Assembly (NCBI RefSeq): GCF_004363315.1
Contig: NZ_SNYL01000004.1
Coordinates: forward strand, 1-64,000
Direction of reading: 5' to 3'
Origin: Tepidicella xavieri
GTDB lineage: Bacteria; Pseudomonadota; Gammaproteobacteria; Burkholderiales; Burkholderiaceae_C
DNA length: 64,000 nucleotides
The position numbers were made by a program, and so were the translations under genes. Below the pieces are notes generated by a model. The model did no database searches, was not told where the DNA came from, and saw nothing but the letters and a program-made list of their open reading frames with translations. Of this stretch, positions 1-64,000 are shown one piece after another; positions within the stretch are counted from its first letter, which is position 1; each line of letters opens with the position of its first letter.

Positions 1-43
1 CAAAGCCCGTATACATCGGCGCCTCCAGACTCATCTGCTTCAT
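1..43 (-). CDS. Possible start of a gene running off the left edge
   Basis: Reading leftward from an ATG at 43 there is an open frame for 14 codons to the window edge (begins M-K-Q-M-S-L-E). A second in-frame ATG lies at 34. I do not recognise the product from so few residues. It would be divergent from the regulator that starts at 166, with a 23-base inverted repeat between them. It may equally be chance. Confidence 0.25.
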   Translation of the reverse strand, partial: MKQMSLEAPMYTGF

Positions 44-73
44 GTCGCTATTGTCCCATCCCGGCAGTCTGGC

Positions 74-96
74 AGGAAGGTTTTGCAGACCTTCCT
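74..96. repeat. Inverted repeat upstream of the HTH-receiver gene
   Basis: AGGAAGGT at 74-81 is exactly complementary to ACCTTCCT at 89-96, with a 7-base loop. No T-run follows on either strand, so a terminator is not well supported. It lies in the AT-richer intergenic stretch before the regulator at 166 and could be an operator or a transcript hairpin. Confidence 0.4.
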
Positions 97-165
97 TAGC
101 AGAATGCAACAGAATTATTACAATTTCGGTTGTATTTCATAACCCGCTTGTTGCAGAATGACGCC

Positions 166-858
166 ATGAACAAGCTGCCCCCACATGCCGACATGTCTTC
201 CGACAGCTACTACACCACGCTGGAGGTGGCCAAAATCCTGGGCATGGCCGTGCGTTCGGTGCAACTGATGGTGGACCGAGGCGACTTGCAGGCCTGGAAA
301 ACCCCGGGGGGGCATCGGCGGATCACCCGGGAATCGCTGGAGCGCTGGATTCAGGGCAGCCGGGCCGGCGTCACCGGCGTGGCGGCTTTGCACGGCACGG
401 CCCCTGAAGGCCGAAGCGCCCGCCGCCGGGTGGCCGTGCATGTGCCGCGCATCCTGCTGATCGAAGACTCATCCCATTTCCAGAACCTGGTGGCGATGCT
501 GGTCAAGCAGCGCTTTCCGTCGGTGGACCTGCACATCGCGCACGATGGCATCACCGGCCTGGTCTCGTTCGGTCACCTGCAACCGGACTTGATCATCGTG
601 GACATCCTGCTGCCGGGCATCGACGGTGCGACCATGATCACCGGGCTGCGCCGCCATGCCTTGTTCGGTCAGTGCAAGTTGATCGTCCTGACGGCGCTGG
701 ACGAGGATCAGCGGGCCCCCTATGCGTTTGCGCTCGATGGGGTGCCCGTGGTGCACAAGCCGCGGCTGGTGCAGGCCTTGCCCCCGTTGATTCAGGAAGC
801 CATGGCACACCTGCTGCCGCAGGACGCGCCGTCCGATCGGCCCGACGCAGACGCATGA
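166..858 (+). CDS. DNA-binding response regulator: N-terminal excisionase/MerR-type HTH plus receiver domain
   Basis: A 230-residue protein. Residues about 14-65 form a helix-turn-helix of the excisionase/BldC/MerR type, with the wing signature TPGGHRR at 46-52. Residues about 93-215 form a CheY-like receiver domain with the acidic pair E100/D101, the phospho-acceptor D146 in an IIVDILLPG context, T176 and K198, so phosphorylation looks possible. The order HTH then receiver is the reverse of most response regulators. The ATG at 166 is preferred over an in-frame TTG at 130, though neither has a strong ribosome-binding site. The gene overlaps the Hpt gene by ATGA, so the two are probably translationally coupled. 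No histidine kinase is adjacent. Its DNA target is unknown. Confidence 0.85.
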   Translation: MNKLPPHADMSSDSYYTTLEVAKILGMAVRSVQLMVDRGDLQAWKTPGGHRRITRESLERWIQGSRAGVTGVAALHGTAPEGRSARRRVAVHVPRILLIEDSSHFQNLVAMLVKQRFPSVDLHIAHDGITGLVSFGHLQPDLIIVDILLPGIDGATMITGLRRHALFGQCKLIVLTALDEDQRAPYAFALDGVPVVHKPRLVQALPPLIQEAMAHLLPQDAPSDRPDADA

Positions 859-1202
859 CCGGCTGTTTGCCCGAGGGCTTGTCGGCCCCTGAGCGGGAGG
901 CCGTGTCTCGCTATTTCGAGGGCGATGCCCAACTGTTCATCGCATTCAGAGCGTCCTGCCTGACCCAGTTCCGGCAGGACTTCTCCGCGGCCGAGCATGC
1001 GCTGGCCACAGCCGATCGGGCCGCATTGCGGCGCATTGTCCACAGCCTCAAGAGCGTGTGCCTCACTTTGGGGCAGGCAGACTTGTCGGCGCAGGCCAGG
1101 CGGCTGGAGGCCGAGGTGCCCATGGCGGCCTGGGCCGATGTGGAGGCGGGCTGGCGCCGCTTGCAGCAAGGCATGCGCGCGGCCTGGGCGATTCCGGACT
1201 GA
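855..1202 (+). CDS. Hpt (histidine phosphotransfer) domain protein
   Basis: A 115-residue single-domain protein. The context RIVHSLKS with H63 is the classic phosphorylatable histidine of Hpt domains, set in a predicted helical bundle. The start ATG at 855 overlaps the stop of the preceding HTH-receiver gene. In phosphorelays Hpt proteins pass phosphate between receiver domains; here the partner is most likely the receiver encoded just upstream, with a hybrid kinase elsewhere in the genome. That pairing is inference from adjacency. C-terminal helices are Trp- and Ala-rich. Confidence 0.75.
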   Translation: MTGCLPEGLSAPEREAVSRYFEGDAQLFIAFRASCLTQFRQDFSAAEHALATADRAALRRIVHSLKSVCLTLGQADLSAQARRLEAEVPMAAWADVEAGWRRLQQGMRAAWAIPD

Positions 1203-1221
1203 GCGGCCGGCTTGCGCGCGC

Positions 1222-1710
1222 TCAGTGCGTGCCGAACCAGTCGCCGGGCAACAGCCACAGCAGGGCGGCCGTCATGATCAGGTAGCGCAGGAATTTGCCG
1301 ATGGCCATGTACACCATGCACGGCAGCAGTGGGAATTTGAGCCATCCCGCCACCGCGCACAGCGGGTCGCCCACGGCAGGCAGCCAGCTCAACAAGCAGG
1401 CTTTGGGGCCGAACCGCTCCAGCCAGTCCAGCGCCTTCAGATGGGTGGGTGAGCCACGGGCTTTGTCGATCGCCTGGTGAGCGCCATAGCCCATGGCCCA
1501 GCTCACCACGCCTCCCAGGGTATTGCCCACCGTGGCCACCAGAATGGCGGGCCAGAACAGGTCGGGGTTGAGCTTGACGAGGCCGAACAGCACGGGCTCT
1601 GATCCCATGGGCAACAGGGTGGCCGAGATGAACGCCACCACGAATACCGTGCTCAGCCCGTACTGGGGCAGGCTCAGAGTATCCAGCAGTGACCACAACC
1701 AGGCTTCCAT
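1222..1710 (-). CDS. YqaA family inner-membrane protein (DedA/SNARE-associated type)
   Basis: A 162-residue hydrophobic protein with about four membrane segments. The pattern of a small Gly-rich loop (VGNTLGG, about residues 53-59), a W-A-x-G-Y-G motif and the later LLSWLPAVGDP re-entrant-like loop matches the YqaA branch of the DedA/VTT superfamily, thought to act in lipid or ion handling at the inner membrane. The exact substrate is unknown. It is convergent with the Hpt gene (20 bp between stops) and divergent from dusB. The start at 1710 gives the usual family length. Confidence 0.75.
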   Translation of the reverse strand: MEAWLWSLLDTLSLPQYGLSTVFVVAFISATLLPMGSEPVLFGLVKLNPDLFWPAILVATVGNTLGGVVSWAMGYGAHQAIDKARGSPTHLKALDWLERFGPKACLLSWLPAVGDPLCAVAGWLKFPLLPCMVYMAIGKFLRYLIMTAALLWLLPGDWFGTH

Positions 1711-1815
1711 GGGCCGCGAGTATAGGCAGCCCAGGTAACGGGATGGTGGCAAGGTTACAATCGTGCACAAAATTTCAGCATCCGTTGGTCGGCAGCGGGC
1801 CGCAGGCCCTGTGCC

Positions 1816-2865
1816 ATGCGCCCGGGTGCTTTTGTTTTCGGCTCCCCGATGCAACTTGGTCCCTTTTTGCTGCCCAACCACCTGTTCGTGGCCCCCATGG
1901 CCGGGGTGACGGATCGGCCCTTTCGCCGCTTGTGCAAGCGGCTGGGGGCGGGCTATGCGGTCAGCGAGATGGTCACCTCCCGGCCCGAGCTGCGCGACAG
2001 CCTGAAAACCTCGCGCCGCGCCAACCACGCTGGCGAGCCCGGCCCGATTGCGGTGCAAATCGCCGGCACCGATGCCGACATGATGGCCGAGGCCGCCCGT
2101 TACAACATCGAGCGCGGCGCCCAGATCATCGACATCAACATGGGCTGCCCGGCCAAGAAGGTCTGCAACAAATGGGCCGGCTCTGCCCTGATGCAGGACG
2201 AGGCGCTGGCCATCGGCATCATCGAAGCCGTGGTGCGCGCTTGCCAGCCGCATGGCGTGCCCGTTACCCTGAAAATGCGCACTGGCTGGTGCCAGAGCGC
2301 CAAGAACGCGCCGGTGCTGGCCCGTGCCGCCGAAAGCGCTGGCGTGCAGATGCTCACCATCCATGGCCGCACGCGCGAGCAGGGTTACAAAGGGCAGGCC
2401 GAGCACGACACGGTGGCAGCCATCAAGGCCAGCGTGCGCATTCCCGTGGTGGCCAACGGCGACATCGACAGCCCCGAAAAGGCCCGCGATGTGTTTGCGA
2501 TCACCGGCTGCGATGCCGTCATGATCGGCCGCGCTGCGCAGGGGCGGCCCTGGCTGTTCCGCGAGGTGGCGCACTTTTTGGCCACGGGCGAGCATCTGCC
2601 GCCGCCTACGGTGGCCGAGCTGCGCCAATGGCTGCTGGACCATCTGCACGATCACTACGACCTCTACGGCGAGTACACGGGCGTGCGCACCGCCCGCAAG
2701 CACTTGGGCTGGTATGCCCGTTGCCTGCCGGGTTCTGCCGCGCGCGCGGCGTTGTTCCGTGAAGCCATCAACCGCAGCGAAAGCTGCGAGACCCAATTGC
2801 AGTGCGTGCGCGCCTTTTTCGACGAGTCCGCGCGCGACGACGAACTTCTGACCCTGGCCGCATGA
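1816..2865 (+). CDS. dusB: tRNA-dihydrouridine synthase B
   Basis: A 349-residue TIM-barrel flavoenzyme that reduces uridine to dihydrouridine in the tRNA D-loop using FMN and NADPH. Diagnostic features are the N-terminal [15 protein letters not shown], the MGCPAKKVC segment with the catalytic cysteine, and the [10 protein letters not shown] and GRAAQGRPW phosphate-binding loops near the end of the barrel. The ATG at 1849 (MQLGPF) is a possible alternative start. The stop overlaps the fis start by ATGA; a dusB-fis operon is well known in enterobacteria, where the first gene sets fis expression. Confidence 0.95.
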
Positions 2866-3101
2866 GCGCTCCCCCTCTTTCCGACTGCGTCAAGGCCAAT
2901 ATCGAGGCCTATTTCAACGACCTGGACGGCACCGAGCCGGCCCACATGCACGACATGCTCATGCGGGCCGTCGAAAAACCCCTGCTCGAAGTGGTGATGG
3001 CGCGCGCCCAGCACAACCAATCCCGGGCCGCCCAGTGGCTGGGGCTCAACCGCAACACCCTGCGCAAAAAGCTGCTGGAGCACGGCCTGTTGCCAGACTG
3101 A
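2862..3101 (+). CDS. fis: DNA-binding protein Fis
   Basis: A 79-residue nucleoid-associated protein with the C-terminal Fis helix-turn-helix ([19 protein letters not shown]). Fis bends DNA and modulates rRNA, tRNA and growth-linked promoters. It is shorter at the N-terminus than the 98-residue E. coli protein, as is usual in betaproteobacteria, so the mobile beta-hairpin arm used with DNA invertases is probably absent or reduced. Start ATG at 2862 overlaps the dusB stop. purH follows 56 bp downstream. Confidence 0.93.
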
Positions 3102-3157
3102 CTCTGCCGGGCGCCCGTCCGTTTTTTCTTTTCTTGACTCTACGCAAGGCCATCCCG

Positions 3158-4759
3158 ATGAAAGCTCTCCTCTCGGTCTCTGACAAAACCGGCGTGCTCG
3201 ACCTGGCGCGCGAACTGCACGCGCTGGGCGTGCAGCTCATCTCCACCGGCGGCACCGCCAAGCTGCTGGCCGACCACGGCCTGCCCGTGACCGAAGTGGC
3301 CGATGTCACCGGCTTTCCCGAAATGCTGGATGGCCGCGTCAAGACCCTGCACCCCATGGTGCACGGCGGCCTGCTGGCGCGCCGCGACCTGCCCGAGCAC
3401 ATGGCGGCGTTGCAGCAGCACGGCATTGGCACCATCGACATCCTGGTGGTCAACCTCTACCCCTTCGAGGCCACCGTGGCCCAGCCCGGTTGCACGCTGG
3501 CCGACGCGATCGAGAACATCGACATCGGCGGCCCGGCCATGGTGCGTTCCGCCGCCAAGAACTGGAAGCACGTGGCCGTGCTGACCGACGCCAGCCAATA
3601 CCCCATCGTCGTGGCCGAGCTCAAAGACGGCGGCCAGGTCAGTGACCTGACCCGCTTCCAACTGGCCGTGGCCGCCTTCAACCGCATCAGCAACTACGAC
3701 GCCGCCATCAGCGACTACCTCTCGGCCGTGGACGTCAGCGCCGGGGTGCCGGCAGACACCGCCGAACCTCGGCGCCTGTTGTTCCCCGGCCAGAGCAACG
3801 GCCGTTTCGTGAAGGTGCAGGACCTGCGCTACGGCGAAAACAGCCACCAGCAGGCCGCTCTGTACCGCGACCTCTACCCGGCGCAGGGCTCGCTGGTCAC
3901 GGGCTTGCAACTGCAAGGCAAGGAATTGAGCTACAACAACATCGCCGATGCCGACGCGGCCTGGGAATGCGTCAAGAGCTTTGACACGCCGGCCTGTGTG
4001 ATCATCAAGCACGCCAACCCCTGCGGCGTGGCGGTGGGCGCGAACCCGCTGCAGGCCTACAGCAAGGCGTTCCAGACCGATCCGACCAGCGCCTTCGGTG
4101 GCATCATCGCTTTCAACCGGACGCTGGACGGCGAAGCCGCCAACGCCGTGGCCAAGCAGTTCGTGGAGGTGCTGATTGCGCCGGACTTCACCCCCGAAGC
4201 GCTGGCCGTCTTCCGCCCCAAGACCAATGTGCGCCTGCTCAAGATTGCCCTGCCTCAAGGCAGCGGACAGGCCGATGGTGCGCACGGCCGCAATGCCATC
4301 GACATCAAGCGCGTGGGTTCGGGCCTGCTGCTGCAAACCGCCGACAACCACGACATCACGCTGGCCGATTTGAAGGTCGTCACCGTCAAGCAGCCCACCC
4401 CCGAGCAACTGGACGATCTGCTGTTCGCCTGGAAGGTGGCCAAGTACGTGAAGTCCAATGCCATCGTGTTTTGCAAAGGCGGCATGACGATGGGGGTGGG
4501 CGCCGGGCAGATGAGCCGCCTGGACTCCGCCCGCATCGCCAGCATCAAGGCCGAGCATGCGGGCCTGAGTCTGCAAGGCACGGCCGTGGCCTCCGATGCG
4601 TTTTTCCCGTTCCGCGACGGCCTGGATGTGGTGGTCGATGCCGGGGCTTCGTGCGTCATCCAGCCGGGTGGATCGATGCGTGACCAGGAGGTGATCGACG
4701 CGGCCAACGAGCGTGGCGTGGCCATGGTGTTTACCGGAGTGCGTCACTTCCGGCATTGA
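3158..4759 (+). CDS. purH: Bifunctional AICAR transformylase / IMP cyclohydrolase
   Basis: A 533-residue enzyme carrying out the last two steps of IMP synthesis: formylation of AICAR with 10-formyl-THF, then ring closure. The N-terminal MGS-like cyclohydrolase domain starts [11 protein letters not shown] and has the STGGTAKLL and [12 protein letters not shown] motifs. The C-terminal transformylase domain carries the [11 protein letters not shown] motif with the catalytic Lys-His pair, and the characteristic end DAFFPFRDG, then [14 protein letters not shown]. The ATG at 3158 gives the expected length. The AICAR pathway connects with purF at 59.2 kb. Confidence 0.96.
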
Positions 4760-4779
4760 TGGGCGTTGGCGGTGGTTCT

Positions 4780-4808
4780 GGGTGGGGCACGGCCCGCGGG
4801 CCTCACCC
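4780..4808. terminator. GC-rich hairpin between convergent purH and the methyltransferase gene
   Basis: GGGTGGGGC at 4780-4788 pairs with GCCTCACCC at 4800-4808 (nine pairs, one G-U). It sits between the stop codons of two convergent genes, which is where a bidirectional terminator would be expected, but neither side has a clear U-run. Confidence 0.3.
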
Positions 4809-4840
4809 TCGGCTCGCCCACCCACAGACCCTCGAACGAC

Positions 4841-5635
4841 TCATCGCCCCACCAAAAACACCGCCGGCAAGTCCAGCGGCAACCTGGGTGCCCGTTGTTT
4901 CCACTCGGCCACCGTGGCGCTGAACACCGCCTGCTGCGGCAGCGTGACTCCACAACACACCGCCAGCCGGGTGGCCGGTTTCAGCGTGGCCAACAGCCCT
5001 TGGAGCAACGCCTCGTTGCGGTAGGGTGTCTCGATGAACAGCTGCGTCTGTCCGGTTTTCTGCGCCACCGCTTCCAGTGCCCGTACCCGTTGGGCCCGTG
5101 CCGTTGCTTCCTGGGGCAGATAGCCCACAAACGCAAAGTGCTGGCCGTTGAGTCCACTGGCCGCCAGCGCCAGCATCAGCGACACCGGGCCCACCAGCGG
5201 CACGACCGGCACCCCCAGCGCATGGGCGGCCCGCACCACCGAAGCCCCTGGGTCAGCCACCGCGGGCATGCCCGCTTCGCTGATCAGCCCCATGTCTCGC
5301 CCCGCCACCGCCGCTGCCAGCAGGGGGCGAGCGTCGAACCGCGTGCTTGGGTCGTGATCCCCCTGCTTATGAACGTGCCGGGGCAGTTCGGCGATGTGCT
5401 GCGCTTGCAACGGCGCGGCCAGCGGATGGCGGGTCTGCACCCGTTTGAGGAAGGCACGGGCGCTCTTGGCGTTTTCCGCGATCCAATGGGTCAGCCCCGC
5501 GGCGGTGGCCAACGTGCGCTCGGGCAGGCAGTCCGAGAGGCTGGCATCGGCGTCGATGCCGAAATCCAGCGGGGTGGGTACGAGAAACAGGCGCCCCGGG
5601 CGCGGGCCCGATTGGGCAGCAGGCGTGGGGGTCAC
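4841..5635 (-). CDS. RsmI-like SAM-dependent methyltransferase (tetrapyrrole-methylase fold)
   Basis: A 264-residue member of the COG0313 family. Visible motifs are the N-terminal RLFLVPTPL, the MGLISEAGMPAVADPG SAM/substrate loop, and GPVSLMLALAASGLNGQHFAFVGYLP, matching the RsmI motif around the catalytic cleft. Classical RsmI 2'-O-methylates C1402 of 16S rRNA; this looks like a diverged paralogue, since classical RsmI has GACAAITALSASGLP at the same place. It starts with GTG at 5635, overlapping the stop of the Maf gene, so the pair is co-translated. The true substrate is uncertain. Confidence 0.7.
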   Translation of the reverse strand: MTPTPAAQSGPRPGRLFLVPTPLDFGIDADASLSDCLPERTLATAAGLTHWIAENAKSARAFLKRVQTRHPLAAPLQAQHIAELPRHVHKQGDHDPSTRFDARPLLAAAVAGRDMGLISEAGMPAVADPGASVVRAAHALGVPVVPLVGPVSLMLALAASGLNGQHFAFVGYLPQEATARAQRVRALEAVAQKTGQTQLFIETPYRNEALLQGLLATLKPATRLAVCCGVTLPQQAVFSATVAEWKQRAPRLPLDLPAVFLVGR

Positions 5636-6243
5636 GGCAGTTCCAGTCCGGCTTGGCGCAGCAGGTGCGCGGTGCGAATCAGCGGCAGACCAATCAGCGC
5701 GGTCGGGTCGTCGTTGTCGATGCGTTCGAGCAAAGCGATGCCCAGGCCCTCGCTTTTGGCGCTGCCAGCGCAGTCGTAGGGCTGCTCGGCGCGCAGGTAG
5801 CGTTCGATGGTGGCGTCGTCTAGCGTTCGGAAACGCACGGCCACCGTGGCCCGTTCGCAGCGCTCGAAGCCCATGTCGGCGCAGGCCACGGCCACGGCGG
5901 TCTCAAAGCGCACGGTCTGGCCGCTCATGCGGCGCAGTTGCTCGGTGGCGCGCTCGTGATTCCCCGGCTTGCCCAAGGGCTGCCCGTGGAGGTCGGCCAC
6001 TTGGTCGCTGCCGATGACGATGGCCTGTGGGCGCAGCGCGGCCACGGCCCGCGCCTTGGCCAGTGCGAGGCGCTGGGCCAAGGCGGCCGGGGCCTCTCCG
6101 GGCAGGGGCGTTTCGTCCACCTGTGAAGCCAGCACCTCGAAAGGCAGCCCCAAGCGCTGCAGCAGTTCGCGCCGGTAGCGCGAGGTCGAGCCCAGCACCA
6201 GGGGGCGGCGGGCTGTGGAAGTGGGGGTCGCATGCATGCCCAT
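5632..6243 (-). CDS. maf: Maf family nucleotide pyrophosphatase (YceF type)
   Basis: A 203-residue Maf/YceF protein, a house-cleaning pyrophosphatase acting on non-canonical or modified nucleoside triphosphates (YceF of E. coli prefers 7-methyl-GTP). It has the N-terminal LVLGSTSRYRRELL, the V-D-E-T-P acid triad region, the IGSDQVADL motif and the C-terminal GSAKSEGLGIALLERIDNDDPTALIGLPL. The start at 6243 is ATG; a second in-frame ATG at 6237 is possible. It heads a two-gene unit with the methyltransferase downstream and is divergent from the Rieske gene. Confidence 0.88.
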   Translation of the reverse strand: MGMHATPTSTARRPLVLGSTSRYRRELLQRLGLPFEVLASQVDETPLPGEAPAALAQRLALAKARAVAALRPQAIVIGSDQVADLHGQPLGKPGNHERATEQLRRMSGQTVRFETAVAVACADMGFERCERATVAVRFRTLDDATIERYLRAEQPYDCAGSAKSEGLGIALLERIDNDDPTALIGLPLIRTAHLLRQAGLELP

Positions 6244-6292
6244 ATTGTCCGGATTTTTCGTGACGGGCGGGTTTGCGCTACTGTTGAGGGTG

Positions 6293-6670
6293 ATGAAGCC
6301 CCCGCAGCCCGATCTTCATGCCCTGTGCCACAGCCACGACCTGGTCGATGGCGGTCTGGCCTGCCCGTTCGACGTGGTCTACGGCGGTCAGACCTGCCGC
6401 GCATTTGCCATCCGCTACCAGGGGGTGGTTCACGCGTATCTGAACCGTTGCAGCCATGTGGCCATGGAAATGGACTGGCGCCCCAATCACTTCTTCGATT
6501 TGACCGGGCACCGGCTGGTGTGCGCCTCGCACGGGGCATTGTTTCGGCCCGATACCGGCGCCTGCGTCGGTGGGCCGGGGCGCGGGCCGCTGATCAAGAT
6601 CGAGGTGCTGGAGCACGATGGGGTGGTGTTCTGGCGGTCACAATACAACCTTCAACCGGTGTCTTTCTGA
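6293..6670 (+). CDS. Rieske [2Fe-2S] ferredoxin-like protein
   Basis: A 125-residue soluble protein with a complete Rieske cluster site: C53-x-H55 and C77-x2-H80, 21 residues apart. Such stand-alone domains act as electron carriers, for example as ferredoxins of oxygenases, or are of unknown role. The ATG at 6293 is preceded by a usable ribosome-binding stretch (GAGGGTG). The next gene, a SppA-like peptidase, starts 8 bp after the stop. An FAD monooxygenase follows that one, but a link between them is not shown. Confidence 0.85.
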   Translation: MKPPQPDLHALCHSHDLVDGGLACPFDVVYGGQTCRAFAIRYQGVVHAYLNRCSHVAMEMDWRPNHFFDLTGHRLVCASHGALFRPDTGACVGGPGRGPLIKIEVLEHDGVVFWRSQYNLQPVSF

Positions 6671-6678
6671 GAGCACGC

Positions 6679-7644
6679 ATGCAAGACTTTCCTTCGACCG
6701 ACAAAGAAAAACCGTCTGCTGGCTGGGAGCGGGAGACGATCGAAAAACTCGTCTTCGCCACGCTGGCGGAGCAACGTGCGGCACGGCGCTGGCGCATCTT
6801 TTTCCGGCTGCTGTGGTTGGGACTGCTGGCGGCGCTGATCGGGCTGGTCTATCGCGACGTGGCACCCACGGGGGCGGCCACCAAGCCCCACACCGCGCTC
6901 ATCGAGGTGCGTGGCACGATTGCCGCCGACGCCGAGGCCAGCGCCCAGACCATCGTCGCCTCGCTGCGCTCGGCATTCGAGGACCCCGGCGCCCAAGGGG
7001 TGGTGCTGCTCATCAACTCCCCCGGTGGCAGTCCGGTGCAGGCAGGCATCATCGCCGACGAAATCCACCGCCTCAAAGCCCTGCACGACAAGCCCATCCA
7101 TGCCGTGGTGGAGGAAACCTGCGCCTCGGCGGCCTACTACATCGCTTCGGCGGCCGACAACATCTATGTGGACAAAGCCAGCATCGTCGGCAGCATTGGG
7201 GTGATGATGAACGGCTTTGGCTTCACCGAACTGATGGACAAGATCGGCGTGGAGCGCCGGCTCATGACGGCGGGCGAGAACAAGGGTTTCATGGACCCGT
7301 TCAGCCCGCAGACCGAGGCCCAGATGCGCCACGTGCAGGAAATGCTCGATGACATTCACCAGCAGTTCATCGAGGTGGTACGCCGTGGCCGGGGCGAGCG
7401 GCTGCAGGAGTCGCCCGAGATTTTCAGCGGCCTGGTGTGGAGCGGGCAGCGCGCCGTCACGCTCGGGCTGGCCGACGATCTGGCCAGTCTGGAGCAGGTG
7501 GCCCGTGACGTGATCCAGGCCGAAGAGATCATCGACTACACCCAGCGCGAGAACGTGGCCCAACGGCTGGCCCGGCGGTTTGGCGCCGGCGTGGGCGAAA
7601 GTGCCCTGCACACCTTGCGCGACTGGGGCTGGGTGCTGCGTTGA
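6679..7644 (+). CDS. sppA: S49 family signal peptide peptidase (short SppA)
   Basis: A 321-residue inner-membrane serine protease with one N-terminal membrane helix (about residues 41-57) and a periplasmic S49 domain. The Ser/Lys dyad of the short SppA family is visible: S150 in ETCASAAYYIAS and K202 in GENKGFMDPF. The LINSPGGSP oxyanion-loop motif is at about 111-119. These enzymes degrade signal-peptide remnants in the membrane. The stop overlaps the next gene as TTGA. The short form has one S49 domain, unlike the double-domain E. coli enzyme. Confidence 0.88.
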   Translation: MQDFPSTDKEKPSAGWERETIEKLVFATLAEQRAARRWRIFFRLLWLGLLAALIGLVYRDVAPTGAATKPHTALIEVRGTIAADAEASAQTIVASLRSAFEDPGAQGVVLLINSPGGSPVQAGIIADEIHRLKALHDKPIHAVVEETCASAAYYIASAADNIYVDKASIVGSIGVMMNGFGFTELMDKIGVERRLMTAGENKGFMDPFSPQTEAQMRHVQEMLDDIHQQFIEVVRRGRGERLQESPEIFSGLVWSGQRAVTLGLADDLASLEQVARDVIQAEEIIDYTQRENVAQRLARRFGAGVGESALHTLRDWGWVLR

Positions 7645-8873
7645 GCGCGGTGGCGCCTGTTCATCAGCCGCGCACGGCGGATGTGCTGATCGCCGGCGGC
7701 GGCATGGCCGGCCTGGCGGCGGCCCTGGCCATGCGCCGGGCGCAACCGGCGCTGCAAGTGGCCTTGCTGGAGCAGGCCGATGCCTTCTCGGAGGTGGGCG
7801 CTGGCATCCAGCTGGGCCCCAATGCGGTGCGCGTGCTGCGCGACTGGGGGCTGGATGACGGTCTGCGGGCGGTGGCGGCGTATCCCTCCCACTTGAGCGT
7901 GCGGGATGTCCGTGAGGGCCGTGAACTGGGGCGCTTGCGCCTGGGCGAGCGGGCCGAGCAGCGCTACGGCGCCCCCTATGCGACCATCCACCGCGCCGAT
8001 TTGCACCGCCTGCTGCTCGATGCGGTGCAGGCCGAAGGCGGGGTGCGGTGCCAGTTGCAGGCGCGCCTGGAGACGGTGCAGTCCACGCCGGCTGGCGTGC
8101 AGGTGACGACGCAGGATGGGGCCGATTGGCAGGCCAGCGCCCTGCTGGGCTGCGATGGCCTCTGGAGCCGGGTGCGGGAACAGGTTTGGGGCGATCCGGC
8201 CCCCGCATTCAGTGGTCATCTGGCCTATCGCGGCATGGCGCGGATAGCCGATCTGTCTGGGGCGGAGGTGGCCTCGGCGGTGGGGGCGTGGCTGGGGCCA
8301 CGCATGCATGCGGTGCACTACCCGGTGCGCGGCGGGGAGTGGCTCAATGTGGTCGTGGTGGTGCATGGTCCGCGGCCCGCCGACCCCGCCGGCTGGGACC
8401 ATCAGGCCCATGCGCAGGCGCTGCAGGCCGCCGTGGGCCGGGTGGCGCCGGATCTGCAGCGGGTGTTGCAGGCCGTGCCGTCGTGGCGGCTTTGGCCGCT
8501 GTGTGGGCGCTCGCCAGTGGCCGGCCCGCATGCCATGGCGCGCGACAACGTGGCCCTGCTGGGCGATGCAGCCCACCCCATGCGACCGTATCTGGCGCAG
8601 GGGGCCGCGATGGCGCTGGAAGACGCCTGGGTGCTGGGCCGGTTGATGGCAGCGGCCTCATCGCTGCCTGTCGATTGGCCGGCGTTGCTGCAACGCTGGG
8701 CCGCCTGCCGCTGGCGGCGCTGTGCCTGGGTGCAGGCCCGATCCCAGCGCAACGGCACCATCTTTCACGCCCAGGGAGTGCTGCGCTGGGGCCGGGACAC
8801 GGCGATGGCCTGGTTGGGCGAGCGCCTGCTCGACGTGCCGCGCCTGTACGCGGGCCCGCCAGCCCCTGGTTGA
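7641..8873 (+). CDS. FAD-dependent monooxygenase, salicylate/3-hydroxybenzoate hydroxylase type
   Basis: A 410-residue class A flavoprotein monooxygenase. It shows the dinucleotide fold GGGMAG (residues 19-24), the EVGAGIQLGPNAVRVL segment typical of salicylate and 3-hydroxybenzoate 6-hydroxylases, the GCDGLWSRVR (DG) motif and LLGDAAHPMRPYLAQGAAMALEDA (GD motif), which bind FAD and NAD(P)H. The substrate is probably an aromatic acid, but no catabolic genes lie beside it. TTG at 7641 overlaps the sppA stop; GTG at 7650 is an alternative start. Confidence 0.8.
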   Translation: MSAVAPVHQPRTADVLIAGGGMAGLAAALAMRRAQPALQVALLEQADAFSEVGAGIQLGPNAVRVLRDWGLDDGLRAVAAYPSHLSVRDVREGRELGRLRLGERAEQRYGAPYATIHRADLHRLLLDAVQAEGGVRCQLQARLETVQSTPAGVQVTTQDGADWQASALLGCDGLWSRVREQVWGDPAPAFSGHLAYRGMARIADLSGAEVASAVGAWLGPRMHAVHYPVRGGEWLNVVVVVHGPRPADPAGWDHQAHAQALQAAVGRVAPDLQRVLQAVPSWRLWPLCGRSPVAGPHAMARDNVALLGDAAHPMRPYLAQGAAMALEDAWVLGRLMAAASSLPVDWPALLQRWAACRWRRCAWVQARSQRNGTIFHAQGVLRWGRDTAMAWLGERLLDVPRLYAGPPAPG

Positions 8874-8887
8874 TCGGTTATGGTTGA

Positions 8888-8899
8888 GGGTGATCACCC
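8888..8899. promoter_or_regulatory. Perfect 12-bp palindrome upstream of the TctC-type gene
   Basis: GGGTGATCACCC is a perfect palindrome 20 bp before the ATG at 8920, just upstream of the ribosome-binding site. It could be an operator for a dimeric regulator or a small RNA hairpin. No regulator gene is adjacent. Confidence 0.4.
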
Positions 8900-8919
8900 C
8901 TTTGAACAGGAGACGACGC

Positions 8920-9924
8920 ATGCAGACATCTTCCCACCCCTTGTTTCAGACCGGCCGTCGCCGGATCGTTCAAGCCCTGGCCGCAGGTCTGGGCCTGGGC
9001 ATGGCCGGTGGCCTGGCCTGGGCCCAAGCTGGCTGGCCAAACCGGCCACTGCGCCTGCTGGTCGGCTTCCCGCCCGGTTCCTCCCCGGATCTCATGGCCC
9101 GCGCCATTGCCGAGCCGCTGGCCCAGGCCCTGGGGCAGCCGGTGGTGGTGGAAAACCGCCCTGGCGCGGGTGGCAATGTGGCCGCCGATGCCGTGGCCCG
9201 CGCCGACGATGGCCACACGCTGGGGCTGATGATCAATGGCAACATGACCATCGCCAAGATCCTCAATCCCGCCACGCCCTACGACCCGCTGACCGACCTG
9301 GCGCCCGTCTCGCTGCTGGCCACGGCGCCGCTGGTGCTGACCGCTGGCGCCCAGGTGCCCGGGGAGGGCGCCGCTGTGCTGGCTGCGGGCCGCCAGGCCG
9401 GCGCGCGCTGGAACTACGGCACGCCCGGCGTGGGGACGGTGGCCCACATCGGCATGGAGATGCTCAAAGGCGCCGCAGGGTGGCAGGCGGTTCACGTGCC
9501 ATACCCGGGCAATCCGCAAGTCATCAATGCCATGATCCAGGGGGATGTGCAGGTCGCGCTCCTGCCGCCGGGGCTGGCCATGCCGCAGGTGCAGGCGGGG
9601 CGTCTGAAGGCCGTGGGCTTGACCTCGGCGGGGCGCAGCGCGCTGGTGCCCCAGGTGCCCAGCCTGGCTGAATTGGGTCTGCCGGGTTTCCAACTGGAGA
9701 TCTGGAACGCGGTGGCCGCGCCGGCCCGCATGAATCCGGCCCATATTCAGCGCGTTTCGGCGGCGCTGGCCGAGATCGTGCGCCGCCCCGAGATTCGCGA
9801 AAAACTTTTCGCCCAGGGCTGGCAGGTGGCCGGCACCTCGGCCGAGGGCCTGGCCAACCGCGTGCGCACCGACACCGCCCGCATGCGCGAGGTGATCGAG
9901 CGCAACCAAATCCGCCCGCAGTGA
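8920..9924 (+). CDS. Periplasmic solute-binding protein of the TctC/Bug family
   Basis: A 334-residue secreted binding protein. The N-terminus (GRRRIVQAL, then a hydrophobic run, ending A-W-A-Q) looks like a signal peptide with a possible twin-arginine character, cleaved near residue 35. The mature part has the Bug signatures [17 protein letters not shown] and [12 protein letters not shown], followed by the VPYPGN and FQLEIWN segments. These proteins bind carboxylates and similar ligands for tripartite tricarboxylate transporters. No TctA or TctB gene is adjacent, which is common for the many orphan Bug proteins in Burkholderiales. An AGGAG ribosome-binding site lies 7 bp before the ATG. Confidence 0.88.
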
Positions 9925-9934
9925 CCGCAGCGCC

Positions 9935-11524
9935 ATGACTTCGCACAGCAGCCCCGAAGCCGCCGCGGCACAGGTGGCGGCCGGTGATGGCGGACTGCGG
10001 TTGCGCCGCGTCGCCATTGACACCTACCGCGAAAACGTGGCCTATCTGCACCGCGATTGCGCCATCTACCGCGCGGCCGGGTTTCAGGCCCTGTCCAAGG
10101 TCGAGGTGCGTGCCAACGGCCGGCGCATCCTGGCCACGCTCAACGTCACCTCCGACCCGCGCATCGTGCAGTGCCACGAGCTGGGCCTGTCCGAAGACGC
10201 TTTTGCCCAGATGGGCGTCGAGCCGGGGCACCCGGCCTTCGTCGCGCAGGCCGAGCCGCCGGCGTCGATCGCTGCGCTGCACCGCAAGATCCACGGCGAG
10301 CGCCTGAGCCGGGAGGACTTTCACGCCATCGTGCGCGACATCGCCGAGCACCGCTACTCCAAGATCGAGTTGTCGGCTTTCGTGGTGGCCACCCATCGGG
10401 GCGAGTTGGACCGTGAGGAGGTCTTTTTCCTCACGGAAGCGATGATTGCCAGTGGCCGGCGGGTGGATTGGCGCGAGCGACTGGTGGTGGACAAGCATTG
10501 CATCGGCGGCATACCGGGCAACCGCACGTCGATGCTGGTGGTGCCGATCGTGGCGGCGCACGGACTGGTGTGTCCCAAGACGTCCTCGCGCGCCATCACC
10601 TCGCCGGCGGGCACGGCCGACACCATGGAGGTGCTGGCGCAGGTCGAACTGCCATTCGATCGGCTGGGCGAGATCGTGCGCGAGCATCGGGCTTGCCTTG
10701 CCTGGGGAGGCACGGCCGATCTGTCGCCCGCCGACGATGTGCTGATTTCGGTCGAACGCCCGCTGTCGCTCGATTCGCCCGGGCAGATGGTTGCCTCGAT
10801 CCTCAGCAAAAAGGTCGCGGCCGGCTCCAACCATCTGGTGCTCGACATTCCGATCGGCCCCACGGCCAAGGTGCGCTCCATGCCCGATGCGCAGCGGCTG
10901 CGTCGCTTGTTTGAATACGTGGCCCACCGCCTGGGCCTGTCGCTGGACGTGGTCATCACCGATGGCCGGCAACCCATCGGCCATGGCGTGGGGCCCATGC
11001 TGGAGGCGCGCGACGTGATGCGCGTGCTGCAAAACCATCCGCTGGCGCCCCAGGATCTACGCCAGAAATCGCTGCGCCTGGCGGGCCGCCTGCTGGAGTG
11101 CGATCCCGATATCCGTGGCGGTGACGGCTACGCGATCGCCCGCGACATCCTCGATTCCGGGCGGGCGCTGGAGAAGATGCTCGCCATCATCGCGGCGCAG
11201 GGCGCGCACCCATTCGATCCCGAGCATCCCGCGCTGGGCGCGCTCACCTTCGAGGTGCAGGCCGAGCGCGACGGCGTCGTCACCGGCATCGACAATCTGC
11301 AAATCGCCCGCATCGCCCAACTGGCCGGTGCCCCGAAGGTGCAAGGCGCCGGGGTGGACCTGATGCGCAAGCTGGGCGACCCGGTCAAAGCCGGTGACGT
11401 GCTGTACCGGGTTCATGCCGCCTATCCCTCCGACCTGGCCTTTGCCCGCCAGGCCAGCCAGCGCGATGCGGCTTACCGCATCGGCACGCCGGCCGAGGTC
11501 CCTCGTGTGTTCGTGGAATTCTGA
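9935..11524 (+). CDS. Thymidine-phosphorylase family protein of the archaeal AMP-phosphorylase type
   Basis: A 529-residue phosphorylase, clearly longer than the roughly 440-residue thymidine phosphorylase. It has an extra N-terminal domain of about 100 residues and the phosphate/ribose site [14 protein letters not shown] (186-199) followed by [16 protein letters not shown] (215-230). These match archaeal AMP phosphorylases, which split nucleoside 5'-monophosphates to base plus ribose 1,5-bisphosphate, rather than bacterial DeoA. The gene ends 2 bp before a PRPP-synthetase homologue, so the two very probably act together in nucleotide salvage. Substrate assignment is inference from motifs. 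Confidence 0.75.
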
Positions 11525-11526
11525 AC

Positions 11527-12447
11527 GTGTCTGCGCCTGCCTTGCTGCTTGGTTTCGATGACGAATCGGCCCCCGTCACCCGGCTGGCCGAAGCCGGAGG
11601 CTGGCCGGTGGCGACCGTGCAACGGCACCGCTTCCCCGATGGGGAGTTGCGCCTGCGTCTGCCCGAGCCATTGCCCCCGCGTGTGGTGGTGTACCGCAGC
11701 CTGCATCGGCCCAACGAGAAGCTGGTGGAACTGCTGCTGGTGGCCCGCCACGCCCGTCAGGCCGGGGTGGGGCATCTCACGCTGGTGGCCCCCTACCTGG
11801 GCTACATGCGGCAGGATATGGCGTTTCAGCCCGGCGAGGTGGTCAGCCAACGCATCGTCGGCGCCTGGCTGGCAGACCTGTTCGATGCCGTGATCACGGT
11901 CGATCCGCACCTGCACCGGGTCGCCACCCTGGCTGAAGCCGTGCCGGTGGCCCAGCCGGTGGTGCTCAGCGGCGCCCCGGCGCTGGCCGACTGGATTGCC
12001 CGACAGCGCCCAGGGGCGCTGCTGCTGGGGCCAGACGAGGAATCGGCGCAATGGGTGGCCCAGGCCGCCCGGCGGCACGGCAACGACAGCGCGGTCTGCC
12101 GCAAGGTACGGCACGGGGACCGTTCGGTGCGCATCGAGTTGCCCGACAGGGCCTGGGCCGGGCGGCAGGTGGTGATCCTCGACGACGTGGCCAGCACCGG
12201 GCACACTGTGGCGCAAGCCGCGCGCCTGTTGCGCGAAGCCGGCGCCGTTTCGGTGGACGTGGCCGTCACGCACGCGCTGTTCGCAGGCGATGCCCTGGAC
12301 GTGCTGCATGCCGCTGGTGTCGGCGCGGTCTGGAGCACCGACTGCATCACGCACCCTTCCAACGTGGTGTTCATGGCCGCTGCGTTGGCCGCCGCCCTGC
12401 AAGGCGTGCTGGACGCCCCGGCGCTGCCCATGATGCCGCCGGCCTGA
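11527..12447 (+). CDS. Ribose-phosphate pyrophosphokinase homologue (second, archaeal-like copy)
   Basis: A 306-residue PRPP-synthetase family protein. It keeps FPDGE (36-40), the Y-M-R-Q-D motif (93-97), the VDPHLH metal site (125-130), a lysine at 193 in the flexible loop region, and a PRPP loop DDVASTGHT (219-227). The loop and the PYLGYMRQDMAFQPGE stretch resemble archaeal PRPP synthases more than the standard bacterial Prs encoded at 32777-33760, which has DDMIDTAGT. It begins with GTG at 11527, 2 bp after the phosphorylase. It may make PRPP for, or from, products of its partner; a regulatory role is also possible. Confidence 0.75.
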   Translation: MSAPALLLGFDDESAPVTRLAEAGGWPVATVQRHRFPDGELRLRLPEPLPPRVVVYRSLHRPNEKLVELLLVARHARQAGVGHLTLVAPYLGYMRQDMAFQPGEVVSQRIVGAWLADLFDAVITVDPHLHRVATLAEAVPVAQPVVLSGAPALADWIARQRPGALLLGPDEESAQWVAQAARRHGNDSAVCRKVRHGDRSVRIELPDRAWAGRQVVILDDVASTGHTVAQAARLLREAGAVSVDVAVTHALFAGDALDVLHAAGVGAVWSTDCITHPSNVVFMAAALAAALQGVLDAPALPMMPPA

Positions 12448-12461
12448 GCCGCTGGCCGGCG

Positions 12462-13352
12462 TCAGAGGTCGGTGCGCAGTTTCCAGATTTCGGGGAACAG
12501 CACCACGTCCAACATCTTGCGCAGATAGGCGGTGCCACTGGTGCCGCCCGTGCCGCGCTTGAGGCCGATCACCCGCTCCACCGTCGTCAGGTGCCGGAAG
12601 CGCCAGAGACGAAATGCGTCTTCCAGGTCGGTGAGTTCTTCGCCGAGTTGGTACAGGTCCCAGTGCTGCTCGGGCTGGCGGTACACCTGCAGCCAGGCTT
12701 GCTCCACCGCTTCGCTTTCCACGTAGGGCTGGCGCCAGTCGCGCTCGGCGTGCGTAGCCGGGATCGCCAGGCCCCGCCGCGCCAACAGGCGCAACGCCTC
12801 GTCATAGAGGGAGGGAGCCTCGTAGGCCGCCTGTACCTGGGCCAGCAGGTCGCTGCGGTGGGCGTGGGGCTTGAGCATGGCGGCGTTCTTGTTGCCCAGC
12901 GCGAATTCGATGCAGCGGTATTGGTAGCTCTGAAAGCCGCTGGATTGCGCCAGATAGGGCCGGATCGCGCTGTACTCCGGGGGCGTCATGGTGGCCAGCA
13001 CGTCCCAGGCGTGCACCAACTGCTCCATGATGCGGCTGACCCGGGCCAGCATCTTGAACGCGGCCGGCAGCTGGTCCCGCGCCACGCAGGCCACGGCGGC
13101 GCGCAACTCGTGCAACATCAGCTTCATCCACAACTCGCTGGTCTGATGCTGGATGATGAACAGCATCTCGTTGTGGTCTGGCGACAGGGGCTTCTGGGCG
13201 TTGAGGATGGCATCGAGCTGCAGATAGTCACCGTAGCTCATGGCGCGGCTGAAATCGAGCTGGGCCTTTTCCTCGTGGACGATGGCCTCTGCCGTGCCGG
13301 GGGCATGGAAGGGACAGGCGTGCGTTTCGGGAGGCGATGGTTGAGGGCTCAT
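12462..13352 (-). CDS. kynA: Tryptophan 2,3-dioxygenase
   Basis: A 296-residue haem enzyme that opens the indole ring of L-tryptophan to N-formylkynurenine. Family marks are [10 protein letters not shown], then [18 protein letters not shown] with the conserved active-site His, and the C-terminal [11 protein letters not shown] substrate loop. It is the last gene of a kynB-kynU-kynA unit on the minus strand, 27 bp after kynU, although it catalyses the first step. It is convergent with the PRPP-synthetase homologue. Confidence 0.95.
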
Positions 13353-13379
13353 GAGGGGCTTTCGCGTGGCGGGACGGTG

Positions 13380-14663
13380 TCAGGTCACGGCGTGCTGGCG
13401 GTGGAATTCGGGGCGTTGCCACTCGCCGCTGTCCAGCACCTGCCGCAAGTGCTCCACGGCGTGCCAGACGTCGGCATGGCTGAGGTACAGCGGCGTGAAG
13501 CCAAAGCGCAGGATGTCGGGCTGCTGATCGTCGCCCGCGCGAAAATCGCCGATCACGCCGCGCGCGATCAAGGCCTGCACGATGGCATAAGCCCCCGTCT
13601 GCCGGCTCAGGCACACTTGCGAGCCGCGCTGGGCGTGGCTACGCGGCGTGACCAGTTCCAGACCGTGGCCGGCGCAACGCTCTTCCACCAGGTCGATGAA
13701 CAGGTCGGTCAGCGCGAGGGATTTGGCGCGCAGCGCGGCCATGCCGCCCAACGGTTCGGCAGCGAGCACGGTGTCCACGCCGCATTCGAGCGCCGCCAGG
13801 CTGATGATGGGCTGCGTGCCGCACAAGAACCGACCGATGCCGGGGGCCGGCTGGTAGTTGGGCGTGAAAGCAAACGGGGCGGCGTGGCCCCACCAGCCAG
13901 CCAAGGGCTGCCACAGGTCGGGGCCGAGCGCGGCCGCATGGCGGGGATGCAGCCAGGCAAAGGCCGGAGCGCCTGGGCCGCCGTTGAGGTATTTGTAGCC
14001 GCAGCCCACGGCGAAATCGGCATTCGCGCCGTTGAGGTCCACCGGCACGGCCCCGGCGCTGTGGGCCAGGTCCCACACGGTCAGGGCCCCAGCGGCGTGC
14101 GCGGCGGCGGTGATGCCCGCCATGTCGTGCATGGCGCCGGTGCGGTAGTTCACGTGGGTGAGCATGAGCACGCCGGTGTTGCCGCCCAGGCAGCCGGGCA
14201 GTTCGGCCGCATCGATGAGTCGCAGCGTCCAGCCGTGCTGACGGCACAGCGCTTCGGCGATGTACAGGTCGGTGGGGAAGTTGCTGCGCTCGCTGACGAT
14301 GGTGCGGCGCTCGGGTGCCCGGCGCTGCTGCAAGGCCATGGCCAGGCTCAGCACCTTGAACAGGTTGACCGAGGTGCTGTCGGTGGCCACGGTTTGCCCC
14401 GGGCCGGCACCGATGAGGCGGCCGATCTTGTCGCCGATGCGCTGCGGCCATTCGAACCATCCGGCGGTGTTCCAACTGCGGATCAGCCCCACCCCCCATT
14501 CCTCTTGCACCACGGCCTGCACGCGTGCGGCGGTGGCGCGAGGCATCACCCCGAGCGAGTTGCCGTCGAGGTAAATCACTCCCTCGGGGATGTGGAACAG
14601 CGCCCGCAGGGGCGACAGGGGGTCACGGGCGTCGAGCGCCTGGCAGTCTGGCAAAGTGGTCAT
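13380..14663 (-). CDS. kynU: Kynureninase
   Basis: A 427-residue PLP enzyme hydrolysing kynurenine to anthranilate and alanine. K224 in [11 protein letters not shown] is the Schiff-base lysine; [14 protein letters not shown] just before it holds the PLP-binding Asp, and YLDGNSLG near residue 31 is the N-terminal signature. It lies 4 bp after kynB, so the genes are cotranscribed. Its product anthranilate feeds tryptophan synthesis, quinolone synthesis or catabolism; no anthranilate dioxygenase is seen in this window. Confidence 0.95.
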
Positions 14664-14667
14664 GGGT

Positions 14668-15306
14668 TCAGTCCAGGGTGCGCAGCACCGCCCGCACAGG
14701 GCTGGCGTCTGCGGTCATGAGTTTGAGGGGCAGGGCGATGAGTTCGTAGTCACCTTCGGGCACGGCGTCCAGGCACAGGTTTTCCAGCACCCGCATGTCG
14801 CGCCGGCGGATGACTTGGTGGCTGTCCAGCGTCTTGCTGTCGGCCGGGTCGATGCTGGCGGTGTCGATGCCGACGAGCTTCACGCCCCGGTCGGCCAGCC
14901 GTTCCAGCAATTCGGGGTCGAAGGCGGTCAATGCCGGGTCCCAGCGGTCGGCGGGCATGTGCGCATAGGTGCGGACGAGCACCCGCGCCGGCAGGGTGGC
15001 CTCATCGGGCAGGGCATGGCAGACATGGTGCCATTGCACCAAAGGCCGCACGCCAATCGCATGCACCACCCGGCACAGGCCCAGATACGGTTCCAGCGCC
15101 ACCGCGCCAATCGAGGCGCCTTGCGGGTCGTAGTGCAGCGGGGCGTCTGCGTGCGCGCCCGCGTGCGGCGTGGTGGTGATGGCGCTGACGTTGACCGGGC
15201 AGCCAGGGCCGATTCGGGCCACCCACGTCTGGGCGTAGGCGGTGTCGCCCGGAAAGACCGGCGTGCCCGGACCGACAGGCGGCGAAATGTCGATCACGGT
15301 AGGCAT
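14668..15306 (-). CDS. kynB: Kynurenine formamidase (arylformamidase)
   Basis: A 212-residue cyclase-family metal enzyme that removes formate from N-formylkynurenine. The metal-binding motif is visible as H48-A-G-A-H52-A-D54-A-P-x-H58. It is the first gene of the kynB-kynU-kynA operon. An Lrp-type activator (KynR) often accompanies such operons in other bacteria but is not seen here. The 78 bp between its start and the upstream antiporter stop must hold any promoter. Confidence 0.94.
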
Positions 15307-15384
15307 GGCCGGAAGGTAGCACCGGCCCGCGGCCCGTGGTGTCGGTTATTTGCAACAGTGGATGAAAAATAGTTGAGGCCTCAA

Positions 15385-16887
15385 TCAATCGGCGGTGGCT
15401 TCGGGGCTTTCCAGCAGCCGGATGCCCACCCGCACGATGGCGCCATCCTCCATGGACCGCACGCTGAGTTCGGCGTGACCCAGCGTGGCGTGATCGCCTT
15501 CCACCGGGGGACGCTCCAGCGCCTGGGTCAGCCATTCGGCCACGCTCTGGTGCCCCGGTTCAGTCAGGGGCCAGCCATAGAAGCCGCAGAGGTCGGCCAT
15601 GCGGGTGTGGCCGGGCACTTCGAAATCGCCAAAGACTTCGCGCGCGCGCGCCGTGTCAGCGGCATCCGGCAAGGCCACGCCGGCACGTCGTGCGCTCCAA
15701 GGAATGGTAGACCCCTGCAGCACCAGCGATGCCAGCACCACGATCAAGGCCACATTCGTGTAGGCCTTGGCCCCCTCGATGCCCGCCATGACCGGAAACA
15801 CCGCCAGCACGATGGGCACCGCGCCGCGCAAGCCCACCCAGGAGATGAAGGCCATTTCGTGCCTCGTGAAGCGCAGCGGCTTGAGGCACAGCCAGACCGA
15901 GATCGGGCGTGCCACCAGCATCAACACCGCCGCCACGCCCAAGGCCGGCCACAAGGTGCGCAGCGCTTCCGTGGGAGTGACCAGCAATCCCAGCATCAGG
16001 AACATCGCCGCTTGGGAAAGCCAGGCGAAACCGTCCATGGCCGACAGCGCGGGCGTGACGCTTTGCGGCGCCCGGTTGGCCACGAGCACGCCAAACACAT
16101 AGACCGCCAAAAACCCCGATCCGCCCACCCAGGTGGTGAAGGCAAACACGCTCAGGCCGGCCGAAGTCAGCAGCAGGGCCCGCACGCCGCCGCTGGGCCG
16201 TGCCCACAGCGTCAGCCGCCGCAGCAGCAAGGCAAAGCCCCAGCCCGCCCCCAGCCCGATCGCTACGCCCCAGCCAAACTGCAACACCAGGCTCCACAGC
16301 GGCCACCACCAGGCCAATTCCGGCGCCCAGCCGTGCGCCGCATTCACGATCCAGCCGATCAGCGCCAGCGTGAGAAAGACCGCCATCGGGTCGTTCATGC
16401 CGGATTCGATCTCCAGCGTGGCCGCCACGCGCTCATTGAGCCGCACCCCCGAGGACTTGAGCAGCGAGAACACCGCTGCCGCGTCGGTGGAGCCGACGAT
16501 GGCCCCCAGTAGCAACGCCATCTGCCAGCTCAGGCCCAGCAGCCAGTGGGCCGCGATGCCCGTGATGGCCGCGCTGACCAGCACGCCCACCGTGGCCAGC
16601 CACAGCGCAGGCTTGAGTCCGGTGCGGAACGTGCTGTGGTGGGTGCGCAGGCCGCCGTCCAGCAGGATCACGGCCAGCGCCACGTTGCCCACCCAGAAGG
16701 CGAGCTTGTAATCCTCGAACACCACGCCGCCGGGCCCGTCCTCGCCCAGCAACATGCCGGCCACCAGAAACACCAGCAGAAAAGAAAAGCCCAATCGGGC
16801 CGAAAACATGCCCGCCAGCAGGCTGACGAACACCAACGCGGCAGCCACCAGCAGGGGAATGGCCAGGAAATCTAGCGAAAGCATCAT
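15385..16887 (-). CDS. cvrA: Potassium/proton antiporter, CvrA/NhaP2 type
   Basis: A 500-residue monovalent cation:proton antiporter (CPA1) with about twelve membrane helices over residues 1-390 and a cytosolic tail of about 110 residues. The FSLLKSSGVRLNERVAATLEIESGMNDPMAVFLT segment carries the conserved Glu and Asp of the ion-binding site, and VGSTDAAAVF precedes it. In gammaproteobacteria the family exports K+ to protect against low turgor. It is divergent from msrA. Confidence 0.88.
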   Translation of the reverse strand: MMLSLDFLAIPLLVAAALVFVSLLAGMFSARLGFSFLLVFLVAGMLLGEDGPGGVVFEDYKLAFWVGNVALAVILLDGGLRTHHSTFRTGLKPALWLATVGVLVSAAITGIAAHWLLGLSWQMALLLGAIVGSTDAAAVFSLLKSSGVRLNERVAATLEIESGMNDPMAVFLTLALIGWIVNAAHGWAPELAWWWPLWSLVLQFGWGVAIGLGAGWGFALLLRRLTLWARPSGGVRALLLTSAGLSVFAFTTWVGGSGFLAVYVFGVLVANRAPQSVTPALSAMDGFAWLSQAAMFLMLGLLVTPTEALRTLWPALGVAAVLMLVARPISVWLCLKPLRFTRHEMAFISWVGLRGAVPIVLAVFPVMAGIEGAKAYTNVALIVVLASLVLQGSTIPWSARRAGVALPDAADTARAREVFGDFEVPGHTRMADLCGFYGWPLTEPGHQSVAEWLTQALERPPVEGDHATLGHAELSVRSMEDGAIVRVGIRLLESPEATAD

Positions 16888-16980
16888 AGGTGCAGTACCC
16901 TAGCAGAATTCAGGCCCTTCGCCGGTGTGGGGGTTGCGCATCCCGCGGTTCGAGGGCCCGTGTTTTGCCAGGAGTCGCGC

Positions 16981-17517
16981 ATGGAACATTCAGAAACCGT
17001 GGTGTTGGCCGGCGGTTGTTTTTGGTGTGTGGAGGCCGTATTCGATCAGGTGCGTGGCGTGCTCGATGTCGAATCCGGCTACAGCAACGGCCAGACGCCA
17101 GCGCCCACCTACGAAGCGGTGTGCGCCGGCGACACTGGGCATGCCGAAGTGGTGCGCGTGGTGTTCGACCCTGCCGTCATCGGGCTGCGGCAGATCCTGG
17201 AGATTTTCTTTGCCGTGCACGACCCCACCACCCCCAATCGGCAGGGCGCCGACGTGGGCACCCAATACCGCAGCGGCATCTACTGGACCCGGCCGGAGCA
17301 GGCCGAGGTGGCCCAGGCGTTGATCGACGAATTGCAAGCGCAGGGGGTGTTCGACGCGCCCATCGTCACGGAAGTGGCGCCCCTGCGCAACTACCACCGC
17401 GCCGAAGACGAACACCAGGATTTTTTTGCCCGTCATCCTTTCCACGGATACTGCATGGCGGTGGCCGCGCCCAAGGTGCGCAAGTTGCGGCAGGTCTTTG
17501 CCGAATGGGCCAAGTGA
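16981..17517 (+). CDS. msrA: Peptide-methionine (S)-S-oxide reductase A
   Basis: A 178-residue repair enzyme reducing methionine S-sulfoxide in proteins. The catalytic cysteine is C13 in GGCFWCVE; the QGADVGTQYRSGIYW and NYHRAEDEHQDF motifs complete the substrate pocket. Translation starts at 16981 behind an AGGAG ribosome-binding site. No msrB is nearby. Confidence 0.95.
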   Translation: MEHSETVVLAGGCFWCVEAVFDQVRGVLDVESGYSNGQTPAPTYEAVCAGDTGHAEVVRVVFDPAVIGLRQILEIFFAVHDPTTPNRQGADVGTQYRSGIYWTRPEQAEVAQALIDELQAQGVFDAPIVTEVAPLRNYHRAEDEHQDFFARHPFHGYCMAVAAPKVRKLRQVFAEWAK

Positions 17518-17544
17518 GTCCGCAGCACTCGCTACACTTGCCCG

Positions 17545-18507
17545 GTGAACGTTGCCGACCATCCCGTCTTTCAGTCCCTCACCCCGGTCTTCCTGCTCAT
17601 TGGTGTCGGTTTCCTCGCCGGCCGGCGCCAGTGGATACGCGGCGACGCGGTCAAGGACCTGTCCAATCTCGTTTTCCTGTTGCTGATCCCGGCGCTGCTG
17701 TTTCGCACCATGAGCACGGTGCGCCTGGACGAACTCGACCTCACGCCGATCGCGGCCTATTTCCTCGCTGCTGGCCTGCTCTTGGCGCTGAGCATCGCTT
17801 GGCGCGGATTCAACTGCCGCAGCGTGGTGATGGCGCTGGCCGGCACTTTCAGCAACATGGTGATGATTGGCATCACCCTGGTGGGGTTGGCCTACGGACA
17901 GGAAGGACTGGTGACGCTGCTCACGCTGGTGTCGGTCCATGCACTCATTCTGCTCACCGCAGGCGCCATCGTGCTGGAATTGGCGGCGGCCCGCGAAGCC
18001 CGGGACCGGGGTGGCGACGCTCCCCATCTGTGGCAGACGGCCTGGTCGGCCATCAAAGGGTCGGTGATCCACCCGATCCCCCTGCCCATCGTCTGTGGGC
18101 TGTTGTTTGCGCAAACCGGCCTCACCCTGCCCACGGTGGTGGACAAGCCGCTGCAATTGCTGGGCAGCGCCTTCGGCCCGCTGGCGCTGGTGCTGGTGGG
18201 CGTGAGCCTGGCCGCCACGCCGCTGGCAGGCCACTGGCGCATGGCCTTGTGGCTGTCCGTCAGCAAGAACCTGCTGCTGCCTGTGCTGGTGGGCCTCAGC
18301 GCCTGGGCATTCGGCATCACCGGGCTGGCGCTGGTGGTGATGGTGGTGGCCGCCGGGCTGCCCACCGGCGCCAATGTGTTCCTGTTCGCGCAGCGCTACC
18401 GGGTGGTCGAAGACCTGACCACCGCCACCATGGGCATGTCCACCGCCTTGTCGCTGCTCACGCTCAGCGCGGTCATGCTGGTCATGTCCTGGCTGGTGCC
18501 GGTCTGA
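17545..18507 (+). CDS. AEC family transporter (auxin efflux carrier-like permease)
   Basis: A 320-residue integral membrane protein with about ten helices in two halves, the form of the AEC/AuxE permeases. Visible are the N-terminal LIGVGFLAGRRQWI, the break PIPLPIVCGLLFA in the middle, and a second half ending in GLPTGANVFLFAQRYRV, the conserved crossed-helix motif. Substrates in bacteria are often malate or other carboxylates, but none can be named here. A GTG start at 17545 lies 27 bp after msrA. Confidence 0.8.
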   Translation: MNVADHPVFQSLTPVFLLIGVGFLAGRRQWIRGDAVKDLSNLVFLLLIPALLFRTMSTVRLDELDLTPIAAYFLAAGLLLALSIAWRGFNCRSVVMALAGTFSNMVMIGITLVGLAYGQEGLVTLLTLVSVHALILLTAGAIVLELAAAREARDRGGDAPHLWQTAWSAIKGSVIHPIPLPIVCGLLFAQTGLTLPTVVDKPLQLLGSAFGPLALVLVGVSLAATPLAGHWRMALWLSVSKNLLLPVLVGLSAWAFGITGLALVVMVVAAGLPTGANVFLFAQRYRVVEDLTTATMGMSTALSLLTLSAVMLVMSWLVPV

Positions 18508-18535
18508 GGCGCGTGGGGCAGTGCAAGGTGCGCCA

Positions 18536-19018
18536 TCACTGGCTCAGCTTCAGGCCTTCCTCGATCTGGTATTCGAAGTAGCGCTGAAACCCGAACGCCA
18601 AGCCCGAAATCAGCGCGATGGCCCCCAACATCAGCGCCAGCACCAGGGCGCCGATGGTCAGCCAGTTGGTGGAGCCGGCCGGCGATTCGGGCGGATGCCC
18701 GGGATTGTGTGTCGCGTTCCACTGCTCTGGCGTGGCCAGGGCATACAGGATGCCGGTGAGGCAGGCCGCCGCGATGCTGAAGCCGAGCAAGGGCAGCAGC
18801 AGCCACGAGAGCTTGTCGTCCTGGCCATAGGCAAACACCCGATCCACGCCCCACAGGCCCAGGGCGGTCGCGATCACGTGCGCCCAGACCCACACGTCCA
18901 GCCAGCCGTGCAGGTACAGTCGGTGCCAGCCAAAGGCGCCGCCCACGAACGCCAGCCAGGCAGCGACAGTCTTGTTGCGGGGTTTGCGGGTGGGGGCAGA
19001 GAGGGAACTCGTCGTCAT
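18536..19018 (-). CDS. TM2 domain membrane protein
   Basis: A 160-residue membrane protein. Residues about 17-60 form a TM2-like hairpin (TVAAWLAFVGGAFGWHRLYLHGW, with the small-residue turn), followed by two more hydrophobic stretches at about 70-95 and 118-145. TM2 proteins have no defined biochemical role in bacteria. The gene begins 2 bp after the acetyltransferase stop, so both are probably on one transcript. Confidence 0.65.
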   Translation of the reverse strand: MTTSSLSAPTRKPRNKTVAAWLAFVGGAFGWHRLYLHGWLDVWVWAHVIATALGLWGVDRVFAYGQDDKLSWLLLPLLGFSIAAACLTGILYALATPEQWNATHNPGHPPESPAGSTNWLTIGALVLALMLGAIALISGLAFGFQRYFEYQIEEGLKLSQ

Positions 19019-19020
19019 GG

Positions 19021-19581
19021 TCAGGTCTGTGCGGCGGTGGCCGAAAAAGTTCCATCCGTGACCGACGGCGGCGTGCTGCCGCCTGGGCCCAGGGCGCGTT
19101 CCATGAGCACGATGTCCAGCCAGCGCCCCAGCTTCCAGCCGCTGGCGGCCATGGTGCCGGCATGGGCAAAGCCCAACGCCCGGTGCAGGCCGATGGACCC
19201 TTGGTTGGCCGAATCCCCGATCACGGCCACCATCTTGCGCATGCCGGCGCTTTCGCAGCAGCGCAGCAGTTCGGCCAGCAGCGCACGACCCAGCCCACGG
19301 CCTTCCATGCCAGGGGCCAGGTAAATCGAGTCCTCGGCGCAATAGCGAAAAGCGTCCCGAGGCCGGAACCAGTTGGCATAAGCGTAGCCCTGGACGCGGC
19401 CATCGACCTCCACGACCAGCCAGGGCAGGCCTTTGCTGAGCACATCGCTGCGGCGTTGCGCCATTTCAAGCGCGGAGGGCGGGGCGGTTTCAAAGGTGGC
19501 GGTGCCGTGCAGCACGTGGTGGGCATAGATCGAGGCGATGGCATCGATGTCGGCGTCGCTGCTCGGGCGGATGAGGATCAT
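19021..19581 (-). CDS. GNAT N-acetyltransferase, phosphinothricin/MnaT-like
   Basis: A 186-residue GNAT enzyme. The start IRPSSDADIDAIASIYAHHV and the TATFETAPPS segment are typical of the PAT/YncA family, which acetylates phosphinothricin, methionine sulfone or similar amino acids. The acetyl-CoA loop is GMEGRGLGRALL. The last 20 residues are not part of the fold. It is divergent from the rpsP operon, with their promoters in a 121-bp gap. Confidence 0.85.
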   Translation of the reverse strand: MILIRPSSDADIDAIASIYAHHVLHGTATFETAPPSALEMAQRRSDVLSKGLPWLVVEVDGRVQGYAYANWFRPRDAFRYCAEDSIYLAPGMEGRGLGRALLAELLRCCESAGMRKMVAVIGDSANQGSIGLHRALGFAHAGTMAASGWKLGRWLDIVLMERALGPGGSTPPSVTDGTFSATAAQT

Positions 19582-19584
19582 GGC

Positions 19585-19614
19585 TTGTGCTCAGAAGTGG
19601 GCGAGGGTTATAAT
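19585..19614 (+). promoter_or_regulatory. Sigma-70 promoter of the rpsP operon
   Basis: A TTGTGC -35 box (19585-19590), an 18-base spacer and a perfect TATAAT -10 box (19609-19614) place transcription start near 19621. That leaves an 82-base leader before rpsP. The leader can fold: GCAACG near 19624 pairs with CGTTGC near 19664, around a smaller stem in CTGGCC/GGTCAG. Confidence 0.7.
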
Positions 19615-19702
19615 GCGCGGTTTGCAACGTTTCGCTGGCCGGGTGGTCAGTCGTGTGTCTCAGGCGTTGCGAAAATTCCCTCTACCACCCGAAGGATAAA
19701 TC

Positions 19703-19963
19703 ATGGTCGTGATTCGACTCTCCCGCGGCGGCGCCAAGGCCCGTCCGTTCTACAACATCGTCGTGGCCGACAAGCGCGCCCGTCGTGACGGCCGCTTCAT
19801 CGAGCGCATCGGCTTTTACAACCCCCTGGCCAAGGGCGGTGAGGAGCCCCTGCGCATCGCTCAGGACCGCCTGACCTACTGGATGGGCGTGGGTGCCACC
19901 CCGTCCGACACCGTGGCCCGCCTGATCAAGCAAGCCGCCAAAGCCGCGCCGGCTGCGGCCTGA
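19703..19963 (+). CDS. rpsP: 30S ribosomal protein S16
   Basis: An 86-residue ribosomal protein of normal length. The start [20 protein letters not shown] and the middle [14 protein letters not shown] are diagnostic. It heads the rpsP-rimM-trmD-rplS operon, a conserved gene order in proteobacteria. An AAGGA ribosome-binding site precedes the ATG. Confidence 0.98.
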
Positions 19964-19978
19964 TCCGCGCGAGTCCGC

Positions 19979-20563
19979 ATGGCCCTGGTGCCTGGCTTGA
20001 GTCCCGCGCCTCTGCCGCCTGATGCGGTGGAGGTGGGGCGGATTCAAGAGGCCTGGGGCATCAAAGGCTGGGTGCGCCTGCACCCTTACAGCGCCGCCCC
20101 TGACGCGCTGTTCCATGCCTCTCGCTGGTATCTTGCGCCACCCGAAGGGCGCTACGCCCGGGGCTTCGATGCCTTTGTCGGCACCGTGGCGGTGGATGTG
20201 CAGCACGTCAAAGTCCATGGCGATGGCCTGGTGGCCCAGCTCGACGCCGTGGCCGACCGCAATGCGGCCGAATCGCTCAAAGGCGCGCGCATTTTCATCG
20301 CGCGGGCCGATTTCCCCGAAACCGACGACCCGGACGAGTTTTACTGGGTGGATCTCATTGGCCTGTCGGTGGTCAATCGGCAGGGCGTGATGCTGGGGAC
20401 GGTTCGCGACCTCATGCCCACCGGCCCCCATGCCGTGCTGGTCCTCGAATACGAGGCCGAGGGTCAGATGCAAGAGCGTCTCATTCCCTTCGTCTCGGCG
20501 TATGTGGATGCGGTGGACCAAGCCGCGCGCCGCATCACCGTGGATTGGCAGCCGGACTACTGA
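19979..20563 (+). CDS. rimM: Ribosome maturation factor RimM
   Basis: A 194-residue assembly factor for the 30S head that binds ribosomal protein S19. The VEVGRIQEAWGIKGWVRLHPY barrel motif and the PRC-barrel FYWVDLIGLSVVN are visible, with the C-terminal RLIPFVSAYVDAVD. It lies 15 bp downstream of rpsP and 22 bp before trmD. The usual length is about 170-180 residues; a short internal loop accounts for the excess. Confidence 0.96.
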   Translation: MALVPGLSPAPLPPDAVEVGRIQEAWGIKGWVRLHPYSAAPDALFHASRWYLAPPEGRYARGFDAFVGTVAVDVQHVKVHGDGLVAQLDAVADRNAAESLKGARIFIARADFPETDDPDEFYWVDLIGLSVVNRQGVMLGTVRDLMPTGPHAVLVLEYEAEGQMQERLIPFVSAYVDAVDQAARRITVDWQPDY

Positions 20564-20585
20564 GTCGAATCCGGCGGCCCGCGTC

Positions 20586-21386
20586 ATGCGCTTCGACGTC
20601 ATCACCCTGTTTCCCGAATTGTTCGGGCCGTTTTTGCAGCATGGCATCAACCGGCGTGCGTTTGCCAGCGGGCAGGTGGACGTGCGCTTGTGGCCGCTGC
20701 GCGACTACGCCGAGGGCAATTACCGCCGCGTCGATGACCGCCCGTTTGGCGGCGGGCCGGGCATGGTCATGCTGGCCGATCCGCTGGCGCGTTGCTGGCA
20801 GGCGGTGCGCGAGCAGCGCCAGGCCGAAGGGGCACCGCCAGCGCCCACCGTGCTGTTCTCGCCGCTGGGCCGCCGCATGGACCATGCGCTGGTGGCTCGC
20901 GAAGCCCAAGGCCCCGGCGCCATCCTCGTGTGCGGCCGCTACGAGGGCATCGACCAGCGTTTCATCGACCAGTGCGTGGACGTGCAGATCAGCCTGGGTG
21001 ACTTTGTTCTCTCAGGCGGCGAGGTGGCGGCCATGGCCTGGCTCGATGCCGTGGCGCGGCTGCAGCCCGGCGTGCTCAATGACGCCGGCAGCCACCAACA
21101 AGACAGCTTCAATCCAGCGCTCGACGGCCTGCTGGACTGCCCGCACTACACCCGGCCCGAAGTGTGGCAAGGCCCGCGTGGCCAGGCCGCCGTACCGCCC
21201 GTGCTGCTTTCCGGGCACCACGGACAGATCGAGCAGTGGCGCCGGCGCGAGCGGCTGTCACTGTCGGCCCGCCTGCGCCCCGAATTGATCGACCAAGCCC
21301 GTGCCGCAGGCCGCCTTTCCCCAGACGATGAGCGCTGGCTCGCCTTGCTGCAGACGGCTGCCTCCAGGCAGGGTCCGAACCATTGA
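20586..21386 (+). CDS. trmD: tRNA (guanine-N1)-methyltransferase TrmD
   Basis: A 266-residue SPOUT enzyme methylating G37 next to the anticodon, which prevents frameshifting. It has the N-terminal FDVITLFPELF, the RPFGGGPGMVM substrate loop, the knot sequences LVCGRYEGIDQRF and ISLGDFVLSGGE, and the C-terminal DNA-like helical domain. The start at 20586 fits the family. It ends 221 bp before rplS, a longer gap than elsewhere in the operon, with an internal promoter. Confidence 0.97.
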   Translation: MRFDVITLFPELFGPFLQHGINRRAFASGQVDVRLWPLRDYAEGNYRRVDDRPFGGGPGMVMLADPLARCWQAVREQRQAEGAPPAPTVLFSPLGRRMDHALVAREAQGPGAILVCGRYEGIDQRFIDQCVDVQISLGDFVLSGGEVAAMAWLDAVARLQPGVLNDAGSHQQDSFNPALDGLLDCPHYTRPEVWQGPRGQAAVPPVLLSGHHGQIEQWRRRERLSLSARLRPELIDQARAAGRLSPDDERWLALLQTAASRQGPNH

Positions 21387-21453
21387 TCTCCACGCTGAGG
21401 GTCTGGCGGGCCTGGGGTTGACGGTGCTGGAGTGGTCGCTGACTCCCGGCATA

Positions 21454-21483
21454 TTGTGTTTCTTCTTTGGCCCAAGTTATAAT
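21454..21483 (+). promoter_or_regulatory. Internal promoter and leader before rplS
   Basis: TTGTGT (21454-21459) and a perfect TATAAT (21478-21483), 18 bases apart, form a good sigma-70 promoter. The start point near 21490 gives a leader of about 118 bases to rplS. That leader contains short stems such as GAGTG/CACTC and GGTAGCC/GGCTGCC, so it could be a regulatory leader for L19. This is inference. Confidence 0.6.
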
Positions 21484-21607
21484 TAAAGGCTTTCGATCCT
21501 CTGGTCGGCCGCCCGAGAGTGTCGCAGGGTGTGGCACTCGATCGGTAGCCAGTGGGCTGCCGGTGGGCCTTTTGTGTAGCGCGGCCACGATCGTTTTGAA
21601 GGAAACC

Positions 21608-21964
21608 ATGAACCTGATCCAAATCCTTGAACAAGAAGAAATTGCTCGTCTGAACAAGGAAATTCCTGAGTTTGCCCCTGGCGACACCGTCGTGGTGAGC
21701 GTCAACGTGGTGGAAGGCAACCGCAAGCGTGTCCAGGCTTACGAAGGCGTGGTCATTGCCAAGCGCAACCGTGGCCTGAACTCCAGCTTCATCGTCCGCA
21801 AGATCTCCAACGGCGAAGGCGTGGAGCGTACCTTCCCCCTGTACAGCCCCCGTATCGCCAAGATCGAGGTCAAGCGCCGTGGTGACGTGCGCCGCGCCAA
21901 GCTGTACTACCTGCGTGATCGCAGCGGCAAGTCCGCCCGCATCAAGGAAAAGCTCGGGGCTTGA
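21608..21964 (+). CDS. rplS: 50S ribosomal protein L19
   Basis: A 118-residue ribosomal protein at the 30S-50S interface. The sequence [19 protein letters not shown] and the later [21 protein letters not shown] are diagnostic. A GAAGGAAA ribosome-binding site precedes the ATG at 21608. It closes the rpsP operon and is followed by a strong terminator. Confidence 0.98.
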
Positions 21965-22016
21965 GCGTCAAGACATGGGGCCAGCCGACGCCAGCTGCCC
22001 CAACAGCGTGAAAAAT

Positions 22017-22042
22017 GGGAGGTACAAGCCTCCCGTTTTTTT
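22017..22042 (+). terminator. Rho-independent terminator of the rpsP operon
   Basis: GGGAGG (22017-22022), a six-base loop and CCTCCC (22029-22034) form a perfect stem, followed by a run of seven T residues. It lies 53 bp after the rplS stop. Confidence 0.9.
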
Positions 22043-22110
22043 GAGGCCAGCCAGGCGCTTGGTTGGGCAGTGTTGCACGCATATCACACCCCTGAGGGTA
22101 TGATGAATGC

Positions 22111-23442
22111 ATGATGACGCATGCTGCTTCAGCCCCCCGCCTCCTGCCCCCCGATGATGCTGAGCGCCTCGTGCTGCACAACGAGGTGCACGCGCGGCCG
22201 TCTGCGCGCATTCGGCTGCCTGCTTTGGTGGTGTTGTTGGCTGTGGCCAACGATGGCGTGAGCAGGGGCCAGGAGTGTGAGCACTTGCGCCGCCTGCCGG
22301 GCCAGGAGGGGTTGAGCGTCGAGGCGCTGCAAGGCAATTTCCTCAGTCTGCGTTTGCCGCAGTGCAGGCTCAAATGGGAGCGGCATACCGAATTCACCCG
22401 CTACACGCTGGTGCAAGCCTTGCCGCCAGGTGCCGGGCTGGGGGCGGCCGAGCCCGATATTCTGTCGAATCTGGCCTTGCCCGAAGGGTGGCTGGCACAG
22501 GTGCCAGGGCGCACCTTTTGCGCGATCGCGCTGGCGATGCTCACCGGCGACCTTGCCGACCCCGTGGCCTGCGTCCAGCAGGCGCGGCCCTGGTTTGGCA
22601 GTTCGATGGTGGTGGCTTCGCTCATGGGCAGCTTTTCGCCCGCCATGGTGGCCACCGATTTCCGTGTGCGAGACGACGGCTTCGAGCGGATGCTGGTCAT
22701 TGCGCCGCCCGACACCAGCGACATGCGAGCCGGCCGGATTTCTCAGCGCCTGCTGGAACTGGAAACCTATCGTCTCATGGCGCTGCGCGGCTTGCCGGTG
22801 GTCAAGGCGCTCCTGCCGGAACTGGCGCAGGCCGAACAGCAGTTGGCCCAAATTACCGTGGCGCTGGAGCAAAAGGCGATGTCGGACCAGGCGATGCTCG
22901 ATACCCTGATGTCGCTGGCCGCTCGCGTGGAAAAGGCCATGGCGCAGCATGGCTTCCGGTTTTCGGCCACCCGTGCCTATGACGACCTGGTCTCGCAGCG
23001 CATCGCGGAACTGCACGAGACGCCGATTCCGGGCACGCAGACGATCGGTGAGTTCATGCAGCGCCGCCTCTCGCCAGCCATGGCCACGGTGGCCTCCACG
23101 GCGCAGCGGCTCACTTCCTTGTCCGAGCGGGTGACGCGCACCAGCGCCCTGCTGCGTACCCGGGTAGACATCGCCACCGAAGGGCAGAACCAGCAATTGC
23201 TGGAAAAGCTCACGCGCGGGCAGGAACTGCAATTGCGGCTGCAGACCACGGTGGAAGGCTTGTCCATCGCGGCGATTTCCTATTACGTGGTCAGCTTGCT
23301 CCTGTATGGTGCCAAGGCGCTGAAGTCGGCGGGGGTGCCGGTGCATCCGGAAATCGCCACCGGTGCGCTCATTCCCCTGGTGCTGTGGGCGGTCTGGCGC
23401 ACCACACGCCGCATCCACGAAAAGCTGCATCAGGGGCATTGA
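22111..23442 (+). CDS. DUF3422 family membrane-anchored protein
   Basis: A 443-residue protein of unknown function. It has the family start of an LHNEVHARP motif (about 23-31), a long soluble part with helical, coiled-coil-prone segments around 230-290 and 330-360, and two C-terminal membrane helices (about 378-398 and 407-425). The basic, His-rich tail then faces the cytosol. The family is widespread in proteobacteria without an assigned role. ATG at 22111 and 22114 are both possible starts. Confidence 0.75.
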   Translation: MMTHAASAPRLLPPDDAERLVLHNEVHARPSARIRLPALVVLLAVANDGVSRGQECEHLRRLPGQEGLSVEALQGNFLSLRLPQCRLKWERHTEFTRYTLVQALPPGAGLGAAEPDILSNLALPEGWLAQVPGRTFCAIALAMLTGDLADPVACVQQARPWFGSSMVVASLMGSFSPAMVATDFRVRDDGFERMLVIAPPDTSDMRAGRISQRLLELETYRLMALRGLPVVKALLPELAQAEQQLAQITVALEQKAMSDQAMLDTLMSLAARVEKAMAQHGFRFSATRAYDDLVSQRIAELHETPIPGTQTIGEFMQRRLSPAMATVASTAQRLTSLSERVTRTSALLRTRVDIATEGQNQQLLEKLTRGQELQLRLQTTVEGLSIAAISYYVVSLLLYGAKALKSAGVPVHPEIATGALIPLVLWAVWRTTRRIHEKLHQGH

Positions 23443-23465
23443 AAAAGCCCCATCAGGCTTGGGCT
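23442..23465 (-). terminator. Terminator of the sulfide-dehydrogenase operon
   Basis: Read on the minus strand, AGCCC, a 10-base loop and GGGCT are followed by five T residues. It lies 30 bp beyond the stop of the cytochrome c4-like gene and touches the end of the convergent DUF3422 gene. Confidence 0.5.
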
Positions 23466-23494
23466 CAGTGCCGCAGCCAGTTGGTGATGGGGAT

Positions 23495-24121
23495 TCACTT
23501 CCCGCTGAGGTACTCCGCCACAGCGGCCATTTCGAGTTCGGTCATCTTCTCCACCACCACGTGCATGACCTGGTTCTCGTCAGTGCGTTGGCGGGTGTTG
23601 AACTGTTTCAACTGGGTGAACAGGTAGCCGGAAAACTGGCTGGCCAGACGGGGCAGGTTGGCCGCGCCTTCGCCGTTGGCGCCATGACAACTGGCACAGG
23701 AAGGCACGCCACTGAAGCGGTTGCCTTGGTGGTAGATGTATTGCCCCACCGCGGCCAATGCGGGGTCCTTGGGCGGTTCGCGCGGGGGCTCCATCTTTTC
23801 GTAGTACTTGCCCAGGGCCAGCATTTCGTCCGAGGTCAGGCGGGCCGAGATATCGGCCATGGCCGAGCTTTTGCGCTGCCCCGATTTGAAGGCTTCGAGT
23901 TGCTTGGCGATGTATTGAGCATTCTGCCCAGCCAGACGCGGGAAGACCTCGCTGGTGGACTCGCCCTTGGCGCCATGACACAGGAAGCAGGAACCGCCCG
24001 CGATGCGCTGGGCGCGCGCCTCATCGGCCTGTGCCCAGGCCATCTGCCCGATAGAACAGACCGTCAGCGCCAGCAGCGCCGGGCGGATCGAAAAATTGCA
24101 GAAACGAAAACGGGAGGACAT
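23495..24121 (-). CDS. Dihaem cytochrome c4-like protein
   Basis: A 208-residue periplasmic protein with a signal peptide (cleavage after A-W-A, near residue 30) and two haem-binding motifs, CFLCH (45-49) and CASCH (142-146), in two similar domains, as in cytochrome c4. Candidate axial methionines are in SAMAD and QVMHV. Cytochromes c4 carry electrons to terminal oxidases. As the third gene of the fccA-fccB unit it probably takes electrons from sulfide dehydrogenase. The gap to fccB is 85 bp. Confidence 0.85.
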   Translation of the reverse strand: MSSRFRFCNFSIRPALLALTVCSIGQMAWAQADEARAQRIAGGSCFLCHGAKGESTSEVFPRLAGQNAQYIAKQLEAFKSGQRKSSAMADISARLTSDEMLALGKYYEKMEPPREPPKDPALAAVGQYIYHQGNRFSGVPSCASCHGANGEGAANLPRLASQFSGYLFTQLKQFNTRQRTDENQVMHVVVEKMTELEMAAVAEYLSGK

Positions 24122-24206
24122 GCGGCGAACCTTGGGCAGACGCGGCCAAAAGAGGAGGGGCCAGAGCATTCGACCCCTCCCCGCCATGGGGCAGGGGGGA
24201 GGTCGA

Positions 24207-25493
24207 TCAGGCCAGCATATCGGCCCAGATGTTCTGGGCCCAGGCCAGCGCGTAGCGGCCTTCCAAGGCGTTGGCCGCTGCCGACACGCCGCCCGAACCC
24301 GGGACGGTGAGCATGGTTTTCTGCTCGGGGTCATAGCGGTGGACGCTGGCCACATGCACCACGTCTTCGTCGTTGACGAAGCTGTAGCAGGTGTTGGCGT
24401 ACAGCGGCAGTTGCGGCGGCTGGTGGCCCATCAACAGGTTGACCACGGCAGCGGCGCAGGTCTTGCCGTGCTGGTTGGCCATGTGGCCTGATTTGGGCAT
24501 GGCCGGCGCGATCTGGATGGAGTCACCCAGCACGTGGACGTTTTTCAGCGCCTTGGACTCGAAAGTCAGGAAATCGACTTCGCACCAGCGGGCGTTGGCC
24601 GTGGCCATCCCGCTCTTGACGGCGATGTCACCCGCGCGCATGTTGGGCACCACATTGAGCACGGCGGCCTTGAAGTCCTCATTGAACTCGAACTTCAGTG
24701 TGTTGGTGGCGGCATCCACGTCCACCACATTGTGCTTGGGCCGGTACTCGATGATGTCTTTGTAGTGCTCCTCCCAGGCTTTCTTGAACAAGGCCGGCTT
24801 GGAGGTGACGTCGTCGTTGGCGTCGAAGACGATGACCTTGCTCTTGGGCTTGGCCTTCTTGAAGTAGTGCGCGACGATGCAGGCGCGCTCGTAGGGGCCG
24901 GGCGGGCAGCGGTACGGCATCAGCGGGATGGACAGCGCGTACACGCCGCCATCGGGCATGGCTTCGAGCTGCTTGCGCAAGGCCACGGTCTGCGGGCCAG
25001 CCTTCCAGGCGTGGAGCACCTTGTCCTTGGCCCCTTCTTTGGCCATGCCAGGCAAGGTTTCCCACATGAAATCGATGCCAGGCGAGACGATCAGGCGGTC
25101 GTAGGCGACTTCGCCACCACCGGCCAGCTTGACCAGGCGCTTGTCGGGGTCGATGGCCGTGGCCATGTCGCGCACGATGCGCACGCCGTGGCGTTTTTCC
25201 AGGTTTTCGTAGGAGGTGGTGATGTAGCTGATGTCTTTCAGACCGCCGATCACCAGGTTGGAGATGGGGCAGGAGATGAAGTTGGCGTTGGGCTCGATCA
25301 GCGTGACGCGAACCTTGCCTTCGGAGAACATGCGTGTGTACTTGGCGGCGGTGGCACCGCCATAGCCCCCGCCGATGACGACGACGTGCGGGCCCGAGCC
25401 GCCACCCGCAGGGGTGGCGCAGCCGGTCATCAGGCCGAGGGAGCCCAGCGCAGAGCCGGCGGCGAGCGTTTGTACGAACTGACGGCGTTTCAT
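24207..25493 (-). CDS. fccB: Flavocytochrome c sulfide dehydrogenase, flavoprotein subunit
   Basis: A 428-residue FAD protein that oxidises sulfide in the periplasm. The export signal begins MKRRQF, a twin-arginine type, and ends in LMTGC. The FAD fold starts VVVIGGGYGG (about 37-46). C75 in ISCPISN corresponds to the cysteine that binds FAD covalently in Allochromatium; C196 in YRCPPGPYERAC and the C-terminal NTCYSF cysteine correspond to its redox pair. It lies 12 bp after the cytochrome gene fccA. A sulfide:quinone reductase is less likely given the cytochrome partner. Confidence 0.88.
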   Translation of the reverse strand: MKRRQFVQTLAAGSALGSLGLMTGCATPAGGGSGPHVVVIGGGYGGATAAKYTRMFSEGKVRVTLIEPNANFISCPISNLVIGGLKDISYITTSYENLEKRHGVRIVRDMATAIDPDKRLVKLAGGGEVAYDRLIVSPGIDFMWETLPGMAKEGAKDKVLHAWKAGPQTVALRKQLEAMPDGGVYALSIPLMPYRCPPGPYERACIVAHYFKKAKPKSKVIVFDANDDVTSKPALFKKAWEEHYKDIIEYRPKHNVVDVDAATNTLKFEFNEDFKAAVLNVVPNMRAGDIAVKSGMATANARWCEVDFLTFESKALKNVHVLGDSIQIAPAMPKSGHMANQHGKTCAAAVVNLLMGHQPPQLPLYANTCYSFVNDEDVVHVASVHRYDPEQKTMLTVPGSGGVSAAANALEGRYALAWAQNIWADMLA

Positions 25494-25505
25494 GTTCTCG
25501 TCTCC

Positions 25506-25808
25506 TTATTTCTTCTGGGCGGCGAAGTAAGCGGCGATGGCGGCGATCTGCTCGTCGCTGTAGCCTTTGGCGATCTGGTGCATGATGGTCGCCGGACGAC
25601 GCCCGTTCTTGAAGTCGAGCATCTTTTGTTCGATTTCGGATTTGTCCTTGCCGGCCAAGGCATCCATGCCAGGCTGAGCGCGGCCTTCGGTGCCGTGGCA
25701 GTTGGCGCAGGCGGCGGCCCACACACGAACCTGATTGACCTGTGCATGCGCGGCCAGGGCAGATGCACCCAGCAGGCCCACGGCCAGAATCTTCGCGATT
25801 GGTTTCAT
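25506..25808 (-). CDS. fccA: Monohaem cytochrome c, FccA/SoxE-like subunit
   Basis: A 100-residue secreted class I cytochrome c with a signal peptide cleaved near A-H-A (22), one CANCH haem site (34-38) and M76 as likely sixth ligand. Immediately upstream of fccB, it is the likely electron-accepting subunit of sulfide dehydrogenase. It has one haem, unlike the dihaem FccA of purple sulfur bacteria. A CAGGAG ribosome-binding site precedes the ATG. The 190 bp upstream, to the ftsY stop, is locally AT-richer and should hold the operon promoter, but I see no convincing -35/-10 pair. Confidence 0.85.
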   Translation of the reverse strand: MKPIAKILAVGLLGASALAAHAQVNQVRVWAAACANCHGTEGRAQPGMDALAGKDKSEIEQKMLDFKNGRRPATIMHQIAKGYSDEQIAAIAAYFAAQKK

Positions 25809-25998
25809 TGGTGATGTCTCCTGTGACTGGGACCCGAGGTGGCGACGTTGACAAACATCAACGGATGCAGATATTGGAATGTGTTAGCAATTCTAATTCT
25901 GCACCCGACATGAAGCTTACACAATGTGGGCTTCGGGTAAACCATCTTCATCGAAAACCCTAGGGTATGCCTGAGCACGCCTTGGGGTTGATCGCGGC

Positions 25999-27057
25999 TC
26001 AAGACAGCAACGCGGCAGCGAATTCGCGGGCGTCGAAGGTTTGCAAGTCTTCGAGTTGCTCGCCCACGCCGATGAAATAGACCGGTACGGCGCGGCGCTG
26101 CTCGCGGGCCCACATGGCGATGGCGGCCAGTACGCCCCCTTTGGCGGTGCCGTCGAGTTTGGTGACCACCAGGCCCGTGAGGGTGAGGGCCGCATCGAAC
26201 GCCTTGACTTGCGCCAAGGCGTTCTGGCCGGTGTTGCCGTCGATGACGAGCAGCACTTCGTGCGGGGCCGAAGCGTCGGCTTTCTGCACCACGCGTTTGA
26301 TTTTTTTCAACTCTTCCATCAAGTGGAGCTGGGTCGGCAGGCGGCCGGCGGTGTCCACGATCACCACATCGCGCCCGCGCGCGCGCCCGGCATTGACGGC
26401 GTCGAAACTCACGGCCGCCGGGTCGCCGCCGTCCTGGCTGATGATGTCCACGGTGTTGCGGTCGGCCCAGACGCCCAGTTGTTCGCGGGCGGCGGCCCGG
26501 AACGTGTCGGCGGCGGCCAGCAGCACCGATGCGCCTGAGTGCGACAGGTGCCAGGTGAGCTTGCCGATGGTGGTGGTTTTGCCCGCGCCGTTGACGCCAG
26601 CGACCATCAGCACGGTGGGTCCACCGTCCGGGCGGCCGATGACCAGGGGCTTCTGCAGGGGCTGGAGCAACTCGGCGATGGCATCGGCCAGCAGCCCTTT
26701 GACTTCGGCGGGCGCGGTGGCTTTGGCGGCCTTGACGCGTCGGCGCAGATCGTCGAGCAGGTATTGCGTGGCCTGGGTGCCGGTGTCTGCCATCAACAGC
26801 GCCGCCTCCAGCTCGTCGTACAGGGTTTCGTCGATCTGGGTGCCGGTGAACACGCTGGTGAGTGTGCTGCCAGTCTTGCGCAGCCCGTTGCGCAGACGGT
26901 TCAACCAGGACTGGCGCGGCGCCTCGGCCGCAGGGGCCGGGGTAGGCGGGGCTTCGGCAGGGGCGGGGGGCGCTGCCTCGGTGGCAGGTGGCGCTTCCGG
27001 CAGCGCGGGCTGGGCGTGGCCAGAGGAAAAGAATTTTTTCTTGAGGAGGCTGAACAT
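25999..27057 (-). CDS. ftsY: Signal recognition particle receptor FtsY
   Basis: A 352-residue SRP GTPase that docks SRP-ribosome complexes at the membrane. The N-terminal part is short and Ala/Pro-rich (about 15-50), with the basic start MFSLLKKKFF; the NG domain follows, with G1 GVNGAGKTT, DTFRAAAREQL, DTAGRLPTQ and TKLDGTAKGG. The ATG at 27057 is preferred; 27066 is in frame too. It is divergent from the M16 peptidase genes. Confidence 0.96.
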   Translation of the reverse strand: MFSLLKKKFFSSGHAQPALPEAPPATEAAPPAPAEAPPTPAPAAEAPRQSWLNRLRNGLRKTGSTLTSVFTGTQIDETLYDELEAALLMADTGTQATQYLLDDLRRRVKAAKATAPAEVKGLLADAIAELLQPLQKPLVIGRPDGGPTVLMVAGVNGAGKTTTIGKLTWHLSHSGASVLLAAADTFRAAAREQLGVWADRNTVDIISQDGGDPAAVSFDAVNAGRARGRDVVIVDTAGRLPTQLHLMEELKKIKRVVQKADASAPHEVLLVIDGNTGQNALAQVKAFDAALTLTGLVVTKLDGTAKGGVLAAIAMWAREQRRAVPVYFIGVGEQLEDLQTFDAREFAAALLS

Positions 27058-27087
27058 TTGGGGCATTTCTGGAATCATTGGGATTCT

Positions 27088-28491
27088 ATGAAACCCTTCG
27101 CCTTGTCTTGGCGGACCTGGCTCGGGGCCGGTGTGTGCGCGGGCATTGTGGCCCTGCTGGCACCGGCCGTCCACGCCACGGCTGCGCGGGCCGATGAGCC
27201 GGTCCCCTCCGCCCAATCCTTCACCCTCGCCAATGGCATGACGCTCATTGTCCAGCCCGACCGGCGCGCCCCCACGGCGGTTCACATGCTGTGGGTGCGC
27301 GTGGGCTCGATGGACGAGGCCGACGGCACCTCTGGCGTGGCGCATGTGCTGGAGCACATGATGTTCAAAGGTACCCCTTCGTTGGCGGAAGGGGAGTTTT
27401 CGCGCCGGGTGGCCGCGCTGGGGGGGCGGGACAATGCCTTCACCAGCCGCGATGTGACGGCTTACCACCAGCAGGTGCCCGCATCTGCCCTGGAGGCGGT
27501 GATGCAACTCGAAGCGGACCGCTTCGCCAACAACCAGTGGCCAGACGATGCCTTCACGCGCGAGATGCTGGTGGTCAAAGAAGAACGGCGCCAGCGGGTG
27601 GAGGAGTCGCCCCAGGCCCGGATGTTTGAGGTCTTTCAGGCCACGGCCTTTGTGGCGCATCCCTACCGCCGCCCGATCATCGGCTGGATGAGCGACCTGG
27701 AGGCCATGACGCCGCAGGACGTTCGGGACTTCCATCGCCGTTGGTACGTGCCGGCCAACGCCGCCGTCGTGGTGGTGGGCGATGTGGAGGTGGAACAAGT
27801 CCGCCAGTGGGCCGAGCGCCATTATGGCGCCATCGAAGCGCGTGCCGTGCCCGAGCGCAAACCCCAGACCGAGCCGCCTCAATCGGGCATGCGCCGCATC
27901 GAATACCGGGGCCGCACCGACCGGCCATTGGTGGTCATGGGTTGGAAAGCCCCCCGAATTGCCCATCCCCAGGCCTCCGACGAAGCCACCATCGATGCCT
28001 TGGCGCTGATGCTGCTGGCGGGCGTGCTCGATGGCCACAGCGCCGCGCGGCTGGAGCGTTCGCTGGTCCAAGGTCTGGGCCAGACCCGGCGCTTGGCCGA
28101 TGCGGCCGGGGCTTCTTTCGGCATGATGGGGCGAGGGCCGGAACTGTTCCTGCTCACGGGCACGCCCGCCGACGGCGTCAGCCCCGAGGCGCTGGAAGCG
28201 GCGCTCAAATCCGAAGTCCGGCGCATTGCCCAAGAGGGGGTCAGCGAAGCCGAGCTGCGCCGGGTCAAAAACCAGTGGGCGGCCCGCGAAGTGTTCAAGC
28301 TCGACTCCTTGTTTGCCCAGGCCCGAGAACTGGGCAATCACTGGGCCCTGGGCTGGCCGCTGGACGCCTCGGCCACGTTGCTGCGCCGGCTCGACGGCAT
28401 CACGCCGGCCCAAGTCCAGGCGGTGGCGGCGCGGTATTTCGCGGATGACCAACTCACCGTCGGTGTGCTGCTGCCACAGGAGCGGCCATGA
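27088..28491 (+). CDS. M16 family zinc metallopeptidase (catalytic subunit)
   Basis: A 467-residue secreted insulinase-family peptidase. A signal peptide (about 1-35) leads to the inverted zinc motif H86-V-L-E-H90, with the third ligand E166 in VVKEERRQRVEES at the usual distance of about 76 residues. It pairs with a second M16 protein that overlaps it by ATGA. Such pairs form heterodimers in which only the first subunit is active. The substrate is unknown. Confidence 0.9.
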   Translation: MKPFALSWRTWLGAGVCAGIVALLAPAVHATAARADEPVPSAQSFTLANGMTLIVQPDRRAPTAVHMLWVRVGSMDEADGTSGVAHVLEHMMFKGTPSLAEGEFSRRVAALGGRDNAFTSRDVTAYHQQVPASALEAVMQLEADRFANNQWPDDAFTREMLVVKEERRQRVEESPQARMFEVFQATAFVAHPYRRPIIGWMSDLEAMTPQDVRDFHRRWYVPANAAVVVVGDVEVEQVRQWAERHYGAIEARAVPERKPQTEPPQSGMRRIEYRGRTDRPLVVMGWKAPRIAHPQASDEATIDALALMLLAGVLDGHSAARLERSLVQGLGQTRRLADAAGASFGMMGRGPELFLLTGTPADGVSPEALEAALKSEVRRIAQEGVSEAELRRVKNQWAAREVFKLDSLFAQARELGNHWALGWPLDASATLLRRLDGITPAQVQAVAARYFADDQLTVGVLLPQERP

Positions 28492-29861
28492 AAACGCGAA
28501 TGACACTGAACCATCGGCTTGGGTGGCCTCGGCGCTGGGCCCAAGCGGTGCTGGTGGCGCTTGGGTGGGGGCTGACGGTGGCCTCGGCGCAGGCATCGTT
28601 ACCCATCGAACACTGGACCCAGCCCAGCGGCGCCCGGATCTATATGGTGCATTCGGCCAACCTGCCCATGCTCGACGTGCAAATCGATGTGGATGCCGGC
28701 AGCCGGCGCGACCCGCGGGATCGGGCCGGGCTGGCCCAGGCCGTGGCCCAGATGTATGACAAGGGCGTGCGTGCCCATGCGGGCCGCCCGGCGCTGGACG
28801 AAAACCAGCTCGTCGAATCCTGGGCCGACTTGGGGGCGCAGTTCCGCGTCCAGGCCACCGCCGACCGGCTCTCGTTCCAGTTGCGCACCCTGATCCGCCC
28901 CGACCTGCTCGATCCGGCGGTGACCCTGATGGCGCATCAACTCGCCGCGCCGGCTTTTCCGCAGGCCGTTTGGGCGCGCGAGCGCGAACGCCTCGTGGCG
29001 GCCTGGCGGCAAGCACAGACGCAGCCCGGCACGGTGGCTGCCCGGCGCTTTGCCGAGGCGGTCTATGGCGATCATCCCTACGGGCAGGAGGCTCGGCCCG
29101 AAACCTGGGCCGCCATCGACAGCGCTGACTTGGAAGGATTCGTTCGTCGGCATGTGCGCGCCTGTGACGCGCGGGTGACGCTGGTCGGTGACGTGCAACG
29201 CGCGCAGGCCGATGCCATCGTCTCCCGCCTGCTGGCCGGTTGGGCCGATCGTCCTTGCACCCCCTTGCCCCCGGTGGCCGAGGTGGCGCCGCTTGCTCGG
29301 GCGCAGCTCGTCCAGGTGCCTTTCGAAGCGGCGCAAGCGCAGATTCTCATCGGTCAGCCCGGATTTCCCCGCAGCGACCCGGACTTCCTCGCCCTGACCG
29401 TGGGCAACCACATCCTCGGGGGCAGCGGCTTTACCTCGCGGCTGATGCAGGAAATCCGCGAGCGGCGTGGGCTCACTTACGGCATCTACAGTTACTTCTC
29501 GCCGGGCCGGCACGCCGGCGCTTTCACCGTCTCCATGCAGACCCGGCCCGACCAGGCCGAGGAAGCCGTGCGGCTGATTCATGAGGAGATACGCCGCTTC
29601 GTCGCCGAAGGTCCCACCCCGCAGGAGCTGGCCGAAGCCCAGCAAGCCCTCATCAATGGCTTTGCGTTGCGGCTGGACAGCAACCGAAAATGGCTGGACA
29701 ACGTGGCCGCCATGGCCTGGAACGACCTGCCTTTGGACTATCTGGACACCTGGACGGCGCAGATTGCCGCGCTGACGCCCGCGCAAGTGCGCGCCGCCAT
29801 GCAGCGCGTGTTGCAGCCCGATCGCCTCGTGACCGTGGTGGTGGGGGGGCGTCAGCCATGA
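28488..29861 (+). CDS. M16 family peptidase-like protein, non-catalytic subunit
   Basis: A 457-residue secreted paralogue of the preceding peptidase. Where the active subunit has HVLEH, this one has AQAVAQM, so zinc cannot be bound. It keeps the second-half motif RERRGLTYGIYSYF, whose Arg and Tyr contact substrate in active heterodimers. A signal peptide ends near A-S-A (about residue 36). It overlaps both neighbours by ATGA, indicating tight translational coupling. Confidence 0.88.
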   Translation: MKTRMTLNHRLGWPRRWAQAVLVALGWGLTVASAQASLPIEHWTQPSGARIYMVHSANLPMLDVQIDVDAGSRRDPRDRAGLAQAVAQMYDKGVRAHAGRPALDENQLVESWADLGAQFRVQATADRLSFQLRTLIRPDLLDPAVTLMAHQLAAPAFPQAVWARERERLVAAWRQAQTQPGTVAARRFAEAVYGDHPYGQEARPETWAAIDSADLEGFVRRHVRACDARVTLVGDVQRAQADAIVSRLLAGWADRPCTPLPPVAEVAPLARAQLVQVPFEAAQAQILIGQPGFPRSDPDFLALTVGNHILGGSGFTSRLMQEIRERRGLTYGIYSYFSPGRHAGAFTVSMQTRPDQAEEAVRLIHEEIRRFVAEGPTPQELAEAQQALINGFALRLDSNRKWLDNVAAMAWNDLPLDYLDTWTAQIAALTPAQVRAAMQRVLQPDRLVTVVVGGRQP

Positions 29862-30525
29862 AGGCGCCGCCGCGTGGCCGGGCCCATGGCGTCAGCGCCC
29901 GTGCGCCTGGGCCGGGCGGGGAAGTTCGCATCATCGGGGGACAGTGGAAGCGCAGCAAACTGCCCGTGCCCGATCGTCCCGGGCTGCGGCCCACCCCGGA
30001 CCGTGTTCGCGAAACCCTGTTCAATTGGCTGGGGCAAGACCTCAGCGGGATGACCTGCCTGGATGCGTTTGCCGGCAGCGGTGCGTTGGGGCTGGAGGCC
30101 GCTTCCCGGGGCGCGGCCCGCGTTTTCCTGATCGAGCGTGACCCGACGCTGGCTCAGGCCTTGCGCCGCCATGCCGCCCGCCTGGGCGCGAGTCATGTGG
30201 AAGTGCTCCAGACCGATGCGGTGCGCTGGATGGCGCAAGCGGCCGGCCAGCGCTGGGGCGTGATTTTTCTGGATCCCCCTTTCGGCGATGCTGCCTCCGG
30301 CTGGAACGAATCGCTCTTTCAGCGGGCGTTGCAGGCAGCGGTGGGCTTGCTGGCCGATGATGGCTTCCTCTACCTCGAAGCCCCCAGGGCGTGGACGGCG
30401 GCGCAATGCCAACCGTTGGGCCTGGCGCTGCACCGTCAGGGCAAGGCCGGCATGGTGCATTTCCACCTGCTGGTGCGCGATGCCTCCTACGCCCGCCCGG
30501 AGGGGCCGGGCGATAATCTCACGCC

Positions 30526-30529
<4 letters not shown>
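29858..30529 (+). CDS. rsmD: 16S rRNA (guanine-966-N2)-methyltransferase RsmD
   Basis: A 223-residue rRNA methyltransferase. It begins with a basic, Pro-rich tail of about 22 residues, then EVRIIGGQWKRSKLP and RPTPDRVRETLFNWL. The SAM loop is LDAFAGSGALGLEAASRGA and the catalytic motif is DPPF. It overlaps both the M16 gene and coaD by ATGA; rsmD-coaD pairing is common. Confidence 0.95.
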
Positions 30530-31309
<780 letters not shown>

Positions 31310-31319
31310 GCCGCTGGCC

Positions 31320-31961
31320 TCAGGTTGGCGGCGTGGCAGGAGGGGCTTGCTTCTCAGTGGCCTCGGGCCTGGGTGGCTTGGGGCGGGGCGGCTTGCTGGT
31401 GTGGATGAGCGCGGTGGCCTTGTCCATCCGGTCGGCCAGCAGGTCGGGCAGGGCGCGCAGGCTGCGCTCGATGGCTTGCTGCAGGGCGTCGCGCTGCTCC
31501 GGCGACGGCTTTTTCAGCACCCAGTGCACCACTTCGCTTTTCACCCCAGGGTGCCCAATCCCGATGCGCAACCGCCAGTAATCGGCGCTGCCGAGTTGGG
31601 CGTGGATGTCGCGCAGACCGTTGTGCCCCGCATGGCCCCCGCCTTTTTTGAGCTTCATTTCACCGGGGGGGAGATCGAGTTCGTCGTGCGCCACCAGGAT
31701 TTCCTCTGGGGCGATCTTGAAAAAGCGCGCCAGAGCGCCCACGGCCTGCCCGGAGCGGTTCATGAAAGTGGTGGGTTCCAGCAGCCACAGAGGGCGACCG
31801 TCCACGCTGACCCGCGCGCAGCGCCCGAAGTAGCTGCGCTCCGGCTGCAAATGGGCGTGGAGCTCGCGCGCTGCCGCTTCCAGCCACCAGAAGCCGGCAT
31901 TGTGGCGGGTGTCTTCGTATTCGGGGCCCGGATTGCCCAGGCCAACGAGCAGCTTGATCAT
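31320..31961 (-). CDS. pth: Peptidyl-tRNA hydrolase
   Basis: A 213-residue esterase that recycles peptidyl-tRNA dropped from ribosomes. It has the N-terminal [21 protein letters not shown] with the catalytic His, FMNRSGQAV, and [28 protein letters not shown] Pro/Lys-rich tail of about 20 residues is beyond the usual family end. It is the last gene of the minus-strand tRNA-Gln-prs-rplY-pth group. Confidence 0.96.
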
Positions 31962-32046
31962 GGCAGGATGCGTGCGGGCACGCGCACAAAAGCGGTGTTG
32001 AAACAAAAAGGCCCGCTGGGCGCGGGCCTTGAGGCTGGCGGCAGGT

Positions 32047-32673
32047 TTACTTCTTGCCTTTCTTGCCCTTCTTGTCGTCGGCAGCGGCAGCCACCGGCGC
32101 GGCAATCACTTCTTCCACCGGCTCGACCACCGTGGCGATGGTCGGATTCGGTTTGCCGTGGGTCACGACCTTCACGCCGGCGGGCAGCTTCAGGTCGCTG
32201 GCGTGCACCGACTGACCCTTGACCACTTCGCCCAGATCCACCTCGATGAACTCAGGCAACTGCACGGCCAGACACTCGATTTCGATTTCGTTGGCCACGT
32301 GGTTGACGAGGCACTTGTCGATCTTGACGGCCGGTGAATTCTCGGCATTGATGAAGTGCAGCGGCACCTTCTTGCGCAGGCGGGTCTTGTCGTCCACGCG
32401 CTGGAAGTCCACATGGAGCACCTGGGGCTTGTAGGGGTGGTACTGCACGTCGCGCAGCAGCACTTTCTGCACCTGGCCGTTGAGTTCCATGTCCAGGATG
32501 GAGGCGTGGAAAGCCTCTTTCTGCACGGCGTGCCACAGGGCGTTGTGATCGAGCTCGATCATCACGGGCTCGGCGCCCCCACCAAAGACGATACCCGGCG
32601 CACGGCCGGAATTGCGCAGGCGGCGGCTCGCACCCGTACCCTGCTTGCTGCGCTCGAAAGCGACGAATTTCAT
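32047..32673 (-). CDS. rplY: 50S ribosomal protein L25 (Ctc form)
   Basis: A 208-residue 5S rRNA-binding protein of the long Ctc type: an N-terminal L25 domain (about 1-95), a C-terminal TL5-like domain, and a Lys-rich tail ending KKGKKGKK. E. coli L25 has only the first domain. It lies between prs and pth, a conserved arrangement. Confidence 0.95.
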
Positions 32674-32776
32674 GATTCAACTCCGAAAAGGGCCTGGCCG
32701 CGACCAGCACGAGACCCAACTGAAAAAAGCGCCGACGATCCGACGGGACCGGGGCGCTGCCTTTTGCCGCAGCCGC

Positions 32777-33760
32777 TCAAGCGTGCTCGGCTTCTGCGAA
32801 CAAACTCATCACCGATTCGCCGCTGGCGATGCGCGCGATGGTCTCGGCCATCAGCGGCGCCACGGAAAGCTGGCGAATCTTCGAGCAGGCCTGAGCGGCC
32901 TGACTCAGCGGAATGGTGTTGGTCACGACCACCTCATCGAGCGCTTCGCCTTTGGCGATGCGGTCGATGGCAGGGCCGGAGAAAATCGGGTGGGTGCAGT
33001 AGGCGTACACCTTGCGCGCGCCACGCTCCTTGAGCACTTCGGCCGCTTTCACGAGCGTGCCGGCGGTGTCGATCATGTCGTCCATGATGACGCAGTTGCG
33101 GCCTTCGATGTCGCCGATCACGTGCATGACTTCGGAGACGTTGGGCTTGGGGCGGCGCTTGTCGATGATGGCCATGTCGCAGTTGAGCTGCTTGGCCAGT
33201 GCGCGGGCGCGCACCACGCCCCCCACGTCGGGCGAGACGACCAGCAAATCCGGATAGTTCTTGGCCCGCAAATCACCGAGCAGCACCGGCGAGGCGTAGA
33301 TGTTGTCGACGGGGATGTCGAAAAAGCCTTGGATCTGGTCGGCATGCAGGTCCATGGTGAGGACGCGGTTGACGCCGACGACTTGCAGCATGTTGGCCAC
33401 CACCTTGGCCGAGATGGGCACGCGGCTCGAACGCGGGCGGCGGTCTTGGCGGGCGTAGCCGAAATACGGAATGACAGCCGAGACGCTGACGGCCGAGGCG
33501 CGCTTGAGCGCATCCACCATGATGACGAGTTCCATGAGGTTCTCGTTGGTGGGAGCGCAAGTGGACTGCACCACGAACACGTGGCGGGCCCGCACGTTTT
33601 GCGTGATCTCGACCGAAACCTCGCCATCAGAAAAGCGGCCCACATTGGCCGCTCCGAGCTTGGTTCCGAGATGTTGGGCGATTTCTGCCGCCAGTACCGG
33701 GTTGGCATTACCGGTGAACAGCATGAAATCCGGCGTTTGCACTGGCGAGGATGTTTGCAT
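32777..33760 (-). CDS. prs: Ribose-phosphate pyrophosphokinase (main PRPP synthetase)
   Basis: A 327-residue bacterial class I PRPP synthetase. It has [19 protein letters not shown], the metal site [12 protein letters not shown], the catalytic DKRRPKPN flexible loop and the PRPP loop [13 protein letters not shown] made here feeds purine, pyrimidine, NAD, His and Trp synthesis. It lies 27 bp after tRNA-Gln. Compare the diverged second homologue at 11.5 kb. Confidence 0.97.
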
Positions 33761-33786
33761 GGAAAACCCGGCGCAGGTAAGAAATT

Positions 33787-33863
33787 TGGCAGGGGAGGAA
33801 GGATTCGAACCCTCGCATGTCGGAATCAAAATCCGATGCCTTAACCAACTTGGCGACTCCCCT
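33787..33863 (-). tRNA. tRNA-Gln (anticodon TTG)
   Basis: A 77-base cloverleaf on the minus strand. The acceptor stem AGGGGAG/CTCCCCT pairs perfectly, the anticodon stem TCGGA/TCCGA holds the loop TTTTGAT with anticodon TTG, the T-arm is GAGGGTTCGAATCCTTC and CCA is encoded. It sits between ispE and prs in the same direction, with its own promoter just upstream. Confidence 0.95.
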
Positions 33864-33903
33864 ACACTGGCTCGCTGCTGACGCAGCGCACCGAATGCAG
33901 TGT
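33864..33903 (-). ncRNA. Structured 5' leader of the tRNA-Gln/prs transcript
   Basis: Directly 5' of the tRNA, ACACTG and CAGTGT (33898-33903 with 33864-33869) enclose an inner perfect hairpin CGCTGC-GTCA-GCAGCG. The element abuts the first base of the tRNA and may guide processing. A function is inference. Confidence 0.4.
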
Positions 33904-33930
33904 GTTCATCTCTGCTGAACAACGACCGCT

Positions 33931-33958
33931 AGTATAACCGCTATCGCCACTCAATCAG
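33931..33958 (-). promoter_or_regulatory. Promoter for tRNA-Gln and prs
   Basis: On the minus strand TATACT (33936-33931) is a good -10 box just beyond the ispE stop. A weaker -35 such as CTGATT lies about 16 bases upstream, inside the end of ispE. Transcription would start near 33925. Confidence 0.5.
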
Positions 33959-34801
33959 AGGATGTTCCCTCAAATTGTTGCAGTGTCGAGCGACCCAGCC
34001 GGCCGGCAGACACGACGTGTCCACATCGGACTGCACAGGCGCGAACAGCGCGCTGCCCGAACCTGTCATGCGGCCTTGCAAGCCTTGGGTCTGGAGCCAT
34101 TGCAGCCCTTTTGTGATGTCTGGGCACAAGCGCTCGGCCACTGGTTGCAAGTCGTTGCACCCAAAGCGCAACTGATTTGACTCGCTATCTGCAACAAAGC
34201 CTTCGATTGTAGCGCGTTTTGTGTCGCGTTTCAAGTCTAGGTGCTGAAAAATCTGTGGCGTCGATGCGCCGGCAGGTGGCTTGATGACGATGAAGCGCGT
34301 ATGGGGCAGATGCAACGGGGTGAGTTGTTCGCCGATGCCTTCGACCCAGGCGTTGTGGCCGTGGATGAAGAAGGGCACGTCGGCGCCGAGGGGAAGCCCG
34401 ATGCGGCACAGGGCTTGAGCGTCCAGGCGCAGCCCCCACAGGCGGTTGAGCGCCAGCAGGGTGCTGGCCGCGTCGCTGGAGCCGCCGCCCAGGCCCGCCT
34501 GGGTGGGTAGCTGCTTGTGCAGGGTGATGTCCGCCCCCCACCGGCAGCCCGTGGCTGCTTGCAGGGCGCGCGCCGCGCGCACGATCAAATCTTCAGCCGG
34601 TAGCCCGGCTGGGTTGCCTTCGAGGTCTTGCCGGCGGATGCGTCCATCGTTGCGTTTTTCGAAATGCAGGGTGTCGCACCAGTCGATGAGGGTGAAGACC
34701 GATTGCAGCAGGTGGTAGCCGTCGGCGCGGCGGCCAACGACGTGCAGAAACAGGTTGAGCTTGGCCGGCGCAGGGACGTCCAGCAGTTGTCGCAGGGCCA
34801 T
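33941..34801 (-). CDS. ispE: 4-diphosphocytidyl-2-C-methyl-D-erythritol kinase
   Basis: A 286-residue GHMP kinase of the MEP isoprenoid pathway. It has the N-terminal VPAPAKLNLFLHVVGRRADGYH, the ATP loop LPTQAGLGGGSSDAAS and the C-terminal GRMTGSGSALFAP. It follows lolB by 5 bp. The conserved order lolB-ispE-tRNA-Gln-prs is standard in Burkholderiales. Confidence 0.96.
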   Translation of the reverse strand: MALRQLLDVPAPAKLNLFLHVVGRRADGYHLLQSVFTLIDWCDTLHFEKRNDGRIRRQDLEGNPAGLPAEDLIVRAARALQAATGCRWGADITLHKQLPTQAGLGGGSSDAASTLLALNRLWGLRLDAQALCRIGLPLGADVPFFIHGHNAWVEGIGEQLTPLHLPHTRFIVIKPPAGASTPQIFQHLDLKRDTKRATIEGFVADSESNQLRFGCNDLQPVAERLCPDITKGLQWLQTQGLQGRMTGSGSALFAPVQSDVDTSCLPAGWVARHCNNLREHPLIEWR

Positions 34802-34806
34802 GGGGA

Positions 34807-35289
34807 TCAGTGGAGTACCAGGCGGAGTTGGACGGCGGGTTCGGGCTGGAGCCGTCGGGCTTGCAATCGACCGTCGGCGTGGCGGGAGAGGTCGGCTTGC
34901 CAGCCGCCAAGCGCGGCCGGCTCCCCGCGTAGCCATTGGAATAGGGGTTCCAGCGGCAGCGCCGTGCCGGTGACGGCGGTGGTCAGTTCGTCCATGTCGG
35001 CATAGGGCAGTTCCTCTCGGCCCCGTTGCAGCCAGGCGCCTTGTGGCGTCCAGCGTGCGGTCCCCAGCACCTGCCCCAAGGGGGAGATGAGGCGCAGTTC
35101 CCCGGCACTGGCTTGGCCGCTGAGCTCGAAGGCGGCGCTGAAATGCTGCGGGGGGTCGGTCTCGATCTGCAGCGCGAGTCGGCCCGACCACCGGTGGTCA
35201 GAAGGCCCACCGAGTGGCGGTGGCGGGGTGGCGCAGGCCGTCAGCAGCAGCGCGCCAGCCAGCAGCAGGGTGCGGCGGGCGGCGCTCAT
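34807..35289 (-). CDS. lolB: Outer-membrane lipoprotein LolB
   Basis: A 160-residue lipoprotein receiving lipoproteins from LolA at the outer membrane. The signal ends in the lipobox LLTAC with C19 as the acylated residue. The DHRWSGRLAL start and the LISPLGQVLG barrel segment match LolB, though the family is weakly conserved. It overlaps the TPR protein gene by ATGA and precedes ispE. Confidence 0.88.
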   Translation of the reverse strand: MSAARRTLLLAGALLLTACATPPPPLGGPSDHRWSGRLALQIETDPPQHFSAAFELSGQASAGELRLISPLGQVLGTARWTPQGAWLQRGREELPYADMDELTTAVTGTALPLEPLFQWLRGEPAALGGWQADLSRHADGRLQARRLQPEPAVQLRLVLH

Positions 35290-37091
35290 GGCCGAACCTG
35301 CAGGCGCTGCAGGGTGTTGAGGAGGGTTTCGTTTTCGGGGTTGAGCAGCAGCCCTTCGCGCCACACGCTCAGGGCCTCCTCGCGCTGGCCCAAAGCCCAG
35401 TGGACTTCGCCCAGATGGGCGGCGATTTCGGCGTCGGGCAAGCGGCGAAAGGCGTCTTGCAGGATGCGCAGGGCTTCCTGCTTGTTGCCCAGGCGAAACT
35501 CGACCCACCCCAGACTGTCGAGGATGTAAGCGTCGTTGGGGGCGGCTGCCAAGGCTTTCTGGATGAGGGATTTCGCTTCGGTCAGTCGCTCGTTGCGGTC
35601 GGCCAGTGAGTAGCCCAGGGCGTTGTAGGCATGGTGGTAGTCGGGTTGCCGTTCGATGAGGCCGCGCAGCAGGGCCTCCATGCGCTCGAAGCGGCCGGCC
35701 CGTTCGGCCGCCAGGGCTTGTTCGTAAATGAGGTCCGGGTCGTCGGGGAAGCGCTCGGCCGCGAGGCTGAAGGCTTGGTAGGCCTCTTCGTAGGCTTTGA
35801 CTTCACGCAGCAAGTGGGCTTCGGCGAGCAGCTTGCGCCGCGCCTCGGACTCGTCACGTTCAGGCTGCCCGCGGATGAGCGCTCTGGCCTGCTCGATCTG
35901 ACCTTGCCGTGCCAGGATGGTGGCGCGGCGGATCTGGGCCGAGAGGATGTCTTCGGCGTTTTCGATGCGGTCCAGCCAGGCGTTGGCGGCGTCAAAGTCG
36001 CGCCGTTGCTCCGCGATCTGAGCCAGGTGCAGGAAGGCCTGGGTTTGGCCGGGGCGGGCTTCGTCTTCGGGCAGGGCGCGCGAAAGCTCCAGATAGCGTT
36101 CCAGCGCTGCCTCGGCGGCTGTGGCGCGCCGTTGCTGGGTCAGCAAAATGCCCTGCAGCAGCCAGGCCTGGGGCAATTCGGGCTGCAGGCCAATGAGCTG
36201 TTCGACTTCGCGCTGGGCATCGGCCGAGCGCCGCAGGTCGATGAGCGCGCGGATGTAGGCCAGGTGCAGGGTGCTGCGGTGTTCTGCCGCGGTGCCGGCG
36301 GTGCGCTGAAGATAGGCCAGCACCAGCGGCTCGGCGCCGGGAACCTCGCGTTCGAACAATTCGATGGCCAGCGCCGCCGCATAGGGCGAGTCACCTTGTG
36401 CCTGCAGGCCGGCGCGGGCGGCATGCAAAGCCGCGTCGAAGGCCGAGAGCTCCATCTCCATGCGGCCGATCGCGGCCCAGGCCGAGGCGGCGGTTTGCGG
36501 GTCGCGCAATGCGGGTTGCAGGGCGTCGCGGGCCGCAGCCAAGGCGGCAGCCCGGTCGCTGGTGCGTGCCAGGGTCTGCGGAATGGCGCTGATGACCTCG
36601 CTACGCCGTGGCGGCGGTGTCAGGCGGATGAGGTTGCGCAGGGTGCGGCTGACATCGGCTGGCCGGTTCAGCGCCAGCAAAATCTGCAATTCATAGCGGT
36701 AGGGTTCGTCGGCATCCGGGAAGGCGGCCGACCAGTCCCGCGCTGCGGCCAGGGCCGCGTTGCCGGCACGGTTTTGCAATGCGATTTCGACGGCACGGCG
36801 ATACAGCTCGGGGCGCTGGGTGCGCTTGGCGGCATCGAGCATGAGCGAGTAGGCGGCTCCCGGGTCGTTGCTCTGAAGCTGGAATTCGGCCAGCAGCAAT
36901 TGATAGAAAAGCTCGGCGCTGAGCTCCGGTGCCTGGGCGGGCGGAAACGCGAGCGTGGGGGCCGGTTGCGCATGGGCGGAGGCCAACAAACCCAGCGACA
37001 GGCACAGGCCGCACCACCATCCCATCAACCGGCGCGGGCGTACTCGAAGGCGTGGGGCATCAGAGCGGGGGAGGGCAAAGGCCTGTAGCAT
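35286..37091 (-). CDS. Tetratricopeptide-repeat protein, secreted or periplasmic
   Basis: A 601-residue protein. After a signal-like N-terminus (hydrophobic run, cleavage after A-H-A near residue 41) it consists almost wholly of helical TPR-type repeats; the clearest ones are near the C-terminus, for example the HHAYNALGYSLADRNERLTEA and AYILDSLGWVEFRLGNKQEA units. TPR proteins next to lolB occur throughout Burkholderiales; a role in envelope assembly is plausible but unproven. It overlaps lolB and is divergent from mutM. Confidence 0.82.
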   Translation of the reverse strand: MLQAFALPRSDAPRLRVRPRRLMGWWCGLCLSLGLLASAHAQPAPTLAFPPAQAPELSAELFYQLLLAEFQLQSNDPGAAYSLMLDAAKRTQRPELYRRAVEIALQNRAGNAALAAARDWSAAFPDADEPYRYELQILLALNRPADVSRTLRNLIRLTPPPRRSEVISAIPQTLARTSDRAAALAAARDALQPALRDPQTAASAWAAIGRMEMELSAFDAALHAARAGLQAQGDSPYAAALAIELFEREVPGAEPLVLAYLQRTAGTAAEHRSTLHLAYIRALIDLRRSADAQREVEQLIGLQPELPQAWLLQGILLTQQRRATAAEAALERYLELSRALPEDEARPGQTQAFLHLAQIAEQRRDFDAANAWLDRIENAEDILSAQIRRATILARQGQIEQARALIRGQPERDESEARRKLLAEAHLLREVKAYEEAYQAFSLAAERFPDDPDLIYEQALAAERAGRFERMEALLRGLIERQPDYHHAYNALGYSLADRNERLTEAKSLIQKALAAAPNDAYILDSLGWVEFRLGNKQEALRILQDAFRRLPDAEIAAHLGEVHWALGQREEALSVWREGLLLNPENETLLNTLQRLQVRP

Positions 37092-37137
37092 CGGGTCATG
37101 ATAATGGATTCACGATGTCTGACCAGGGGTCGCGCCT

Positions 37138-37953
37138 ATGCCCGAATTGCCTGAAGTGGAGGTGACGCGCAGGAGTTTCGCCGACCGGATTGCAGGGGCG
37201 CGGATCTTCGAGGCCCGCCTGGGCAAGCCGCTGCGCTGGCCCTTGGGGGTGGAGCCGCAGGCGCTGGCCGATCGCGTGGTGCAGGCGGTGCGCCGGCGTG
37301 GCAAGTACTTGTTGCTCGATCTGGACGAAGGGCTGCTGCTGGTGCATCTGGGCATGTCCGGCAGCCTGCGTTTCGGCTGGGGGCTCGCGGCGGCCGGCCC
37401 GCATGACCACTTTGACCTGCTGACCGACCGGGGAACGTTGCGCTTGCACGATCCCAGGCGCTTTGGCGCCGTCGTTTACGCGCAGAGCGAAGCCACACCG
37501 CCGGCCCGCAAGCTGCTCGACGGCCTGGGGGTGGAGCCGTTGTCGCCTGGCTTCGATCCGGTGGCTTTTCATGCGGCGCTGAAGCGCCATCGCGCCAGCA
37601 TCAAGCAGGTGCTGCTGGCCGGCGGCATCGTCGTGGGGGTGGGCAACATCTATGCTTCGGAGGCCCTGTTCATGGCAGGCATTCGTCCCACCACCCGGGC
37701 CGACCGGCTCAGCCGTCCGCGTGCCCAGCGGCTGCATGGGGCGATCCGCCAGGTATTGACGCGTGCCTTGGAGGTTGGCGGAAGCACCCTGAAAGATTTC
37801 GCTGACGCTCAGGGTGACAGTGGGTATTTCCAGCTGGAAACCATGGTGTATGGCCGGGCCGGGCAGCCCTGCCGCGTCTGTGGCAGTGCGGTGCGCCAGA
37901 TCCGGCAAGGTCAGCGCTCCACATTTTTCTGTCCGGTGTGCCAGAAGCCATGA
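37138..37953 (+). CDS. mutM: Formamidopyrimidine-DNA glycosylase (8-oxoguanine repair)
   Basis: A 271-residue DNA glycosylase and AP lyase removing 8-oxoguanine. The catalytic N-terminus is P2-E3 in MPELPEVEV; then [19 protein letters not shown], and a C-terminal zinc finger with CRVC and CPVC. A dynamin-like GTPase gene follows 73 bp later, then mutY, which removes adenine opposite the same lesion. Confidence 0.97.
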
Positions 37954-38026
37954 AAGGGCTCTTTGCGCGATGCTATATTGACGCAATAGCAGTTTTGCCA
38001 ATCCTCCTCTGAGGAGCATGTGATCC

Positions 38027-40003
38027 ATGTCATTCAATCAGGAGTTCGACGAGCACAGTGCCTGGCGGCGTGAGCGGGCCCGCCATCTGCAAACGCTGGC
38101 TGGCTGGCTGGAACGGCGCGACCTGCTCGATGCCGGTGCCCGCGAACGCTTGGCCCAACTGCAGGAGCGTCTGGCCAGCGACAAGGTCATGGTCGCTTTC
38201 GTGGCGGAGTTTTCACGCGGCAAGTCGGAGCTGATCAATGCCGTGTTCTTTGCTGGCTACGGGCGCCGCATCATGCCCGCCAGCGCCGGGCGCACCACCA
38301 TGTGCCCGACCGAGCTGGGCTACGACGCCGATCTGCCCCCGTGCTTGCGGCTGTTGCCGATCGAGACGCGTCTGCAGCCTCAATCGCTCATGGAGTGGCG
38401 CAGCGCTCCTCACCAATGGGAGCGCATTGATTTGGACGTCAACGACCCGTCCCAATTGGCGCAAGCCATCGAAAAAGTGGCCGAGGTGCGGCGCGTCACG
38501 CAAGAGGAGGCGCGGGCGCTGGGCTTTTGGCACGATGAGCAGCCCGATGACAATCCGTTGCCTGGCCTGGATGGCCTGATTGAAGTACCGCGTTGGCGTC
38601 ACGCGCTCATCAACATGGCTCACCCGCTGCTCAAGCAGGGGCTGGTCATCCTCGACACGCCGGGGCTCAATGCGATTGGCGCCGAGCCCGAGCTCACCGT
38701 CAGCTTACTGCCACAGGCCCATGCGGTGGTGTTCATTCTGGCGGCTGACGCCGGGGTGAGCAAATCAGACTTGGTCATCTGGCGGGAGCACTTGGCGCCT
38801 TCTGCCGAGCACGGTGACTCGCGGTTGGTGGTGCTCAACAAGATCGACACCCTCTGGGACGATTTGACCTCGCCGGATGACATCGAAGCCCAGATTGCTC
38901 GCCAGCGTGTCCAGTCGGCGCAAGTGTTGGGCTTGGCGCCGCAGCAGGTGATCGCGGTGTCGGCGCAGAAAGGGTTGTTGGCCAAGGTCCGGCAGGACGA
39001 GACGCTGCTGGCCGAGAGCCGTCTGCCCGAGCTGGAGCGTGCGCTGGCCGACGATGTGCTGGCCCATCGGCGCGAGATCCTTCAGGCTCATGTGCGCACG
39101 ACGTTGCAGCAGTTGCGTACCGAGGTGGGGCACCTGCTGCACGCCCGCACGCGCGAATTGGTCGAGCAGATCCAGGAGCTGGAGGCGTTGCGTGGCAAGA
39201 ATGCGACGGTCATTCGGCAGATGCGCCTGCGCATCGAGCAGGAGCAGCGGGAATTCGACGCCGGAGGCGCCAGAATCCAGGCGGTTCGCTCGGTGCATCT
39301 CAAGCATCTCAAGGAGCTGTTTGCCCTGCTGGGGGCCAACCGGATCAAAGCCGATGTGGCGGCGCTGGCTCAGGCCCTGAAGCAGCCCGGCGTGAAGTTC
39401 GGGGTCAAGAAGGTGTATGCGGAGGCATTCCGGCGTTTGCACGGCGGCTTGGCCGATGCGCACCGCATGGCGGCCGAAGTGCAGGACATGCTGGCTGGCG
39501 CGTTTCGCAGCCTCAATGCGGAGTATGGCTTTGCCTTGCAGGTGCCCGAGCGGCTGGATCTGAGCCGCTATGCGGAGGAGTTGGCCGAGATCGAGCAGAG
39601 CCATCTCCAGTATCTGGGGCTGACGAACGTCTTCCGCCTGGCGCAGCCGGAGTTTGCCGACCGGCTGGCCAAGGCGGTGCTGTCGCGCTTGCGTAAGCTG
39701 TATGAGGAGGCCTCCAACGAGGTGGAGCTCTGGAACAAAGCGGCTGCTTCGCAACTGGATGCGCAACTGCGCGAGCGGCGCAAAAACTTCGCCCGCCGCA
39801 TCGAGGCCGTGCACCGCATCCAGGAGGCCGCAGGCAGTCTGGACGAGCGCATCGCCGAGCTGCAAGCCCGCTTGGATGATCTGCAGGCCGAAGGCGATGA
39901 ATGGACCCGGCTGACGGCCGAGGCGTCGCTGGCTGAAGCCATGCCTTCTGCAACACCCCGCCCTGAGGTGGGACTGGCGGCGCAGCAGACGGCATCCGTT
40001 TGA
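38027..40003 (+). CDS. Dynamin-like GTPase
   Basis: A 658-residue large GTPase of the bacterial dynamin-like group. Residues 1-50 are helical; the G1 loop is AEFSRGKS (about 60-67), with Ala where the first Gly usually stands; the G2 Thr is in GRTTMCP; G3 is DTPG and G4 is NKID. Residues about 330-640 are long helices with coiled-coil character, the stalk. No transmembrane segment is clear. The gene lies between mutM and mutY on the same strand and overlaps mutY. Function unknown; bacterial relatives act in membrane remodelling or chromosome segregation. Confidence 0.85.
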   Translation: MSFNQEFDEHSAWRRERARHLQTLAGWLERRDLLDAGARERLAQLQERLASDKVMVAFVAEFSRGKSELINAVFFAGYGRRIMPASAGRTTMCPTELGYDADLPPCLRLLPIETRLQPQSLMEWRSAPHQWERIDLDVNDPSQLAQAIEKVAEVRRVTQEEARALGFWHDEQPDDNPLPGLDGLIEVPRWRHALINMAHPLLKQGLVILDTPGLNAIGAEPELTVSLLPQAHAVVFILAADAGVSKSDLVIWREHLAPSAEHGDSRLVVLNKIDTLWDDLTSPDDIEAQIARQRVQSAQVLGLAPQQVIAVSAQKGLLAKVRQDETLLAESRLPELERALADDVLAHRREILQAHVRTTLQQLRTEVGHLLHARTRELVEQIQELEALRGKNATVIRQMRLRIEQEQREFDAGGARIQAVRSVHLKHLKELFALLGANRIKADVAALAQALKQPGVKFGVKKVYAEAFRRLHGGLADAHRMAAEVQDMLAGAFRSLNAEYGFALQVPERLDLSRYAEELAEIEQSHLQYLGLTNVFRLAQPEFADRLAKAVLSRLRKLYEEASNEVELWNKAAASQLDAQLRERRKNFARRIEAVHRIQEAAGSLDERIAELQARLDDLQAEGDEWTRLTAEASLAEAMPSATPRPEVGLAAQQTASV

Positions 40004-40005
40004 TC

Positions 40006-41058
40006 GTGAGCCGGTTTTTCGAGGCCGTGGTCCGGTGGCAGCGGCAGCACGGCCGCCATGACCTGCCTTGGCAGGGCTCCACCGATCCCTACCGGGTGTG
40101 GCTGTCAGAAATCATGCTGCAGCAGACCCAGGTCAGCACGGTGCTGGGGTATTACGACCGCTTCCTGCGCCGCTTTCCTGATGTGCAAGCCTTGGCCAGC
40201 GCGCCGCTGCAAGACGTGCTGGCCCTCTGGAGCGGCTTGGGCTATTACAGCCGGGCCCGCCATCTGCACCGCTGTGCGCAAACGGTGGTACAGCGTTGGG
40301 GCGGACAGTTTCCCCAGTGCGCCAAAGACCTGCAGTCCCTCCCCGGGATTGGTTCATCGACGGCCGCCGCGATTGCGGCGTTTTGCTATGGCGAACGGGT
40401 TTCCATCCTGGATGGCAATGTGCAGCGCGTGCTGACCCGGCTGCTGGCTTTTGAGGGCGATCTGGCCCAGAGCGCCAATGCCAAGGTCTTGTGGCAGCAG
40501 GCACAGGCGCTCGTTCCCGCCGACGCCACCCATTTGCAGATGCGCGCCTATACCCAGGGTTTGATGGACTTGGGCGCGTTGGTGTGCAAGCGATCCCGGC
40601 CTGCCTGCGGGCGCTGTCCGGCGCAGTCGTCATGCATGGCCCATGCCCGGCAGCAAGAAGGGGATTTTCCCGTCAAGACCCGCCAGCTCCGCCGCCGCAC
40701 CGAGCGCTGGTGGCTGCAGGTGGTGCGCCGCGCCGCGGATGGGGCCTATTGGTTGCAGCCCAGACCGGCGCAGGGCATATGGGCAGGCTTGCATGCGTTT
40801 GCCGTGTTGGACGAGGGCGAAGCGGCCGCGCAACCGCCTGCTGGCGCCTCGGGCGCCGAGGGGCCGCTCTGGCATGACCCCATACGCCACAGCCTGACCC
40901 ATCGGGATCTGGTGCTGCAGCCAGTGGAGTGGCGGGTGGCGGCATATGCCCCCGAGGGGCCTGGGTGCTGGGTGCGCAGCGTTGCGGAGCTGGACCTGGG
41001 CTTGCCAGCGCCATTGCGCGCCTGGTTGATGCAGCGGCTGGCCTCAGCCGCCCCGTGA
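40006..41058 (+). CDS. mutY: A/G-specific adenine glycosylase
   Basis: A 350-residue enzyme that removes adenine mispaired with 8-oxoguanine. It has the catalytic E35 in LSEIMLQQTQ, the HhH motif LPGIGSSTAAAI with the following Asp in SILDGNVQRV, and the [4Fe-4S] cluster cysteines C-x6-C-x2-C-x5-C (CKRSRPACGRCPAQSSC). The C-terminal NUDT-like domain recognises 8-oxoG. GTG at 40006 is preferred over TTG at 40000; either way it is coupled to the GTPase gene. Confidence 0.95.
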   Translation: MSRFFEAVVRWQRQHGRHDLPWQGSTDPYRVWLSEIMLQQTQVSTVLGYYDRFLRRFPDVQALASAPLQDVLALWSGLGYYSRARHLHRCAQTVVQRWGGQFPQCAKDLQSLPGIGSSTAAAIAAFCYGERVSILDGNVQRVLTRLLAFEGDLAQSANAKVLWQQAQALVPADATHLQMRAYTQGLMDLGALVCKRSRPACGRCPAQSSCMAHARQQEGDFPVKTRQLRRRTERWWLQVVRRAADGAYWLQPRPAQGIWAGLHAFAVLDEGEAAAQPPAGASGAEGPLWHDPIRHSLTHRDLVLQPVEWRVAAYAPEGPGCWVRSVAELDLGLPAPLRAWLMQRLASAAP

Positions 41059-41077
41059 TGTGGGCCAGGTCGGCGGA

Positions 41078-41944
41078 TCAGTCGTGTTTGAGCGCGTCGA
41101 GTTCGCGGTGGCGGATTTGCACCGTGCCGTGGCCGGCAAACCGTTGGCCCAGGCGCTCGGTCAGATACACCGAACGGTGCTGGCCACCGGTGCAGCCGAT
41201 GGCCACGGTGACGTAGCTGCGATGGTTGGCCACCATCCGGGGCAGCCATCTTTCCAGAAAGCCCTGGATGTGCTGCTCCATTTCGGTCACTTCCGGCTCG
41301 GCCTGCAGGTACTGGGCCACCGGGGCGTCGCGCCCAGTCAGCGCGCGCAGTTCGGGCTCGTAGTGGGGGTTGGGCAGCATCCGCACATCGAAGACGAAAT
41401 CGGCGTCCATGGGAATGCCGCGCTTGAAGGCGAACGACTCGAACACCAGCGTCAGCGGGGCGGGGGCGCGGTGCAGCAGAGCCTTGATCTCGCTGCGCAG
41501 GTGCGAGGCCTTGAGCTGGCTGGTGTCGAGCACCAGGGCGAGCTCGCGCAGCTCGCTCAACAGCTCGCGCTCCAGCTCGATGGCATCGACCAGGGCGCGG
41601 CGGCGGTCTTGGGTGTCTTTGAGGGACAGAGGGTGCATGCGCCGCGTCTCCGAGAAGCGGCGCACCAGGGTGTCGGTGGTGGTGTCGAGGAAGAGCACGG
41701 TCAGTGCCTGGCCGCGCGCCCGGATGGCGCGGATGCGCTGCGGCAGCGCAGGCAGTGATTCGGCGCTGCGCACGTCCATGGCCACGGCCACGCGTTCGGC
41801 CCGGTGCATCTGTTCCACCTCGATCAGCGATTCCAGCAGCTCCGGCGGGAGGTTGTCCACGCAATAGAAGCCCGCGTCTTCCAGCGCATGCAAGGCCACC
41901 GACTTGCCAGAGCCGGACATGCCGGTGATCAGGACGAGCTGCAT
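41078..41944 (-). CDS. rapZ: RNase adapter protein RapZ
   Basis: A 288-residue P-loop protein (GMSGSGKS, residues 8-15). In E. coli it binds glucosamine-6-phosphate and guides RNase E to the GlmZ small RNA. The sequence [10 protein letters not shown] and the C-terminal [15 protein letters not shown] are diagnostic. It overlaps the end of recN by 16 bases and is convergent with mutY. Confidence 0.94.
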
Positions 41945-43569
41945 ATGAGCTCCCGGGCATGCGCCAGCGAGGTGTCGGTCAGGCGGTCGCCGCCCAACAT
42001 GCGGGCCAGCTCCTGGATGCGCGTTTCGCCATCGATGACCGTCACGTCGCTGATGGCCCCCTCGGCCGAGCGCAGCTTTTCCACCCGCAGGTGGTGATGG
42101 GCGCAGGCGGCCACTTGGGGCAGATGGGTGACCGCCAGCACCTGCCGGGCCGCGCCCAGCCGGCGCATGAGCTGCCCCACGGTGTGGGCCACTGCGCCGC
42201 CAATGCCGCTGTCCACTTCGTCGAAGATGAGGGTGGGAGCTTGCCCGATCTCGCTGGTGGTCACGGCAATGGCCAGCGCGATGCGCGACAGCTCTCCGCC
42301 AGAGGCCACCTTGCCGACGGGCCGCGGCGTGCTGCCGGCATGGCCGGCCACGAGGAATTCGACGTTCTCCATCCCGTGGGCTTGAGGCTCGGGCAGTGGT
42401 TGAAGCTGCACTTCAAAGCGCCCGCCTTCCATGCCCAACCCCTGCATGGCCTCGGTCACGGCGGCTGACAGGCGCAGCGCCGCCTCCTGCCGCGCGAGGG
42501 TGACGGCGCGGGCGCATTCCCGCAGCGCTGCGCGCGCCGATCGTTCGGCATGCTGCAGCCCTTCCAGATCGGCGCTGCGCTCCAATGCGGCCAGGGCCTG
42601 CCGGATGTCTTGCCAGCGCTGAGGCAGCGCCTCAGGCGGGCAGCGGTGACGCCGTGCCAGCGATACCCAGGCGCCCAGCCTTTGATCCAGGGCTTCCAGC
42701 GCGGCGGGGTCCAGCTCGGTGTGGTGCGCGTGATGCTGCAGATCGTGGCACACGTCCTCGATTTGCGCCAAAGCGGCTTGCAGGGTGTGTGCGAGTTCGG
42801 CGTAGCGGGGCTCGATGTGCTGCTGCGCCTCCAACCCCTGCAGTGCCCGGTGGATGCGGGTGGTGGCGCTGTCGTCGTCGTCATCCAGGGCCGCCAGGGC
42901 CTGCTGGGCGGCATCGATGAGGCCTTGCGCATGCGCCAGCCGGCCATGCTGAAGGTTGAGCTCCTCCCATTCCCCCGGCTGGGGCGCGAGCTTGTCAAAC
43001 TCGCCCAACTGCCATTGCAGGCGCTCACGCTCTTCCTGCACAGTGGCTTGGCGCGATTGGGCTGCTTCGAGCGCGCGCTGGGCTTCGCGCCAGGCCGTCC
43101 AGCTGTGGCGCAGGGCCTGCGTGTCGAGCCGGGCGTAATCGTCCAGCAACTGGCGCACGGCGTCGGGGCGGGTCAGGCTTTGCCAGGCGTGCTGGCCGTG
43201 GATGTCCACCAGTTCATCGGCCAGGGCCTTGAGCTGGCTGGCCGTGGCGGCGCTGCCGTTGATCCAGGCGCGGCTGCGGCCTTGATGGTCCACCTGGCGC
43301 TTGAGCTGCAATGGCTCTCCTGCTGGCGCATCAAAGCCATGCTCCTGCAACCATTGGGCCACCGCCGGACGCATGCCGAATTCGGCCACGATTTCGCAGC
43401 GCGTTGCCCCTTCGCGCACCACCGAGGCGTCGGCGCGAGCGCCCAGCACCAGTTGCAGGGCATCGATGAGGATGGATTTGCCCGCGCCGGTCTCGCCGGT
43501 CAGCACGGTAAACCCAGGGTGCAGATCCAGATCGAGCGACTGCACGATCACGAAGTCGCGCAGCGCCAT
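41929..43569 (-). CDS. recN: DNA repair protein RecN
   Basis: A 546-residue SMC-like ATPase for double-strand-break repair. The Walker A is [14 protein letters not shown]; long coiled-coil arms occupy about residues 160-360; the C-terminal half has the ASGGELSRI signature and the Walker [13 protein letters not shown]. It lies 11 bp after nadK and ends inside the start of rapZ. Confidence 0.95.
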
Positions 43570-43580
43570 GCGTTGCCAAC

Positions 43581-44504
43581 TCAATTGACCACTCCTTCGT
43601 TCCAATGCAGCTTGCGCCGCAAGGTGTCGAAATAGCTCCAGCCTGCCGGGTGCAGCAGCCGCAGGGTATGGGCCGACCGCCGCACGGTGATGCGGTCGCC
43701 ATGCAGCAGGCTGGTGAAACTCTGCATGTCGAAGTGCGCGCTCGCCTCCCGGCCGGCCACCACTTCCACCGCGATTTCGCCCGTGGAGGGCAGCACGATG
43801 GGCCGGTTGGAGAGGGTGTGCGGGGCGATGGGGGCCATCACCCATCCCCCAATGGCCGGGTGCAGCAGCGGGCCACCTGCAGAAAGCGCATAGGCCGTGG
43901 AGCCCGTGGGCGAAGCGATGATGAGGCCGTCGGCCCGCTGATTGGCCACGAAGTGGCCGTCCACCTCCACCCGCAGTTCCACCATGCCGGGCGATCCCCC
44001 TCGGTTGACCACCACGTCATTCATGGCGATGGTCTCGAAAATGCAACGCCCATCGCGCCACACACCGGCTGTCATGAGCGAGCGCCGGTCTTCCTCGTAA
44101 GCACCGCGCAGGATGGCCGACAGCGGCGCCTCGAAGCCTTTGAAGGGAATGTCGGTGATGAACCCCAGCCGCCCCTGGTTGACGCCCACCAGCGGCACCT
44201 CGTAACGGGCCAGTTGCCGTCCGATGCCCAGCATCGTTCCATCGCCCCCGATGACCAGCGCCAAGTCGCAATGCTGGCCAATCGCGGGCACATCCAGCAC
44301 CGGGTGACCGCCCATCAGCCCGGTGTTCAGCGCGGTTTCACGCTCCAGCGTGACCTCGCAGCCCAGGCCATGCAGAAAATGCACAATCGCCTCGATGGCG
44401 TCGCGCGAGCCCGTGGCGTGGTACTTGCCCACCACGGCCACATGGTGAAAACACACCGGGCGCTCAGGCGTGGACGTCGGGGGCTGCGCAGAGGGAAAAT
44501 CCAT
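43581..44504 (-). CDS. nadK: NAD kinase
   Basis: A 307-residue kinase making NADP. It has the VIGGDGTML motif with the GGDGT active site, [10 protein letters not shown], and the [22 protein letters not shown] signature. It is divergent from hrcA with only 36 bp between starts, and recN follows on the same strand, as in many proteobacteria. Confidence 0.95.
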
Positions 44505-44538
44505 GCTCAAATTAGAGCACAAGGTTTTTAAAATGCTC
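44504..44538. promoter_or_regulatory. Half-site cluster between nadK and hrcA
   Basis: The gap contains TGCTC-N6-GAGCA (44504-44519) and a further TGCTC (44534-44538), giving two overlapping dyads. A TAAAAT box at 44529-44534 lies only six bases before hrcA, which would give an almost leaderless transcript. It does not match the canonical HrcA operator (TTAGCACTC-N9-GAGTGCTAA), though it could be a diverged site. Confidence 0.35.
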
Positions 44539-44540
44539 CG

Positions 44541-45560
44541 ATGCTTGACGACCGCTCCAAACTCCTGCTGAAGACGTTGGTCGAACGCTACATCGCCGAC
44601 GGGCAGCCCGTGGGCTCGCGTACCTTGTCCAAGGCGGCTGGTCTGGAGCTGTCGCCGGCCACCATCCGCAACGTCATGAGCGATCTGGAGGACATGGGAC
44701 TGGTGGCCAGCCCGCACACCTCCGCCGGGCGGATTCCCACGGCACGGGGCTACCGCCTTTTTGTGGACACCATGCTGACCGTGCGCCGCGACGAACTCCC
44801 CGCCGTGGAGAACCTCTCCGGCGCCGCCCTGCAGGCCGAGCAACCCCGCCAAGTGCTCAGCCAGGCCGCGCAGATGCTGTCGAACCTGTCGCAATTCGTG
44901 GGCGTGGTGATGGTGCCCAAGCGGCCTACGGTCTTTCGCCACATCGAGTTCCTGAGCCTGTCGGATCGTCGCGTGCTGGTCATCCTCGTCTCGCCCGACG
45001 GGGAGGTGCAAAACCGCATCATTCACACCCAGGTCGAATACACGCAAAGCCAGTTGCAGGAAGCCGCCAACTTTCTCAACAACCAGTACGCCGGGCTCAC
45101 CATCGACCAGGTGCGCGAGCGGCTGCGCACCGAAGTCGAGCGGCTGCGCGGCGAAATCGCCAGCCTCATGGTCAAGGCCGTCGAGGCCAGCTCCGAAGCC
45201 ATCGAGCAACAGGATGAGGTGGTGGTGGCGGGCGAGCGCAATCTGCTGTCCGTCAGCGAGTTTTCGCGCGACATGGACCACCTGCGCAAGATGTTCGACC
45301 TCTTCGAGCAGAAAACCCAGCTCATGCGGCTGCTCGAAGTCTCCAATCAGGCCGAAGGCGTGCGCATCTATATCGGCGGAGAAAGCCAGATCGTGCCCTA
45401 TGAAGAACTGTCCGTGGTCAGCGCGCCCTACGAGGTGGACGGCCAAGTCGTGGGCACGCTGGGCGTCATCGGGCCACAGCGCATGCCCTATGACCGGATG
45501 ATCCGCATCGTGGACATCACCTCCAAGCTCGTCAGCAACGCCCTGAGCCACCCTAAATGA
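44541..45560 (+). CDS. hrcA: Heat-inducible transcription repressor HrcA
   Basis: A 339-residue repressor of heat-shock genes. It has the N-terminal winged helix ([31 protein letters not shown]) and the [20 protein letters not shown] segment, then the GAF-like and dimerisation domains ending in [19 protein letters not shown]. HrcA normally acts with GroE at CIRCE sites. No groEL or dnaK lies in the window. Confidence 0.95.
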
Positions 45561-45566
45561 CGGGGC

Positions 45567-45572
45567 TACAAT
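45567..45572 (+). promoter_or_regulatory. Likely -10 box for the tRNA-CAT gene
   Basis: TACAAT lies 14 bp before the first base of the tRNA, just after the hrcA stop. The -35 region has no good match. Confidence 0.35.
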
Positions 45573-45585
45573 CGTCGGTTTGGTC

Positions 45586-45662
45586 GGGCCGTTAGCTCAG
45601 TTGGTCAGAGCAGTCGACTCATAATCGATTGGTCACAGGTTCAAGTCCTGTACGGCCTACCA
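45586..45662 (+). tRNA. tRNA with CAT anticodon, probably tRNA-Ile2 (lysidine type)
   Basis: A 77-base cloverleaf with acceptor pairs GGGCCGT/ACGGCCT, loop CTCATAA with anticodon CAT, and encoded CCA. The stretch from the anticodon arm to the T-arm (ACTCATAATCG, TTGGTC, GGTTCAAGTCC) resembles tRNA-Ile2 of E. coli more than elongator tRNA-Met. In that case C34 is changed to lysidine and reads AUA. Elongator Met remains possible. Confidence 0.9.
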
Positions 45663-45831
45663 GTTGCTTGTTGCAGCCTTGTCACGGGGTGGTTGTGGGC
45701 AAGTCCTTGGGGCGGGGATGTCATATGTGTATATGGTGCCTCCAACAGGGCACCTTCTGGTCCGACGAATGGCAACATGGCCGCCCTGCACCGCACACCG
45801 GGTACAAGACCTCACAAAAAATTTTCTCAGG

Positions 45832-45861
45832 TTGCGATATCGGCAAAAAGCGCTATATAAT
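45832..45861 (+). promoter_or_regulatory. Promoter of tRNA-Arg
   Basis: TTGCGA (45832-45837), an 18-base spacer and a perfect TATAAT (45856-45861) place the start just before the tRNA at 45876. The 213 bp between the two tRNAs holds no convincing gene. Confidence 0.7.
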
Positions 45862-45875
45862 TTCAGCTTCAGCAA

Positions 45876-45952
45876 GCGGCTGTAGCTCAGTTGGATAGAG
45901 TACTTGGCTACGAACCAAGGGGTCGTGGGTTCGAATCCTGCCAGCCGCGCCA
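45876..45952 (+). tRNA. tRNA-Arg (anticodon ACG)
   Basis: A 77-base cloverleaf: acceptor GCGGCTG/CAGCCGC, anticodon stem CTTGG/CCAAG with loop CTACGAA, T-arm GTGGGTTCGAATCCTGC, encoded CCA. A34 is expected to be deaminated to inosine to read CGU, CGC and CGA. Confidence 0.95.
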
Positions 45953-45960
45953 ATCAAGTC

Positions 45961-46000
45961 AACGGGCCAGTTCGGTATAGAACTGGCCCGTTTCCTTTTT
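45961..46000 (+). terminator. Terminator after tRNA-Arg
   Basis: A perfect 13-bp stem (AACGGGCCAGTTC with GAACTGGCCCGTT) around GGTATA, followed by TCCTTTTT, begins 9 bp after the tRNA. Confidence 0.9.
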
Positions 46001-46002
46001 GG

Positions 46003-46022
46003 GGCCGGGTTCGATCCCGGCC
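46003..46022. repeat. Hairpin resembling a tRNA T-arm
   Basis: GGCCGGG (46003-46009), loop TTCGAT and CCCGGCC (46016-46022) pair perfectly. The GGGTTCGATCCC core is exactly that of a tRNA T-arm. It follows the tRNA-Arg terminator and could be a tRNA remnant or chance. Confidence 0.5.
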
Positions 46023-46031
46023 TAGGCTGGG

Positions 46032-46061
46032 GCCAAGGCCGCTGAAGCCGGCGGCCTTGGC
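46032..46061. terminator. Strong hairpin between tRNA-Arg and the thiC end
   Basis: GCCAAGGCCGC (46032-46042) and GCGGCCTTGGC (46051-46061) form a perfect 11-bp stem with an 8-base loop, 10 bp past the thiC stop. There is no T-run, so it may slow or end thiC transcription only with help. Confidence 0.45.
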
Positions 46062-46071
46062 TTGGCGACCA

Positions 46072-48093
<2,022 letters not shown>

Positions 48094-48124
48094 TCAATCC
48101 CACCGCCTATCTACCGCCTATCGG

Positions 48125-48217
48125 GCGCAGCAGCTCTTCTTTCGCCGGTATGAACCGGATCAAGTTCGCGGGTTTGGCTTACGCCATCTCAGCCCACACC
48201 TTGTGGACACCCCGGAG
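48125..48217 (-). ncRNA. TPP riboswitch (THI element) of thiC
   Basis: The minus strand carries the conserved thiamine pyrophosphate aptamer: a GGGGTG start, the CTGAGAT core, AAACCC, then GAACTTGATCCGG and TACCGGCGAAAG near the 3' end. It lies about 125 bases before the thiC start. TPP binding is expected to lower thiC expression. Confidence 0.93.
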
Positions 48218-48225
48218 CATTTCCC

Positions 48226-48231
48226 ATTGTA
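48226..48231 (-). promoter_or_regulatory. Likely -10 box of the thiC promoter
   Basis: TACAAT on the minus strand, with start near 48219, would place the riboswitch at the very 5' end of the RNA. No clear -35 box is seen. Confidence 0.4.
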
Positions 48232-48252
48232 GGACACGATGGGGTGCGTGGC

Positions 48253-48684
48253 TCAGGCCGCGTCGTCGAGCAGGCGGCGAATCGCCAGCAATTCCTGGCG
48301 CACCGCGGCCCAGGTCAACGGTGTGCCTCCAGGCCCGTGAGGGGCGCTGCTCGTTTCGAGATCGGCCGATGTGTCGTGACTGGCGTGGGTGCCATTGAGG
48401 CTGGCGCGGCGTTGCTCCCGCTCCTGCTGGGCCAGCTCTTGCAGCCGGTTGCGCGCACCCTGGATGGTGAAGCCCTGTTCGTACAGCAGTTCCCGGATAC
48501 GCCGGATCATCAGCACTTCATGGTGCTGGTAGTAGCGGCGGTTGCCGCGCCGCTTCATCGGGCGCAGCTGCGTGAACTCTTGCTCCCAATACCGCAACAC
48601 GTGCGGCTTGACCCCGCACAGCTCTCCCACCTCACCGATGGTGAAGTAGCGCTTGGCAGGGATGGGCGGAAGTGTGTGGTCCAT
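48253..48684 (-). CDS. MerR family transcriptional regulator
   Basis: A 143-residue regulator. The MerR winged helix is visible as RYFTIGEVGELCGVKPHVLRYWEQEF and RRGNRRYY, followed by a helical segment and a less ordered tail. It has no cysteines arranged for metal binding. This short MerR type is often found beside ihfA-pheT in proteobacteria; here those genes are absent. It is divergent from the aldo/keto reductase. The ATG at 48684 is preferred over a TTG at 48702. Confidence 0.85.
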   Translation of the reverse strand: MDHTLPPIPAKRYFTIGEVGELCGVKPHVLRYWEQEFTQLRPMKRRGNRRYYQHHEVLMIRRIRELLYEQGFTIQGARNRLQELAQQEREQRRASLNGTHASHDTSADLETSSAPHGPGGTPLTWAAVRQELLAIRRLLDDAA

Positions 48685-48796
48685 GAAATCAAGGCACTGC
48701 AAGAGAAACCTTGGAATCTACTCCAAGTTGCGTGCCAATGCAAAGCCGATACACTAGCCGAATCGATCGTTGTTCTTCATCATCATCACCAGCGCC

Positions 48797-49858
48797 ATGC
48801 AAACCGTCTCACTGGGCCAAAGCGGCCTTCAGGTCACGCCGATCTGTCTGGGTACCATGACTTTTGGCGAGCAAGTCTCCATGGCCGACGCCCATGTCAT
48901 CTTGGACCGGGCGTTGGAGCGAGGCGTGACCTTCCTGGATACGGCCGAGATGTATGCCGTACCGGCCCGGGCCGAGACGTGCGGCGCCACCGAGCGCATC
49001 ATCGGGGAGTGGCTGGCCAGCCGCCCTGGCGTGCGGCAGCGGGTGGTGGTTGCCACCAAAGTCGCCGGCCCGTCGCGGGGCATGCCCTGGATACGCGGGG
49101 AGCAGGCCGGGCTGACGAAACGCGAAATCATCGAAGCCTGCGAAGGCAGCCTGCGGCGTTTGCGCACAGACGTCATCGACCTCTACCAGATCCACTGGCC
49201 GGCGCGCAATGTGCCCGTCTTTGGGGCGATGTATTTCGATCCGGCCAAGGACAAGCCCTGCGCCACGATCCTGGAGCAACTGGAGGCCATGGATGCGCTG
49301 GTGCGCTCGGGCAAGGTGCGGGCCATCGGCCTGTCCAACGAATCGCCGTATGGGGTGCATGAGTTTGTGCGTCTGGCCGAACAGCACGGGCTGCCGCGCG
49401 TAGCCACGGTGCAGAACCCGTATTGCCTGGTCAACCGCTCGCTGGAAAACGGGCTCGATGAGACGATGTACCGGTTGGGGGTTTCGTTGTTGGCGTACTC
49501 GCCGCTGGGCTTCGGGCTGCTGACGGGCAAATACGACGACAGCGGCCTCGATGGCCCCGGCGCACCGGCCGGGCGCCTGGCCCTGTTCGAGTCGATGAGA
49601 AAGCAGCGCTGGGGGCGCCCGCAAGCGCTGGCCGCCGCCCGGCGCTACAACGCGCTGGCGCGCGCGCATGGCCTCACGCCCACGCGCATGGCGTTGGCAT
49701 TCTGTTACACCAAGTGGCAAGTGGCCAGCACCATCATCGGCGTCACTTCGCTGGCCCAGCTCGATGAATGCCTCGATGCCTGGGGGACACGGCTCTCGGA
49801 AGAACTGCTGCAGGCGATCGACGCCATTCGCCTGGAGATGCGCGATCCGGCCGTCTGA
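48797..49858 (+). CDS. Aldo/keto reductase, Tas-like
   Basis: A 353-residue NADPH-dependent oxidoreductase with the AKR barrel. Visible are the N-terminal LGQSGLQVTPICLGTMTFG, the catalytic D-T-A-E-M-Y segment with its Tyr, the VVVATKVAG strand with the active-site Lys and YQIHWP with the His. The long insertion at about 60-125 and overall form match E. coli Tas. Physiological substrate unknown. Confidence 0.85.
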   Translation: MQTVSLGQSGLQVTPICLGTMTFGEQVSMADAHVILDRALERGVTFLDTAEMYAVPARAETCGATERIIGEWLASRPGVRQRVVVATKVAGPSRGMPWIRGEQAGLTKREIIEACEGSLRRLRTDVIDLYQIHWPARNVPVFGAMYFDPAKDKPCATILEQLEAMDALVRSGKVRAIGLSNESPYGVHEFVRLAEQHGLPRVATVQNPYCLVNRSLENGLDETMYRLGVSLLAYSPLGFGLLTGKYDDSGLDGPGAPAGRLALFESMRKQRWGRPQALAAARRYNALARAHGLTPTRMALAFCYTKWQVASTIIGVTSLAQLDECLDAWGTRLSEELLQAIDAIRLEMRDPAV

Positions 49859-49922
49859 CAAAGACGCCTACGGCGCCCGGCCGGTCGGTTAAGCTTGCGG
49901 CCGTATTCCGAACGAGGTGGAC

Positions 49923-50552
49923 ATGAACGAATGGATGTGGCTGCCGGCCGCGGTGCTGGCTTATTTAATCGGGTCGCTTTCCTTTGCGGTGGTGGTCAGC
50001 CGCGCGATGGGGCTCAGCGATCCGCGCACCTACGGCAGCAAAAACCCCGGCGCGACGAACGTGCTGCGCTCGGGCAACAAAAAGGCGGCGGCCCTGACTT
50101 TGCTCCTGGATGCATTCAAAGGCTGGTTGCCTGTCTGGTGGGTGCTGCACTGGGGGGGGCACTGGGGGATGGACGAGGGGACGGTAGCGCTGGTTGGGCT
50201 GGCCGCGTTCCTGGGGCATCTGTTTCCGGTGTTTTTCCGGTTCAAGGGCGGCAAGGGCGTGGCCACGGCGGCGGGCGTCCTGCTGGCATATCAGCCCTGG
50301 CTGGGCTTGGCGGTGCTGGCCAGTTGGGTGATCATCGCGGTGTTTTTCCGGTATTCCTCGCTGGCGGCGATCGTGGCGGCCATTTTCGCGCCGTTCTTCT
50401 ACCTGTTTGGCGACGGGGTGGCCTGGGACGTGGCCGCGCCCATCGCTGTGTCGATGTCGGTGATGAGCATCTTGCTGCTGTGGCGCCATGCCGACAACAT
50501 CCAGCGCCTGCTCAGTGGCCAGGAAAGCCGCATCGGAGGCGGGCGCCGCTGA
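49923..50552 (+). CDS. plsY: Acyl-phosphate:glycerol-3-phosphate acyltransferase PlsY
   Basis: A 209-residue membrane enzyme starting phospholipid synthesis by moving an acyl group from acyl-phosphate to glycerol-3-phosphate. It has the three PlsY motifs: [28 protein letters not shown], and [23 protein letters not shown] eight to nine bases before 49923 favours that ATG over GTG at 49917. Confidence 0.96.
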
Positions 50553-50571
50553 CCAGGGCCCTCTTGAGGCT

Positions 50572-51522
50572 TCAGCGCGGTTGCGCCAGCGCCATGCGCG
50601 AGAGTTGCAGCAGCCGCGGGTGATTCAGGCGCACGCGCACCGTCTGGGTGACCAGCGCGGCAGCGATGCCATCGCCATCCCGGCCGGTGTCCACGAGGGT
50701 GGGCTCGGCCACCGGGATGCCACGGGCATCGAGCACCGTGGCCACCCAGGGCTCGGCAGGGCGGCCAGACCGGCGCAGCACCACGGCGATGCGGTCGTCT
50801 TGTAGCCGCACGAAGCTGCCCGGCGGGCAAATGCCAACCGTGCGCACCAGCGCATGGCCCACGTCATCGACCCCGTGGCCCTGGTGAATGAGCGCGTGGC
50901 GGCTGGAGTCGGTCACGCAGCGCCCGGGCCGGGTTTCCCTCGGGCTGATCATGGCGGCGTAGCGGTCTGCGGCTTGCAGCAGCCGCACGGGGGCCGGCAG
51001 CTCGGCTTCAGTCAGGTGATGCTGCTCGACGATTTGCAGCCAAGCGGCGTCGCGCACGCCCAACTCACGCAGCCATTGCGCCCCCCGGGCCGCGTGGGTG
51101 TCGATGGCGGCGCGTTGCTCCGCGGTGGGCGGGGCGGTTTGGTTGGCCAGTTCGTCCTGCAGGCGCGTCATGGCGATGTTCATCGTCAGCGCGGCGCAGG
51201 CCAAGCTGGTCTGTTCCTGCTCGGTGTGGCCCAGGGTCTGGCCCACGAGCCGGCACAGCGCCCAGCACACCATGGCGTGCGAGGCGCTATACCCCACGGG
51301 TGAGCTGGCGGCCAGCTGGAACAGCCAATACAGGGTGGCGTCGGCATCCAGCGCCAGCAAGGTGTCTGCCTGGTGATGGATGTCCTGAAGCCGGGCGGGA
51401 AAGTGGCCGGCCTCTTGGGGCGCCAGCAGCAGCGCCGCGAGCCGGGCTTCCAGGTCCGACCAGCGCTCCATCCAGTCGCGCATGGCGGCGTAGGCGGGGT
51501 CGGGTTGCGCGGCAAATGACAT
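50572..51522 (-). CDS. Degenerate HD-GYP-like protein
   Basis: A 316-residue protein with the overall layout of an HD-GYP phosphodiesterase domain. The first His (YSASHAMVCWALC), the QHH and the AADRYAAM segments are present, but the HD pair in the usual AALLHDIG position reads AALTMNIAM, and the GYP motif is missing. It is probably not an active cyclic-di-GMP hydrolase and may be a sensor or scaffold. It lies 21 bp downstream of yajQ, whose product binds cyclic-di-GMP. Confidence 0.65.
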   Translation of the reverse strand: MSFAAQPDPAYAAMRDWMERWSDLEARLAALLLAPQEAGHFPARLQDIHHQADTLLALDADATLYWLFQLAASSPVGYSASHAMVCWALCRLVGQTLGHTEQEQTSLACAALTMNIAMTRLQDELANQTAPPTAEQRAAIDTHAARGAQWLRELGVRDAAWLQIVEQHHLTEAELPAPVRLLQAADRYAAMISPRETRPGRCVTDSSRHALIHQGHGVDDVGHALVRTVGICPPGSFVRLQDDRIAVVLRRSGRPAEPWVATVLDARGIPVAEPTLVDTGRDGDGIAAALVTQTVRVRLNHPRLLQLSRMALAQPR

Positions 51523-51543
51523 CTGGGGCAGGGCGCGGCGGCG

Positions 51544-52029
51544 TCAGTCGCGGAAGTTGTTGAACGACAGGGGCAACTCCGGCAGCTCTTTGCGGATGAG
51601 CGCGATCGCGGCCTGCAGATCGTCGCGTTTGGCGCCACTGATGCGCACGGCATCGCCCTGGATGGCGGCTTGCAGCTTCATTTTGCTGTTCTTGATGAGC
51701 TGTTGGATTTTCTTGCCGTCCTCGGTGGCGATGCCGCTGCGCACCTTGAGCACCTGCTTGACCTTGTCGCCGCTGATCTTTTCGATCTTGCCCGGATCCA
51801 GAAAGCGGACGTCCACGTTGCGCTTGGTCAGCTTGTTGCGCAGGATGTCTTCCACCTGGCCGAGCTGAAAATCGCTGTCGGCCAACAGGGTGATGTCTTT
51901 GTCCTTGAGCTCGACAGCGGCAGCGCTGCCTTTGAAGTCGAATCGGGTGCCGATTTCTTTGGAGGTCTGGTCCACCGCGTTGCGGATTTCGACCAGATTG
52001 GGCTCGACGACGGTATCGAAAGAGGGCAT
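51544..52029 (-). CDS. yajQ: YajQ family cyclic-di-GMP-binding protein
   Basis: A 161-residue protein of the YajQ/DUF520 family with two ferredoxin-like folds. Diagnostic are [31 protein letters not shown] and the C-terminal [18 protein letters not shown]. Members bind cyclic-di-GMP and nucleic acid and affect transcription. It is divergent from murB (42 bp). Confidence 0.93.
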
Positions 52030-52071
52030 GGCGAGAGAAACGCGCACTCAGGCGAATGAGAAAATGCCGAC

Positions 52072-53124
52072 ATGTTAGTCGAGAAAAACGTGGCGCTCCA
52101 GCGCTACAACACCTTTGGCATCGCCGCGCGCGCCCAGCGGCTGGCGCGCGTGCGTTCGGTGGACGATCTGCAGGCCCTCATCCGCCATCCGGACTGGGCC
52201 GCGGAAGAAGCGTTCGTGCTTGGCGGGGGCAGCAACATCGTGCTGACGGGCGATGTGCGCAAGCTCGTGCTCAAGGTCGAAATTCCGGGCCGGCGGCTGC
52301 TGGAGGCCACCGATCGGGGCTGGCTGGTGGAGGCCGGCGCAGGGGAAAACTGGCATGACTTCGTCACCTGGACGCTCGATCAGGGCTGGCCGGGGCTGGA
52401 GAACCTGGCGCTCATTCCGGGCACCGTGGGCGCAGCGCCGGTGCAGAACATCGGCGCTTATGGCGTGGAATTGCAGGACCGTTTCGACTCGCTGGATGCC
52501 GTCGATCTCGAAACCGGGCGCCTGTTCAGCCTCAACGCCGCGCAGTGCGGTTTTGGCTACCGCGATTCGGTCTTCAAGCACGCACGCGCCGGAGACCGCG
52601 GCTTGGGGCTGGCGGGGCGGGCCCTCATCGTGCGCGTCCGGTTTTGGCTGCCCAGGCCTTGGCGGCCAGTGCTCGGCTATCTGGACCTGGAGCGCAAGAT
52701 GGCCGAAACCGGCATCACCCAGCCCGATGCGCGGCAGATCTACGACTGGGTCTGCGACATCCGCCGCGCCAAGCTCCCCGACCCGGCCGTCATCGGCAAT
52801 GCCGGCAGCTTTTTCAAAAACCCCACCGTGACTCCCGAGCAATGCGCGGATATCATCGGCCGCGATCCCCGGGTGGTGCACTATCCCATGCCCGACGGCT
52901 CGGTGAAGCTGGCCGCGGGCTGGCTCATCGACGCGTGTGGCTGGAAGGGCAAGACCGTGGGGCACGCCGGCGTGTACGAGAAGCAGGCCCTGGTGCTCGT
53001 CAACCGGGGCGATGCCGAGCACCCCTGCACCGGGGGGGAGGTGATGACGCTGGCTCGGGCCATACAGACCAGCGTGTATGAGCGGTTTGGCATCCGCCTG
53101 GAGCCGGAGCCGGTGGTGGTTTGA
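52072..53124 (+). CDS. murB: UDP-N-acetylenolpyruvoylglucosamine reductase
   Basis: A 350-residue FAD enzyme of peptidoglycan precursor synthesis. It has [23 protein letters not shown] (FAD binding), the [19 protein letters not shown] loop, the catalytic serine in [10 protein letters not shown], and the type I C-terminus. The ATG is at 52072. Confidence 0.96.
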
Positions 53125-53145
53125 CCAGACGCAGGAGGCAGCACC

Positions 53146-54177
53146 ATGACAGCCTGGAGGAGGGCGCAGCGCATGAGCAAACAGTACGAGTACGGCCAGG
53201 CCCGCTCACCCGTGGTTCGGGCCATGTTCTTCGGCCTGGTGCTGGCCCTGGCGGTGTTTTTCCTTGGGCCGGCCAATCAGTTCGGCCCCGATCAGCCGGC
53301 CCCCCGCGAGGCGCCCCCGGCGGCGGCGGCCGAGCTCGATGCCTGGCTGGCGCGGCAGGAGGCCGCGGTGCCCGACATCCGCGAGGGCCTGCACAAGCAG
53401 GTGACTTGGCACGGGCCGCCGGGCGAGCGCACCGAGTGGGCCGTGGTGTATGTGCACGGCTTTACCGCCTCCCGCCTGGAGACGGCGCCTTTGGCATTGC
53501 GGGTGGCCCAAGGTCTGGGCGCCAATCTGTTCGAGACCCGCCTGACCGGGCACGGGCGCAGCGATCCGCAGGCCATGGGCGAAGCGTCCGTGCAAGACTG
53601 GCTGGCCGACACGGTGGAGGCCGTGCGCATCGGCCAGATGCTGGGCGAGCGCGTGCTGCTCATTGGCGTCTCCACCGGCGCCACCCTGGGCACCTGGGTG
53701 GCTGCCCGCGAGGAGGGGCAAGGCGTGGCGGGCTATGTGTTCATTTCGCCCAACTATGGCCCGAAAGACAAAAAATCCGAACTCATCAACCAGCCTTGGG
53801 GAATGAAGCTGGCGCTGTATCTGGAAGGGGAGATGCGCGGCGAGCCGGCCGAGCGGGAGGCCGAGAACCACGCCTGGACCCAGATCTACCCCACCCGGGC
53901 GCTGTTTCCCATGATGGCGCTGGTCAAGCGGGTGCGGGAAAGCGACCTGGCCACCTTCACCGCGCCGGTCCTGATGCTCTATGCCGAGGCCGATCAGACC
54001 GTGGACCCGCAGGAAATCCGGGCCCTGTTCCCGCGCATCGGGTCCGCGAACAAGACGCTGGAAGTGGTGGACTACAGCGAAGCCCCCGGCCAGCACGTGC
54101 TGGCGGGCGATTTGCGGGCCCCGAAGGCCACCGAGCGCATGGCCAGACGCCTCATCGACTGGGCCCAAGGGCTCTGA
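53146..54177 (+). CDS. Membrane-anchored alpha/beta hydrolase
   Basis: A 343-residue hydrolase with one N-terminal membrane helix (about 27-43) and an alpha/beta fold. The oxyanion strand is VVYVHGFTASRLET, the nucleophile S is in G-V-S-T-G-A (G-x-S-x-G), the acid is probably D in YAEADQTVDP and the His lies in GQHVLAGD. Substrate unknown; carboxylesterase or lysophospholipase type. The start at 53146 has a strong AGGAGG site; 53173 is a weaker choice. Confidence 0.8.
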   Translation: MTAWRRAQRMSKQYEYGQARSPVVRAMFFGLVLALAVFFLGPANQFGPDQPAPREAPPAAAAELDAWLARQEAAVPDIREGLHKQVTWHGPPGERTEWAVVYVHGFTASRLETAPLALRVAQGLGANLFETRLTGHGRSDPQAMGEASVQDWLADTVEAVRIGQMLGERVLLIGVSTGATLGTWVAAREEGQGVAGYVFISPNYGPKDKKSELINQPWGMKLALYLEGEMRGEPAEREAENHAWTQIYPTRALFPMMALVKRVRESDLATFTAPVLMLYAEADQTVDPQEIRALFPRIGSANKTLEVVDYSEAPGQHVLAGDLRAPKATERMARRLIDWAQGL

Positions 54178-54201
54178 ATGCCCTGCTGAATGCCCAGGCA
54201 T

Positions 54202-54235
54202 GGCGATGCCGGCGGCAAGCACCGTAGGCATCGCC
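54202..54235. terminator. Hairpin between convergent hydrolase and argG genes
   Basis: GGCGATGCC (54202-54210) and GGCATCGCC (54227-54235) pair perfectly over a 16-base loop. Its place between two stop codons suggests a shared transcription end, though no T-run follows. Confidence 0.4.
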
Positions 54236-54248
54236 GGTCGTCGTCAGG

Positions 54249-55914
<1,666 letters not shown>

Positions 55915-55997
55915 GGGGGCAATGACATGCGAGGAAAAGAAAACGCCGCCCGGCGCTCGGGCGACGCGGCCGCTGGATTTTAGAGGACGCCTGGGCC

Positions 55998-56345
55998 TCA
56001 GGGCCTGGCATCCCATTCTTCGGGGGCGAAGCCGACGGTGATGTCGCCATTACTCCACTCCACCACCGGGCGTTTGATGACGCTGGCGTGCTGCACCATG
56101 AGCGCGTGGGCGCTGGCCGCGTCCGTCAGGCTGGCTTGCAGCGCTGGGTCGAGCCGACGCCAGGTCGTGCCTTTGCGGTTGACGAGCTTTTCCCAGCCGA
56201 CCTGCGCGATCCAGTGGGCCAGCCGGCTTTCGGGCACGCCCTCTTTCTTGAAGTCGTGGAACACATAGTCGTGCCCGCGCTGCGCCATCCAGGCGCGGGC
56301 TTTTTTGACCGTTTCGCAGTTGGGGATGCCATAGACCTTGATCAT
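55998..56345 (-). CDS. ArsC/Spx-like reductase, YffB type
   Basis: A 115-residue thioredoxin-fold protein. The single cysteine C10 lies in GIPNCETVKKA, with no second cysteine at C-x2-C, as in YffB rather than true arsenate reductase. The end KRPVVEWSNGDITVGF matches the family. Probably a glutathione-dependent thiol reductase. It precedes ppnP by 83 bp and is divergent from folC. Confidence 0.88.
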   Translation of the reverse strand: MIKVYGIPNCETVKKARAWMAQRGHDYVFHDFKKEGVPESRLAHWIAQVGWEKLVNRKGTTWRRLDPALQASLTDAASAHALMVQHASVIKRPVVEWSNGDITVGFAPEEWDARP

Positions 56346-56453
56346 GCGGTCATTATCCTGCACGACGCGGTGCCGCGGACGGGGCTGCGACAATACGCGG
56401 CGTGGGGCCTGCCACCTTGGCAGCGGTGGGCCCGAAACCTGGAGGGGCGCCCC

Positions 56454-57800
56454 GTGGCGCCGATGCGCATGCAAGATTTCCCCCATACGCTGTCAGACTG
56501 GCTGGCCCACTGTGAGCGGCTGCATCCCCAAACGATCGAGATGGGATTGGATCGGGTTGAGGCGGTGCGCCGCCGCATGGAAGGCGGCCGGGGGCTGACC
56601 TGGCCGTGCCCGGTCATCATCGTGGGGGGCACCAACGGCAAGGGCTCGACCTGCGCCATGCTGGAGGCCATCTATCGGCAGGCGGGCTACCGCACCGGGG
56701 TGTACACCTCGCCGCATTTGGTGCGCTTCGAGGAGCGCTGCCGCTGGCTCGGCGCGCCCGTGGACGAGGCCGCGCTCTTGCCCGCTTTCGAGGCCGTGGA
56801 GCAGGCCCGACGAGGCGGCCCAGGCGAGTCGCCGGTGGTATTGACCTATTTCGAGTTCACCACGCTGGCCATCGCCTCGGCGCTGGCGCGCCTGAAGCCG
56901 GATGTGGTCATCCTCGAAGTGGGGCTGGGCGGGCGGCTGGACGCGGTCAATGTGTTCGATGCCGATTGCGCCGTCATCACCAGCATCGATCTGGATCACA
57001 TGGAATACCTGGGGCCGGATCGCGAGTCGATCGGCTACGAGAAGGCGGGGATCATGCGCACCGGCCGCCCTGTGGTGGTCAGCGACCCGCAGCCGCCGCA
57101 GAGCGTGCTCGACCGCGCGCTGGAGGTGGGCGCTGACCTGTGGCGGCTGGGCAAGGATTTTCACTTTGCCGGCGACAAGCAGCAATGGAACTGGAGTGGC
57201 CGCAGTCGGCGCTACAGCGGCTTGGCCTATCCGGCCTTGCGCGGGGCCAATCAACTGCTCAATGCCGCCGGGGTGCTGGCGGCGCTGGAGGCCCTGCATC
57301 CGCGCCTGCCCGTGACGGCGCAGGCGGTGCGCAATGGTTTGGCGCTGGTCGAGTTGCCCGGGCGCTTTCAAATCGTGCCCGGTCAGCCCACCTTGGTGCT
57401 GGACGTGGCGCACAACCCCCATTCGGTGGCGGCGCTGGCCGAAAACCTCGATGCCATGGGCTTCTATCCCACCACCCACGCGGTTTTCGGCGCCATGGCC
57501 GACAAAGATCTGCGCCCGATGCTCGCCCGCATCGACCCGCTCATCGACCGCTGGTATTTCACCGATCTGCCCACGCCGCGTGCCGCCTCGGCCCAAGCCT
57601 TGACCGAACGTTGGCGCGAGGTGACGCGCCGCAGCGACGCCGCCGTCTCCTGCCATGCCGACCCCCAGGCCGCGCTGCAGGCGGCCACCGCCGCCGCCGA
57701 CCCGGCTGATAGAATCGTGGTCTTCGGTTCATTCTTCACCGTGGGCGGTGTCCTGCAGCAGGGCGTGCCGCGCTTGGCAGCCAAGCATCTGCCGGCGTGA
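56454..57800 (+). CDS. folC: Bifunctional folylpolyglutamate / dihydrofolate synthase
   Basis: A 448-residue Mur-ligase family enzyme that adds glutamate to folates. It has the P-loop VGGTNGKGSTCAML, TSPHLVRFEER, the LEVGLGGRLDAVN metal site and VLDVAHNPHSVAALAENL in the C-terminal domain. GTG at 56454 lies six bases after GGAGGGG and is chosen; in-frame ATGs at 56463 and 56469 are alternatives. It heads the folC-SPOR-cvpA-purF operon. Confidence 0.93.
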   Translation: MAPMRMQDFPHTLSDWLAHCERLHPQTIEMGLDRVEAVRRRMEGGRGLTWPCPVIIVGGTNGKGSTCAMLEAIYRQAGYRTGVYTSPHLVRFEERCRWLGAPVDEAALLPAFEAVEQARRGGPGESPVVLTYFEFTTLAIASALARLKPDVVILEVGLGGRLDAVNVFDADCAVITSIDLDHMEYLGPDRESIGYEKAGIMRTGRPVVVSDPQPPQSVLDRALEVGADLWRLGKDFHFAGDKQQWNWSGRSRRYSGLAYPALRGANQLLNAAGVLAALEALHPRLPVTAQAVRNGLALVELPGRFQIVPGQPTLVLDVAHNPHSVAALAENLDAMGFYPTTHAVFGAMADKDLRPMLARIDPLIDRWYFTDLPTPRAASAQALTERWREVTRRSDAAVSCHADPQAALQAATAAADPADRIVVFGSFFTVGGVLQQGVPRLAAKHLPA

Positions 57801-57848
57801 GGCGGCTTGGGGCGGCATTGCGTGGCGGGTCCTTGGCATCACTGGCGA

Positions 57849-58649
57849 ATGTTCAAACTGCGTTCTGGCGGCCAGGGCGGCTCAGGCCCGGTCCAGACTC
57901 CTTCCATCGAAACCATCCGGCGGCAGGCCCGGCAACGCCTGATCGGCGCCAGTATTCTGGTGCTCATGGGCATCATCGGGCTGCCCTGGCTGTTTGATAC
58001 CCAGCCGCGCCCGGTGCCGGTGGACATTGCGATCGACATTCCGGCGAAGGACCAGGCGCCCCCGCTGGCTGCGGCCCCTGCTTCGCCGCGCCCGTCGGAC
58101 GTGGCGGTGGTGGAGGAGCGTGAGGAGGTGTTGCCGCCTCGCGCCGCTTCATCGCCTCCACCCCCGCCGGAGCCGGCCTCTCCGCCCGCAGCGGCGCCTG
58201 CGGCTCCTGCCGCCGCCCCTGTGGCCCCGCCGGCCCAGTCCGCCAGCACGACCGTGGCATCCGCTTCCAAGGTGCCCGTGGCCCCGCCGCCTCCGGCTGC
58301 GCCACCCGCCCCCGCCGCGCCGGCGCGCGTGGCCGCTGCGCCAGTGCCCGCCACCCCCGCCCCAGCGCCGGAGGCCGCTCGGGCACAGGCCCTGCTCGAA
58401 GGGCGCACGCCCCCGCCTTCGGTGCGCGTGGTGGTGCAGGTGGGCGCGTTTGCGGAGCAGGCCCGCGCGCAGGAAGTGCGCAACCGCCTGGAGCGTGCCG
58501 GTCTGAAAACCTACACCCAGGTCGCACAGACGACCGAGGGGCCGCGCATTCGCGTCCGGCTCGGGCCCTTCGATTCCCGCACCGAGGCCGAACAGGCCGC
58601 GGAAAAGGTCCGGCAATTGGGCTTGCCGGCATCCATCCTGACACTGTGA
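57849..58649 (+). CDS. SPOR domain protein (DedD-like)
   Basis: A 266-residue membrane protein: a cytosolic start, one transmembrane helix (about 33-50), a long periplasmic linker rich in Pro and Ala (about 70-185), and a C-terminal SPOR domain (VRVVVQVGAFAEQARAQEVRNRL to the end). SPOR domains bind denuded septal peptidoglycan. It sits between folC and cvpA, as in other betaproteobacteria. Confidence 0.9.
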   Translation: MFKLRSGGQGGSGPVQTPSIETIRRQARQRLIGASILVLMGIIGLPWLFDTQPRPVPVDIAIDIPAKDQAPPLAAAPASPRPSDVAVVEEREEVLPPRAASSPPPPPEPASPPAAAPAAPAAAPVAPPAQSASTTVASASKVPVAPPPPAAPPAPAAPARVAAAPVPATPAPAPEAARAQALLEGRTPPPSVRVVVQVGAFAEQARAQEVRNRLERAGLKTYTQVAQTTEGPRIRVRLGPFDSRTEAEQAAEKVRQLGLPASILTL

Positions 58650-58652
58650 GCC

Positions 58653-59138
58653 ATGTCGGCCGTCGATATCCTGCTCCTGCTGGTGTTGCTGGTGTCTCTG
58701 GTGCTGGGCATCTGGCGGGGGCTGGTGTTCGAGGTCTTGTCGGTGGCGGGATGGGTGGCGGCTTTTTTCGTGGCCCAGTGGTACGCCGACGACATGGCCG
58801 CCTATCTCCCCTTGGGCGACACGGCGGAGCCATTGCGCTATGCGGCCGGATTTGCCGTGGTGTTCGTGGCGGTGGCGTTTGCCAGCGCGCTGATCGCGTG
58901 GCTGGTGAAGAAGGGCATCGAAAAAGTCGGCCTGCGTCCGGTCGATCGCACCTTGGGCGGCGCGTTTGGCCTGCTGCGTGGCGCCGTCATCCTGCTGGCG
59001 CTGGCGCTGGTCGTCAACATGACGCCCATGAAGGACGAGGAAGCCTGGCTCCGCTCGGCAGGTGCCGGCTGGCTCAACGGAGGGCTGCACAGCCTCAAGG
59101 GGATGATGCCTGACAGCATCGCCCAGTACTTTCCTTGA
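58653..59138 (+). CDS. cvpA: CvpA family membrane protein
   Basis: A 161-residue inner-membrane protein with four hydrophobic segments and the family pattern (VDILLLLVLLVSLVLGIWRG at the N-terminus and the VDRTLGGAFGLLRG loop). CvpA is linked to colicin V export in E. coli; the basic role is unknown. It is 18 bp upstream of purF, an ancient pairing. Confidence 0.92.
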   Translation: MSAVDILLLLVLLVSLVLGIWRGLVFEVLSVAGWVAAFFVAQWYADDMAAYLPLGDTAEPLRYAAGFAVVFVAVAFASALIAWLVKKGIEKVGLRPVDRTLGGAFGLLRGAVILLALALVVNMTPMKDEEAWLRSAGAGWLNGGLHSLKGMMPDSIAQYFP

Positions 59139-59156
59139 TTTTTCAGGATCTGATCC

Positions 59157-60662
59157 ATGTGTGGAATCGTTGGTGTCGTCAGTCAGGCACCGGTCAATCA
59201 GCTGATTTATGACGCGCTGCTGCTCCTGCAGCACCGCGGCCAGGACGCCGCCGGCATCGTCACGCAACTGGAGCGCAAGTTCTTCATGCACAAGGCCAAG
59301 GGCATGGTGCGCGATGTCTTTCGCACCCGCAACATGCGCGCCCTGCCGGGCAACAGCGGCATCGGCCAGGTGCGCTACCCCACGGCCGGCAACGCCTTCA
59401 GCGAGGAGGAGGCCCAGCCCTTCTATGTGAATGCGCCGTTTGGCATCGTCATGGCGCACAACGGCAACCTCACCAACGCGCACGCCCTCAAGCGCGAGAT
59501 GGTGCAGTTGGACCACCGGCACATCAACACCGAAAGCGATTCCGAGGTGCTGCTCAATGTGCTGGCGCACGAACTGGGCAAAGCCAGTTCCAATGGCGCC
59601 TTGAACACCGACGCCATCTTTGCCGCCGTGCGGGCCGTGCATCGCCGGCTCCGGGGTTCGTACGCCGTGGTGGCGCTCATAGCCGGGCACGGCCTGCTGG
59701 CGTTCCGCGACCCGTTTGGCATTCGTCCGCTGTGCATCGGCCGGGGCAAGGACGGCACCGTGATGGTGGCCAGCGAGTCGGTGGCGCTGGAGGGCACCGG
59801 CCACGAATTCCTGCGCGACATCGCCCCGGGCGAAGCGGCTTTCGTCTCGCTCGACGGCGACATGCAGTTCCAGCAGTGTGCCGACCAGCCGCGGCTCTAC
59901 CCCTGTGTGTTCGAATTCGTCTACCTGGCCCGCCCCGACTCGACGATCGACGGCATCTCGGTTTACCAGGCGCGGCTCAACATGGGCGAGACGCTGGCCA
60001 CCCGCGTCATCTCCACCGTGCCGCCCAACCAGATCGATGTGGTCATACCCATTCCCGAATCGAGTCGGCCCAGCGCCACCCAGCTCGCCCAACTGCTGGG
60101 CAAACCCTACCGCGAAGGGTTCGTGAAAAACCGCTACGTGGGTCGCACCTTCATCATGCCCGGGCAGGCCGTGCGCAAGAAATCCGTGCGCCAGAAGCTC
60201 AACGTGATCGCCAGCGAGTTCAGGGACCGCAATGTGCTGCTGGTGGACGACTCCATCGTGCGCGGGACCACGTCGAAGGAGATCGTCCAGATGGCGCGCG
60301 AGGCCGGTGCCCGCAAGGTGTATCTGGCCAGCGCCGCGCCGCCGGTCGTTCATCCCAACGTCTATGGCATCGACATGCCCACCCGTGACGAGCTCGTGGC
60401 CCACGGGCGCACGGTCGAGGAGGTGCGCCAGATCATCGGCTGCGATGCGCTCATCTACCAGGACGTGGCCGCCATGAAAAAGGCGGTGGGCCGGCTCAAC
60501 CCCTGCCTCCACGGTTTCGAGGCCTCCTGTTTCGACGGGGTGTACGTCACGGGCGACGTCACCGCTGAGGACGTGACGCGGCTCAACGCGGGGCGCGTCG
60601 GTGGCGATGAGGACGAGGGCGGCACCTCGCGGCTGACGCTGCCCAACGCCCAGGAAAGCTGA
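59157..60662 (+). CDS. purF: Amidophosphoribosyltransferase
   Basis: A 501-residue enzyme for the first committed step of purine synthesis. Cys2 is the glutaminase nucleophile (MCGIVGVV, without propeptide), followed by [14 protein letters not shown]. The phosphoribosyltransferase domain has [18 protein letters not shown] for PRPP. It uses PRPP from prs. metZ follows 4 bp later. Confidence 0.97.
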
Positions 60663-60666
60663 ACCC

Positions 60667-61872
60667 ATGAGCGAGCGACTGCACCCCGACACCCTGGCCG
60701 TGCGTGTGGCCGCGCCGCGCAGCCCTTACGGCGAGAACTCTGAAGCGCTGTATCTCACCAGCGGCTACGTGCAGCCGAGCGCCGAGGCATCCGCCCGCCG
60801 CTTTGCCGGCGAGGAAGAAGGTTACACCTACGGCCGCTCAGGCAATCCCACCGTGACCAGTTTCGAGCAGCGGCTGGCCGCCCTCGAAGGCACCGAAGCG
60901 TGCATGGCCACGGCCTCGGGCATGGCGGCCATCATGCTGATGTGCTTCAGCCTGCTGAAAGCCGGCGACCACGTGGTGTATTCGCGGTCGATGTTCGGTT
61001 CCTCCTTGAAGCTCATCGGCAGTGAGTTTGCCCGCTTCGGGGTCGAATCCACCGCCGTGCCCCAAACCGATCTGGCGGCCTGGAAAGCCGCTGTGCGTCC
61101 CCACACGCGGCTGTTGTTCGCCGAAACCCCCACCAACCCCTTGACCGAGGTGTGCGACATTGCCGCGCTGGCCGACCTGGCCCACGACGCCGGGGCCTGG
61201 CTCGCGGTGGACAATTGCTTTGCCACGCCCGCGCTGCAACGGCCGGTGGCCTTCGGCGCCGACATCGTCATCCATTCGGGCACCAAATTCCTGGACGGGC
61301 AGGGGCGGGTCATGGCCGGCGCGGTCTGCGCCTCCGAGGCGCTGGTGCGCGACAAACTGTTGCCCGTCCAGAAAAACGCCGGCATGGTGCTGTCGCCTTT
61401 CAATGCCTGGGTGGTGCTCAAAGGGCTGGAAACGCTGAGCCTGAGGCTCAAGGCCCAAAGCGCCCAGGCGCTCGCGCTGGCCCAATGGCTGCAAGCCCAC
61501 CCGGCCGTGGCGCAGGTGCATTACCCGGGCCTGCCCAGCCATCCCCAACACGCTTTGGCCATGCGGCAGATGGACGGCTGTGGCGGCGCCGTGCTCGCCT
61601 TCGATGTGAAAGCGGCCAATCCCGAGCAAGCCCGTGCCCGCGCCTTCCATGTGCTCGATCGCTTGCAAGTGCTGTCGCTGTGCACCAACCTGGGCGACAC
61701 CAAAACCCTGTGCGCCCACCCGGCCAGCACCTCGCACGGCAAATTGTCCGAAGCCCAGCGCCAGGCCGCCGGCATCGGCCAAGGTCTCATCCGTGTGGCC
61801 GTCGGCCTCGAACATCTGCAGGACATCCAGGCCGATCTGGCCCGCGGCCTCAATACCCTCGATACCCTATGA
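60667..61872 (+). CDS. metZ: O-succinylhomoserine sulfhydrylase
   Basis: A 401-residue PLP enzyme of the Cys/Met metabolism family that makes homocysteine directly from O-succinylhomoserine and sulfide. The Schiff-base Lys is in [12 protein letters not shown]; the N-terminal [23 protein letters not shown] and [21 protein letters not shown] match MetZ. It overlaps gltX by ATGA. Confidence 0.94.
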
Positions 61873-63257
61873 CCTCCCGCGTTCGCACCCGCTTTGCCCC
61901 ATCGCCCACCGGCTTCATCCATCTGGGCAACATCCGCTCCGCCCTTTACCCCTGGGCATTTGCCCGCGCCAACGGCGGCGACTTTATCCTGCGCATCGAA
62001 GACACCGATCAGGAGCGCTCCACCCAGGAGGCGGTGGACGTCATCCTCGAAAGCATGGCTTGGTTGGGGCTACAGCCGGACGAGGGCCCTTACTACCAAA
62101 TGCAGCGCATGGACCGCTACAAGCAGGTCCTGGCCGAACTCCAGGCCGCCGGGCATGTGTATCCGTGCTACATGAGCGTGCAAGAGCTCGATGCCTTGCG
62201 CGAACGCCAAATGGCCGCCAAGCAAAAGCCGCGCTACGACGGCACCTGGCGCCCCGAACCCGGCAAGGTGTTGCCGCCTGTGCCGGCCGGCGTGCAGCCG
62301 GTCTGGCGCTTCCGCAACCCGACAGACGGCGTGGTGGCCTGGGACGACAAAGTCAAAGGACGGATCGAAATCCAGAACGCCGAGCTCGACGACCTCGTCA
62401 TCGCCCGGCCGGATGGCACCCCCACCTACAACTTCTGCGTCGTGGTCGATGACATCGACATGCGCATCACCCATGTCATCCGCGGAGACGATCACGTCAA
62501 CAACACCCCGCGGCAGATCAACATTTTCCGCGCCCTGGGCAAAGAGCCGCCGGTGTACGCCCATTTGCCCACCGTGCTCAACGAACAGGGCGAAAAAATG
62601 AGCAAGCGCCATGGCGCCAAGCCCGTGACGTGGTACCGCGACGCCGGATTCCTGCCCGACGCCATGATCAATTACCTCGCGCGTCTGGGCTGGAGCCACG
62701 GCGACGACGAAATCTTCAGTCGCGAGCAGTTCCTCCAATGGTTCGACCTGGACCACCTGGGCCGCAGCGCCGCCCAGTTCGACGAGGCCAAGCTACGCTG
62801 GGTCAATGGCCAGCATATGAAAATGACCCCCGATGCGCAACTGGCGACCTGGGTGGCCGCCCATCTGGCGCGGGAGGGTATCGAGGCCGACCCACGGCTG
62901 CCCGCCATTTGCGGCCTGTTCAAAGACCGCTGCGATACCACCGTGGCCTTGGCGCAATGGGCGCGGCTTTTCTACATCCAGGCGCAACCCAACGACGCCG
63001 ACCGCGCGCAGCACCTGACGCCAGCCATCGCCCCCGCCATTGCCGCCTTGGCCCAACGCCTGCGCGACATCGACTGGCAACCCCAGGCGATTGCGGCCGC
63101 TTTCAAAGACACCCTGGCCGAATTCGGTTTGAAAATGCCGGCCTTGGCCATGCCCGTGCGCGTGTTGGTCATGGGCACGCCACAAACGCCTTCGGTGGAT
63201 GCGGTGCTACACCTACAGGGCCGAGAAAAAGTATTGACCGCCCTGCAAAACCTCTGA
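61869..63257 (+). CDS. gltX: Glutamyl-tRNA synthetase
   Basis: A 462-residue class I synthetase. It has the HIGH-like [13 protein letters not shown] near the start, the [10 protein letters not shown] motif and the KMSKR loop (EKMSKRHG) near the middle. The anticodon-binding C-terminal domain is complete. The tRNA array that begins 46 bp downstream includes three tRNA-Glu genes, its substrate. Confidence 0.97.
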
Positions 63258-63264
63258 AATTCGG

Positions 63265-63270
63265 TATAGA
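63265..63270 (+). promoter_or_regulatory. Likely -10 box of the tRNA array
   Basis: TATAGA followed by AT lies 33 bp before the first tRNA. No good -35 is seen at 16-18 bases; TTGACC at 63234 is too far. The array may also be read from gltX. Confidence 0.35.
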
Positions 63271-63303
63271 ATCCAAGTCTTGCCAAAAACGAAGGCAATC
63301 CAT

Positions 63304-63379
<76 letters not shown>

Positions 63380-63420
63380 AGCGGCTTGCTTTGTGGTTGG
63401 CAAAAGTTTTTCAGGTTTGT

Positions 63421-63496
63421 GACCCTATCGTCTAGAGGCCTAGGACATCACCCTTTCACGGTGAGTACCGGGGTTCGAATCCCCGTAGGGTCGCCA
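63421..63496 (+). tRNA. tRNA-Glu (anticodon TTC), copy 1
   Basis: A 76-base cloverleaf with acceptor GACCCTA/TAGGGTC, loop CTTTCAC and encoded CCA. Identical to copies 2 and 3. The next tRNA starts only 3 bp later. Confidence 0.96.
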
Positions 63497-63499
63497 CCA

Positions 63500-63576
63500 G
63501 GAGTGGTAGTTCAGTTGGTTAGAATACCGGCCTGTCACGCCGGGGGTCGCGGGTTCGAGCCCCGTCCACTCCGCCA
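63500..63576 (+). tRNA. tRNA-Asp (anticodon GTC), copy 1
   Basis: A 77-base cloverleaf with acceptor GGAGTGG/CCACTCC, an anticodon arm reading CTGTCAC, and encoded CCA. Identical to copy 2. Confidence 0.96.
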
Positions 63577-63594
63577 ACGGTTTTGCTAGGTTTT

Positions 63595-63670
63595 GACCCT
63601 ATCGTCTAGAGGCCTAGGACATCACCCTTTCACGGTGAGTACCGGGGTTCGAATCCCCGTAGGGTCGCCA
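63595..63670 (+). tRNA. tRNA-Glu (anticodon TTC), copy 2
   Basis: Identical in sequence to copy 1, and the bases just upstream (AGGTTTTGACCC) resemble those before copy 1 (AGGTTTGTGACCC), which suggests a duplicated segment. Confidence 0.96.
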
Positions 63671-63717
63671 AGTTTGCAGCCACTTGGCTTGCGTCGGCAA
63701 GCGAAGGCTGTCTGCCA

Positions 63718-63794
63718 GGAGTGGTAGTTCAGTTGGTTAGAATACCGGCCTGTCACGCCGGGGGTCGCGGGTTCGAGCCCCGTCCACTCCGCCA
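63718..63794 (+). tRNA. tRNA-Asp (anticodon GTC), copy 2
   Basis: Identical to copy 1. It is preceded by CCAGGAGTGG, as copy 1 is, but the gap from tRNA-Glu is 47 bp rather than 3. Confidence 0.96.
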
Positions 63795-63803
63795 GTTGCT
63801 TTT

Positions 63804-63879
<76 letters not shown>

Positions 63880-63892
63880 AAATCCTCGTGCG

Positions 63893-63968
63893 GACCCTAT
63901 CGTCTAGAGGCCTAGGACATCACCCTTTCACGGTGAGTACCGGGGTTCGAATCCCCGTAGGGTCGCCA
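63893..63968 (+). tRNA. tRNA-Glu (anticodon TTC), copy 3
   Basis: Identical to copies 1 and 2, with encoded CCA. Confidence 0.96.
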
Positions 63969-63982
63969 GTCACTCAAGGCCG

Positions 63983-64000
63983 GGAGTGGTAGTTCAGTTG
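63983..64000 (+). tRNA. tRNA-Asp, copy 3, cut by the window end
   Basis: The first 18 bases (GGAGTGGTAG onward) match copies 1 and 2 exactly. The array therefore continues past the right edge. Confidence 0.85.

Follow-up and report, generated by a model that had tools for sequence, protein, structure and literature searches.

Two adjacent genes of Tepidicella xavieri may form a two-step pathway through ribose 1,5-bisphosphate (R15P), in which a nucleotide phosphorylase would supply R15P and a partner of the PRPP-synthetase fold would phosphorylate it with ATP to give PRPP. Judged from sequence comparisons, we hold this reading with slightly less than even confidence. In the first step the phosphorylase would convert NMP and Pi to the free base and R15P, as its family, its residues and the PhnN fusions described below suggest. 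In the second and weakest step the partner would convert R15P and ATP to PRPP, which is the job of PhnN in a fused version of the system. RNA turnover would supply the NMP, a task that falls in many relatives to an adjacently encoded beta-CASP ribonuclease, and the cell would rebuild PRPP from old RNA with ribose 5-phosphate (R5P) bypassed. If this is true, R15P serves as a metabolic link from RNA breakdown to PRPP (or energy) in roughly one in ten of the sampled Pseudomonadota genomes (45/398), rhizobia in low oxygen included. It would also account for hundreds of genes (at least 585 relatives) whose present names, 'thymidine phosphorylase' and 'ribose-phosphate diphosphokinase', are probably misleading.

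The pair and its conservation

The window, by which we mean the whole stretch of 64,000 nucleotides analysed, carries a putative bacterial NMP (AMP-type) phosphorylase gene at 9935..11524 (plus strand, 529 aa, ATG start, full length with its N-terminal domain) and the gene of its PRPP-synthetase-fold partner, of subfamily NF005537/PRK07199, at 11527..12447 (plus strand, 306 aa, GTG start). The spacing of 2 bp between the phosphorylase stop and the partner's GTG is as given in the initial annotation, and both motifs quoted there are found in the sequence. Upstream, a gene for a TctC-family periplasmic receptor (PF03401; 8923..9924, plus strand, start approximate) ends 10 nt 5′ of the phosphorylase and may share its transcript; it recurs as a neighbour in 6/81 loci, window counted, and so is no conserved partner. 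These 81 loci are the closest 80 and the window, whose copy was shifted by one base in the clustering of neighbours. The pair is present in all of them, and no third gene is conserved in 10 or more; the remaining clusters this large lie across the pair itself and resemble shadow ORFs.

Within the window's family the pair occurs in 30 of the 31 loci examined (window counted, out of 42 places found), the partner being split in two ORFs at one locus (L260). Across 398 Pseudomonadota genomes, 40 have both genes, 5 the phosphorylase only, 1 the partner only (G642) and 352 neither, such that the partner is found in 40/45 phosphorylase genomes and the phosphorylase in 40/41 partner genomes. This pairing is far beyond chance. 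The partner lies directly downstream of 39/48 phosphorylase genes. Phosphorylases with neither the partner nor PhnN within the locus DNA covered (L173/L186, L206, L207, L240, L259) count, together with the partner-only genome, against the proposed pathway.

Identity of the two enzymes

The phosphorylase scores 704.7 bits against NF003338 (cut-off 434) and 615.5 bits against TIGR02645 (cut-off 434.6), both of which are profiles of the bacterial 'thymidine phosphorylase family', and its relatives elsewhere are annotated 'thymidine phosphorylase family protein'. The TIGR02645 match spans model positions 1–491 of 493, N-terminal part included, which bears out the extra N-terminal domain first noted from the sequence. 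An identity as DeoA was rejected, with 159.4 bits against a TIGR02643 cut-off of 570.7, a position outside the DeoA clade and differing residues. DeoA, or pyrimidine nucleoside phosphorylase, does have the same fold, judged by sequence, and many positions in common with the window phosphorylase, e.g. K187, S217, T227, S288 and K292, which we take to be functional, but E. coli DeoA is only 25.8% identical to it and lies across a deep split in the tree. The closest solved chain is the AMP phosphorylase of Thermococcus kodakarensis (4ga5, E 3.3e-106). This enzyme, TK0352 (TIGR03327; PDB 4ga4–4ga6), has the same N-terminal domain architecture and 44.5% identity over 440 residues, and it cleaves AMP, CMP and UMP to R15P according to PMC9700705. 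In our alignment 16 phosphorylase positions match all three archaeal enzymes, TK0352 among them, and are absent from 6/6 DeoA-like sequences; these AMP-phosphorylase-specific positions, drawn from the alignment itself and not from a published list, include S218, T222, S223, W257, G259, P306, K312 and P354.

Taken with the scores and the tree, these residues support an enzyme of the AMP/NMP-phosphorylase kind rather than DeoA. The initial annotation had called it archaeal-type, and while the kind of enzyme stands, the window protein is not placed among the archaeal enzymes. It falls in a broad bacterial clade that is sister to the archaeal AMP (NMP) phosphorylases and well separated from DeoA, each of the two splits being starred 100, and at 505.6 bits it is under the cut-off of 535 of the archaeal AMP phosphorylase equivalog (TIGR03327). 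No report of the activity of this bacterial family was found in the literature examined. The setting differs from the archaeal one too, as the window's genome, listed as 100% complete, has 0 matches to R15P isomerase (IF-2B family, PF01008) and 0 to the RuBisCO large subunit (PF00016). The archaeal pentose bisphosphate route to RuBisCO, which the initial annotation had contrasted with a link to PRPP, was therefore rejected for this genome.

The partner scores 379.7 bits against NF005537/PRK07199 (cut-off 322), an uncharacterised subfamily that NCBI names ribose-phosphate diphosphokinase, and its closest solved chain is the Methanocaldococcus jannaschii enzyme 1u9y (E 3.5e-35). It has the fold and catalytic residues of class I Prs and archaeal class III enzymes, and the catalytic and substrate residues of PRPP synthetases are all present in the window partner (F36, D38, E40, R95, Q96, D97, H128, K193, R195, D219, D220, T227). 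From R95 onwards these are found in 157/157 members of the partner family, and F36, D38 and E40 in 153–154/157, with three rows gapped there and one carrying Tyr at 36. The family differs from both classes in forming its own clade (99 starred), not among ordinary Prs, and in invariant residues beside the catalytic ones (H130 and R131 after the catalytic His, E172, D198). In the pyrophosphate loop, Glu stands at 172 in 157/157 partners versus Gly in 9/9 reference enzymes, three archaeal and six bacterial, and the Gly-containing form of the loop (SPDxGG; archaeal PDxG) is missing. The first impression of archaeal-looking loops is thus right about the flag loop (F100, G103) and wrong about the pyrophosphate loop, and the protein is a PRPP-synthetase homologue without being simply archaeal-like. 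After RQD, most partners have lost the basic residue of the active site, Lys/Arg being kept in 31/157. The class I allosteric residues are also absent: for R49, S81, Q136, D144, S308 and F313 of E. coli, as listed in PMC6332680, the window has L49, G80, A133, V145, A299 and P304 at the aligned positions, where the C-terminal alignment is loose. Given its separate clade and the altered residue fixed in its pyrophosphate loop, the partner may not carry out the ordinary reaction at all, and we propose that it consumes R15P. An ordinary housekeeping prs is present at about 32777..33763 (minus strand, start chosen by us within the ORF), matching the normal prs initially placed at 32.8 kb; it is the other of the genome's two PF13793 matches and carries canonical protein sequence (26 letters, not shown).

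PhnN fusions and neighbouring genes

PhnN (ribose 1,5-bisphosphokinase, PRPP-forming; TIGR02322) converts R15P to PRPP, the very step proposed for the partner, although its fold is unrelated (guanylate kinase family). In four of the five partner-less phosphorylase genomes, PhnN is joined to the N-terminus of a phosphorylase of the window's kind, and the PhnN parts of all four score over the PhnN cut-off with Walker A intact; in the fifth genome the phosphorylase gene is truncated. A PhnN–phosphorylase fusion was also found on a Pacificitalea plasmid. In the tree the fused proteins branch together with the window's clade, within the bacterial family (96 starred), so it seems that PhnN took the partner's place. 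The fusions point to R15P as the product of the phosphorylase and to the partner as its consumer, and they back the initial suggestion that the pair links nucleotide breakdown to PRPP, which is still the best reading. nadC, a PRPP user, lies directly upstream in 5/5 fusion loci and in 0/181 of the other phosphorylase-bearing loci scanned, many of them short or duplicate. The fusions form a narrow, specialised lineage that invariably carries nadC, so the product of the ordinary partner might be a different one. The window's genome has no PhnN over the cut-off; its one match (59.6 vs 156 bits) is probably guanylate kinase, lying downstream of an apparent yicC.

A beta-CASP ribonuclease gene is found within 3 kb of 20/48 phosphorylase genes, an adjacency that suggests a route from RNA to NMP, R15P and PRPP and, with the PhnN fusions, strengthens the pathway reading. 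The gene is unlinked in the other 28/48 and lies elsewhere in the window's genome, which counts against that reading. Adjacency was used in place of genome co-occurrence, as the Fisher p of about 2e-15 to 2e-17 is biased by a profile (A2) built from 14 linked loci. An apparent beta-CASP–phosphorylase fusion (locus L208, genome G065) was discounted because an undetermined base sits exactly at the join. On plasmids, 11 beta-CASP genes were counted, one of them partial.

In Bradyrhizobium diazoefficiens the operon bll3117-bll3116-bll3115 holds a phosphorylase and a PRPP-synthetase homologue, as in the window, plus a metallo-beta-lactamase (MBL) gene. Published tables record microoxic induction of both its transcripts and its proteins (PMC6515984) and lower expression in a fixK2 mutant (PMC9104804), and in these tables the genes appear with no pathway proposed. 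The window differs in having no adjacent MBL gene and no clear FixK2/FNR box; its best upstream match is 7/10 letters, and low-oxygen control is not claimed for it. Boxes of at least 9/10 letters lie upstream in 4/79 close loci, 3/58 phylum loci and 0/14 plasmid loci, against controls of about 1%, and boxes of at least 8 letters in 14/79 close and 17/58 phylum loci, against controls of 12 and 14%, a weak signal. Our literature search found no paper on PhnN together with thymidine phosphorylase, or on the pair together with metallo-beta-lactamase; prior discussion outside its reach is possible.

Competing readings of the partner

The kept catalytic residues weigh against an R15P to PRPP step, since they fit the ordinary reaction too, as does the NCBI subfamily name. 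The partner could then be an extra PRPP synthetase (R5P + ATP → PRPP + AMP), with the phosphorylase removing or recycling AMP and R15P a side product or diverted. We consider this unlikely, as it leaves unexplained the PhnN fusions in the partner's stead, the invariant loop changes and the absence of a known R15P sink in the window's genome, where an ordinary prs already exists. A further difficulty for the proposed pathway is chemical: making PRPP from R15P is a gamma-phosphoryl transfer, and the fold performs diphosphoryl transfer. That natural chemistry would be kept by a phosphotransferase (R15P + AMP → R5P + ADP). Its reaction is that of PRPP synthetase run backwards (PRPP + AMP → R5P + ATP), less one phosphate, and would recover ribose and energy. 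With the phosphorylase it would amount to RNA-fed substrate-level phosphorylation, the R5P passing to phosphoketolase in some relatives. The invariant E172, in a loop expected to hold the transferred phosphates, and the frequent loss of the basic residue after RQD would suit it.

Phosphoketolase-family genes belong to the cluster or flank it in Legionella, Criblamydia, Agrobacterium and four further genomes (G007, G340, G415, G552), and acetate kinase lies near it in Criblamydia (a strong match) and at L175, L176 and L180 (weaker ones), which points to catabolism instead. Moreover, PMC9104804 lists both the B. diazoefficiens operon and a phosphoketolase–acetate kinase operon as FixK2-box units that are down in the fixK2 mutant. 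Nevertheless, phosphoketolase is a rare neighbour (8/243 phosphorylase-bearing loci scanned, two being one gene, and many loci short or duplicate) and has no match in the window's genome, and the PhnN swap favours PRPP. Under standard conditions the summed reaction of phosphorylase and phosphotransfer costs roughly 20 kJ/mol and would have to be pulled strongly. We regard the phosphotransferase as improbable, and its fuller form as slightly more so, namely a new activity on this fold serving, with beta-CASP and the phosphorylase, a low-oxygen fermentation of RNA with phosphate-bond recovery before phosphoketolase. Phosphorolysis equilibria usually lie on the side of synthesis, and the pair might run that way, the partner making R15P and the phosphorylase coupling it to a free base as a cheap form of base salvage; this is very improbable, as the PhnN fusions and beta-CASP ribonuclease neighbours both favour breakdown.

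The gene pair and its two families

The initial annotation described an archaeal-type nucleotide phosphorylase coupled to a second PRPP-synthetase homologue, in a genome with a normal prs at 32.8 kb. Both ORFs lie at the noted positions, with a phosphorylase of 529 residues at 9935-11524 (+), its partner of 306 residues at 11527-12447 (+), a gap of 2 bp between them, and the housekeeping prs, the contrast gene to the partner, at about 32777-33763 (-). The minus-strand genes at 12462-15306, oriented towards the pair, are ones which we take to encode tryptophan 2,3-dioxygenase, kynureninase and kynurenine formamidase.

The phosphorylase carries Glycos_trans_3N, Glycos_transf_3 and PYNP_C domains (Pfam), far exceeds the NCBIfam cut-offs of NF003338 and TIGR02645, and falls short of the one set for TIGR03327, the archaeal equivalog, and by a wide margin of those of the DeoA and PyNP models. 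Among solved structures it comes closest to chains of the T. kodakarensis AMP phosphorylase. The bacterial family forms a clade (100, starred) in a quick-search maximum-likelihood tree of 53 rows, with the archaeal enzymes outside it and DeoA far off. Although many DeoA positions are retained, 16 positions agree with archaeal AMP phosphorylases and with the PhnN fusions considered below, unlike all six DeoA-like rows of the alignment (S218, T222, S223, W257, G259, P306, K312 and P354 among them), and K312 is a candidate holder of the 5'-phosphate.

The partner exceeds the cut-off of NF005537 (PRK07199, 'ribose-phosphate diphosphokinase'), is also matched by the general subfamily model TIGR01251, and lies far below the cut-offs of the ordinary Prs equivalog models (NCBIfam). 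Its family is a single clade (99, starred) in a quick-search tree of 44 rows. We aligned 157 distinct family sequences with nine reference enzymes (E. coli, five other housekeeping and three archaeal). The canonical catalytic positions R95, Q96, D97, H128, K193, R195, D219, D220 and T227 are kept in 157/157, as are H130 and R131, which follow the catalytic His. Equally invariant are E172, in what we take to be the pyrophosphate loop, where all nine references have Gly, and D198 in the presumed flexible loop, which is shared with one archaeal enzyme. The position after RQD, an active-site Arg in E. coli (R99; PMC6332680), is Lys or Arg in only 31/157, and the allosteric residues which that paper lists for class I PRPP synthetases are lost. 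Given this conservation and these invariant departures, the partner is probably a live enzyme whose substrates are an adenine nucleotide and a 5-phosphoribosyl compound, and which probably departs from the reference enzymes where the transferred phosphates sit.

Conservation of the pair

Across the class, TIGR02645 was above cut-off in 59/274 genomes, and the partner lay within short flanks in 28 of the 30 loci examined from that search. The phosphorylase was found in 38/120 genomes of the window's family, where the pairing held at 30 of the 31 loci examined, out of 42 places found. Named genomes yielded at least 585 relatives; in the best 80 and the window, close and non-independent relatives, the partner adjoins the phosphorylase on the same strand in 81/81 loci, and every other neighbour recurs in fewer than ten of them.

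Across a sample of 398 Pseudomonadota genomes, scores separated NF005537 proteins from housekeeping Prs (at least 322.8 bits, then 299.6 and 261.9, the latter a partial copy, then 167.6). With the 299.6-bit protein included as a partner, both genes occur in 40 genomes, the phosphorylase only in five, the partner only in one and neither in 352 (Fisher p 3e-48, ignoring relatedness of the genomes). The partner is directly downstream of 39/48 phosphorylase genes; a few kb separate phosphorylase and partner in genome G552 and for one of two copies in G415, and G563 has a second phosphorylase copy without a partner. We conclude firmly that this is a module of two genes, widespread and specifically paired, with an NMP-phosphorylase-type enzyme. 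Both families are already known to NCBIfam, one under the label 'thymidine phosphorylase'; the open-access papers searched contain no description of the pair as a pathway or of the PhnN fusion. In the one genome of the 398 with the partner homologue alone (G642, L181:7775-8716), the adjoining gene encodes a DddP-like protein of the M24 family, and an ABC transporter permease of branched-chain type is near.

PhnN fusions and the reaction of the partner

NF005537 is missing from five of the genomes that have the phosphorylase (G509, G515, G567, G641 and G651). In four of them one ORF carries a PhnN domain N-terminal to the phosphorylase (G651, 181.4 bits; G567, 164.2; G641, 185.7; G509, 168.6; cut-off 156), and a separate PhnN search of the same genomes recovered all four. 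The phosphorylase of G515 is shortened and runs into unrelated sequence; at L205:6098-7969 it adjoins a full-length beta-CASP ORF on the opposite strand. A named fusion, CBW24_RS15780, lies on a Pacificitalea manganoxidans plasmid, annotated phnN, and also follows a TAXI-TRAP transporter. The Walker A motif GPSGxGKD is present in 5/5 fusions. Their phosphorylases form one clade (100, starred), in which a single row sits on a long branch; within the bacterial family of the 53-row tree this clade joins that of the window (96, starred). A swap of the NF005537 protein for PhnN would be the simplest history.

Ribose 1,5-bisphosphate (R15P) is quite likely the metabolite common to phosphorylase and partner. 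E. coli PhnN converts R15P to PRPP (PMC9700705). Because PhnN replaces the partner in the fusions, and because searches of the window's genome for other R15P consumers (R15P isomerase, RuBisCO, PhnN) found none, PRPP is favoured as the partner's product from R15P. A less likely alternative reaction, R15P + AMP -> R5P + ADP, agrees with the chemistry of the fold, with the change at E172 and with clusters in which phosphoketolase-family genes lie in or beside the module (Legionella fallonii, Criblamydia sequanensis with acetate kinase alongside, Agrobacterium, G552 and G415). The last three have a divergent form that scores far below NCBIfam cut-offs. Scanning 243 loci with the phosphorylase added G007 (divergent) and G340 (partial), and phosphoketolase had no match in the window's genome. 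That the partner is simply an ordinary PRPP synthetase is about as likely as this alternative. NadC is a PRPP user, and a nadC homologue lies directly upstream in 5/5 fusion loci (L182, L183, L184, L185 and L231:4492-7458), whereas a scan of the remaining 181 loci with a phosphorylase found no nadC (186 in all, many being one gene counted twice; 110 of at least 10 kb). The fusion may be a PRPP source reserved for a pyridine-nucleotide reaction.

Neighbouring genes and expression in relatives

The divergent phosphoketolase-like protein stands beside the partner homologue at L175:8302-10680, L176:10845-13241, L237:2224-4593 and L128:3-1505, with three complete copies of about 790-800 residues; the Agrobacterium copy is annotated xylulose 5-phosphate 3-epimerase. 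In the B. diazoefficiens operon of phosphorylase, PRPP-synthetase homologue and MBL genes, bll3117, bll3116 and bll3115 are reported as raised in microoxia in transcript and protein (log2 protein change 2.1, 4.4 and 2.9; PMC6515984), and the operon as a FixK2-box unit lowered in a fixK2 mutant (bll3117 -6.6-fold, bll3115 -30.6-fold; PMC9104804). Scans for FixK2-type boxes gave a weak excess only across other loci and nothing clear in the window.

An MBL/beta-CASP gene with an RMMBL domain keeps its HxHxDH and other motifs in 14 linked copies. Across the 398 genomes it lies within 3 kb of 20/48 phosphorylase genes, upstream or downstream, and shares the strand with 19 of these. It is beside the phosphorylase in 11 of 12 bacterial plasmid records fetched (a partial, unannotated ORF in L236; on the opposite strand in L241) and in neither of two archaeal records. 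This ribonuclease gene adjoining the phosphorylase in relatives suggests RNA as a source of NMPs; the window's genome offers a link by presence only, its one beta-CASP gene (118356-119708 of contig C2, 628.3 bits) being unlinked to the pair. That gene is directly behind dnaK and dnaJ, named from their protein starts, and begins 22 nt past the dnaJ stop (L219:5153-9717).

A row of RNase, phosphorylase and PRPP-synthetase homologue occurs on plasmid records L232, L233, L234, L235, L236 (RNase partial) and L244, from Alphaproteobacteria, Bacteroidota, Chlamydiota and Legionella, which suggests plasmid-borne spread. On a Niveispirillum plasmid (L240:6010-12515) phosphorylase, beta-CASP and DEAD/DEAH helicase genes follow one another, and the annotation shows no PRPP-synthetase homologue next to them. 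Copper-ATPase-like genes are near 15/186 phosphorylase loci, six of them plasmid records, and several of the six plasmid rows come with copper ATPase and DUF302 or DUF2933 genes.
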